DNA from: Bacteroidota bacterium
GTDB taxonomy: Bacteria > Bacteroidota > Bacteroidia > Chitinophagales > Saprospiraceae
Length of the DNA: 39,993 bases
Reading direction: 5' to 3'
Assembly: GCA_017858735.1 (NCBI GenBank)
Contig: JAFMBH010000030.1
Location: 1 to 39,993 of the forward strand
The position numbers and the translations under genes were made by a program. The notes below the pieces were generated by a model that did no database searches, had not been told where the DNA came from, and was given only the letters and a program-made list of their open reading frames with translations. Within the stretch, counting starts at the first letter, position 1, and each line of letters opens with the position of its first letter. Of this stretch, positions 1-39,993 are shown in pieces.

Positions 1-267
1 GCCGATGCCCTGGCTTTTCCGTTCTACACCGAGGAAAAATTTGACCTCATCTGCTTCGATGTTTTCAATGATAATGAGACGCCCTTAGATTTCTTTTCAA
101 CTGATTATTTCGAAGCCCTAAAAGAGTGTTTAGAGCCTAACGGCTTGCTATTATTTAACGTTCTTAGGGCTCAACAGCCTCCTATAGAAAATATATTGAG
201 CGTTTTTCCAAATGCAGTTCCATTTAAATCAAATGAAAATGATGTTTGGATAGCGCGACAGGTTTAG
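1..267 (+). CDS. Spermidine synthase-like methyltransferase, C-terminal part
   Basis: Open frame from the first base to TAG at 265-267; the start lies outside the window. The 88 visible residues contain a short acidic core reading FDLICFDVFND, then FFSTDYFEALKECLEPNGLLLFNV. This is the arrangement of the C-terminal half of spermidine-synthase-like class I SAM methyltransferases, in which an aspartate-rich strand is followed by a helix and an LxPxGxLxxN strand. The SAM-binding part is not in the window, so substrate and reaction cannot be judged. It is convergent with the next gene, with 28 bases between the stops and no visible hairpin terminator. Confidence 0.6.
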   Translation, partial: ADALAFPFYTEEKFDLICFDVFNDNETPLDFFSTDYFEALKECLEPNGLLLFNVLRAQQPPIENILSVFPNAVPFKSNENDVWIARQV

Positions 268-295
268 AATTATTGAGGCTAAATTCCACTTCAAA

Positions 296-814
296 TCAGT
301 CTTCAATGACATCAGTGGTTATTTTTTTTGAACTCATTAGCGAAAATAGTTTTTTCGCCTCATCCCATCGGTAGAAAGAATAATCCAAATCTACTTTATT
401 ATAATTAATCTCATTTGATTTAGATTTATAGCAAATGAATAAATCGCTATGCTTTTTATACAAAATATTGTTATTTTGATCATGGTAAGTTCCACGATAA
501 CTGTTTTCATAGCTTAATGGCAGTTTATAAATTTTACCATTCAACACATCAACCATAACACCCAGTGATAGACCTGCACCAGCACCCCAGAGGACCACGA
601 TATAATGACCTCCAAAATTTATTTGACCCTTATTATATTGTTCAGTGATAGCTGATTTATATTTTGATCCCAGCGGATGACTACTTAGGTTAACAGGTAC
701 TTTTTTTGTTGATATCTCCCCAGATGTAAAATCGTTAAAAGAAAATCCCTCGATATTCTGCCCCATTAAAGCTTGGGAAAATAGTATCAAGGCTATAAAA
801 AATATATTATTCAT
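296..814 (-). CDS. Secreted protein of unknown function
   Basis: A 172-residue protein if it begins at the second of two adjacent ATGs (814). A longer frame exists up to 907, but the signal peptide, MNNIFFIALILFSQALMGQ, begins at 814, so the upstream residues are probably untranslated. The core NFGGHYIVVLWGAGAG followed by VMVDVLNGKIYKLP resembles a widespread group of exported proteins of unknown function that, as I recall, usually carry cysteines in the WGCGTGC-like segment; this copy has none there. Expected location is periplasm or outside the cell. It stands alone, 135 bases downstream of the tandem dehydrogenases on the same strand. No function is proposed. Confidence 0.7.
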   Translation of the reverse strand: MNNIFFIALILFSQALMGQNIEGFSFNDFTSGEISTKKVPVNLSSHPLGSKYKSAITEQYNKGQINFGGHYIVVLWGAGAGLSLGVMVDVLNGKIYKLPLSYENSYRGTYHDQNNNILYKKHSDLFICYKSKSNEINYNKVDLDYSFYRWDEAKKLFSLMSSKKITTDVIED

Positions 815-949
815 CATATACAGCTGATAAAAAAGGTTTGTGGAAAAAAATACCAATGTCAATATAATGCAGCATTTTGTGCTGTTTGGTGGAAAATATA
901 CCATCAAATGCCGTATAAATTTCTATAATACTTTAGTTGTAAGAAATTA

Positions 950-1651
950 TCAGGGCGTGGTAAAAGCCACAGGAATTTGTTTGCCATTAAAATATTGATG
1001 CCCGTTCAGTGCAAAATTAGTTATAAATTCAGCCATTTTATGAGCACTTATAGGTGCTTCGTATCCTGGAAAAGCTTGCGATAACATTTCAGTTTGCACC
1101 GCTCCAAGCGCTAACGCATTCACAGAAATACCTTTACCACTAAATTCAACGGCTAAACATTCCGTTAATGTCCCTAAAGCAGCTTTTGAAGCACTGTATG
1201 CACTCAATCCAGGAAATTTACTGCTTCCCTGAAATCCACCCATCGAAGTAATATTAATAATATGGGCATTTCCGCTTAAAATAAGCCAGGGATAAAGAAA
1301 ACGAACTAACTTTGCCGGACTAAATACATTCACCTCAAATTGATTTTGCCAATCTTCTTCCGATTGTTCCACAAAGGGTTTATTTACTAAAAAACCAGCG
1401 TTATTGATGACAATATCCACACCGTTCATAGCATTTAGGGTATTTGATAATGGATAAAAATCATCATTTACCAAATCTAATTCAAAAGGAAAAAGACGAT
1501 GTTCCTTAATAGCCTGGTTAAAAATAGATATGGATTGATCCAGCGGTTTTCTTGCTATAGCTATTACCTCATGATTTTGGTCCAGGAGGAACTGACATAA
1601 AAGTTCAAAACCAATACCTTGGCTTGTACCTGTTATTAAAATTTTAGACAT
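950..1651 (-). CDS. Short-chain dehydrogenase/reductase (SDR)
   Basis: Cytoplasmic NAD(P)-dependent oxidoreductase of the classical SDR family, 233 residues, the usual length. Visible motifs: cofactor-binding TGTSQGIG at residues 7-14, NNAG at 83-86, and the catalytic residues Asn108, Ser136, Tyr152 and Lys156 (YSASK). The start at 1651 is preferred to an upstream ATG at 1663: it follows an AAGGTG ribosome-binding site and lies 1 base after the stop of the upstream SDR, whereas the longer frame would overlap that gene. The two SDRs form a tandem pair read together. The substrate cannot be told from the sequence. Confidence 0.88.
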   Translation of the reverse strand: MSKILITGTSQGIGFELLCQFLLDQNHEVIAIARKPLDQSISIFNQAIKEHRLFPFELDLVNDDFYPLSNTLNAMNGVDIVINNAGFLVNKPFVEQSEEDWQNQFEVNVFSPAKLVRFLYPWLILSGNAHIINITSMGGFQGSSKFPGLSAYSASKAALGTLTECLAVEFSGKGISVNALALGAVQTEMLSQAFPGYEAPISAHKMAEFITNFALNGHQYFNGKQIPVAFTTP

Positions 1652-1652
1652 A

Positions 1653-2354
1653 TTATAAATCACCTTTTTGTGGACGAATAACTATTTCCTCTATCACGGT
1701 ATTTCCAGGCATTTCCCAGGCCTTCCAAACGGCATCGGCTACTGCATCAGCTGATAAAATCCTGTTTGCTTCCACGGGAATACCCTCCCAGGAAGCAGTT
1801 AATGTTTGGCCTGGCAATACTGCTGTTACTTTAATTTCCCTTTCTAAAAACGATGCCCGAAGCATTTTTGTCCAGGCTAACTGGGCTACTTTCGATATGC
1901 TGTAAGCGGGACTATCGAAACGGGGTTCATTGGAAACCACACTACAAACAGAAAAAATATGTGTTCCCTTTTTAAAAGAAGACTGCCATTTTTGACATAA
2001 AAAATGATTACTTAGCACATGCAATTGCATCAAATCATCGAGACTTGGACTATCATCGGGGTTTAACAGTTCGCCCATAGCAAACAGGCCTGCATTGAGC
2101 ACTAAAACATCCATTGATGTTAGTGTCGCCAAGGCAAACTGCGAAAGAGAGCTCAACTGAGATTTATCCATTAAATCAATCGAAAAAGTGGCAAATCGCT
2201 GAGCAGGAAATTTTTCTTGTAATTCCCCACTTCTTGCCTGCAGTCCTTCGATATCCCGGGCAATCATCAACAAATCAAAACCATTTTCAGCAAATCTATT
2301 AGCTATTGACCAACCAATACCCTTAGAAGCGCCTGTAATTAAGGCAACTGGCAT
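1653..2354 (-). CDS. Short-chain dehydrogenase/reductase (SDR)
   Basis: Second classical SDR of the tandem pair, 233 residues. Motifs: TGASKGIG at 7-14, NAG at 87-89 (preceded by Leu rather than Asn), Ser138, Tyr151 and Lys155 (YSISK), then VLPGQTLT in place of the common PGxxxT segment. It resembles 3-ketoacyl-reductase-like SDRs, but the substrate is unknown. It is the first gene of a two-gene operon and lies back to back with the MlaE gene across a 91-base region in which I find no full consensus promoter. The two SDRs differ clearly in sequence, so they are not a recent duplication. Confidence 0.87.
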   Translation of the reverse strand: MPVALITGASKGIGWSIANRFAENGFDLLMIARDIEGLQARSGELQEKFPAQRFATFSIDLMDKSQLSSLSQFALATLTSMDVLVLNAGLFAMGELLNPDDSPSLDDLMQLHVLSNHFLCQKWQSSFKKGTHIFSVCSVVSNEPRFDSPAYSISKVAQLAWTKMLRASFLEREIKVTAVLPGQTLTASWEGIPVEANRILSADAVADAVWKAWEMPGNTVIEEIVIRPQKGDL

Positions 2355-2445
2355 TATTTCTATTTATTTCTTAAACTGAATACGGCTTCTATTTGTTTAA
2401 TTTAATTAATTTTAACTTTTGAATCGTTGTTAATAAAAAAGGAAA

Positions 2446-3192
2446 GTGGTAATAGCTAAATTATTAGATCATCTGGGAAAGTATCTTATTTTGATGGGAA
2501 ACGCCTTTTCAAAGCCTGAGAAGACGTCCATGTACTACAGAGAGGTCATTCGACAGATGCATGACATTGGGGTAGGTTCCCTCATTATAGTTTTCATCAT
2601 TTCTCTATTTATCGGGGCAGTTACCGCCATTCAGTTTGCTTATCAGCTGGATGGTACTTTAGTGCCCGATTATTATATTGGCTACGTGGTAAGAGATATG
2701 ACCATTATAGAATTAGCGCCAACCATTACTTGCCTGGTTTTAGCTGGAAAAGTTGGCTCGAACATGGCTTCCGAAATTGGGGGTATGCGTCAGAAAGAGC
2801 ATATCGACGCCATGGAAATCATGGGTGTTAATACCGCTGCCTATCTGATAATGCCTAAAGTTTTAGCTGCCGTGATAATCATTCCCATTTTAGTAGCTAT
2901 CGCGGCTTTTGTGAGTATTGGTGGCGGATTTATTGCATCGGTTCCAACAGGATTGCTTTCAGGACAAGAATTTGTCATGGGATTAAGGTCATTTTTTATG
3001 CCTTACAATGTTTTCATGATGTTTGTTAAATCGCTGGTTTTTGCTTTTTTATTAACTTCCATTTCTTGTTATCAAGGTTACAACGTAAAAGGCGGTAGCA
3101 TAGAATTGGGAAAGGCAAGCACTAATGCCGTGGTTATTAGTGATATCATGATTTTATTGGCTGATTATCTGATTGCCGTAGTTTTAATTTAA
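2446..3192 (+). CDS. mlaE: MlaE-family ABC transporter permease
   Basis: Inner-membrane permease of the MlaE/YrbE family, which moves phospholipids between the inner and outer membranes. 248 residues with about five hydrophobic segments; the family core is visible as ELAPTITCLVLAGKVGS and then ASEIGGMRQKEHIDAMEIMG. The start is GTG at 2446, just after an AAGGAAA sequence; a TAA at 2431-2433 in the same frame rules out a longer protein. The ATPase gene follows after 18 bases. In E. coli this permease works with MlaF, MlaD (an MCE protein) and MlaB; no MCE gene is adjacent here and must lie elsewhere if the system is complete. Confidence 0.92.
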   Translation: MVIAKLLDHLGKYLILMGNAFSKPEKTSMYYREVIRQMHDIGVGSLIIVFIISLFIGAVTAIQFAYQLDGTLVPDYYIGYVVRDMTIIELAPTITCLVLAGKVGSNMASEIGGMRQKEHIDAMEIMGVNTAAYLIMPKVLAAVIIIPILVAIAAFVSIGGGFIASVPTGLLSGQEFVMGLRSFFMPYNVFMMFVKSLVFAFLLTSISCYQGYNVKGGSIELGKASTNAVVISDIMILLADYLIAVVLI

Positions 3193-3210
3193 TATGCTTT
3201 ACATAGACTT

Positions 3211-3984
3211 ATGATAAAAATTAGCGGAATTTATAAATCGTTCGGAAATACGCCTGTTCTAAAAAACATTTCGGCCGAGTTTCAACCTGGAAAGACCAAT
3301 TTAATTATTGGAAAATCAGGGGCAGGAAAAACGGTGCTTTTAAAACTATTGGTTGGCTTAATCGCGCCAAATGAAGGGCAAATTTTTTACAACAAGGTAG
3401 ATTTCCTACAATTAAAAAAGAAGGATTTAAGGACTTTAAGGATGAAAGTAGGTATGCTTTTCCAAGGCTCAGCTTTATTTGACTCCCTAACGGTGGAGGA
3501 AAATATTCGGTTTCCACTGGATATGTTTACCGATTTGACGAAAAAAGAAAAATCTGACCGGGTTAATACCTGTTTAAATAGAGTAAGTTTAGATGGAATC
3601 AATGCAAAATTTCCATCGGAATTAAGTGGTGGTATGCAGAAAAGAGTAGGTATTGCTCGAGCCATTGTTTTAAACCCTTCTTATCTTTTTTGTGATGAAC
3701 CCAATTCAGGACTTGACCCAAAAACTTCTTTAGTCATTGACGAACTGATTAAAGACATTACTATTGAAAACAATATGACTACCATCATTAACACCCACGA
3801 CATGAACTCTGTAATGGAAGTTGGTGATAATGTGATACTTCTGCATGAAGGTGAAATTTGTTGGCAAGGAAATAAAGATGAAATCATGTCTAGTGACAAT
3901 GAAATATTACATGACTTTATTTTTGCATCTCCCTTCCTGCAAAGATTACGCAATGCTGCTGTATCTAATGGTTTTCACATATAA
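3211..3984 (+). CDS. mlaF: MlaF-family ABC transporter ATP-binding protein
   Basis: Cytoplasmic ATPase partner of the preceding permease, 257 residues. Complete set of ABC motifs: Walker A GKSGAGKT at 34-41, Q-loop Gln85, signature LSGGMQKR at 138-145, Walker B YLFCDEP with catalytic Glu163, D-loop SGLDP, and H-loop His196 in NTHD. The signature with GGMQKR is typical of the MlaF/Ttg2A group. The C-terminal tail DFIFASPFLQRL also matches the group. Probably co-transcribed with the permease. A tRNA with its own promoter begins 74 bases after the stop. Confidence 0.93.
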   Translation: MIKISGIYKSFGNTPVLKNISAEFQPGKTNLIIGKSGAGKTVLLKLLVGLIAPNEGQIFYNKVDFLQLKKKDLRTLRMKVGMLFQGSALFDSLTVEENIRFPLDMFTDLTKKEKSDRVNTCLNRVSLDGINAKFPSELSGGMQKRVGIARAIVLNPSYLFCDEPNSGLDPKTSLVIDELIKDITIENNMTTIINTHDMNSVMEVGDNVILLHEGEICWQGNKDEIMSSDNEILHDFIFASPFLQRLRNAAVSNGFHI

Positions 3985-4006
3985 TCAAAATAAAGAAAAG
4001 CAATTA

Positions 4007-4038
4007 TTGCTTTTTATCGGTCTAATTATTTAATTTTG
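4007..4038 (+). promoter_or_regulatory. Bacteroidota-type promoter for the tRNA-Leu gene
   Basis: TTG at 4007-4009 and TAATTTTG at 4031-4038, an exact match to TAnnTTTG, separated by 21 bases. This fits the TTG-N17-23-TAnnTTTG consensus known for the phylum. Transcription would begin about 4045, shortly before the tRNA. No coding sequence lies between, so the site belongs to the tRNA. Confidence 0.6.
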
Positions 4039-4057
4039 TGCATTATAAATAACACCT

Positions 4058-4141
4058 GCCCAGGTGGTGAAATTGGTAGACATGCTACTTTGAGGTGGTA
4101 GTGCTCGTAAGAGTGTGCAGGTTCGAATCCTGTCCTGGGCA
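4058..4141 (+). tRNA. tRNA-Leu(GAG)
   Basis: An 84-base class II tRNA. The acceptor stem GCCCAGG (4058-4064) pairs perfectly with CCTGGGC (4134-4140), with discriminator A at 4141. The anticodon stem CTACT/GGTAG (4085-4089, 4097-4101) closes a seven-base loop with anticodon GAG at 4092-4094, reading CUC and CUU leucine codons. The long variable arm typical of leucine tRNAs and a GTTCGAATC T-loop are present. The 3' CCA is not encoded; the next bases are CAA. Confidence 0.96.
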
Positions 4142-4154
4142 CAAAAATAAAAAG

Positions 4155-4187
4155 GGCGGTATTTGATTTTATGCCGCCTTTTTTTAT
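4155..4187 (+). terminator. Rho-independent terminator after tRNA-Leu
   Basis: Stem GGCGGTAT (4155-4162) with ATGCCGCC (4171-4178), one G-T pair, eight-base loop, then a run of T. It lies 13 bases after the tRNA and 17 before the next start codon, so the tRNA appears to be a transcription unit of its own. Confidence 0.85.
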
Positions 4188-4203
4188 TTTAATCACTTAG
4201 AAT

Positions 4204-4809
4204 ATGGATGCATCATTTTGGAATGAACGTTATGTTTCAAAGGAATACGTTTACGGTAAAGAACCTAATACATTTTTCAAAGATTTCATACATCAAAAAT
4301 TACGCGTCCCTGGAAAATTACTGCTTCCTGCGGAAGGAGAAGGAAGAAATGCCGTCTTTGCTGCACTCAATAGCTATCAGGTAACCGCTTTTGATTTTAG
4401 TACAGATGCTAAAAATAAGGCACAAAGCTTAGCCAGCGAAAAAAATGTATCCATTGAATACCTGACTTCCGATATCTCATCTTTTGATTTTACCCCTGAA
4501 ACATTTGATGTTGCAGGTTTATTTTTTGTGCATCTGCCACCTGTTGACAGAGCCTCTTTCCATGCCTCTGTCATTTCTTCGCTTTTACCTGGAGGATTGA
4601 TTTGTTTGGAAGCCTTTCATACCGATCAGATAAATTTACATTCAGGAGGCCCAAAAAAGAAAGATATGTTGATGGATGTAGACCAGTTGGCAAATGATTT
4701 CAAATCAATGGAAATTTTACACCTGACAAGAATAGAAAGAATCCTTGACGAAGGTCCTTTCCATCAAGGTAAAGCTGCCTTAGTACAGCTAATAGCAAAA
4801 AAGAAGTAA
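4204..4809 (+). CDS. Class I SAM-dependent methyltransferase
   Basis: 201-residue cytoplasmic methyltransferase. It opens with FWNERYVSKEYVYGKEPN, the entry typical of a TehB-like group of small methyltransferases, followed by the SAM-binding motif LLPAEGEGRNA (about 41-50), an acidic end to strand 2 at Asp64, and DVAGLFFVHLPP in the region of motif IV. The family includes thiol and tellurite methyltransferases, but the true substrate is unknown. The next gene begins 3 bases after the stop, which suggests co-transcription. Confidence 0.85.
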   Translation: MDASFWNERYVSKEYVYGKEPNTFFKDFIHQKLRVPGKLLLPAEGEGRNAVFAALNSYQVTAFDFSTDAKNKAQSLASEKNVSIEYLTSDISSFDFTPETFDVAGLFFVHLPPVDRASFHASVISSLLPGGLICLEAFHTDQINLHSGGPKKKDMLMDVDQLANDFKSMEILHLTRIERILDEGPFHQGKAALVQLIAKKK

Positions 4810-4812
4810 ATT

Positions 4813-5196
4813 ATGACAGCAGCAAAAAAAGGTAACAAAGTTTATACCACATTCGCGTTCAAGTGTCCAAAATGTGCGAAAGGTGATTTGTATCCAATGG
4901 GTACTTTTTCATTTTCAAAACCCTTTGATATGAATGATACTTGTAATCATTGTGAGCAGAAATTCTTTCCTGAACCTGGTTTCTATTACGGAGCCATGTT
5001 TATTTCTTACATATTTACAGGCTGGTTCTCTATTGCATTTGTTTTACTTTTACATTGGATATTCAAATGGAGTACTACCGCCTCTTTTGTGGCATTAATT
5101 GCTGTTTTAGCAATATTTTTCGTCTATATATTCAGATTATCGAGGTCTGTCTGGCTAAATCTAATGGTGAAATATGACCCGCCGACGGATAAATAA
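4813..5196 (+). CDS. DUF983 membrane protein
   Basis: 127 residues, a normal length for DUF983. Two CxxC pairs (Cys18/Cys21 and Cys44/Cys47) form a probable zinc knuckle, followed by the family motif FFPEPGFYYGAMFISY (about 51-66) and two transmembrane segments near 60-82 and 88-110. The function of the family is not established. It is probably read with the methyltransferase upstream (3-base gap); the Crp/Fnr regulator starts 25 bases downstream on the same strand. Confidence 0.9.
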   Translation: MTAAKKGNKVYTTFAFKCPKCAKGDLYPMGTFSFSKPFDMNDTCNHCEQKFFPEPGFYYGAMFISYIFTGWFSIAFVLLLHWIFKWSTTASFVALIAVLAIFFVYIFRLSRSVWLNLMVKYDPPTDK

Positions 5197-5221
5197 TTTT
5201 TAAGCTTTTATTGGAATTAAA

Positions 5222-5869
5222 ATGGATAACGCTCTGATTTTAAACTACATAAGGACAGAATACCCTCAATTGGCTGAAAAATCACTACAGGATGAAATAG
5301 CCTCCGTTGGTAAGGTTATTACTTTTAAAAGTGGTGACATTATCCTCGATATAGGAAGCTACATTAAAAGTATGCCGCTTATTATCTCAGGTTTAATCAA
5401 GGCGGTAAGAGAAGACACTGACGGAAATGAAATTTTTCTATATTATTTAGCAGGTGGGGAGACATGTAGTATGTCATTTACTTGTTGCCTGATGAATAAA
5501 AAAAGTGAAATCAGAACTATCGCCGAAGAAGATACCATGCTAATTAGTATCCCGTCAAAGTATATGGACGAATGGATGTCAAAATATGCAAGCTGGCGCA
5601 ATTGGGTCATGAAAAGTTATGAACTTCGCATGCAGGAATTATTGAAAACCATTGATAGTATTGCATTTCAAAAAATGGATGAGCGTTTGCTCGCCTATTT
5701 ACAAAATAAAGCGCAAAAATTGCATTCAAAAATTTTGCATACCACACATCAGGAAATAGCCTACGATTTAAATGCGTCCAGGGAAGCTGTATCCAGGTTA
5801 CTAAAACAACTGGAAAATGATCGTTACGTAGTATTGGGAAGAAATAAAATTGAAATGCTAACCAAGTGA
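5222..5869 (+). CDS. Crp/Fnr-family transcription regulator
   Basis: 215-residue DNA-binding regulator. A cyclic-nucleotide-binding-type beta barrel spans roughly 20-115 and a winged helix-turn-helix 174-205, with THQEIAYDLNASREAVSRLL as the recognition unit (SRE..SR as in CRP). The barrel carries a cysteine cluster, Cys82, Cys88 and Cys89, where cNMP-binding members have their phosphate-binding cassette; the canonical RxA of that cassette is absent, so cAMP binding is doubtful. Redox or metal sensing is possible but unproven. It sits between DUF983 and the large lipoprotein gene, 12 bases before the latter. Confidence 0.88.
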   Translation: MDNALILNYIRTEYPQLAEKSLQDEIASVGKVITFKSGDIILDIGSYIKSMPLIISGLIKAVREDTDGNEIFLYYLAGGETCSMSFTCCLMNKKSEIRTIAEEDTMLISIPSKYMDEWMSKYASWRNWVMKSYELRMQELLKTIDSIAFQKMDERLLAYLQNKAQKLHSKILHTTHQEIAYDLNASREAVSRLLKQLENDRYVVLGRNKIEMLTK

Positions 5870-5881
5870 TAAGAAAAGATT

Positions 5882-8059
5882 ATGCAATTGTATATACATA
5901 GTTTCTTAGCCCTTTTCTTTTCCCTATATTCCTTATCCATTTTTTCAGCGTGCCAGTTTAAATCACAAAATTTAAATTATTTTCCTCTTATTCAGTCATT
6001 TATAGTAAATCCAACCGCTCCCGCTTCCCCATATTTCACCTCCTTTAAAGATATTTATTTAAAATTTGGGAAGCAAACCATCCTTCAACCCAATGAAAAT
6101 ATCAATGAGTGGTATGAGCGATTTTGCGAAGTAGCTCCTCTTTCAGATATTGAATGGCTAATTTACCAATCTGACTTATCTGATATTCAAGAATTAAAGA
6201 ATGCTGTTATTCAAAATACAGGATTAATCACCTACCTAAGGACTAATAAATTTGCCCGGCATTTGGTGAAAAACAAGTGCTTGGAAACTATTGAATATCT
6301 GCTATTTGCAAAGAAATGCGAACCATTTGTTACAGCAGATAAAGATGTCTGGCAAACTAAAAAACCAGATATTCAAAATATGGAAGCATTGATTCAAGAG
6401 GGTACAAAAGAATTTTTAACCATTGAATCTCACTATATCAGATTAAGGATGGCCTATCAAATCATACGATTAGCGCATTATTCGGGTCAATTTAGTAAAG
6501 TAAAATACCTGTACAACTATTTTATACCTAAAATTAATCATGCACCAAGCACCATTCAGTATTGGATTGAGGGTCATTATGCAGGGGCACTTAAAGCACT
6601 GGGAGAAAGAGCAAAAGCTGCATATTTCTACGCCAGAGTTTTTCACCATTGTCCCGCAAAAAGAGAATCTGCCTTTTTAAGCTTTGAAGTGAGAACAGAT
6701 AATGACTGGCTAAATGCTCTTTCTTTCTGTGAAAATGACCAGGAACGCACGGCTTTGTATGCATTAAGAGCCAGTTTTAGAAATAGTAGAGCCGTTGATG
6801 AAATGATTGACATTTATAGTCTTCATCCAAAAAGCAACTATTTAGAATCTATTCTCATTCAAGAAATAGAAAAACAAGAAAAAAAGCCGGTAGTTGAGTA
6901 TATTAAAAAACTTGACACTTTTGTAAAACAAGTGATTGATGAAAAAAAAGTAGCCCATCCGGAAATCTGGCTCCTGGCATTAGGGTATTTAAAATACTTA
7001 AATAACGATTATTTTGAAGCCAAATTGGCTTTTAATGCAGTAGCAGAATATACCCAATCTAAAGCTCTTCTGGAACAAATAGCCATATTCAATGTGGCCA
7101 TTGAAATAAAAGAATGGGAAAAAATAAATAAGGAAGTTGCTCAACGTATCTGGGAATTTCAATCTGAAAATGAAGTATTTAATAGATACCCTATCCTTCA
7201 GTTATTATTATCAAAACAAGTTTTCCAAGGTTTGAAAAATCATGGAAATCCAGGACTTGCTGTGTTATATAAGTTTGGACTTAATGCCGTAAAAGTTAAC
7301 CCCAGTGAAGAGGTTATCCGTGATATAAAAGAATTAGCGAAAAAAGAAAATATTAATCCTTTTGAAAAGAGCCTCATGGTTCTTTCAAAAAAGCAATTCA
7401 ATACTGAAATTCAAGTGCTTTATGCTACCTGGTTAATGAACTTAAATGAATGGGAGGCAGCTGAAAAAGCCTGGCAGGAAATTCCCCTTGCTGATATCGA
7501 ATTATTTGGAAAATCAAATCCATTTGTTGAAAGATTAAATGAATGCGTCCATTGTCCGGTAAAATCAAATGAAAGGCAATTAACGAAACCACAAATTGTA
7601 GCTGAAATGTTGAAATTACAATATGACATTAAAGCGAACAGAACAGAAAGTCCTCAATACTACTATAAAATGGGACTTGGCCTTTATAATATGTCCTATT
7701 TTGGTTATGCCTGGAACGTCATCGATTATTTCCGAAGCGGTTCCAGTCTTAAGGCCGAAAGGTTAGAAAAAGCTTCGGACAGGATGAAACACCCTCTTTT
7801 CCCTAACGGGAATAGAGAAAACGTTGATTTATCAAAAGCACTAGGCTACTTTGAAAAAGCCATTACATTGAGTACGGACAAAGAATTAAGTGCCAGAGCG
7901 TCCTTTATGGCTGCGCGTTGCGAACAAAAAATGTCTCATGTTACCAAAACAGCTAACAAAAGAAAGTATTTTGCCCTATTGAAAACAAAATACAAGGATA
8001 CCCAATATTATGATAAAGTCATTGAAAGCTGCAAGTATTTCAAATATTATGTCAACTAA
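5882..8059 (+). CDS. Large putative lipoprotein with helical repeats, function unknown
   Basis: 725 residues. The N-terminus has a hydrophobic signal ending in SIFSAC (Cys24), a loose lipobox, so it is probably exported and lipid-anchored. The rest is mainly helical, with TPR/Sel1-like pairs of helices, for example around YWIEGHYAGALKALGERAKA and a C-terminal segment KALGYFEKAITLSTDKELSARA. A short conserved-looking stretch is HHCPAKRESAFLSFEVR. I recognise the overall pattern from Bacteroidota proteins of unknown function, but no enzyme motif is visible. It follows the Crp/Fnr gene by 12 bases and may be its co-transcribed neighbour. Convergent with the mutase gene. Confidence 0.75.
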   Translation: MQLYIHSFLALFFSLYSLSIFSACQFKSQNLNYFPLIQSFIVNPTAPASPYFTSFKDIYLKFGKQTILQPNENINEWYERFCEVAPLSDIEWLIYQSDLSDIQELKNAVIQNTGLITYLRTNKFARHLVKNKCLETIEYLLFAKKCEPFVTADKDVWQTKKPDIQNMEALIQEGTKEFLTIESHYIRLRMAYQIIRLAHYSGQFSKVKYLYNYFIPKINHAPSTIQYWIEGHYAGALKALGERAKAAYFYARVFHHCPAKRESAFLSFEVRTDNDWLNALSFCENDQERTALYALRASFRNSRAVDEMIDIYSLHPKSNYLESILIQEIEKQEKKPVVEYIKKLDTFVKQVIDEKKVAHPEIWLLALGYLKYLNNDYFEAKLAFNAVAEYTQSKALLEQIAIFNVAIEIKEWEKINKEVAQRIWEFQSENEVFNRYPILQLLLSKQVFQGLKNHGNPGLAVLYKFGLNAVKVNPSEEVIRDIKELAKKENINPFEKSLMVLSKKQFNTEIQVLYATWLMNLNEWEAAEKAWQEIPLADIELFGKSNPFVERLNECVHCPVKSNERQLTKPQIVAEMLKLQYDIKANRTESPQYYYKMGLGLYNMSYFGYAWNVIDYFRSGSSLKAERLEKASDRMKHPLFPNGNRENVDLSKALGYFEKAITLSTDKELSARASFMAARCEQKMSHVTKTANKRKYFALLKTKYKDTQYYDKVIESCKYFKYYVN

Positions 8060-8154
8060 CTAAAGTTTGTGAGCAAATGATTTTCAACAAAAAATAACCT
8101 GGGTGGGGTTTATTATTTCATTTTTGACTGCATTGGAAAATACACTTAGCACAC

Positions 8155-8221
8155 TAAAATCATAATAGTACGTACAAAAACAACGCTAAATAATAAACTT
8201 ATTTATCTGATTATGATTTTA
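8155..8221. repeat. Nested inverted repeat between convergent genes
   Basis: Perfect 12-bp arms (8155-8166 and 8210-8221) enclose 43 bases that contain a second hairpin, TAAATAA (8187-8193) with TTATTTA (8199-8205). Almost all A/T. It lies 37 bases beyond the end of the mutase gene and about 95 beyond the lipoprotein gene. It may be a bidirectional transcript end; it lacks the GC-rich stem of a classical terminator. Confidence 0.4.
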
Positions 8222-8257
8222 AAGCAACTCATAAACTTCGAGAATATGTTGAGTAGT

Positions 8258-10408
8258 TTAATTCACCTTATCTTTAATCATTAGATTTAACAAAGTACTG
8301 GCAGCATGGGCAATTTTAGTCCCTGGTCCAAATATGGCGCTTACTCCAGCTTGGTATAAAAAATCATAATCGGCTGGAGGAATTACCCCCCCAACAATAA
8401 CTTTAATATCAGATCGACCGAATAAAGCAAGAGCTGCAATCGTATCTGGAACAAGTGTTTTATGCCCAGCGGCGAGAGATGAAATGCCTAAAATATGAAC
8501 ATCATTTTCAACGGCTTGCCGGGCAGCTTCCTGTGGTGTTTGGAACAACGGACCTAAATCGACATCAAAGCCAACGTCAGCGAAACTAGTGGCAATAATT
8601 TTTGCTCCCCTATCGTGACCATCCTGCCCCAGTTTAGCAATCAGAATTCTTGGTCGTCGGCCATCTAATGCTTCCCATTGGTCAGAAAGCTCCATAGCAT
8701 GAATAAAATCGGCATCCATAGCGAGTTCTTTTCCATAAACACCAGAAATAGTATGATTTACGGGTTTATACCTACCAAAAACCTTTTCAAGAGCATAAGA
8801 TATTTCACCTAAGGTACCTCTAAGTCTGGCGACTTTAACGGCACCCTCCAATAAATTTCCTTTTCCCGAAATGGCTATCTGTTCAAGTTCCTCTAACGCT
8901 ATTTCAAGCGCTTGATTATTCCTATTAGCTTTAACTTTATGAAGTCTTTCTATTTGAATATCGCGAACCTTTTGGGTATCGACATCTAACAAATTGATTA
9001 ACGGAACATTTTCGGATGGAAAAATATTCACCCCAACGATTTTATCCTTACCTGTATCAATGCTACCTTGTTTTTTAGCTGCCGCCTCTTCAATTCTCAT
9101 TTTGGGTAAACCCTGGGCAATAGCTTTTGTCATTCCACCCAGCGCTTCAACTTCCTCAATTAAAGTTAATGCTTTAACCACTAGGTCATGAGTGAGAGAT
9201 TCTACGTAATATGAACCAGCGAAAGGGTCAACGGCTTGAGTAATTCCCGCTTCCTTTTGAAGATAAATCTGAGTATCTCTGGCTATTTTAGCGGAAAACT
9301 CAGAAGGTAATGCCATTGCCTCATCCAAGGAATTGGTATGTAAGGACTGTGTTCCACCAAAAACAGCAGACAAAGCCTCTATGGTAGTTCTACAAACATT
9401 ATTGAAGGGATCTTGTGCCGTTAGACTCCAACCCGACGTTTGGCAATGAGTTCTTAAAGATAAAGACTTAGCATTCTTCGGATTAAATTCACGCATTAAC
9501 TTGGCCCAAAGCAATCTCCCCGCTCTCAGTTTTGCGATTTCATTAAAATGCTGCATACCAATAGCCCAAAAGAAAGAAAGCCTGGGTGCAAACTCATCGA
9601 TTTCAAGGCCGGCTTTTAGTCCTGCACGAACATATTCCAGGCCATCAGCCAGTGTATAGGCAAGTTCCAGTTCAGCGGGTGCCCCTGCTTCGTGTAAATG
9701 ATAACCACTAATACTAATAGAGTTATAGCGAGGCATTTTCTTTGTTGTGTAGGCAAAAATATCTGAAATGATTCTAATGGAAGGCTCTGGCGGATAAATA
9801 AACGTATTTCGCACCATAAACTCCTTTAGTATATCATTTTGAATGGTTCCCTGAAGTTTTTCCGATGCTACGCCTTGTTCTTCCGCAGCCACAATATAAA
9901 AGGCCAGAATGGGAATAACTGCACCATTCATCGTCATAGAAACGGTCATTTCATCGAGAGGAATCTGATCAAATAAAATCTTCATATCCTCCACCGAATC
10001 AATGGCAACGCCTGCTTTACCAACATCGCCTTTTACTCGCTCATGATCGGAATCATAACCTCTATGCGTCGCTAAATCAAAAGCTACAGACAAGCCTTTT
10101 TGTCCCTGCGCCAAATTTCTCCGATAGAAAGCATTACTTTCCTCGGCGGTAGAAAATCCTGCATATTGTCTTATTGTCCAAGGCTTCTGAACATACATGG
10201 TTGCATGTGGACCACCCAAAAAAGGAGGTAATCCAGCGCAAAAACCTACATGACTTACCCCTTTAAGATCATCATTGGTAAAAACCCTTTTAGCGTTTTC
10301 TGTTGTATCATTTGATATAGAAGAACCATTCTCCAACGAAGGAAGAGGATACTCTGCAACCAAGTCGAAATCTAAAATATGAGATTCAAAATCAGGAGGT
10401 AAAGACAT
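8258..10408 (-). CDS. scpA: Methylmalonyl-CoA mutase, large (catalytic) subunit
   Basis: Adenosylcobalamin-dependent enzyme interconverting (R)-methylmalonyl-CoA and succinyl-CoA, in propionate and odd-chain/branched-chain catabolism or in propionate formation. 716 residues, full length. The catalytic TIM barrel starts with [18 protein letters not shown] and contains the substrate-pocket segment [11 protein letters not shown]. The C-terminal cobalamin domain carries DGHDRG (Asp596, His598, Gly601), the base-off His motif, then GISSLAAGH and GGVIPPADY. The usual partners (small subunit, MeaB-type GTPase, epimerase) are not beside it. The gene follows the DUF1080 gene by 13 bases and is probably read from the promoter at 11244-11273. 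Confidence 0.96.
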
Positions 10409-10421
10409 GGACGAAAAATAA

Positions 10422-11216
10422 TTAAAAATCGGTATTTGGTTTCTTTATATCCATTCTTTCAATCCAGATATTTTTATAAAGGACATCATGTCCTTCGGCC
10501 TGCAATTTCAATCCACCGGGAACATCTGTGATTCCCTTACCCATGTCGTTGCCACCATCGATGCCAGAATTTGGCCCACCCCATACTTGTTGGATAGGCC
10601 AATTTACATGCACCTTCTTACCATTAAAATAGACAGTCACTAAAGCTTTTTCTGTTAAAACACCATTTTTAAATCTGGCGGCTCTAAAATTTATATCATA
10701 AGCGTTCCATTTCCCAATACCCCTGTATTCTTTGTATGGCGAATCAGATTCATTTATAATGGCTGCCATGCCATGTTTTGTTGAATCTCCGTCCAGCACT
10801 TGAATTTCATATCTATTTTGAAGATAAACGCCACTATTCCCACCTGGATTAACTATTAGAAATTCAATATGTAATCTGAAATCACGATAAGCCTCCTTGG
10901 TAACTATATCTGCTGTTCCGTATTTTCCACCAGCGGCGGTAGGGTCGTTGGTATTTAATACTTTACCTGACCCTTGTGGATCATCGACCAGAAACCATTT
11001 TATGGGAAGCGTGGCGGCTAATCTTGGCCCTTGCCAATAAGTCCATTTTTCATCAAGCATTTGCCTGGTACCATCAAAGAGTACGACTGCCTTCGATGAA
11101 GGTTTGGCACCTACGTCGAGAGAGCCTGGTTTTTGTATCATTCCGTCCTGACCGAATAAGCCTATTTGAACCATTACCAAAACTGGTATTAGTAGAAAGC
11201 ATTTATTTTTCAACAT
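10422..11216 (-). CDS. Secreted DUF1080 (3-keto-disaccharide hydrolase-like) protein
   Basis: 264 residues with a signal peptide (about 1-22, ending near GLFGQ). The mature part is one DUF1080 domain, a concanavalin-like beta sandwich now associated with 3-keto-glycoside hydrolysis: [18 protein letters not shown] at the start, then [31 protein letters not shown] and the C-terminal [12 protein letters not shown]. Some members act on 3-keto-sugars; others are only binding modules, so the activity is inferred. Expected in the periplasm or outside. It is the first gene of a likely two-gene unit with methylmalonyl-CoA mutase, an odd metabolic pairing. Confidence 0.88.
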
Positions 11217-11243
11217 AAGTTTTTTTTATTTATCGGAAAAATA

Positions 11244-11273
11244 CAAAAATAAATCGAATAGCAGTGGCCAAAA
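11244..11273 (-). promoter_or_regulatory. Bacteroidota-type promoter for the DUF1080-mutase unit
   Basis: On the minus strand, TTTTG (11273-11269) is followed after 17 bases by TATTTTTG (11251-11244), an exact TAnnTTTG match. A second TTG lies at spacing 23. Transcription would begin near 11237, giving a leader of about 20 bases before the ATG at 11216. Confidence 0.5.
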
Positions 11274-11280
11274 TCAATTA

Positions 11281-12057
11281 TTATGCAGAGGTTGCAAATA
11301 GCAAGGCGTTCATTTTTTCAGTATCTAAGGTAGGAGCAAATAAATGAGCTGAAACATTATCTTCATAGATTGAAATTTCCCATTCATCGGCAAAGTCCTT
11401 TGCTAAACCAGCCATTTTTGAGGCATAGAGGACCGATTTACCTTTGGACATTAAAAAGTCCATCACGGCAATACGAATTAACTCATTAGGCTGCTGGCTC
11501 AAACACTTTTTCCTTATATTTTCCGCTGTTTTTTTATTCCACTGCACAGATAATTTATGCGCTAAAGAAGCATGATTATTTATCATATCCGTTCTATAAT
11601 CTCCCCACTCCATAGTATTATTCTGTCTTTCGAAATAAGCAAAATGCATTTTTTCCGCCAATTCCTGATAGGACGTTCTGGACATAATACGGACTAATTG
11701 CAATATATTTAATACCTCTTTTTCCTCTAAAACAACTGCTTCAGATTCATATTTCATTATTTTTCTGGCTATTTCCATCTTATTTTTTGCGCCTGAATGC
11801 AAAACTATTTGCTTGGCTAAAGGCAAGGAAAGAAAATAATCTGTAACACCCTTCTGTTCCGAACGCAGCCTAACGCTAAAGTCTTTTAAAACAATAGGCC
11901 TTCTAATGTCATTATCAAATATGTAACTATCTTTTAACCATCGTTTTATGTGAATTGTGAACATGCCAGGATTAAAATCCAACAGATCATGCAATTCTGA
12001 AGCTGTTACAGCATAAGAACCTTTTCGGCTCTTATATAAGTTAAATTCTTTTGCCAT
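11281..12057 (-). CDS. AntA/AntB antirepressor-like protein
   Basis: 258 residues, no signal peptide or membrane segment. The first ~105 residues follow the layout of phage AntA/AntB antirepressors: AVTASELHDLLDF near 15-27, an aromatic and basic helix ending HIKRWLKDSYIF, then TDYFLSLPLAKQIVL, which parallels the DYxLTLDMAKELA segment of that family. The remainder is helical and has no motif known to me. No other phage gene is nearby, so it may be a domesticated chromosomal regulator; DNA or protein binding is inferred only. It has its own promoter at 12074-12105 and lies back to back with the RemB/Wzi-like gene. Confidence 0.6.
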   Translation of the reverse strand: MAKEFNLYKSRKGSYAVTASELHDLLDFNPGMFTIHIKRWLKDSYIFDNDIRRPIVLKDFSVRLRSEQKGVTDYFLSLPLAKQIVLHSGAKNKMEIARKIMKYESEAVVLEEKEVLNILQLVRIMSRTSYQELAEKMHFAYFERQNNTMEWGDYRTDMINNHASLAHKLSVQWNKKTAENIRKKCLSQQPNELIRIAVMDFLMSKGKSVLYASKMAGLAKDFADEWEISIYEDNVSAHLFAPTLDTEKMNALLFATSA

Positions 12058-12073
12058 TTCATTTAATTTGAAA

Positions 12074-12105
12074 CAAATATATACAATTTGTTTTAATTAT
12101 CAAAA
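12074..12105 (-). promoter_or_regulatory. Bacteroidota-type promoter for the AntA-like gene
   Basis: On the minus strand TTTTG (12105-12101) and TATATTTG (12081-12074) are separated by 19 bases, a close match to the TTG-N17-23-TAnnTTTG consensus. Transcription would begin about 12067, roughly 10 bases before the ATG at 12057. Confidence 0.6.
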
Positions 12106-12184
12106 TTTTTAAAACATTTTATTTAAAATAAATGTAAATTTGATTTTTTAATAATATCCTTTGATATTGCATTAAAATTCCTTT

Positions 12185-13876
12185 ATGCTAAGATGCTACT
12201 TCAAAGGTTGTCTAAGAATTTCTTTACTATTTGGTCTGACACTATATGTCCTTCCCATTTTCACCCAAGGTTTGCCTGTTCCCTTAGATAATCCTGGCAT
12301 TGAGTGGATTGAAAGACTCCAAATTAAGTCGGGTATTAGACTGTCATCCCATACCGCTTTAAAAAATTATCAGCGAAAAGCTATTTGGGATTTTACTAAA
12401 CAATTAGATTCCCTATCCGATTTGACCAAAGTAGATAAAGCTAATATAGCCTGGTTGAAAAATGACAATAATGATTGGGCAGACTCTACCTATACTAGTC
12501 CTGACAAAGGCATTTTTTCCTGGTTTTACCCCAGAAAATATCATGCCTTTGAGGTGAATACCCCTGATTTATCCATTAGATTAAATCCCATTCTTTATTT
12601 ACAAGCAGGGCCGATGGGAGAAAAATCGTATTTCTTTAATCAAAGAGGCGTTGATTTTCGAGCCAACCTTGATCGGTTTTATATTGCATTCACCTTGTTG
12701 GAAACGCAGGCATTATTCCCCTCTTTCATAGACCGTTTATATGGCCAATACGAGACTATTCCAGGTGCTCACTGGGTTAAAACGGAAGCTTACCCTGAAA
12801 TTATAGGCTTTCCCTACAGATATGATTTTCTCAATGGGAAAGGTATCTGGGGTGCCAACATAAGTAAATTTTTAAACGTAGAAATGGGCTTTGGCAACCA
12901 TAAAATTGGAAATGGGTATCGTTCCCTTTTACTCTCAGAAATAGCCACTTATTATCCATATCTGAAGTTAAACTGGCAAGTTTGGAAAATACATTTTCAA
13001 AATATTTATAGCCAGTTATCGGCTTCCTCCTCTAATCTTACCCGTGACAGACTCGTTCCCAGGAAATATTTCGCTTCTCATCACATAAGTATTGAACTAT
13101 TGCCAGGTTTGGAAGCAGGTTTATTTGAAAGTATTATTTTTTCCCGAGCCAACGGATTTGAGCTGACTTATCTTAATCCTTTTGCCTTATTTCGGGTAAC
13201 CGAAGGCTCTCTGGGAAGTCCTGACAATATTCTCATAGGCGGCGATTTCCGATGGAATCTGTTCAAATCTGTACAACTATATGGACAATTTATTTTTGAT
13301 GAATTTAGATTTGGCGAAGTTTTTGTAGAGAGAAGAGGCTGGTGGGGAAATAAATGGGGACTTCAGGGTGGTTTGAAATACATAGATTTCCTTGGCATTA
13401 AGCAACTTGATTTCCAATATGAATATAACGTAGTCAGACCTTATACTTATGCACAATATAGAGCTGACGACATTTCTTACACGCATCATGCTCAAATGTT
13501 GGCACATCCATTAGGTGCAAATTTCAAAGAGTCTCTTTTCAGAATGCAATATCAACCACACAAAAGAATTCACCTGGACGCTAAATATTTCCGTATCAAT
13601 AAAGGCCTGGATGAACAAAACCAGAATTATGGGGGAAATCCAATGGCCGATGGTAATAAAAGGCCGCAGGAATTTAATAATTTCATCGGACAGGGCTTGA
13701 ATACCGATATTAATATCATAGCATTAGATCTTCGCATTGCTTTAGGGCATCAGATATTTTGGGATTTCGGCTATTTTTCGAGAATTGAAAAACAAAGATC
13801 AAACCCATTACTTAAAGACGCATATTGGAGAACAGGAATTAGAATGAATGTTGGTACCTGGAAAACGGAATATTAA
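12185..13876 (+). CDS. RemB/Wzi-family outer-membrane beta-barrel protein
   Basis: 563 residues with an N-terminal signal peptide (about 1-29, ending FTQG). Many alternating aromatic strands indicate an outer-membrane barrel. The order LNPILYLQAG, FNQRGVDFRANL, GNHKIGNGYRSLLLSE and NIYSQL matches the Wzi capsule-assembly family, which in gliding Bacteroidota includes the motility protein RemB. Wzi anchors capsule to the cell surface in E. coli; RemB is needed for normal gliding in Flavobacterium johnsoniae. Which role applies here is not clear. The C-terminus ends in an aromatic barrel-type strand. The glucan phosphorylase starts 52 bases later on the same strand. Confidence 0.8.
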   Translation: MLRCYFKGCLRISLLFGLTLYVLPIFTQGLPVPLDNPGIEWIERLQIKSGIRLSSHTALKNYQRKAIWDFTKQLDSLSDLTKVDKANIAWLKNDNNDWADSTYTSPDKGIFSWFYPRKYHAFEVNTPDLSIRLNPILYLQAGPMGEKSYFFNQRGVDFRANLDRFYIAFTLLETQALFPSFIDRLYGQYETIPGAHWVKTEAYPEIIGFPYRYDFLNGKGIWGANISKFLNVEMGFGNHKIGNGYRSLLLSEIATYYPYLKLNWQVWKIHFQNIYSQLSASSSNLTRDRLVPRKYFASHHISIELLPGLEAGLFESIIFSRANGFELTYLNPFALFRVTEGSLGSPDNILIGGDFRWNLFKSVQLYGQFIFDEFRFGEVFVERRGWWGNKWGLQGGLKYIDFLGIKQLDFQYEYNVVRPYTYAQYRADDISYTHHAQMLAHPLGANFKESLFRMQYQPHKRIHLDAKYFRINKGLDEQNQNYGGNPMADGNKRPQEFNNFIGQGLNTDINIIALDLRIALGHQIFWDFGYFSRIEKQRSNPLLKDAYWRTGIRMNVGTWKTEY

Positions 13877-13928
13877 GTAAGAATTTCTATCTTCGCCTTT
13901 GTATTAAAGAATATATCAAAAAAATAGT

Positions 13929-15554
13929 ATGTCTTCCGAAAAAAATCCAAATGTAGCCTATTTCTGCATGGAATATGGCATAGACCAACGTTTTAAAGCT
14001 TACGCAGGAGGCTTGGGAATTTTGGCTGGTGATTATTTAAAAGGTGCTCACGATCACCAATATCCCATTATTGGTATTGGTATTCGTTGGAAACAAGGTT
14101 ATACCGAACAAAAAATTGATGCCTCAGGAAATGCTTATGATAGTTATCATAATTACAAATATGACTTTCTGGAAGATACCGGCATTACCGTTACAGTAGA
14201 TATTCGAAAGGTTAAGGTTAACTGTAAAGTATGGAAGTTAACCCAGTTTGGAAATGCAGATTTATATTTATTAGATACGGATATTCCTGATAATCATGAC
14301 TCATGGATTACAGGGCAGCTATATGGCTGGTTTGGAGAAGAGAGAATAGCCCAAGAAATTGTCCTTGGCATAGGGGGTATTAAAGCTATTAGAGCATTAG
14401 GCTTACCTATTGATATTTATCATTTTAACGAGGGTCATGCTTTATTTGCAGGTTTTGAACTGTTAAGAGAAAAAATGGAAGATGAAGGACTTAATTTTGA
14501 AAAAGCCGTTGAGGTGGTTAAAAAGGAAGTTGTTTTTACCACACACACTCCTATAGTGCAAGGCAATGAATCGCACCCAATAGATAAAATTATCTACATG
14601 GGAGCTAATCTTAACTTAACAAGAGCTCAATTAACCTTTTTAGGCGGCGGCGATCCGTTTAACATGACCATCGGTGCCCTCAGACTTTCAAAAATAGCCA
14701 ATGGTGTAGCGCAATTACATGGCGAAACATCTAATAAAATGTGGGCTGAAGTTGATAAAAGAGCGGAAATTCTGGCTATCACCAATGCCATTCATCTACC
14801 TACCTGGGTTGACAATGCGATGATTCGTGCCGCAGAAGATGGTTCTGATCTTTGGGAACCTCACTTACAAAATAAAAGGGCGCTCATTGATTTTATTGAA
14901 GCAAAGAATGGCGTTCGTCTCGATGAAGAAAAATTAATTATTGGTTTCTCCCGTCGTGCCGCACCCTATAAGAGGTCTGACTTTATATTTACAGATTTAA
15001 CTATCATAGAACCTTTGTTACTTGAGAAAAAATTTCAGATAGTATTCTCGGGTAAAGCTCATCCGCTGGATGATGTTGGCAAGTTAATCGTTAAAAATTT
15101 AGTGGCCATGTCCAGGAAATACCCAAAAGCAGTGGTTTTTCTTGAAAATTATGACATGTCAATAGGTAGAATGCTTACCCGTGGTTCAGATATCTGGTTA
15201 AACAACCCAAGAAGACCTTTAGAAGCGAGTGGAACATCTGGAATGAAAGCAGCGATGAATGGTGTATTAAATCTAAGTATTTTAGACGGATGGTGGCCCG
15301 AAGCTTGTGTACATGGTGTAACTGGATGGCAGTTTGGAGATGGTTTTGAACATGAAGAAGAGGAGATTCAGGACGCGCACGATTTGAAAGCACTGTACAA
15401 AGTATTGTTGGAAGAAGTTATTCCAACCTACTATGAAAATAAGTCAGCATGGATGGACATGATGCGTGAAAGCATCTTACAAACCAAAGAACCCTTTGCT
15501 GTAAAAAGAATGTTAGAAGAATATTATGAATTGCTCTATAAATTTGAAGCATAG
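13929..15554 (+). CDS. glgP: Alpha-glucan (glycogen) phosphorylase, short GT35 type
   Basis: Cytoplasmic GT35 phosphorylase that releases glucose 1-phosphate from glycogen or maltodextrin with phosphate, using pyridoxal phosphate. At 541 residues it belongs to the short bacterial/archaeal type rather than the ~800-residue type. It begins AYFCMEYGID with AGGLGILAGDYLKGA, has HFNEGHALFA, the sugar-binding GFSRRAAPYKRSD, and the cofactor site EASGTSGMKAAMNGVLNLS with the probable PLP lysine at 440. It is closed by a strong terminator. A polyphosphate-glucokinase-like gene is in the window at 29.6 kb, so both entry routes to glucose phosphates are represented. Confidence 0.94.
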   Translation: MSSEKNPNVAYFCMEYGIDQRFKAYAGGLGILAGDYLKGAHDHQYPIIGIGIRWKQGYTEQKIDASGNAYDSYHNYKYDFLEDTGITVTVDIRKVKVNCKVWKLTQFGNADLYLLDTDIPDNHDSWITGQLYGWFGEERIAQEIVLGIGGIKAIRALGLPIDIYHFNEGHALFAGFELLREKMEDEGLNFEKAVEVVKKEVVFTTHTPIVQGNESHPIDKIIYMGANLNLTRAQLTFLGGGDPFNMTIGALRLSKIANGVAQLHGETSNKMWAEVDKRAEILAITNAIHLPTWVDNAMIRAAEDGSDLWEPHLQNKRALIDFIEAKNGVRLDEEKLIIGFSRRAAPYKRSDFIFTDLTIIEPLLLEKKFQIVFSGKAHPLDDVGKLIVKNLVAMSRKYPKAVVFLENYDMSIGRMLTRGSDIWLNNPRRPLEASGTSGMKAAMNGVLNLSILDGWWPEACVHGVTGWQFGDGFEHEEEEIQDAHDLKALYKVLLEEVIPTYYENKSAWMDMMRESILQTKEPFAVKRMLEEYYELLYKFEA

Positions 15555-15592
15555 ATATCGCATTCAAGCCCAAAAGGGGTGAGCAAAAGCAG

Positions 15593-15628
15593 AAAGCCTT
15601 TACAGTACTGTAAGGGCTTTTTTTTTGT
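15593..15628 (+). terminator. Rho-independent terminator after glgP
   Basis: Stem AAAGCCTTTACA (15593-15604) with TGTAAGGGCTTT (15609-15620), one G-T pair, GTAC loop, then a run of eight or more T. It begins 39 bases after the phosphorylase stop. Confidence 0.9.
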
Positions 15629-15678
15629 CTAAAGGTGTGTTAGGGGATTTACGTCAATTATTTTCCAAAATGGGGTCT

Positions 15679-15712
15679 TTCAACAAAGATGTACTTATAT
15701 ATCTTTGTTGAA
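15679..15712. promoter_or_regulatory. Perfect palindrome upstream of a Crp/Fnr gene, candidate operator
   Basis: TTCAACAAAGAT (15679-15690) and ATCTTTGTTGAA (15701-15712) are perfect 12-bp inverted arms around 10 bases. The right arm covers TATCTTTG (15700-15707), an exact TAnnTTTG match, although no TTG stands at the right distance upstream. The dyad ends 16 bases before the ATG at 15729, so a bound dimer would block transcription of the regulator. Autoregulation is inferred. Confidence 0.55.
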
Positions 15713-15728
15713 TGTAATTCACTCAACA

Positions 15729-16298
15729 ATGGACATTTTGTACCAAAGGTTTATAGACCATTATTCCAGTAGTCAACAACTAACTGACCATACGAAAGCA
15801 GAAATTTGCAATCATTTGTCAATCTTACATTTGAATAAAAAGCATGTACTTATTAAAGAAATCCAACGGCACGATTTTGCTTATTTTGTCATAAAAGGGG
15901 CAGTGAGAAGTTATTTTCTGAAGGATGGGATTGAAGTGAATACCTGGTTTGCTTTAGAAAATGATATGGTTGGTTCATTACAAAATTTTAATGACAAGCC
16001 TTCGAAAGAAACCATTGAGCTGGTCGAAAATAGTACTCTAATCTCAATCAATATAAAAAAGCTAAAACCCTTAATGTTTTCAAATATTCAGATTTCCAAT
16101 TTCATCAATGCCGTAATTGAAGAGTACGCCCTATTTTTGGAGGAAAAGATTTACTTTTCTCAAATGATGAATTCAATTGATAAATATCTCATTTTATTAG
16201 ACAAAGAACCGCAACTTTTCCAACGAATACCATTAACATATATCGCTTCCTTTCTTGGCATTACCAGAGAAACATTGAGTCGATTGCGAGCAAAATGA
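15729..16298 (+). CDS. Crp/Fnr-family transcription regulator
   Basis: 189-residue regulator if it begins at the ATG at 15729. A TTG 24 bases upstream is in frame, but it lies inside the palindrome and -7 element, so the ATG is preferred. The cNMP-binding-like barrel covers about 25-115 (FAYFVIKGAVRSYFLKDGIEVNTWFALENDMVGS); the C-terminal helix-turn-helix is IPLTYIASFLGITRETLSRLR, ending almost at the C-terminus, as is common in the phylum. The ITRETLSR recognition helix keeps the Arg-Glu-x-x-x-Arg spacing of E. coli CRP. The acyltransferase-like gene follows 59 bases downstream and may be its target. Confidence 0.87.
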   Translation: MDILYQRFIDHYSSSQQLTDHTKAEICNHLSILHLNKKHVLIKEIQRHDFAYFVIKGAVRSYFLKDGIEVNTWFALENDMVGSLQNFNDKPSKETIELVENSTLISINIKKLKPLMFSNIQISNFINAVIEEYALFLEEKIYFSQMMNSIDKYLILLDKEPQLFQRIPLTYIASFLGITRETLSRLRAK

Positions 16299-16301
16299 TT
16301 T

Positions 16302-16317
16302 TGTGACATATATCAAA
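16302..16317 (+). promoter_or_regulatory. CRP-like binding site
   Basis: TGTGA-N6-TCAAA, one base from the E. coli CRP consensus TGTGA-N6-TCACA, 3 bases after the Crp/Fnr stop and 40 before the ATG at 16358. Just downstream is CATTTTTG (16340-16347), one base from TAnnTTTG. Chance occurrence in AT-rich DNA is possible. Confidence 0.3.
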
Positions 16318-16357
16318 TGAAATCATTTTTCAGCATCCCATTTTTGCAGTCTAAAAA

Positions 16358-17461
16358 ATGATACCAAAGATGAATGTAACCACGCAAACCAACCGACTTC
16401 TATCTATTGACCTTGCCAGAGGCATGGCCGTATTTTTTATGATTGCGGTTCATACACTTGAAGTTTTTGCAAACCCGGAAGTAAAAAATTCTATACTCGG
16501 ACAGATCATAGAATTCCTGGGAGGACCACCAGCCGCTCCTGTATTTATGACTTTGATGGGATTTTCATTTATCTACTCAAGAAAATCAGAATTAAAACCT
16601 AAACTTTTACGTGGGTTTAAAATATTTTTAACCGGATACATTTTAAATATCATAAGGGGGGTCATTCCATTTACCCTTTCTACTTATCTTAATATGGATA
16701 TTGCAAAAACATTTCAGATAGAGCAACTGAATGCGTACACCATTTTCACTATAGTAGATATTTTACAATTTGCTGGAATTGCCCTAATAATAATGGCAAT
16801 CATTCAAGCGCTTAACATTAATAAGTACCTTGTATTATTGTCAGCATTTGTAATTAGTATGATTTCGCCATTTCTTTGGGGAATAAAATTAGATATACCA
16901 ATAATAGACCAGGTATTAGAACTGATTTGGGGAGACCAGCCAATAGAATGTAGCTTTATTGCAAATAAAATCGCATTTCCTGTTTTCCCCTGGCTTACAT
17001 TTCCTCTATTAGGGATGTTTCTTGGAGAAACGGTAAAAAATTCAAATGATTCTAATAGAATATTTAAACACTTTGGTATTGCCGGAATATTAGTTTTATT
17101 GCTGGGCGTGGCCATTTCTTATCAAAATTTTGCATATCATTTCAATGACTATTATCATAGCCGTCAAGGTGCTATGTTATTTATGTGTGGGTTTGTACTA
17201 TTTTGGCTATATCTCAATACATTAATTTTAGACAATTTACCTGAGAATAGACTTTTTAAATTACTATTTAAATGGAGCAAAGGCGTGACAAATATTTACT
17301 TTGTTCAATGGATAATTATTATTTGGAGCATTGCCTTTTTTGGCATTAATAGTAGCTCATTTGCCACTACTGTTTTATTAATTTTGGTCTTCACGGCAGT
17401 ATCACATTATACCAACGAATGTATCATTTACCTTCAAAAAAAAGGATTTGTGAAGAGGTAG
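16358..17461 (+). CDS. Acyltransferase-like multispanning membrane protein (DUF1624/HGSNAT-like)
   Basis: 367 residues with about ten hydrophobic segments. The N-terminus RLLSIDLARGMAVFFMIAVHTLEV is the hallmark of the DUF1624/heparan-glucosaminide-acetyltransferase and related acyltransferase families, in which the histidine at the end of the first helix is the likely catalytic or acyl-carrying residue. A short loop with GGPPAAPVFMTLMGFSFIYS follows. Such proteins are thought to move acyl groups across the inner membrane onto sugars or other acceptors; the acceptor is unknown. ATGs at 16358 and 16370 are both possible starts. The upstream CRP-like site suggests control by the adjacent regulator. 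Confidence 0.8.
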   Translation: MIPKMNVTTQTNRLLSIDLARGMAVFFMIAVHTLEVFANPEVKNSILGQIIEFLGGPPAAPVFMTLMGFSFIYSRKSELKPKLLRGFKIFLTGYILNIIRGVIPFTLSTYLNMDIAKTFQIEQLNAYTIFTIVDILQFAGIALIIMAIIQALNINKYLVLLSAFVISMISPFLWGIKLDIPIIDQVLELIWGDQPIECSFIANKIAFPVFPWLTFPLLGMFLGETVKNSNDSNRIFKHFGIAGILVLLLGVAISYQNFAYHFNDYYHSRQGAMLFMCGFVLFWLYLNTLILDNLPENRLFKLLFKWSKGVTNIYFVQWIIIIWSIAFFGINSSSFATTVLLILVFTAVSHYTNECIIYLQKKGFVKR

Positions 17462-17644
17462 AATGATAATAAATAGCATATCGCCAAGGACTTTGAAGTT
17501 TTAATGGTAAACCTGGAAAAAGTTTAATCCTTTAAATTCCTGATAGTTACAAAATAAACCATTGCCTTATGTTTACAGCTTTTTTTCTAAGGAAAGTAAA
17601 TATTAAGCATTTTAAACTTTATTTCTAACTTCAACTCATTAAAA
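17462..17644. other. Non-coding stretch, nothing recognised
   Basis: AT-rich spacer between the acyltransferase-like gene and the truncated small gene. I see no hairpin terminator, full promoter match, RNA gene or plausible reading frame here. The whole gap to 17951 otherwise holds the gene fragment at 17645 and the half-site cluster at 17874. Confidence 0.5.
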
Positions 17645-17794
17645 ATGAATACAATGTTATTCCCTAAAATATCGATAATACTTAATATTCTTGTGTTCAT
17701 TCCTGTTTACTCAGGAATACTTCTGCAGGCCAATTGGGCTGTTGATTCGTATGGAATTGAAACGCCAGCACGAGGCATTTTGCTTTCTATCTGA
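17645..17794 (+). pseudogene. Truncated small membrane-protein gene
   Basis: A 49-codon frame. It encodes one hydrophobic helix followed by NWAVDSYGIETPARGILLSI and then TGA. The YGxxTPARGILLSxY segment is, from memory, a conserved core of ~100-residue two- or three-helix proteins of unknown function in this phylum, which continue with SIYLAI and more helices. Here the stop falls just where the conserved Tyr is expected; skipping to the next frame after TCTAT gives CTGAAAATTACAGAT (LKITD) for another 18 or so codons, as if one base had been lost. Probably a decayed gene, or else a shortened functional version. Confidence 0.5.
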
Positions 17795-17873
17795 AAATTA
17801 CAGATACATCTTTTAAATCTCAAATAAACTCCCTTTTTTAACTTTTTTTTTCACAATCTATATGTAATATTGC

Positions 17874-17917
17874 TTTGGACAAAGCTTCATGTCGTCCAAA
17901 TGACGCCTATTTGTCCA
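17874..17917. promoter_or_regulatory. Cluster of GGAC-type half-sites upstream of the XRE gene
   Basis: TTTGGAC (17874-17880) and GTCCAAA (17894-17900) form a perfect 7-bp dyad; the overlapping TGGACAAA (17876-17883) is also mirrored by TTTGTCCA (17910-17917). The cluster ends 34 bases before the ATG of the XRE regulator, a usual place for a self-operator. The link to that protein is inferred. Confidence 0.4.
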
Positions 17918-17951
17918 TAATTTATCCATTTACTCATGTCATATTTGCAAT

Positions 17952-18332
17952 ATGGAATTTGGAGCAAGACTAAAAGAGATTAGAACAAGTTTGAACATCT
18001 CTCAAAAAGAACTTTCAGAACAGACAGGATTAACCCTTAGAACGATTCAAAGAATTGAGAATAAGGAGGTAAAGCCAAGTCTTTATTCATTAAAAGTTAT
18101 TGGAGAGGTATTGAAAACCGACTTGTCTGAATTTGTTAAACCATCCAATACCAAACCCTATGAGTTTAATTTAACCCTTAAAATTACAGATATGAATCAA
18201 TTTCTAAATGACTTAAAAGCCTTAGTAATTAACCACTCTAAAACAATTTTCATTATTTTTTTAGTAGTTTATCTATTCACAAGTTATGCTGATATTAAAT
18301 CGGGCATAATGGATGCATGGAATGGTAAGTAG
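17952..18332 (+). CDS. Membrane-anchored XRE-family regulator
   Basis: 126 residues. A Cro/C1-type helix-turn-helix covers about 3-62 (RLKEIRTSLNISQKELSEQ, TLRTIQRIENKEVKPSLYSL). After a short polar linker, residues 96-112 (SKTIFIIFLVVYLFTSY) form one transmembrane helix, leaving a short tail on the other side. A single C-terminal helix in an XRE protein suggests that DNA binding is tied to the membrane, perhaps controlled by a membrane partner. The half-sites upstream may be its operator. The next gene, a secreted protein, begins 66 bases downstream. Confidence 0.87.
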   Translation: MEFGARLKEIRTSLNISQKELSEQTGLTLRTIQRIENKEVKPSLYSLKVIGEVLKTDLSEFVKPSNTKPYEFNLTLKITDMNQFLNDLKALVINHSKTIFIIFLVVYLFTSYADIKSGIMDAWNGK

Positions 18333-18398
18333 CCATCTTGAAAAATCAATAAATATGAAAACCAATCTTAATTTAACAATATATTATTAAATTAATTT

Positions 18399-18923
18399 AT
18401 GCGAAAGTTATTTATCATTTACTTTTTATTCGTTTTGTTTCCAATGACTGGTATGTCACAGGAAACAAAAGTACAGGTAACTGAAAAAGTTTCCATCAGC
18501 TTCCCTGGAAAACCCGATGTTCAAAATATACAGATTGGAAGTACGCTTTATGTGGTAAAATTAGCCGATGGAACTGCTAATTTTAATGCTGTCGTTCAGA
18601 ACTTATTGGACATTGGACAAACTACAAAACAGATTAAATCACAACAGTTAAATCCTGGTTTCTGGGAACAGATGGAACTTTCTCTTATTGCACCGTATGG
18701 CTCTGAAACGAAGGTTTTAGCAAGAGAAATCAAAAAGATTGGGAGTAAAGAAGTATTAAGCCTTGCATTTAGTGCAGTGATTAATGGTATGAACAGAGAG
18801 ATAAACTCTTATTTCTTCATAGAAGGTGTTCATAGTATTAATATCGTGCACTACAAGAGAGCTGATAGTGCTTCAATAGAATTAAAAAACAATTTTTTTA
18901 ATTCGATCAAGATATTGGATTAA
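18399..18923 (+). CDS. Secreted protein of unknown function
   Basis: 174 residues with a clear signal peptide (MRKLFIIYFLFVLFPMTGMSQ, cut after about residue 20). The mature part starts with VTEKVSISFPGKPDVQNIQIGSTLYVVKLADGTANFNAVV, a beta-rich opening seen in several exported Bacteroidota proteins of unknown role, and has no cysteine or catalytic motif. Expected in the periplasm or outside. It lies 66 bases after the membrane-anchored XRE gene and may be its partner or target. A terminator follows 111 bases after the stop. Confidence 0.75.
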   Translation: MRKLFIIYFLFVLFPMTGMSQETKVQVTEKVSISFPGKPDVQNIQIGSTLYVVKLADGTANFNAVVQNLLDIGQTTKQIKSQQLNPGFWEQMELSLIAPYGSETKVLAREIKKIGSKEVLSLAFSAVINGMNREINSYFFIEGVHSINIVHYKRADSASIELKNNFFNSIKILD

Positions 18924-19034
18924 AACTTCAAAATTTGATTTTAAGAAGTATATCTCCTTGATTTTTTCATAATTACATGCTCTATCATCGTATTATGGTT
19001 TCATCTTTCGTTTGTAAATGGAGCTACCCCAGGC

Positions 19035-19066
19035 AATCCATCCCTCAGCTAACGGATGGATTTTTC
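19035..19066 (+). terminator. Rho-independent terminator
   Basis: AATCCATCC (19035-19043) pairs perfectly with GGATGGATT (19054-19062) around a ten-base loop, followed by T residues. It probably ends the transcript of the XRE and secreted-protein genes. It lies in a 398-base gap that otherwise holds only the hairpin at 19190-19210 and no full promoter match that I can see. Confidence 0.75.
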
Positions 19067-19189
19067 TTTGTCTATCAGCGAGTTAGAATTACTGCATCTT
19101 TTGACTATTTCAGGTGGACATTTTCTACATTTTAACAACTATTCATTGTTTCATTTTTCGATTTAATATCCAGTTGCTTATAAAATTAT

Positions 19190-19210
19190 ATCTGAAAAAT
19201 CATTTCAGAT
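19190..19210. repeat. Perfect 8-bp hairpin upstream of the signalling cassette
   Basis: ATCTGAAA (19190-19197), five bases, TTTCAGAT (19203-19210). It lies 111 bases before the first ATG of the four-gene cassette and is a candidate operator, for example for the LytTR regulator encoded there. There is no T tract, so it is not a terminator. Confidence 0.35.
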
Positions 19211-19321
19211 TAGGTATATATCATTTCACACGATTTTCAACGGAGTTCATCAATATAATTATTACTACTATTATTTCTTGTAGAAGTTTGTAGTGTTCAA
19301 TCATATTTTAACTTTTACAAC

Positions 19322-19636
19322 ATGAAAAAAGTAATTTTATTTATTGCATTCTTAACGACTAGCCTTGCAGCTAATGCGCAGAGTACAGAAAAATATTACT
19401 CAACAAAAAGCAAATTTTATTACTCATTTGCATGGGGGCTTTTAACGTCCAAAAATTTCCCAAAGGACAAATCAGCAGTATTTGAATTTGAAAAATCTAA
19501 GGATTCAAATTCATTATCAGAGCCGCCCTCTAATAGCACAAAATATGAGCAAAAAAGTATTCTTTGGGGAGCTATCCAATGGACAGAAAAGAAAAATAAT
19601 GTTTCATCAACTACATCCGAAAGCAATGGAAAATAA
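19322..19636 (+). CDS. Small secreted protein, first gene of the signalling cassette
   Basis: 104 residues. A textbook signal peptide (MKKVILFIAFLTTSLAANA, cut before QSTEKYY) leads to a mature part of about 85 residues rich in Ser, Thr, Lys and Asn, with an aromatic segment KFYYSFAWGLL and another, SILWGAIQWTEKK, then a polar tail. There are no cysteines and no known domain. Its last 11 bases overlap the start of the CPBP protease gene, so the two are translationally coupled. It could be a precursor or partner of the membrane protease and the sensor kinase that follow; that role is inferred only. Confidence 0.7.
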   Translation: MKKVILFIAFLTTSLAANAQSTEKYYSTKSKFYYSFAWGLLTSKNFPKDKSAVFEFEKSKDSNSLSEPPSNSTKYEQKSILWGAIQWTEKKNNVSSTTSESNGK

Positions 19637-20456
19637 TTTTATTCATTCCGCCAGTTTAGGGAAGAATGAATGGTGGCGTTATATATTGACTATTTTGACC
19701 ACTGTATTTACCATCGTCCTAACTAATTTATTGATCCGTAAATTACTGCCAACCATAAAAAAATTATTTCCTGATAGTGATTTTGGTAAAGATTTGGGCA
19801 CTTACAGTCTTGTTTTATTGGTATTCGGTATGGCTCTTTTCGCATTTCTGGTTGCCGCAAGGAAATTCCATCATAGACCAATAATGTCTTTTATTAGCGA
19901 GGATCGTAAATTCAGATTCAAATACTACTTTTTAGGATTCATTTCGTGGGCATCCCTACTATTTATTGGAAATTTAATTACAGATTTTGGAAGTTTTAAA
20001 GCCTTCATCCAAAATTTCAACCTCGCAGAATTTTCATTTCTACTTTTAATTGGCTTTATTTCCATAGGTATTCAGTCCTTTTTTGAGGAAATTGTCATTC
20101 GTGGATATTTTTTACAAGGTCTTCACCTGTGTATCAGGAATATTTTAATTCTCATACTTTTAAATGCGTTAATTTTTGCTATTTTACACTTGGGCTATGG
20201 CATAGGAAGTTTTCTTTCTTCCTGGCTATTTGGGATTACGTTTACCATAATTGTAATTCTGCAAAAAAGAATAGAATTTGTATCGGGCGCACATAATGCC
20301 AATAATTTATTATTGGCCCTTGTGTTTTTGGATTTATCTGATGTAAGTAAAGAAGAATTTAGCTGGTCAATTAATTGGACTGAATTTAGCTTACACATTG
20401 CTGCTTTATTACTGCTAATTGGATTGGTTTATAGGTTTTTAAGCAAAAAAGAATGA
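19626..20456 (+). CDS. CPBP-family intramembrane metalloprotease
   Basis: 276 residues from the ATG at 19626. A longer frame to 19482 would run inside the preceding gene and has no signal of its own, so the ATG in the overlap is preferred. About seven hydrophobic segments. The CPBP (Abi/CAAX-like) signature is complete: FFEEIVIRGYF with Glu154, Glu155 and Arg159, the second motif FAILHLGYG with His188, and HNANN with His223 and Asn227. Such proteins are zinc-independent or metal-dependent glutamyl proteases acting within the membrane, known for CAAX-type processing and for bacteriocin maturation or immunity. The kinase gene overlaps its stop by 4 bases (ATGA). Confidence 0.92.
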   Translation: MENNFIHSASLGKNEWWRYILTILTTVFTIVLTNLLIRKLLPTIKKLFPDSDFGKDLGTYSLVLLVFGMALFAFLVAARKFHHRPIMSFISEDRKFRFKYYFLGFISWASLLFIGNLITDFGSFKAFIQNFNLAEFSFLLLIGFISIGIQSFFEEIVIRGYFLQGLHLCIRNILILILLNALIFAILHLGYGIGSFLSSWLFGITFTIIVILQKRIEFVSGAHNANNLLLALVFLDLSDVSKEEFSWSINWTEFSLHIAALLLLIGLVYRFLSKKE

Positions 20457-21424
20457 GGATAAGAGTAATATATCACCTTGCATTTTGGGGATTCTTTACT
20501 TTTCTTTTTTATCAGCAGAACCAGGGAGCGAATGCACTTGAGTACCTAAAATGGCTTACCGTTCTTGGAATTTCTGCCATAATTGTTTATGTAAATCTTT
20601 ATCTACTTTTTCCAAATTATTTTTTCAGGAAAAGATATTTGATTTATTCATTATTTCTAATTCTTCTTATTGGCTTAGGTGCTTTTTCGCTAAGATCAAT
20701 TTTTAACACAGGACATTCTACTTTTGCAACAACTTTTTTTCAACATGGTATAAATCTATTTTTCTTTATTGTCATCACAAGTTCTTTTAAATTTTTTAGA
20801 GAATATAAACGTAAACAAGCGTTGTTAATATTAGCTGAAAACGAACAACTCAAAACGGAGCTTTCTTTATTAAAGTCCCAGGTGAACCCACATTTTTTAT
20901 TTAATACACTGAATAACTTATATGGGTTAATCATACAAAATCAAAACATAAAAGCTTCAGAAATTACGCTAAGGCTTTCTGATTTAATGCGTTATATACT
21001 AAAAAGCAGTAAAGAAACAAAAGTAAACCTGCAAGATGAGATCAAATTTATTGAAGATTATTTGACTATAGAAAAAATTCGGCTAACAAATAATGTTGAA
21101 ATTAAATTTGAATTTTCTGGAATAGATAAAGATATTTTAATCGCCCCATTGTTATTCATTCCAATGGTGGAAAATGCTTTCAAGCACGGATTGCAGAATA
21201 TTTCACTGGATAATTACGCACACTTTTTTTTATCCATACAAGGAAATGAGGTATTTTTTGAGGTTGAAAATTCAATTGGAAGAAAAACAGATAAACAAAC
21301 CAACAGTGGAACAGGCTTAATTAATCTTCGAAAAAGATTGCAACTAATCTACCCTCAAAAACATCAATTAGAAATAAATAAAACAGAAACTAATTTTAAA
21401 GCTATTCTATACGTGGAATTATGA
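20453..21424 (+). CDS. LytS-type sensor histidine kinase
   Basis: 323 residues. Four membrane helices near 5-22, 34-54, 62-80 and 95-113 form the sensor, with no large outside domain, followed by a short coiled coil and a HisKA_7TM/His_kinase domain. The phosphorylated histidine is His147 in SQVNPHFLFNTLNNL; the ATP site has Asn241 in PMVENAFKHGL and the G-box NSGTGLINLRKRL near 285-297. It is paired with the response regulator that begins in its last codon, and overlaps the protease gene upstream. The sensor is a helix bundle, so the signal is more likely membrane-borne or a small peptide than a bulky ligand. Confidence 0.93.
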   Translation: MRIRVIYHLAFWGFFTFLFYQQNQGANALEYLKWLTVLGISAIIVYVNLYLLFPNYFFRKRYLIYSLFLILLIGLGAFSLRSIFNTGHSTFATTFFQHGINLFFFIVITSSFKFFREYKRKQALLILAENEQLKTELSLLKSQVNPHFLFNTLNNLYGLIIQNQNIKASEITLRLSDLMRYILKSSKETKVNLQDEIKFIEDYLTIEKIRLTNNVEIKFEFSGIDKDILIAPLLFIPMVENAFKHGLQNISLDNYAHFFLSIQGNEVFFEVENSIGRKTDKQTNSGTGLINLRKRLQLIYPQKHQLEINKTETNFKAILYVEL

Positions 21425-22146
21425 AATATCAATGTTTAATAGTGGATGACGAGCCAGTTGCTCAACAAATATTGGAAAAATATATCAATCAAATTGAAGC
21501 ACTTCATTTAATAGCAAAATGCAGTAATGCTTTTGAAGCAATGAATATTTTGCATCAGGAAAAAGTTGACATCTTATTTCTGGACATTAAAATGCCTTCA
21601 CTTTCCGGGATAGAAATGCTTAAAACCATACAAAATCAACCTAAAGTAATTTTAACAACGGCCTTTTCAGAATTTGCTGTTGAAAGTTATGAATATGGCG
21701 TTATTGATTACCTTCTCAAACCCATTGCTTTTGAACGTTTTTTGAAAACAGTAAATAAAATCCTGCTACCCCAAAATATAGACTTTAATAATGGCAAGGC
21801 TGAAGAAAAGCTTACTATACAACCTACTTTTATTTTCTTTAAGGCAAATAAAAAAATCTTTAAGTATTATTTAGTTGATATACTTTTCATTGAAGGAAGT
21901 GGCAATTATATTAAAGTCCATACCCAGAACGATAAGCCTCTTATGGTTTTAGATAAATTAACGGATTTACTGGAGAAATTACCTCCCAGACAATTTTTAA
22001 GAGTGCATAAATCATTTATTATTAATATTTCACATATTATAAAGATAGAAGGGAATGTCCTATTTATCAGAGATAGAGAAATTCCAATTTCAAATACATT
22101 TAGGAAAGATTTAGATGAGGTGATACAACGTAATCTCCGCCTATAG
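21421..22146 (+). CDS. LytTR-type response regulator
   Basis: 241 residues. Receiver domain 1-120 with acidic pair Asp9-Asp10, phosphorylated Asp55 (LFLDIKMP), Thr80 and Lys100 (LLKP). The C-terminal LytTR DNA-binding domain occupies about 137-238 (DILFIEGSGNYIKVH, FLRVHKSFIINISHI, ISNTFRKDL). It is the cognate partner of the kinase, whose stop overlaps its start by 4 bases (ATGA). LytTR proteins usually bind paired direct repeats upstream of their targets; none is obvious, but the hairpin at 19190-19210 is a candidate. Confidence 0.94.
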   Translation: MKYQCLIVDDEPVAQQILEKYINQIEALHLIAKCSNAFEAMNILHQEKVDILFLDIKMPSLSGIEMLKTIQNQPKVILTTAFSEFAVESYEYGVIDYLLKPIAFERFLKTVNKILLPQNIDFNNGKAEEKLTIQPTFIFFKANKKIFKYYLVDILFIEGSGNYIKVHTQNDKPLMVLDKLTDLLEKLPPRQFLRVHKSFIINISHIIKIEGNVLFIRDREIPISNTFRKDLDEVIQRNLRL

Positions 22147-22330
22147 ATTGACATAAAGTTTAAACCTTAATACCCTATTATCCGAATACTTAATCAACCT
22201 ATTATAGTTGCATTTTTTTTTACATCGTAACCTTTTTATATGAATGACCTCAGAGAATTAAAAAACTTCGGGCCATATATTCATTTGAACAAAATTTTAG
22301 GTGATTTAAATTGATTTTAAGGGATTTAGT

Positions 22331-24259
22331 TTATGGCTCTAAACGTTCAATGAGCCTTGCGGAAATTCGGAGAAAATCCATTTCCGTTATGATGCCTATT
22401 AATTCTCCATCAGTAACCACTGGAAGGCAGCCAATTTTCTTTTCGCGCATGATATGAAGCGCTTCTATGATTGATTTTCCAGGCTCAATAACGATCGGGG
22501 AACTAATCATGATATCTTCAACCGTTTGCTGTTTGTTTCCCTCTTTTATAGAAATACCTTTTTGGCTATAAAACCTAAGGAGCAACCTGGAAGTTATTAA
22601 TCCACAAATATTACCCTTTTGATCTTCCACTGGCATATATCTGATCTTTCTCCAATCCATTAATTTTGCTACCAACTCAATGAGGTCATCTTTCGAGACA
22701 GTAAAAAGATCTGTTTGCATAAATTCCTCGACCCTCAAATTCCCCGGTCTATAATCCAGCAAATCTTTCAATTCCGGTAATTCCCAGGTATGGACAGGTT
22801 TACCCAAATTCTGATTTTCATAAATGGCGCTAGTCATTACAGTTACTGCCTCGTCCATACTTGTTTCTTTTTTCAGCTTGGTAAAAGCGCGAAGCTGCCA
22901 TCTTGCACCATTCAAATTTAATTTTGCTCGTTGAGAAATAATATCCATATAAAAATCAATATCACCTGCATTTATACCCTGAGCGGCAAGGCCTTCTTTT
23001 GCCAAAGGTATAAGCTCTTCATTGACAAGATCGGTTACGGTAATTTTCTTATCTTTAAACCAGGTAAATTTCGAATCAATTCCAAAACGAGCTGCTTTCT
23101 CAAAATTATCTCTTACATCTTCCCAGCTCATTTTTTTTCTGATATCTCCCCATTCTTTCGCACAGCCAACAACTGCGCCCAACCAAAGTGCCGCATTTGC
23201 TATTTCATCAACTACGGTAGGACCTGCGGGTAATACTCTGTTTTCTATTCGAAGATGAGGTTTTCCGGTATCACTAATACCATAACATGGTCTATTCCAT
23301 CTGTAAACTGTAGAATTATGTATTTGCAACGCACTTAATTTGGGTATTTTTCCTGCGAGGACAACCTCCATGGCATTTTCATTTGTTTCAGGATAAATTA
23401 ATGACCTAAATCGCGCAATATCTTCTTTGTAAATATCCAGAATAGAATGGTGAACCCAATCGGATCCAAAATTAACTCTTGGACTCCTTTCCCGCATGTG
23501 CTCATTAGTTGTTCTGACATCTAAAGCCTGTTGAAAAAGGGCAATTCTGGATTCGTGCCATAAACGACGACCGAAAACAATGGGAGAATTGGCCGAAATA
23601 CCCAAAACAGGAGCAGTAAGCGCTTGAGCTATATTATAATAAGGGACAAAATTTTCCGGATTAACTTGCAAATGAACTTGAAAACTTGTATTTGCCGCTT
23701 CCAAAAGAGGGGTATGACTTCTAAGTAATAATTCATCAATGCCTTGAATTCTTAATTCAAAAGCTTGTCCCAATAATTGGGCACTAAGTGATTCCACCAA
23801 TAATTTATACCTTTCCCGGGGTGTTAAATTATGAGATTCCAGATCATTTTTATGTAGTGTTGGTAAAATACCAGTAAGTAATATATCTGAATTAAAATGA
23901 GCTAATTCCGTTTTAATAATCTGTAATTTTTCATTTGTTTCTGCCTCCATATCTTTAAGTGCAGAGCCAGTGAAAACGCGTGGATCAAGATTTATTTCCA
24001 GATTAAATTTTGCCAATTCCGTATCTAACCAGGGCATATCTTTAAGTAAATCAATAATTTCCAACGCGATAGGCGCTGCCTTAAAAGATTTTTTTTGAAT
24101 AATGCACATTTCTTGTTCAGCACCTATTCTGGTTACCCCTTTTTCAAAAATGGAATTATGTAACATATACTCCAATGCTTGCATATCCTGCAAAAGATTG
24201 GAAACGAATTGTTGCCTGCCAGGTTCTCCTTTTGCTTTTTTAAATTTTTTCTCACCCAT
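22331..24259 (-). CDS. GCS2-like glutamate-cysteine-ligase-family protein with two CBS domains
   Basis: 642 residues. The N-terminal ~420 residues resemble the GCS2/YbdK carboxylate-amine ligase fold: RIGAEQEMCII near 42-52, FNLEINLDPRVF, FQVHLQVNPENF, and NFGSDWVHHSI. These enzymes join glutamate to an amine with ATP, as in the first step of glutathione synthesis, but the true substrate of this subgroup is not established. A linker leads to two CBS domains at about 509-565 and 579-638 (VEEFMQTDLFTV, VEDIMISSPIVI), which normally bind adenine nucleotides and would make activity depend on energy state. It stands alone, convergent with the two-component genes. Confidence 0.82.
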   Translation of the reverse strand: MGEKKFKKAKGEPGRQQFVSNLLQDMQALEYMLHNSIFEKGVTRIGAEQEMCIIQKKSFKAAPIALEIIDLLKDMPWLDTELAKFNLEINLDPRVFTGSALKDMEAETNEKLQIIKTELAHFNSDILLTGILPTLHKNDLESHNLTPRERYKLLVESLSAQLLGQAFELRIQGIDELLLRSHTPLLEAANTSFQVHLQVNPENFVPYYNIAQALTAPVLGISANSPIVFGRRLWHESRIALFQQALDVRTTNEHMRERSPRVNFGSDWVHHSILDIYKEDIARFRSLIYPETNENAMEVVLAGKIPKLSALQIHNSTVYRWNRPCYGISDTGKPHLRIENRVLPAGPTVVDEIANAALWLGAVVGCAKEWGDIRKKMSWEDVRDNFEKAARFGIDSKFTWFKDKKITVTDLVNEELIPLAKEGLAAQGINAGDIDFYMDIISQRAKLNLNGARWQLRAFTKLKKETSMDEAVTVMTSAIYENQNLGKPVHTWELPELKDLLDYRPGNLRVEEFMQTDLFTVSKDDLIELVAKLMDWRKIRYMPVEDQKGNICGLITSRLLLRFYSQKGISIKEGNKQQTVEDIMISSPIVIEPGKSIIEALHIMREKKIGCLPVVTDGELIGIITEMDFLRISARLIERLEP

Positions 24260-24365
24260 TATAAAAATATTATTCCCTAATATAACTAAAATTAAAAATC
24301 ACACCCTACTGAAAATCATAATTTTTAAATTATTATTGCGTTCATTTCAAATAAAACAAAGTATA

Positions 24366-24890
24366 GTGCGGATTTTTGTATTATTTTTTTGCTTACTAAC
24401 CGTTTTTTCCTGTCGAAGTGACCGACGTTTGGTTTCCTTTTTCATGTACTATCCTAATATTCGACTAAATATTCCCTCAGGTTTAAGTGGTATTTTACCC
24501 AGGGTGTATTCATTGGATCTGGTTCCATCAAACATAAAAAACTTTTTACCCGCAGGGCTTGATACCGCATTAATAACAAGAATAGAACCTGTTTCAGCGC
24601 GTTTGGTTACTTTAGACGAAAGCATCTCCTTTTATTGGCTAAGAGAATTGTCTATTAGAATATGCCAGGATAAATCGCTTACCTGCCAAACTGCGGAAGA
24701 AGTTTTTTATCAAAACGAACTAGCCTTAAGAAGACCAGCTTTAGAGATTGATTTATTTCCAACGCTCATCAACGCAAGAAAACATCTTGTAAAAAATTCG
24801 TTCAAACTGGAGGTATGGTTTTATTTACAAGACATAACGCCAAGAGAAATTCCAGCCCGTTTAGAAATGGAATTCGCCGCTTATCAATAA
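24366..24890 (+). CDS. Small putative lipoprotein of unknown function
   Basis: 174 residues from GTG at 24366, which places a short, strongly hydrophobic signal (MRIFVLFFCLLTVFSC) right at the N-terminus with the lipidated Cys at about residue 16. A TTG at 24336 would give a longer basic n-region; the frame is open still further upstream but overlaps the divergent ligase gene. The mature part contains IRLNIPSGLSGILPRVYSLDLVPSNI, then a basic, helical middle and a beta-like tail ending EIPARLEMEFAAY. Nothing identifies a function. It is convergent with queA, with 25 bases between the stops. Confidence 0.55.
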   Translation: MRIFVLFFCLLTVFSCRSDRRLVSFFMYYPNIRLNIPSGLSGILPRVYSLDLVPSNIKNFLPAGLDTALITRIEPVSARLVTLDESISFYWLRELSIRICQDKSLTCQTAEEVFYQNELALRRPALEIDLFPTLINARKHLVKNSFKLEVWFYLQDITPREIPARLEMEFAAYQ

Positions 24891-24915
24891 GTTCGAATAT
24901 GGACGGGTCACCTTT

Positions 24916-26160
24916 TTAGACCGTCTTCCCATTTGTTTTCAACAAAAGGCTACTATCTCCGAAGCTCAAAAACCTAAATTTATTTTCCAACGCGTACTTA
25001 TAAATTTTTTTCCAATCCTCTCCTACCCAAGCTGCTATAAGGAACAACAGGGTACTTTTAGGCTGGTGAAAATTTGTAATTATACCAGAAATAACTTTGA
25101 AATGATAGCCGGGTACAATCATTAGTTTGGTTTCCCCCTCTAACCAACTCAGGTTATATTGTTCCATAAGTTGAATAATTTGCAAAAGAGCATCTTGTAG
25201 TGACAAACTTTTTTGACTGAGGTAAGGCTCCCATTGCGAAACCGAAAGAAAAGCTTCTGATTTTTCAGTTAGATTGTTACCATACCAATAAATGCTTTCG
25301 AGGCTTCTCAAACTAGTAGTACCTACGGCGATGATAGGTTGTTGATTAAGGCTGGCTGAAGCTAATGTTTCCAGACTTTTTTGTGAAACCCGAATCTGTT
25401 CTTTATGCATAATGTGCTCCGAAATATGCTCAACTTTGATGGGTTTAAATGTACCGGCACCAACGTGGAGGGTAAGAAACACAAAAGTTACCCCTTTTTC
25501 CCTGAGCTCTTTCAGCACATCTTCTGTAAAGTGTAAACCAGCCGTTGGCGCTGCCACAGAACCTTCTGCTTTTGCATAAATGGTCTGATAATCCGTTTCA
25601 TCGTCAAACTCGACCTCTCTATTCAAATAGGGTGGAAGAGGAATTTGCCCAATGGCATCTAATAAATCGCCAAAAACCATATCGGACTCACTCTTCCAGG
25701 AGAAACGAACGAGAAAAGAATCATCAACCTGTTCCAATTTTTCTGCAAACAGCGTTACCGGAGATTCATTTATAGCCATATCGATAGACATTGGATTATC
25801 CTTCCAGCGTTTATTATTGCCAATCAAACATTTCCACACCACCTCATTTTTAGCATTTAAATTATCAAAATGAAGGGCAGGTAAAAAAGGATCTAAACAG
25901 AATATTTCTATTTTCGCACCCATGGGCGTTAAAAAAAATAGTCTGGCATGAATAACTTTCGTTTCATTAAAGACAAGCACTGCATTTGCAGGAATTACGT
26001 CAGGCAAATGGGTGAACTGAAAATCAGACATATCCCCATGATTATAGTACAATAATTTGGAATGATCACGAGGTGAAACAGGATGTAAGGCTATAAAATC
26101 ATTAGGTAAATTATAATCCAATAATTCTAAATGATCCAACCATTTAAGATCCATAACCAT
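24916..26160 (-). CDS. queA: QueA-type S-adenosylmethionine:tRNA ribosyltransferase-isomerase
   Basis: QueA transfers and isomerises the ribosyl part of SAM to preQ1-tRNA, forming epoxyqueuosine in tRNAs with GUN anticodons. The family signatures are present: HPVSPRDHSKLLYY (26-39), PPYLNR (176-181), APTAGLHFT (204-212) and LHVGAGTFKP (231-240), and the C-terminal end has KYALENKFRFLSFGDSSLL. At 414 residues it is longer than typical QueA (about 345), with extra length in the middle; Bacteroidota carry both a standard and a longer QueA-like paralogue, and this may be the latter, so the exact tRNA substrate is not certain. Starts at 26160 and 26154 (second ATG) are both possible. Confidence 0.85.
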   Translation of the reverse strand: MVMDLKWLDHLELLDYNLPNDFIALHPVSPRDHSKLLYYNHGDMSDFQFTHLPDVIPANAVLVFNETKVIHARLFFLTPMGAKIEIFCLDPFLPALHFDNLNAKNEVVWKCLIGNNKRWKDNPMSIDMAINESPVTLFAEKLEQVDDSFLVRFSWKSESDMVFGDLLDAIGQIPLPPYLNREVEFDDETDYQTIYAKAEGSVAAPTAGLHFTEDVLKELREKGVTFVFLTLHVGAGTFKPIKVEHISEHIMHKEQIRVSQKSLETLASASLNQQPIIAVGTTSLRSLESIYWYGNNLTEKSEAFLSVSQWEPYLSQKSLSLQDALLQIIQLMEQYNLSWLEGETKLMIVPGYHFKVISGIITNFHQPKSTLLFLIAAWVGEDWKKIYKYALENKFRFLSFGDSSLLLKTNGKTV

Positions 26161-26266
26161 ATTTTTAGGTACGAAATAAATAAATTTATAAATTCATTAC
26201 AAATAACTATATTTTAGATTAAACCTTTCCCGTTCAAAGCTATCAAAAGTAGTAAATGATTTAATA

Positions 26267-26824
26267 ATGACCATAAACTACTCCGATGAGCAACTTTGCA
26301 AAATGGCCAAGAACCCAAAGGAAAAAGAATGGGCATTCAAAATGATTTTAAAAATATATCAAAAACGCTTGTATGCCCTCATAAGAAGGATGGTTGGTAC
26401 ACATGAAGATACGGATGATATTTTACAAAATACCTTTTTAAAAGTCTATAAATACATCCATACTTTTGAAAATAAAAGTAGTTTATACACCTGGATTTAT
26501 AAGATTGCCCTAAATGAAACCTTTCGTTTTTTAGAACAACAAAAAATTCAAAAACGAATACATGAATCAGCCATCAGACATGCCAGTGAATCTTATTCAT
26601 TTGATATACAGTCATTTGAGGAAGAAAAAATATGGATATTGCTAAACGAAGGTATTGAATTACTACCCACACGTCAAAAATTAGTATTCAAATTGAGATA
26701 TTTTGAAAAAATGACCTATGCTGAAATGGCAGAAATTTTAAAAGTTACAGAAGGATCATTAAAAGCATCCTTTCATCATGCATTAGGCAAATTAAACGAA
26801 TTTATTAAAAAGAAAACCTTATGA
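26267..26824 (+). CDS. ECF-type RNA polymerase sigma factor
   Basis: 185 residues. Sigma-2 region at about 25-90 (YALIRRMVGTHEDTDDILQNTFLKVYKYI, then SSLYTWIYKIALNETFRFLEQ) and sigma-4 region at 128-180 (LLPTRQKLVFKLRYFEKMTYAEMAEIL, then EGSLKASFHHALGKL). No sigma-1 or sigma-3. Its last codons overlap the start of the next gene (ATGA), a membrane protein that is likely its anti-sigma factor. It lies back to back with queA over about 106 bases. The cue it responds to is not visible. Confidence 0.92.
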   Translation: MTINYSDEQLCKMAKNPKEKEWAFKMILKIYQKRLYALIRRMVGTHEDTDDILQNTFLKVYKYIHTFENKSSLYTWIYKIALNETFRFLEQQKIQKRIHESAIRHASESYSFDIQSFEEEKIWILLNEGIELLPTRQKLVFKLRYFEKMTYAEMAEILKVTEGSLKASFHHALGKLNEFIKKKTL

Positions 26825-27234
26825 AAGAGGAAAATAAAGAATGGGAAAAAGAGATAAGCCAAATTGCCCCATGGATACCATTAAAGGTTTCCACGCTACC
26901 TGGCGTTGAGGCTCCTAATGGATATTATGACGGTCTTGAAAAATCAATAGCTGAAAAAATAGCCAAAATTAGTTCGACAAACCGGCGAAGAAAATATGTC
27001 CGACCAATATTAGCCTCAGCGGCGGCATTTTTGTTGCTCTTCTCATTGGTAAAATTCTTTTGGATGGATCAGCGTGTTGATAAAAAGGAGACAGAATATA
27101 CCATTTATTCGCTTTCAACAGAAGAAGCGGCGCAATGGTTAAGTGAAGAAGCAGTCATTTCAGAGCTTGATATTCAATTATTTGCAGAAGAAATGACTTT
27201 AAACACAGTAGAAATAAAAACTAAAAACAAATAA
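26821..27234 (+). CDS. Probable membrane anti-sigma factor
   Basis: 137 residues. A cytoplasmic part of about 60 residues with APNGYYDGLEKSI (the PxGYFD-like segment seen in Bacteroidota anti-sigma-like proteins) precedes one transmembrane helix near 62-80 (PILASAAAFLLLFSLVKFF), and an outer part of about 55 acidic residues follows. No zinc-binding anti-sigma motif (HxxxCxxC) is present. Overlap with the sigma gene by 4 bases and the matching topology support an anti-sigma role, inferred from position. The next gene begins 1 base after the stop. Confidence 0.7.
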   Translation: MKEENKEWEKEISQIAPWIPLKVSTLPGVEAPNGYYDGLEKSIAEKIAKISSTNRRRKYVRPILASAAAFLLLFSLVKFFWMDQRVDKKETEYTIYSLSTEEAAQWLSEEAVISELDIQLFAEEMTLNTVEIKTKNK

Positions 27235-27235
27235 A

Positions 27236-27703
27236 ATGAAATTTAAAAACCGAATGTCTATGCTACTGATATTCACTATGTGTCTATCTGCACCGTTATC
27301 TGCTCAGAGACCAAATCCTTCCAGGAATTATCAACAACGGCCCAATACAGAAAGGGTAAAGGCCGTCAGAGTAGCCCTCCTTACGGAGAAAATGAGTCTG
27401 AGTACGGAGGAGGCTGAAAAATTTTGGCCCGTTTACAACGACTATGAAAAGGAACAAAAAATGATCAGGGAAAAATTTCAACCCAATAAAAACATCATGG
27501 GCTTAGATGATACTGCTGTTGAAAAACACCTGATGGGCTTACTTGATATGGAGGAAGAATTGGTAAAAATGAAGAAAAAATATTTTCAACAATTCAGTAA
27601 AATTATTGGCTATCGAAAAGTCGCCATATTAGCAAGAAGTGATCGTGAATTTTATCTGGCCATGATAGAAAGATTGAAAAATCAACCTAAAAGAGATAAC
27701 TAA
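27236..27703 (+). CDS. Secreted helical protein of the sigma operon
   Basis: 155 residues with a signal peptide (about 1-24, ending LSAQ). The mature protein is basic and mainly helical: VAVRVALLTEKMSL-type opening (ALLTEKMSLSTEEAEKFWPVYNDYEKE), then LMGLLDMEEELVKMKKKYFQQF and REFYLAMIERLK. It recalls the Spy/CpxP layout of small periplasmic stress proteins with LTxxQ-like repeats, but the repeats are not canonical. Third gene of the sigma/anti-sigma unit, so it may report envelope state to the anti-sigma factor; that is inferred. A terminator follows at 27711. Confidence 0.72.
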   Translation: MKFKNRMSMLLIFTMCLSAPLSAQRPNPSRNYQQRPNTERVKAVRVALLTEKMSLSTEEAEKFWPVYNDYEKEQKMIREKFQPNKNIMGLDDTAVEKHLMGLLDMEEELVKMKKKYFQQFSKIIGYRKVAILARSDREFYLAMIERLKNQPKRDN

Positions 27704-27710
27704 ATGATAG

Positions 27711-27740
27711 AAAAGAGCGGTAGAAATATCGCTCTTTTTT
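27711..27740 (+). terminator. Rho-independent terminator of the sigma operon
   Basis: AAAAGAGCGGTA (27711-27722) pairs with TATCGCTCTTTT (27727-27738), one G-T pair, around a GAAA tetraloop, followed by T. Starts 8 bases after the stop of the secreted protein gene. Confidence 0.88.
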
Positions 27741-27991
27741 ATTCAAATCTATTGAATTAGAACGTATTTAAATATAATCAAAAAAATAATAGTGATTAAA
27801 ATATAACATCAATACAAAACATATAATGATTTTTTATATACCACTATTTCACATATTTTTTTTTGTAACATAATATAAAACAGTCACTTAGATTTTTTCC
27901 GCTTTCTAATAAAAACATACCGTTTCGTTAATCGCTTCATTTTTTTTCATACGTTCGTTCAATATTTGGTTACAATATGCTTACATTTAAC
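27741..27991. other. AT-rich non-coding stretch
   Basis: About 250 bases of strongly AT-rich DNA between the sigma-operon terminator and the leader of the TPR gene. I see no gene, RNA or repeat in it. TACATTTA at 27982-27989 is one base from TAnnTTTG and could be the -7 element for the leader, but the nearest TTTG upstream (27965-27968) is only 13 bases away. Confidence 0.4.
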
Positions 27992-28080
27992 GAGCAATTT
28001 GCAGCACGTAGCTGATTGGGAGGCAATTTAGCTTTTAAATCCTTTGGTTTAATATAAGTGGAGGTTCGAAAGAACTGCTC
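27992..28080 (+). ncRNA. Candidate structured leader RNA of the TPR gene
   Basis: Paired by eye: a closing stem GAGCA (27992-27996)/TGCTC (28076-28080) surrounds three hairpins, AGCTGA/TTAGCT (28010-28015, 28028-28033), TTAAATCC/GGTTTAA with a bulged T (28035-28042, 28046-28052), and GTTC-GAAA-GAAC (28064-28075). The last stacks directly on the closing stem. It is less AT-rich than its surroundings and ends 18 bases before the ATG. It matches no riboswitch class that I recognise; a chance fold is possible. Confidence 0.3.
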
Positions 28081-28098
28081 ATTGCATTTGCGTAACCT

Positions 28099-29499
28099 AT
28101 GAACGACAAAGAAAAAATTAGTATTGAGCATTTAGTACAGGCTTATGATGCCTATGTTGAATGCGGCACGTCAAAAATGTGGGAAGAGAAAGAATTATTT
28201 TTACTTATGGATTATTTCGCTGTAGAGCGACAATATGAAAGAAGTTTAGAAATATGTGAAGAGGGAATTAATTATTTCCCTTATTCACTCACTTTTTATG
28301 TTAAAAAAGTAATTTATCTGCTTGAACTGAACAAAGTAGATGAGGTTAATGATGTGTTAGAGCATGTAAATGCTTTGTCCCCTGACAACGAAATAGTGAC
28401 TTTACTCCACGCCAGGTTACTATTTAAAACACATAATAACGAAGAGGCACTGAACTTAATTTCTACTTTAGAGGGTAAGTTAGATGAGATAAAAACTTGC
28501 GAAATGCTTCTTTTAAAGGCTAATATTCTGGAGGAAGAAGGGCAAGTTGAAGGTATTTTTCAGATTTTATCTCAAGCCGTATTTTTAGACCCATCAAACG
28601 AGGAAGCTATCGAATATTTTTGGGCATGGATAGAATCGTACAAAAAATATGAAGAGGGTATTTTAATATTTAGTAAAATACTTGATTTAAATTCTTACAA
28701 CGGATTGTCCTGGTATTATTTGGGATTATCTCAAGCTTATTTAGGAAATTACGACGAAGCGTTGGAAGCGTTGGAGTTTGCCTATTTATCTACCCCTACT
28801 TTGGAGATTGCTTACAGAGAATACGGCAATTTGTGTTTTGAATTAAAAAAGTTTCAAAAGGCTTTAGAAGCTTATGAAGAAATGATAGCCTTGTTTGTAT
28901 CTGATTCTGAGGTTTTAATGATGTGTGGGCAATGCTGTTTAGAACTTAATCAGGCACAAAAGTCATTGGCTTACTTCAGAAAAGCATTGCAATCTGACCC
29001 CATGAATGACGAGGTATTATACCATATTGGGGAGGTTTTCTTACAACATAAAGATTGGAAAAAGGCCATTTTATATTATAAAAGAGCTATTAATATTGAA
29101 GATCAACGAGAAGAATACTATTCTTCTATGGGCATTGCTTATCAGCAAATGGGTGATGAGGAAAAAGCTGAGTTCTGCTTTCAGGAGGCCGTAAATTTAG
29201 CTCCTTGTGAGAGTAAGTATTGGTTGTATTATCTGTCTTTTTTAATTCATGCCGATAGAAAACAAGAAGCTATTGAGCTGGCAAAAGCGGGTGAATTAGA
29301 AACAGAAGGTTCTACTATGATTTTTGCTCATATTGCTTGTTTATTGGCTGCCGGGCAAAGAAAGGAGGCTTTAATGATGCTTGGCGTAGCTTTAGAGGAA
29401 GATTATTCCACTCATACCGTATTATTCACCCTTTTACCCGACGTGGAAACTGACCCTGAAGTATCAGAAATGTTACAATATTATAGACCAGAATCCTAA
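28099..29499 (+). CDS. TPR-repeat protein
   Basis: 466 residues, no signal peptide, so probably cytoplasmic. TPR helices fill most of it; clear 34-residue units begin near 204 (SWYYLGLSQAYLGNYDEALE), 240, 274, 308 (VLYHIGEVFLQHKDWKKAI) and 342 (YYSSMGIAYQQMGDEEKAE). The first 100 residues, with a Cys and aromatic-rich stretch, form a distinct N-terminal helical region. TPR proteins are scaffolds; the partners are unknown. The gene has a long, possibly structured, leader (27992-28080) and its own terminator, so it is a single-gene unit. Confidence 0.88.
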   Translation: MNDKEKISIEHLVQAYDAYVECGTSKMWEEKELFLLMDYFAVERQYERSLEICEEGINYFPYSLTFYVKKVIYLLELNKVDEVNDVLEHVNALSPDNEIVTLLHARLLFKTHNNEEALNLISTLEGKLDEIKTCEMLLLKANILEEEGQVEGIFQILSQAVFLDPSNEEAIEYFWAWIESYKKYEEGILIFSKILDLNSYNGLSWYYLGLSQAYLGNYDEALEALEFAYLSTPTLEIAYREYGNLCFELKKFQKALEAYEEMIALFVSDSEVLMMCGQCCLELNQAQKSLAYFRKALQSDPMNDEVLYHIGEVFLQHKDWKKAILYYKRAINIEDQREEYYSSMGIAYQQMGDEEKAEFCFQEAVNLAPCESKYWLYYLSFLIHADRKQEAIELAKAGELETEGSTMIFAHIACLLAAGQRKEALMMLGVALEEDYSTHTVLFTLLPDVETDPEVSEMLQYYRPES

Positions 29500-29502
29500 A
29501 TA

Positions 29503-29537
29503 AAAAAGGATTAAAGAAAAAATCTTTAACCCTTTTT
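29503..29537. terminator. Bidirectional terminator between convergent genes
   Basis: AAAAAGGATTAAAGA (29503-29517) pairs with TCTTTAACCCTTTTT (29523-29537), one mismatch, five-base loop. T runs lie on both sides, so it can end the TPR transcript and the minus-strand operon that stops at 29582. Confidence 0.75.
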
Positions 29538-29581
29538 TTATTGAAAATTTCCCTTTTGAGAAAATTTTTGCGCTAAGAAAA

Positions 29582-30328
29582 TTAATCTAAGTGCGCGAAG
29601 CAAGCGGCACCGATGATACCCGCGTTATTTCTCAGTTTTGCTGGTTTAAGTTTTGTTTTCACATTTAAAAAGGGGCTAAAGAGATCGAAGTGTTTACTTA
29701 TGCCGCCGCCCAGGAAAATTTGATCTGGGTTTACTAACAAATCCATATAATTCAGATACTCATCGAATCGCTTCCCCCACTCTTCCCAATCCAGATTAAG
29801 TTCTTTTCGAATCCGGCTGGAGGCATAATGTTCTGCAATCATACCATGCATACGAACATGACCAAACTCAGTATTTGGCAACAACTTACCATCTAGAAAC
29901 AGAGCGCTACCCAATCCAGAACCAATGGTAATAAGAAGAACCACGCCTAACATATCTTTTCCGTGTCCATAATTCATTTCCGCTAAACCTGCTGCATCGG
30001 CATCATTGATAACACGAACCGGAAGATCAGTTGATTTTTCAAGAAATTTTTTGACATTCAGGCCATTCCAATTTTTGTCAATATTAGCAGCAGAATAAGC
30101 TGTACCCTTTTTAATTATACTGGGAAAGCCAACCCCTATCCGTTTTTTCCATTTAAAAGCTTTCACCAACTCCTTAAATGTTTCTGCTACAGCCTCGGGA
30201 GTAGCGGGATTTGGCGTTTCAAGCCTAATACGGTCTGAAACAAGAATACCCTTAGTACTATCAACGAGCGCCCCTTTAATACCAGAGGCTCCTACATCGA
30301 CACCTAATATAATATCAGCATTAGGCAT
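29582..30328 (-). CDS. ppgK: ROK-family polyphosphate-glucokinase-like kinase
   Basis: 248 residues, the usual length for PPGK, which phosphorylates glucose with polyphosphate (some also use ATP). Motifs: phosphate-1 ILGVDVGASGIKGA at about 7-20, KNWNGLNVK near 85-94, sugar-binding and catalytic VINDADAAGLAEMNYG (Asp109 or Asp111), phosphate-2 LITIGSGLGSALF, and KLLPNTEFGHVRMHG; the C-terminal NPDQIFLGGGISKHF matches this subgroup. The ROK zinc motif (CxCGxxGC) is absent, as in PPGKs. The last gene of the minus-strand row, 7 bases after the cyclophilin gene. Specificity for polyphosphate is inferred. Confidence 0.82.
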   Translation of the reverse strand: MPNADIILGVDVGASGIKGALVDSTKGILVSDRIRLETPNPATPEAVAETFKELVKAFKWKKRIGVGFPSIIKKGTAYSAANIDKNWNGLNVKKFLEKSTDLPVRVINDADAAGLAEMNYGHGKDMLGVVLLITIGSGLGSALFLDGKLLPNTEFGHVRMHGMIAEHYASSRIRKELNLDWEEWGKRFDEYLNYMDLLVNPDQIFLGGGISKHFDLFSPFLNVKTKLKPAKLRNNAGIIGAACFAHLD

Positions 30329-30335
30329 AAGCTGG

Positions 30336-31223
30336 CTATTTAATCAATTTTAAAGTCATCAACACATCTGAGACGGGTCTATCTGCCCCATCCTTTTGAA
30401 CTTTTGCTATTTTATCAATAACATCGAGCCCCTCTATTACTCTTCCAAAAACGGTATAATTATTATCTAATTGAGGGGTTCCACCCAGAGCAAGATATTC
30501 TTCTTTTTGTTTATCACCATATTTGAAACCATTACGAGACTCCATTATTTTCAAAGAATTCTCACTTACCGGAGCGCCATGAACGATATAAAACTGAGAG
30601 CCTGAAGATCTCATCTCAGGATTTGAAGGTCCGCCGGTTCGAGCCGCTGCAAGAGCACCTTTCACATGTACTAGTTGGTCGTTAAATTCAGCTGGAACAG
30701 TATAACCTGGGCTTCCCATACCTAAACGAGCGCCTTTTGCCGCATTTCTTGATTGAGGATCTCCCCCTTGAATCATAAAGCCATCGATGACCCTGTGAAA
30801 AAGCAGACTATCATAGTATGACTCCTCTACTAACTTCATAAAATTATCGCGATGCGCAGGGGTTTCGTCATATAATTTGATAACCATATCACCTAATGAG
30901 GTTGACAGGTGAATCAAACAATCTTCAGGTGCTTTAATCGTAATATTTTCCATACTTATTCGTTTTTTCTTTCCATTAAGTGCTGTCAGGCGAACCACAA
31001 AACTACCTGATGAATAAAATCTGTGTACAGGCATTGAATCAACTGATATACTTCCATCACCAAAATCCCAAAGGAAATCGGTTGCCTTTTTAGCCTCATT
31101 TTTGAAATGTATAGCCCCCGGCGCCACAGTATTCCCCTCCCAAGTAAATCTTGAAACAGGTCTGTTACAAGCAAAAGATGTTATCAACAGAAGAACCAGA
31201 AAAAAAACTGAAACATTATTCAT
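30336..31223 (-). CDS. Lipoprotein peptidyl-prolyl isomerase with N-terminal PKD domain
   Basis: 295 residues. The signal LLLITSFAC (Cys19) marks a probable lipoprotein. Residues about 20-95 form a PKD-like domain (WDFGDGS at 52-58, then VHRFYSSGSFVVRLTA), and about 100-293 a cyclophilin domain (FHRVIDGFMIQGGDP at 142-156, AARTGGPSNPEMRSSGSQFYI). Cyclophilins speed cis-trans isomerisation of prolyl bonds during protein folding; here the enzyme would act in the periplasm, on the inner or outer membrane. PKD domains bind proteins or sugars and could hold it near the cell surface. It is 68 bases after wecB and 7 before the kinase. Confidence 0.88.
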   Translation of the reverse strand: MNNVSVFFLVLLLITSFACNRPVSRFTWEGNTVAPGAIHFKNEAKKATDFLWDFGDGSISVDSMPVHRFYSSGSFVVRLTALNGKKKRISMENITIKAPEDCLIHLSTSLGDMVIKLYDETPAHRDNFMKLVEESYYDSLLFHRVIDGFMIQGGDPQSRNAAKGARLGMGSPGYTVPAEFNDQLVHVKGALAAARTGGPSNPEMRSSGSQFYIVHGAPVSENSLKIMESRNGFKYGDKQKEEYLALGGTPQLDNNYTVFGRVIEGLDVIDKIAKVQKDGADRPVSDVLMTLKLIK

Positions 31224-31291
31224 TTGGAGCGGAGTATAAAAAAGAACTTAAAGGTAATATAATATTAAGGAAAACAAATACTAAAAGGAGG

Positions 31292-32380
31292 CTAGGTTAA
31301 AAAATGATGTAAGGATTTGGTGATCAGAGATGCTGCATTTCCACCGCCGTAATAATCATTTATTTTTTCGAATTTTTGGTTAAGGGCTAATCTTACGGCA
31401 TTTGTAATCGCATCAAAATTAGCTCCTGTCAATTGGTTATAACCACCATTGACTAATTCCACCCATTCAGTTTGATCTCTTAAAGTCACGCAAAATTTAT
31501 TGAAAAAGTAGGCCTCTTTTTGTAATCCACCACTATCGGTAAGAACCAGCTGAGTATTTTCCAATAATTGAATCATATCAAAATAACCAACAGGATCGAT
31601 AGTAACGAATTCAGCTTTTAAATTCCTTTCAGACATTATTTTTTTTGTCCTGGGGTGAAGAGGAGCTATTACTTTTATTTCCCTGTTAATGGCATTCAAT
31701 GCCTGAACAATAGCGGATAGATTTTCAGGGACATCGGTATTTTCCTGTCTATGAAAAGTTACCAATATATAAGGTTCATTATTTAATTTAAGTTTATCAA
31801 GAACAGAAGATTTTTGATGAGCTATTTTCGAATAAAAAATAGCTGCATCCTGCATAACATCTCCTGTGAGTTCAATGCGGGAGGGTAAAGAACTGAAGCC
31901 CTCGGCCATTAAATTATCGATGGCAGTCTGGGTTGGACAAAATAATAAATCACTGATTCTATCGGTAAGAATTCTATTAATCTCTTCCGGCATATCCATA
32001 TTAAAACTTCTCAGGCCAGCCTCCACGTGAACCAAAGGGATTCTCAATTTTGAGGCGGCTAAAGCACCGGCCAGCGTGGAATTAGTATCGCCATAGACCA
32101 TAACGGCATCTGGCTTTTCCGATAATAACAGAGATTCTATGCCTTCCAGCATTCTACCCGTCATGGCACCATGAGTAAGACTATGGATAGCCAATTGAAA
32201 ATGCGGATTGGGGATAGACATTTCCGAAAAGAAAATATCTGACATATTAGCATCAAAATGTTGACCGGTATGTACTATTTTTTCCTCAAAATAGCCATCT
32301 TCCTTAATAACTCTTGACACAGCTGCAGCCTTAACAAATTGGGGTCGGGCCCCCACGATGGTCATAATACTTTTCGGCAT
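31292..32380 (-). CDS. wecB: UDP-N-acetylglucosamine 2-epimerase (non-hydrolysing)
   Basis: 362 residues. The enzyme converts UDP-GlcNAc to UDP-ManNAc, a sugar donor for capsules and exopolysaccharides. Visible: GARPQFVKAAAVS at the N-terminus, VYGDTNSTLAGALAA, HVEAGLRS, MPEEINR, TFHRQEN (catalytic His), and SGGLQKEAYFF. All catalytic positions of the family are present. The segment usually ending TERPE reads TEWVEL here, as in Bacteroidota. Cytoplasmic. It is the last dedicated sugar gene of the operon, 12 bases after the initiating transferase. ManNAc is likely one sugar of the product. Confidence 0.93.
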   Translation of the reverse strand: MPKSIMTIVGARPQFVKAAAVSRVIKEDGYFEEKIVHTGQHFDANMSDIFFSEMSIPNPHFQLAIHSLTHGAMTGRMLEGIESLLLSEKPDAVMVYGDTNSTLAGALAASKLRIPLVHVEAGLRSFNMDMPEEINRILTDRISDLLFCPTQTAIDNLMAEGFSSLPSRIELTGDVMQDAAIFYSKIAHQKSSVLDKLKLNNEPYILVTFHRQENTDVPENLSAIVQALNAINREIKVIAPLHPRTKKIMSERNLKAEFVTIDPVGYFDMIQLLENTQLVLTDSGGLQKEAYFFNKFCVTLRDQTEWVELVNGGYNQLTGANFDAITNAVRLALNQKFEKINDYYGGGNAASLITKSLHHFLT

Positions 32381-32392
32381 TAACCTGATTTT

Positions 32393-33133
32393 TTAAAATG
32401 TTTTAACGGGGAGCGAGGGAAACACGCGATAAATAAGTTGATTATTCGGTACAAATATAGCTAATCCGGTAAGCAATAAAATCATAAAATCGACATAAAA
32501 GGATTGATTTTCAAGGTACCAAAGTTCAAGTTCTCCTTTATGCGGAGCTATTTTTTGTTTGTACAAACTTATGGGGGAGACGGTTGGGTCAGATAAAATT
32601 TTGTCTTCATTTCTAAAAACGATAGAACCAACCCCTGTTATACCAGGCTTAACGGTATAGATTACATCTTTAATATGTTGGGGATAACAATCGAACTCAG
32701 ATTTATCCAAAGGTCTTGGACCGACGAAGCTCATATTCCCTATGAATACATTCCAAAGTTGGGGTAATTCATCAATTTTAAACTTTCTTAAAATTCTCCC
32801 AATAGGTGTAATACGTGGATCATTTCCAATAGTCATGGTACCAAAGGTCATATTATGACTATTGGGAATCATGGTTACAAATTTCAATATATTAAAAGGC
32901 TTTTGATTAAAACCAATCCTAGGCTTTGAGTACAAAACTTGTCCATTCAATACGAACAGAAGAAGCACGGTAAAAAGCAGCAAAGGGAACAAAAGAACGA
33001 GTAAAAAAGCAGCGAAAAAGGTATCAATAATCCATTTTCTTCCTGAATAGGAAGAATCTTTGTCAGGACGAGGAAATGTATGAAAATCCTTTTGTTTAAA
33101 ATCTGGAGGTTTACTATCCACGGGGAAAGGCAC
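32393..33133 (-). CDS. Initiating sugar-phosphate transferase (undecaprenyl-phosphate sugar transferase)
   Basis: 246 residues. A hydrophobic helix at about 33-58 (DTFFAAFLLVLLFPLLLFTVL) precedes the catalytic domain of the bacterial sugar transferase family: YSKPRIGFNQKPFNILKF, then KFKIDELPQLWNVFIGNMSFVGPRP and VKPGITG. The protein starts polysaccharide synthesis by moving a sugar 1-phosphate to undecaprenyl phosphate at the inner membrane. It has only this one N-terminal helix, like PglC-type enzymes, and lacks the multi-helix half of WbaP types. It sits in the exopolysaccharide operon (17-base gap upstream). Confidence 0.92.
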   Translation of the reverse strand: MPFPVDSKPPDFKQKDFHTFPRPDKDSSYSGRKWIIDTFFAAFLLVLLFPLLLFTVLLLFVLNGQVLYSKPRIGFNQKPFNILKFVTMIPNSHNMTFGTMTIGNDPRITPIGRILRKFKIDELPQLWNVFIGNMSFVGPRPLDKSEFDCYPQHIKDVIYTVKPGITGVGSIVFRNEDKILSDPTVSPISLYKQKIAPHKGELELWYLENQSFYVDFMILLLTGLAIFVPNNQLIYRVFPSLPVKTF

Positions 33134-33150
33134 TGTAATAAATTAAACCA

Positions 33151-34287
33151 TTATTTCCCTGTGAGCAAATGCTCATACACCTCAAATGTTTTTTCCACCA
33201 CCAACGCTTCAGAAAATTCATTTTGAACAATTTCCCGACCATTTTTACCTAATTGCATAGCAAATTCTGGATTATCAAGTAATCGTCGAATCGCTTCAGC
33301 CAAAGCCACTTCATCTTTCGGAGGAATTAGCAGCCCATTCACTTCATGTCGGACTATTTCTTTACAGCCAGGAACATTCGTTGAAATAATAGGTTTACTG
33401 CAAGCAGCTGCTTCGAGAAGAACCTTGGGTAAACCTTCCCTATAAGAAGGTAAAACAACCATAGAAGCCATATTCAGGACTTCATCCATATTTCTTTTAT
33501 AACCCCACCATTCGATTAAGCCAGCCAATTCCCATGCTCTAAGCTGTTTTGTTGGAATGAGTGCAGGATTACCGTCGTCGGATCGACCTACGAGAACAAA
33601 TTTTACCTTTGGATAATCAGCTTTTAGAAGCGTAACGGCATTGACAAACTCATAAATGCCTTTATCAAAAAGCATTCTTGCCGGTAACATTACTATTATG
33701 TCTCCGATTTTCGCGGGAGTAGGAGAAAATACGGAACAATTCACACCAGAACCAAGAATAAGTCTAGTTTTAGATTTTTCAATCATCCCCTCTTGAATAA
33801 AAAGATTCAAGTCATCAGGATTTTGAAAAATAGTTTTGCTATTGGATCTATTCAGCGCCAATTTATATAAAAAAGTAGTGATTATCCTAACAATATTATT
33901 TTTAGGTAACGAAGTAAATACATAACCAAGTCCACTAATTGCGTTAACAACGAAAGATTTATTTAAAAGAGCAGCCATTATAGAACCGTAAATAATAGGT
34001 TTCACGGTAACATGATGAACTATTTGCGGAGATAAATCTTTGTAAAGCCTCCAAAACTCAAACATAGTTTTAAGTTCCCTAAAAGGATTTAAGCCCTTTC
34101 TCGACATCTCTAGCGTGATATGATTTAAACCGGCGGCTTTAATAAGATGCGCATCGCCAGTATCTGGTGTAGCTACAAAGACCTCCCACCCTAGCTTCAT
34201 AGCCTCTAAAGCTATAGGTAACCTATAGGCTAGAAACCCCCAGTCGGTGTTGACAACAACAAGAATTCTCCTTCTAGACCTCTCCAA
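33151..34287 (-). CDS. Glycosyltransferase, GT4 family
   Basis: 378 residues, GT-B fold retaining transferase. N-terminal RILVVVNTDWGFLAYRLPIA and VHHVTVKPIIYGSIMA; C-terminal VMLPARMLFDKGIYEFVNAV and the EX7E motif EGLPKVLLEAAAC, the usual donor-site signature. Membrane-associated from the cytoplasmic side. The acceptor and sugar are not known. Its N-terminal half resembles the CapM/PglA-like group that adds a second sugar to the undecaprenyl-linked one, which fits its position directly before the initiating transferase gene. Confidence 0.88.
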   Translation of the reverse strand: MERSRRRILVVVNTDWGFLAYRLPIALEAMKLGWEVFVATPDTGDAHLIKAAGLNHITLEMSRKGLNPFRELKTMFEFWRLYKDLSPQIVHHVTVKPIIYGSIMAALLNKSFVVNAISGLGYVFTSLPKNNIVRIITTFLYKLALNRSNSKTIFQNPDDLNLFIQEGMIEKSKTRLILGSGVNCSVFSPTPAKIGDIIVMLPARMLFDKGIYEFVNAVTLLKADYPKVKFVLVGRSDDGNPALIPTKQLRAWELAGLIEWWGYKRNMDEVLNMASMVVLPSYREGLPKVLLEAAACSKPIISTNVPGCKEIVRHEVNGLLIPPKDEVALAEAIRRLLDNPEFAMQLGKNGREIVQNEFSEALVVEKTFEVYEHLLTGK

Positions 34288-34304
34288 GTTAAAAATAATT
34301 AAAG

Positions 34305-35543
34305 TTACCCATTAGGTTTTGGACCCTCTGATTTTTTTGTCAAAGTGATTTTTGGAACGTAAATTGTTGATATTGCGATAAATACAGGAATAAATTTAAC
34401 CCTGTGTCTTAAAGCTGTGCCAAAATTTCCGACTCCCCAGGAGTAAACTATTAGTAAAGGTATCAAAATTATAAGTATTCTTGTAATAATTTGCTTATGT
34501 TTTTCAAACAAGATTCCTTTGGCAATCCAATAAAAAACAAACAAATAAAGTAAACCATCAACGAAACCCAGGAGGTGATTTATTGCCCTAAGGTCCCAAA
34601 TAAAAGGTGAAAATAAAAGGTAACCTAATCTGGGAATGATTAATAAAAAAAAATCTAAAGGTGATTCTGGGGAAAGCCAGTCAGGATAAACAGAACCACC
34701 AAAATTGGTTACTTTAGTTTGGAACAAAATTCTTGAAAAGGTAAAAATGTCATCGAATTTACCTAAATAAGGTATTTTTATACCTGGTAAAACAGTAAAT
34801 AAATATAAGGTAACAAGAGGAGTAACCGATAAAAGAATTGCGTGGATAATGCTAAATTTATTTTGCCTATATCTTATTTTAAAAAAATCTATGCTTTCTA
34901 TAAAAAATAGTATAAAAAATGTGATACCTCCTAAAATTAGCGCACTATGCAAATAATATAAAGGAATAAAACAAACTAATGTCAAAATGCCGAAATTAAC
35001 ATTCTTACTTAAATACCATTTAGCAAAATAAATAAAAGCTAAAAGTAGAAAAAACATTACAAAAACCTCCCTTAGTATTAAAGAATTATACAATATAACG
35101 GTAGGAAAAACGGCTAGAATCCAAGCTGATTGTTTAGCCTTTTTCTCATTATTACTTAACAGGAAGGATAATTTATATACCAAAAGGATACACAAAACAC
35201 CAATAAATATACTTATGCACTGAAGGAGTAACGGACTCCTCCCAAAGAGCCTGTAAATTAATGAAAGAACCCAGGTGAAAGTAAGTGCTAAAGTATTTGT
35301 TTTAAAGCTCAGTAAATAATCATTAAAAGGCATTTGAGAAAAAGACCATGCATAATTCTCAAATTTAACAGCATCAATCTTCCCATCTGGCAACTGAAAA
35401 ATAAAAAAATGTATTAGCGCTGCTAATATTCGGAGTAAGGCACCTATCCAAATAATGTTTTTTAATAATGGCCACCTAATAGTCATTACATAAATCAATA
35501 CCAATAAAAGGCAAATTCCTATTATGCCTAAAACAGCTTCCAC
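34305..35543 (-). CDS. Multispanning membrane protein of the exopolysaccharide operon
   Basis: 412 residues with about ten or eleven transmembrane helices and short loops. It could be the polymerase (Wzy-like) or a GT-C glycosyltransferase: a segment LILREVFVMFFLLLAFIYF resembles polymerase-type proteins, and the C-terminus has WGVGNFGTALRHRVKFIPV, a motif I associate with such exopolysaccharide membrane proteins. No dolichol-mannose DD motif is obvious near the first loop. No other polymerase candidate lies in the window apart from the gene at 38607. Start codon 35543, 1 base after the stop of asnB. Confidence 0.65.
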   Translation of the reverse strand: MEAVLGIIGICLLLVLIYVMTIRWPLLKNIIWIGALLRILAALIHFFIFQLPDGKIDAVKFENYAWSFSQMPFNDYLLSFKTNTLALTFTWVLSLIYRLFGRSPLLLQCISIFIGVLCILLVYKLSFLLSNNEKKAKQSAWILAVFPTVILYNSLILREVFVMFFLLLAFIYFAKWYLSKNVNFGILTLVCFIPLYYLHSALILGGITFFILFFIESIDFFKIRYRQNKFSIIHAILLSVTPLVTLYLFTVLPGIKIPYLGKFDDIFTFSRILFQTKVTNFGGSVYPDWLSPESPLDFFLLIIPRLGYLLFSPFIWDLRAINHLLGFVDGLLYLFVFYWIAKGILFEKHKQIITRILIILIPLLIVYSWGVGNFGTALRHRVKFIPVFIAISTIYVPKITLTKKSEGPKPNG

Positions 35544-35544
35544 T

Positions 35545-37479
35545 TTAACAATTTCTTTTATACCAAGCCTGAAACATGAGGATAGCCCAAAGTTGATAAT
35601 GCCAATTTCTTTTTCCCGAAATATGTTCCTCCCACTTTTGCCTTACTACTTTTGGGTTTAACATACCGCTTTCAATAATGACCTTTTCATCGAGTAAATC
35701 GTCTGCCCACTCTTTAAGGGGACCTCTTAACCATGCTTCCAAAGGAATCCCAAAACCCATTTTAGGTCTGTTTATCAAATTTTCAGGAATGTATTTTTTA
35801 AGTATTTCCCTTAATATCCATTTTGATGTTCCTTTATTTATTTTATATGATAAGGGTAAAGAGGAAGAAAATGCAAAGACATGATGATCAAGAAAAGGAA
35901 TTCTGCTTTCCAATGAAACCGCCATACCAGCACGATCCACTTTACATAAAATATCATCGGGCAAATAGGTAAGCAGATCATTCAACATCATTTTATCCAT
36001 ATTATCCTGGAATAAATCTGAGCCTATTAATTTATTTTTTTGTGGATAAAAATCAAAATTTAATACTTCTCTGGGATTTTCCCATTGTTTAACTAATCTG
36101 AAATATACATCGTCAAAAGATTCTACAGCTAATAATGATGACGCTTTTATTAGTTTATCTGTAAAATTAGAAAAATGATATTTTTTAGGTAGTATATGAT
36201 GTAGGAAGCTTGACAAAGCATCCCATTGTTGGGTATTTAATTTATTTATTGACGAGTACAGTCCTTTACGAAAAGGCTTAGGAATAAATCTTAGATTATT
36301 CCATATTTTTTCAGCAAAAAAATACCGGTTATAGCCTCCAAAAAGTTCGTCGCCACCATCGCCGGAAAGGGCAACTTTTACGGAACCAGCGGCTAATTTA
36401 CTTACCATATAGGTCGGAATTTGGGACGAATCAGCAAAAGGTTCATCGTACATGCTACCCAACAACGGAATTACGTCAAAACAATCCTTTGGATTGACAT
36501 AAAGTTCCGTATGATTTGTACCTAAATGATCAGCTATTTTTTTTGCATACACGGCTTCATTAAATCCATTTTCATCGAACCCAATGGTAAATGTATTTAC
36601 AGGCGTGCTCGAAACAGCGCTCATTAGAGACACTATCAAAGACGAATCGATACCACCAGAAAGAAAAGCACCCAATGGAACATCTGCTAATAATTGACTA
36701 TGAACAGCCCGTTTAAGAACATTTTCTGTTTCATCGATGGCCACAGTGACAGAACCTTGGAAAGGATTCCTCTTCCCGTTAATCATGGTATCGATGGCAG
36801 ACCAATAAGTACTAATACAAACCGTCTTATTGTCCAACGAAACCGATAAAATACACCCTGGCGTTAATTTACTTATGCCCTTATAGATTGATAAAGGCGT
36901 TGGCACATAGCTATATTGCAAATAAAGACCAAGAGCATTTGAATCTATTTCATTTAAAAAATGTGGATGGATTTTAAGCGCTTTAAGTTCAGAGCCAAAA
37001 AGGAAAGAATCACCTTGCCAACCGTAGTATAGCGGCTTTTCACCAAAACGATCTCTGGCGAGGAATAATTTTTTCTCCACTTTATCCCATAAGGCAAGAG
37101 AAAACATCCCGGTAGTTAACTCCAAAGCCCTTTCTAAACCCAGCGCACTAATCATTTCAATAAGCGTTTCTGTGTCAGAACTCCCCTTCCAGGAGACTGC
37201 AAACCCACTTTCAGCTAAGACCTTTCTACAAGATAAATGGTTATAAATTTCGCCATTATAAACTAAAGCGAACCGACTATTTGCAGAGAACATTGGCTGG
37301 CTGCCTGCATTAGATAGTTCTAGGATAGAAAGCCTTTGATGACCGAAAGAAATACCAGATAAAGAATCCTGCCAGAGGGTTGATTCATCAGGCCCTCTGT
37401 GTTCCAAGGTTCTGGTCATCTTTAGTAATGTACTTTCGTTAAGGAAAGGTGAGGATAAAACCCCTACGAAACCGCACAT
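35545..37479 (-). CDS. asnB: Asparagine synthase-like glutamine amidotransferase
   Basis: 644 residues. N-terminal class II glutaminase starting MCGFVG (Cys2 nucleophile), RTLEHRGPDES, HQRLSILE and ALVYNGEIYNH; C-terminal synthetase with the ATP pyrophosphatase loop LSGGIDSS (273-280), SGDGGDELFGGYNRYFF and SRIPFLDHHVF. The enzyme takes ammonia from glutamine to amidate a carboxyl group. In polysaccharide operons, AsnB-like proteins are thought to amidate sugar acids (for example uronamides) rather than make free asparagine; that is inferred from position. Overlaps neither neighbour, with gaps of 1 and 10 bases. Confidence 0.9.
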   Translation of the reverse strand: MCGFVGVLSSPFLNESTLLKMTRTLEHRGPDESTLWQDSLSGISFGHQRLSILELSNAGSQPMFSANSRFALVYNGEIYNHLSCRKVLAESGFAVSWKGSSDTETLIEMISALGLERALELTTGMFSLALWDKVEKKLFLARDRFGEKPLYYGWQGDSFLFGSELKALKIHPHFLNEIDSNALGLYLQYSYVPTPLSIYKGISKLTPGCILSVSLDNKTVCISTYWSAIDTMINGKRNPFQGSVTVAIDETENVLKRAVHSQLLADVPLGAFLSGGIDSSLIVSLMSAVSSTPVNTFTIGFDENGFNEAVYAKKIADHLGTNHTELYVNPKDCFDVIPLLGSMYDEPFADSSQIPTYMVSKLAAGSVKVALSGDGGDELFGGYNRYFFAEKIWNNLRFIPKPFRKGLYSSINKLNTQQWDALSSFLHHILPKKYHFSNFTDKLIKASSLLAVESFDDVYFRLVKQWENPREVLNFDFYPQKNKLIGSDLFQDNMDKMMLNDLLTYLPDDILCKVDRAGMAVSLESRIPFLDHHVFAFSSSLPLSYKINKGTSKWILREILKKYIPENLINRPKMGFGIPLEAWLRGPLKEWADDLLDEKVIIESGMLNPKVVRQKWEEHISGKRNWHYQLWAILMFQAWYKRNC

Positions 37480-37489
37480 AGCTTATAAT

Positions 37490-38605
37490 TCAGGATAAAT
37501 AAATGGAAGCATAATCGGCTATATTTTTATTTATCGGGAAATTATTTTTGATTCTTTCTCTGGCTCGGCGACCATTTTCTTTGAGGGAAAAATGGTTTTC
37601 AATCCAAAATATGATGGCCTTTCTTAAGAGTTCCTTATCATTAGGTGGAACTATACAACCGAAATTCCCAAGAATTAAAGGTACATCTCCAACATTTGTT
37701 GACATGCAATATAGATTACATGACATAGCCTCAGCTAGAACATTTGGGAAAGCTTCACTATTTGAACATAAACAAAAGCAATCGAAAGCTGATAGGTATC
37801 CAGGAATATCAGATTCATTTCCCAATAAAAAGATTTTATTACTATTAGATAAATTTAAAAATTTATTAAAATCTTCATTCTCTTGAACTAAATCTTTACC
37901 TATAAACATTGCTTTTAAAAATGGATAATCAGGAGATAATTCAGCTATCACCTCTAAAAGCAATGTTACATTTTTAACAGAATGGTATCTACCAACATAA
38001 CCTAACAATAAATCATTTTCCGTAATATTAAATTCAGACCTTATTTTAGTTCTTTTAAAAGCATCAAATTTCCAGAAATTAGTGTCAAAACCATTAAAAA
38101 TCACAATTGCTTTTGAGGCATTATAGCCAAAATCTAAGTGATGATTTTTTGCCATTTCACTATTAAAAATGATTTTATCAGGATAACGAGACAAAAATTT
38201 TAAAATTTTAATCACAATAACCGTCGATTTTTTTTCATACTGAAGAGAATAAAGAGACTGCCTGATATTCCAGAAAATATGAGGTTTTCGAATAAATGTA
38301 TATTTTAATAATGAAACAATGAGATTACTATGATACATCCACCCTTGAAGGATATCAGGCTTAATTTTATGGACGATAAAAATCAGTTTAAGTATATTTT
38401 TAGGCAGGGTTAAGATGCCTTTAAGATTTAAATCAAAGACTTCAATACCTGCTTTTTTAATTTCATCTGAAAAATATCCATTTCCGGAGAGTGAAATAAC
38501 ATAATACTTCAATTCCTTATTCGGAAAATTAATTAATAAGGAACTAAGCGCGCGTTCAGTACCTCCAATCGATAAATCGCCAATGATGTGAACAATTTTT
38601 TTCAT
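37490..38605 (-). CDS. Glycosyltransferase, GT4 family
   Basis: 371 residues, GT-B fold. N-terminal HIIGDLSIGGTERALSSLLI contains the GGTE acceptor-side motif; LGYVGRYHSVKNVTLLLEV opens the donor half; the EX7E motif is SEAFPNVLAEAMSC, followed by STNVGDVPLI. It adds a sugar to the lipid-linked chain at the inner membrane; donor and acceptor are unknown. Gaps to neighbours are 1 and 10 bases, so it belongs to the same transcript. It is less similar to the 33151 gene than the shared family suggests, so it is not a recent duplicate. Confidence 0.9.
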   Translation of the reverse strand: MKKIVHIIGDLSIGGTERALSSLLINFPNKELKYYVISLSGNGYFSDEIKKAGIEVFDLNLKGILTLPKNILKLIFIVHKIKPDILQGWMYHSNLIVSLLKYTFIRKPHIFWNIRQSLYSLQYEKKSTVIVIKILKFLSRYPDKIIFNSEMAKNHHLDFGYNASKAIVIFNGFDTNFWKFDAFKRTKIRSEFNITENDLLLGYVGRYHSVKNVTLLLEVIAELSPDYPFLKAMFIGKDLVQENEDFNKFLNLSNSNKIFLLGNESDIPGYLSAFDCFCLCSNSEAFPNVLAEAMSCNLYCMSTNVGDVPLILGNFGCIVPPNDKELLRKAIIFWIENHFSLKENGRRARERIKNNFPINKNIADYASIYLS

Positions 38606-38606
38606 G

Positions 38607-39992
38607 TCAGGTAAAAAAAGGATGGGACCTTATTTTAAAGATGGAGTAGGTTGCCAAAATAATTAATATGGCTTCTGCTTGTGCATAAAATCTAATTTCA
38701 ACATGTTTAACAACAACTGAAACAAAGAAAAACATAAAAAGAGGAAATAAAATAATAGCTACTTTTTTATTATCCCTAATAAACAGGATAGATAAAAAAC
38801 CTAAAATGACATAGAATATTCTGTATGAAAATGATAAATAAATAAAAACATCTTTCACACTGGAAGGTCTGGAAGTTAAATCCATTTTGAAAAATGATTT
38901 TTTCAAATTTAAAAAGGCTGTTTTGTATTTAAATATAAATCCATTTTGAGCCAGAAGTTTAACTCTCAGTTTGTCATATCCAGTAATAAGTTCGTTTTTA
39001 CAATTATTACTTAGTTCATTATCCTTTTTATAGAGAATATTATAACGACGAGAATTAAAAGAAGGGCCACACTTAAAAGCCATTTTATTTAACTCCTCAA
39101 GTTCACCACTTAAAGGACCCAAAACTTTAGAATTTGTCATTGTATCTTCACCAGATTCTGCGACTGAATTAAATATTGGTGTGACATCTACGTATATTAA
39201 TGAATATAACTTATCAAATGCAACAAAATCTTTTTGATAAGATTGATATCCGGTCGTTTCACCCATTAAAATAATTGGTTTTCCCCAATTGATATAATTT
39301 CTCAAAAACCAGGGTGTTAATGTTAAAGAGAAACTTAAAAAAATGATAATCGAATTTCTTGATATTTTTTGGAAATCCAGTTTACAATTTAAAAAAATAT
39401 ATACAATACCAATAGGCATTAAAATCCCCAAATACTGTCTTGTTAACAAGGAAACTCCAGCTAAAATTCCAATTTTAACATAATCCAAATTATTTTTTGA
39501 TTTGACGAGTAAATGAAAATAAAATAAAGTTATAGATATAGCCAATATTTCAGTTCCTGTAATTGGAACATGCACTAAGAGTATCGGATTGATAAGGTAC
39601 ATTAACATTCCAAGGAGGGAATATTTTTTAGGAACTCCGAATGAACCTAATAATTTATAAATTAAGTATCCACTAAAAACATCAATGAAACTTTGACTAA
39701 CCGCAACTGACTCGAAAACCAAATTTTCACCAAATAAAATGTAATGAATACCCCAGAAAAAAGGGTAAATAGGACCTCTATAAAAATAAGAATCAATCTC
39801 ATCTATATCGAAAGCATAAACGCCATATTTAAGTAAGTTTAAAACGGGATTAATATAAGAATAGGAATCACCAATTGTATAATTAACATTTCCAAAATAA
39901 TATTTGGAGAAGTAAAAAGAAAAAAGCAGCCTTAATATTAGTCCTAATAGTAGACTAATTATCAAATAAAAGTTTGAAGAACTAATTTTCAT
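38607..39992 (-). CDS. GT-C-type membrane glycosyltransferase, possibly incomplete at the N-terminus
   Basis: 461 residues, with about ten transmembrane helices. The first outer loop has TIGDSYSYINPVLNLLKYG followed by YFYRGPIYPFFWGIHYILFG, the acid-then-RGPxYPxF layout of PMT/ArnT-like GT-C enzymes that use polyprenyl-phosphate sugars outside the membrane. A longer outer segment (about 265-345) contains four cysteine or polar residues and is unusual. The first visible ATG is at the extreme edge (39992), so a longer N-terminus outside the window cannot be excluded. First visible gene of the exopolysaccharide row. Confidence 0.75.
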   Translation of the reverse strand: MKISSSNFYLIISLLLGLILRLLFSFYFSKYYFGNVNYTIGDSYSYINPVLNLLKYGVYAFDIDEIDSYFYRGPIYPFFWGIHYILFGENLVFESVAVSQSFIDVFSGYLIYKLLGSFGVPKKYSLLGMLMYLINPILLVHVPITGTEILAISITLFYFHLLVKSKNNLDYVKIGILAGVSLLTRQYLGILMPIGIVYIFLNCKLDFQKISRNSIIIFLSFSLTLTPWFLRNYINWGKPIILMGETTGYQSYQKDFVAFDKLYSLIYVDVTPIFNSVAESGEDTMTNSKVLGPLSGELEELNKMAFKCGPSFNSRRYNILYKKDNELSNNCKNELITGYDKLRVKLLAQNGFIFKYKTAFLNLKKSFFKMDLTSRPSSVKDVFIYLSFSYRIFYVILGFLSILFIRDNKKVAIILFPLFMFFFVSVVVKHVEIRFYAQAEAILIILATYSIFKIRSHPFFT

Positions 39993-39993
39993 A

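Follow-up and report, generated by a model that had tools for sequence, protein, structure and literature searches.

CPBP proteases are common in bacteria and few of them have been studied, according to the extract of PMC10482373 used here, and in the literature surveyed, likewise in extracts, the members with a link to signalling belong to Gram-positive bacteria. In Firmicutes, MroQ cuts AgrD intermediates, and SkkI offers a CPBP precedent in immunity (both in PMC10482373). A role of these proteins in bacteriocin immunity is also remarked upon in PMC9298176, whose extract reports for SilX, the CPBP protein of a bacteriocin locus, that no immunity role was shown and that it may process SilCR. 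Other members work with sensor kinases: Abx1 interacts with the CovS kinase, its proteolytic activity being dispensable (PMC10482373; PMC3578759), and SpdC, an Abi-domain protein, controls kinase activity (PMC5854430), again as given in extracts.

We describe here a four-gene operon of a Bacteroidota bacterium with a genome of 4.23 Mb, found within a window of 39,993 nucleotides (the whole stretch of DNA analysed). As in staphylococcal Agr with MroQ, a CPBP protein is associated with a membrane kinase, a LytTR-type regulator and a small precursor. Agr, however, is a Gram-positive system that relies on AgrB and a thiolactone peptide, whereas our operon has a signal-peptide protein and a PF06580 kinase, and no member of the AgrB family was found within the operon itself, in the four genes preceding it or in the first genes that follow it. 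Nor does the mature small protein contain the cysteine that a thiolactone precursor needs, either in the window or in a related locus of another lineage (L122), and it carries a nearly unchanged segment instead of a diversifying sequence. Streptococcal Sil resembles the operon in that its two-component quorum-sensing locus adjoins a gene for a CAAX protease, but SilX may, judging from the extract, act in pheromone export and processing within a bacteriocin cluster, whereas no exporter or bacteriocin family was found in the four genes that precede our operon or the one that directly follows it. Abx1-CovS and SpdC are alike in that a CPBP or Abi membrane protein acts with a sensor kinase, a partnership to which in our operon gene adjacency alone points; they differ in their kinases (CovS, WalK), in the independence of Abx1 from proteolysis, and in that the extracts name no small partner gene.

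The kinase-regulator half is an ordinary Bacteroidota LytS/LytTR pair (other matches in the class sample are 33-39% identical), and it is the CPBP gene beside LytS that sets the operon apart: none was detected within about 1.5 kb at 46 other LytS loci, 17 in the genus and 29 elsewhere in the class, by a method that could miss distant CPBPs. The parts are of known kinds, and for their combination we found no earlier description. No account of a CPBP-LytS-LytTR arrangement in Bacteroidota appeared in a literature search covering titles and the openings of abstracts, with most subscription journals outside its scope, and the terms CPBP, CAAX and LytS are absent from the extract of the review PMC8895600. 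A small partner whose gene overlaps that of the CPBP protein, followed by a kinase, makes a candidate substrate-protease-sensor set for Bacteroidota.

Four overlapping genes and their products

The operon (19322-22146, plus strand; Table 1) comprises four genes with consecutive overlaps of 11, 4 and 4 bases. This layout, and the integrity of the protease, kinase and regulator motifs, are as the original prediction had them. It also took the overlaps as the sign of a coupled unit; the recurrence of the order elsewhere, with the 11-base and the LytS/LytTR 4-base overlaps kept in L122, puts the arrangement beyond chance, but the single stoichiometric unit that it proposed is more than overlaps can show.

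Table 1. Coordinates of the features discussed (window numbering unless residues are given)
Feature	Position	Strand	Description or basis
Non-coding region similar to L122; candidate promoter/operator	19197-19321	+	alignment with L122
16-base block identical in L122	19221-19236	+	TCATTTCACACGATTT
Second similar block	19281-19301	+	TAGAAGTTTG(T/C)AGTGTTCAAT; alignment of window, G002, L122, G664
Small protein gene	19322-19636	+	104 aa; apparent signal peptide; no known family
CPBP (Rce1-like) intramembrane protease gene	19626-20456	+	276 aa; PF02517; motifs intact
LytS-type (PF06580) sensor histidine kinase gene	20453-21424	+	323 aa
LytTR response regulator gene	21421-22146	+	241 aa
Nearly unchanged segment	small protein residues 73-91		TKYEQKSILWGAIQWTEKK; alignment with L122

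Profiles and motifs place the three larger proteins in their families. The protease matches PF02517 (E 7e-11) and carries EEIVIR at 154, FAILH at 184 and HNANN at 223, of the EExxxR, FxxxH and HNxxN classes; the motif residues are invariant in all four aligned sequences, which suggests that catalysis matters. A second CPBP protein of the host genome (C57) has different neighbours, with no LytS match. The kinase matches PF06580 (E 1e-26), with NPHFLFN at 145, and has the acceptor histidine and what we take to be the N and G boxes. Hydropathy gives three N-terminal hydrophobic regions above threshold (28-58, 57-87 and 90-109), an additional helix at 3-22 being present only in a low-confidence AlphaFold model (pLDDT 52), and no outer domain was seen in profiles, hydropathy or that model. 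The regulator combines a receiver (PF00072, E 4e-23, with LDIKMP at 54) and a LytTR domain (PF04397, E 4e-18). Membership of the four genes in a defence system was considered and rejected: PADLOC gave no match for the small protein, CPBP or LytS, and two weak receiver matches for LytTR.

The small protein has no Pfam family at E 1 and a single NCBIfam match of 13.7 bits against a cut-off of 400 bits; we found no earlier description of its family. Its signal peptide is called from the hydrophobic stretch at residues 4-22, the only one by hydropathy, and the sequence ...ANAQ. With this signal peptide and no exporter family in the neighbouring genes, the protein would be expected in the periplasm. 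Its AlphaFold model (pLDDT 55), like that of the kinase, is of too low a confidence to support a search for similar folds. The original prediction proposed a look for conserved positions in the mature part, and these do exist: residues 73-91 are identical to L122 at 18 of 19 positions, compared with just 5 of 19 aligned residues in 51-72. Within the segment, third codon positions are alike at 14 of the 18 identical residues, against 0.53-0.57 in CPBP, LytS and LytTR, so that an extra constraint at the DNA level may act on it. A long N-terminal extension of the CPBP protein across the small gene was rejected as the cause of the segment's conservation, given a stop codon in that frame in L122.

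Occurrence in the genus and in other lineages

The cassette lies at the same place in three of the seven genomes of the genus (G000, G001, G002), the same three that hold LytS orthologues at 98-100% identity, other LytS matches of the genus being 25-38% identical. G003, G004 and G005 have no small-protein match, and G006 has a decayed piece that aligns to 19533-19670 of the window (77% over 139 bases) and runs from the last part of the small gene into the first part of CPBP, with broken frames and the junction of the two genes retained. As this relic lies near the neighbouring HTH gene (17889-18330 of the window, 86%), the cassette was probably present at this place early in the genus and then lost in one line.

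Outside the genus the small protein is hard to find. Among 60 relatives it has four matches at E 0.01, all within the genus, and among 248 genomes of the family, only G000, G002 and G006 match better than E 0.02 (G001 is absent from that listing). The original prediction depended on the small protein keeping company with CPBP and LytS genes, and no convincing match was found apart from CPBP. The weak matches outside the genus and the secondary weak ones within it (E 0.002-0.1; 11 of 14, 41 of 42 and 5 of 8 in three listings) were counted as chance and their neighbourhoods left out; 27 of the 52 in the first two listings contain internal stop codons. For CPBP, the 60 relatives yield 20 matches, G000, G001 and G002 plus 17 others at 25-33% identity. 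CPBP and LytS together were not detected around those 17 loci, nor around 29 LytS and 29 CPBP loci of the class samples (395 genomes each), in a survey of the best-scoring loci with flanks of at most 1.5 kb, taken from the best of 58 LytS and 31 CPBP matches, own genome included. Neighbours were recognised in it by similarity to the window proteins and an EExxxR expression, which could miss distant CPBPs, and the CPBP loci L155-L158, L124 and L125 lie outside it.

In the order (396 genomes), a CPBP profile recovers the host genome and four others, at 3e-28 to 1e-25 against 2e-162 for the own copy. The CPBP searches of these 396 and of the 395 class genomes, in which LytS and CPBP were scored, for most genomes, on the top 5-6 candidates, thus return only distant relatives besides the own copy, and the cassette appears to be rare. 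A scan of the contigs of 84,980 species, which requires that one of six CPBP patterns of 8 residues be matched exactly and so misses divergent relatives, gave seven loci: two CPBPs at 27-29% identity and L119 to L123, of which L119 is the same DNA as G001, L121 the same as G002, and L120 has a cassette identical to that of G001. Of the five loci L119 to L123, only L122 and L123 lie outside the genus; in the families of their MAGs, of 13 and 4 genomes, the CPBP profile recovers just the respective MAG. Searches of plasmids, viral contigs and, by sequence, solved structures gave nothing informative, and Rfam yielded chance-like matches and no relevant family.

L122, on a 7.1 kb contig of a Cytophagales MAG, has the small, CPBP, LytS and LytTR genes in order, at 58, 63, 64 and 68% identity. 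The 4-base CPBP/LytS overlap of the window is not kept, 2 bases separating these genes in L122 and 10 in L123. The latter, on a 4.3 kb contig of a Flavobacteriales MAG, has CPBP-LytS-LytTR, the contig starting inside CPBP; at 3-2081 the CPBP is in frame with an erythromycin-esterase-like domain (PF05139, E 6e-18), directly before LytS-LytTR, through either a natural fusion or a sequencing error. The small-protein profile finds only weak matches in the genome of L123 (best E 0.002, with internal stops). Both contigs are short and may be misbinned, which makes the order assignments uncertain. Between the window and L122, dN/dS is about 0.25 for the small gene, 0.10 for CPBP and 0.13 for LytS, with dS saturated (above about 1). 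Between the window and G002 the changes are few: 7 replacements and 3 synonymous in the small gene (0.59), 7 and 2 in CPBP (0.95), 2 and 2 in LytS (0.26), and 0 and 6 in LytTR. On these small counts, the small gene and CPBP seem weakly constrained within the genus.

The similarity to L122 extends to the DNA before the small gene. Over 125 bases, a gapped alignment has 88 identical positions, and 200 first-order Markov resamples aligned in the same way reach 66.6 on average and 79 at most; in the last 60 bases 46 are identical (resamples: mean 31.3, highest 39). In the genes, third codon positions agree at 55% for the small gene and at 45-49% for CPBP, LytS and LytTR, but those alignments are not optimised base by base, which leaves the random control as the fair yardstick. 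By itself, the 16-base block TCATTTCACACGATTT is barely beyond chance, as exact matches between 300 resampled pairs reach 15 bases, and at up to three mismatches it occurs nowhere else in the window; the second block is identical to L122 at 20 of 21 positions. The region is a candidate conserved promoter or operator, in which no LytTR site was identified; a scan for sigma-70-type promoters found 14, with 26 expected. Order, overlap and upstream similarity together argue for one regulated unit. An order confined to this strain would have counted against a dedicated system, and the full order with similar upstream DNA is found in another lineage; judged by sequence, the four genes are a real unit and not a one-strain accident.

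The L122 operon lies by itself between hairpins that appear to resemble integron attC sites. There are three such alignable elements (1939-2061, 3739-3862 and 6827-6949), whose AACATT cores start 16, 9 and 12 bases past a stop codon, which belongs to a sigma-factor-like gene in the first, to a Fic-domain gene in the second and to LytTR in the third. Their minus strands fold with z of -4.4, -2.6 and -2.4 against shuffles, and the single plus strand folded gives -1.7. No integron integrase is present among the five other ORFs scanned in L122. The four-gene operon looks like one integron gene cassette, possibly in a gene-cassette array of the Cytophagales MAG, and its position suggests that it travels without target genes. 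The cassette is a real and rare unit that also occurs outside its genus and is apparently mobile. A 139-base repeat (91%) follows the first and third elements, and the Fic-domain protein of the neighbouring cassette (2272-3729) matches PADLOC SoFic at E 2e-25.

Possible roles of the operon

Our tentative preference, held with less than even confidence, is for a self-contained, horizontally moving envelope-response operon. The membrane-embedded LytS kinase would detect a signal in or through the membrane and phosphorylate LytTR, which would act on the operon's own promoter, an autoregulation suggested by similar DNA alone. The small periplasmic protein and CPBP, possibly substrate and protease, would act jointly as the effector arm, a part that CPBPs play in some settings of bacteriocin immunity, and could also influence the kinase in turn. 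Since the cassette carries no other target gene, the benefit should lie in this pair. We count for it the order of L122, the 11-base overlap, the upstream identities (which exceed 200 of 200 random controls), the patchy presence, the low G+C, the L123 fusion, the dN/dS of about 0.25 for the small gene against L122 (with dS saturated), the lone position of the L122 operon between attC-like hairpins, and the CPBP immunity precedents (SkkI, PMC10482373; PMC9298176). Against it stand the high within-genus dN/dS of the small gene and CPBP, few as the changes are, the lack of an attC-like hairpin at the window operon, the low-confidence models of the small protein and the kinase, the absence of an immunity role for SilX (PMC9298176), and an outside record of two short MAG contigs that may be misbinned; LytTR may also act on chromosomal genes elsewhere instead. 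A bolder version, possible but doubtful, has an autoregulated, mobile Gram-negative signalling and immunity cassette that moves as a four-gene integron cassette, its CPBP effector served by a new periplasmic partner family with a near-fixed 19-residue segment.

The segment also bears on whether the operon signals by peptide, as the original prediction suggested by analogy with Agr and bacteriocin systems: CPBP would cut the small protein, and a piece, probably around residues 73-91, would be the ligand of LytS. Retention of the small-CPBP overlap in L122 fits this, and Firmicutes CPBPs do process peptide signals (MroQ on AgrD intermediates, PMC10482373; SilX possibly on SilCR, PMC9298176; extracts). 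However, a segment so nearly invariant across lineages is unlike a diversifying pheromone, the mature part lacks the cysteine for a thiolactone and any hydrophobic region, and no exporter family adjoins the operon. Bacteroidota moreover have an outer membrane beyond the periplasm. The analogy fares poorly against these points and we consider peptide signalling unlikely. CPBP could also be an accessory subunit or a protease of the kinase, the latter being the alternative named in the original prediction, with the small protein as a periplasmic regulator of the CPBP-LytS pair; L123, in which CPBP-LytS-LytTR has a different partner domain, agrees with this, as do the extracts on Abx1-CovS (PMC10482373, PMC3578759) and SpdC (PMC5854430), but the invariant motif residues suggest that catalysis is important, and we would call such a role rather unlikely, by analogy as it is drawn. 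That four ordinary genes share a mobile island without functioning together is quite improbable: CPBP and LytS genes are common, the distribution is rare and patchy, and two of the genes are weakly constrained, but order, 11-base overlap and upstream similarity are repeated in another lineage and the G006 relic retains the small-CPBP junction.

Genomic setting of the window operon

No attC-like hairpin lies beside the window operon, where folding gives z of -0.1, -0.3 and -1.6 upstream and 1.2 and 1.2 downstream; the stretch with -1.6 is two-sided owing to a terminator-like stem at 19035-19060. The operon has 30.7% G+C compared with 35.0% for the whole window, and 4 of 149 overlapping segments are as low, the minimum falling on the operon itself. 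The low-G+C stretch 15600-22146, possibly one island, also holds genes for a CRP-like regulator, an acyltransferase-like membrane protein, an HTH protein and a 174-residue protein with an apparent signal peptide. In G001, some 2.5 kb of additional DNA lies at the left edge of this stretch. Synonymous sites in 17952-22146 diverge from those of G001 by 0-0.07, compared with 0.16 for the CBS-domain gene at 22331-24259, and the former segment was perhaps exchanged recently between species.
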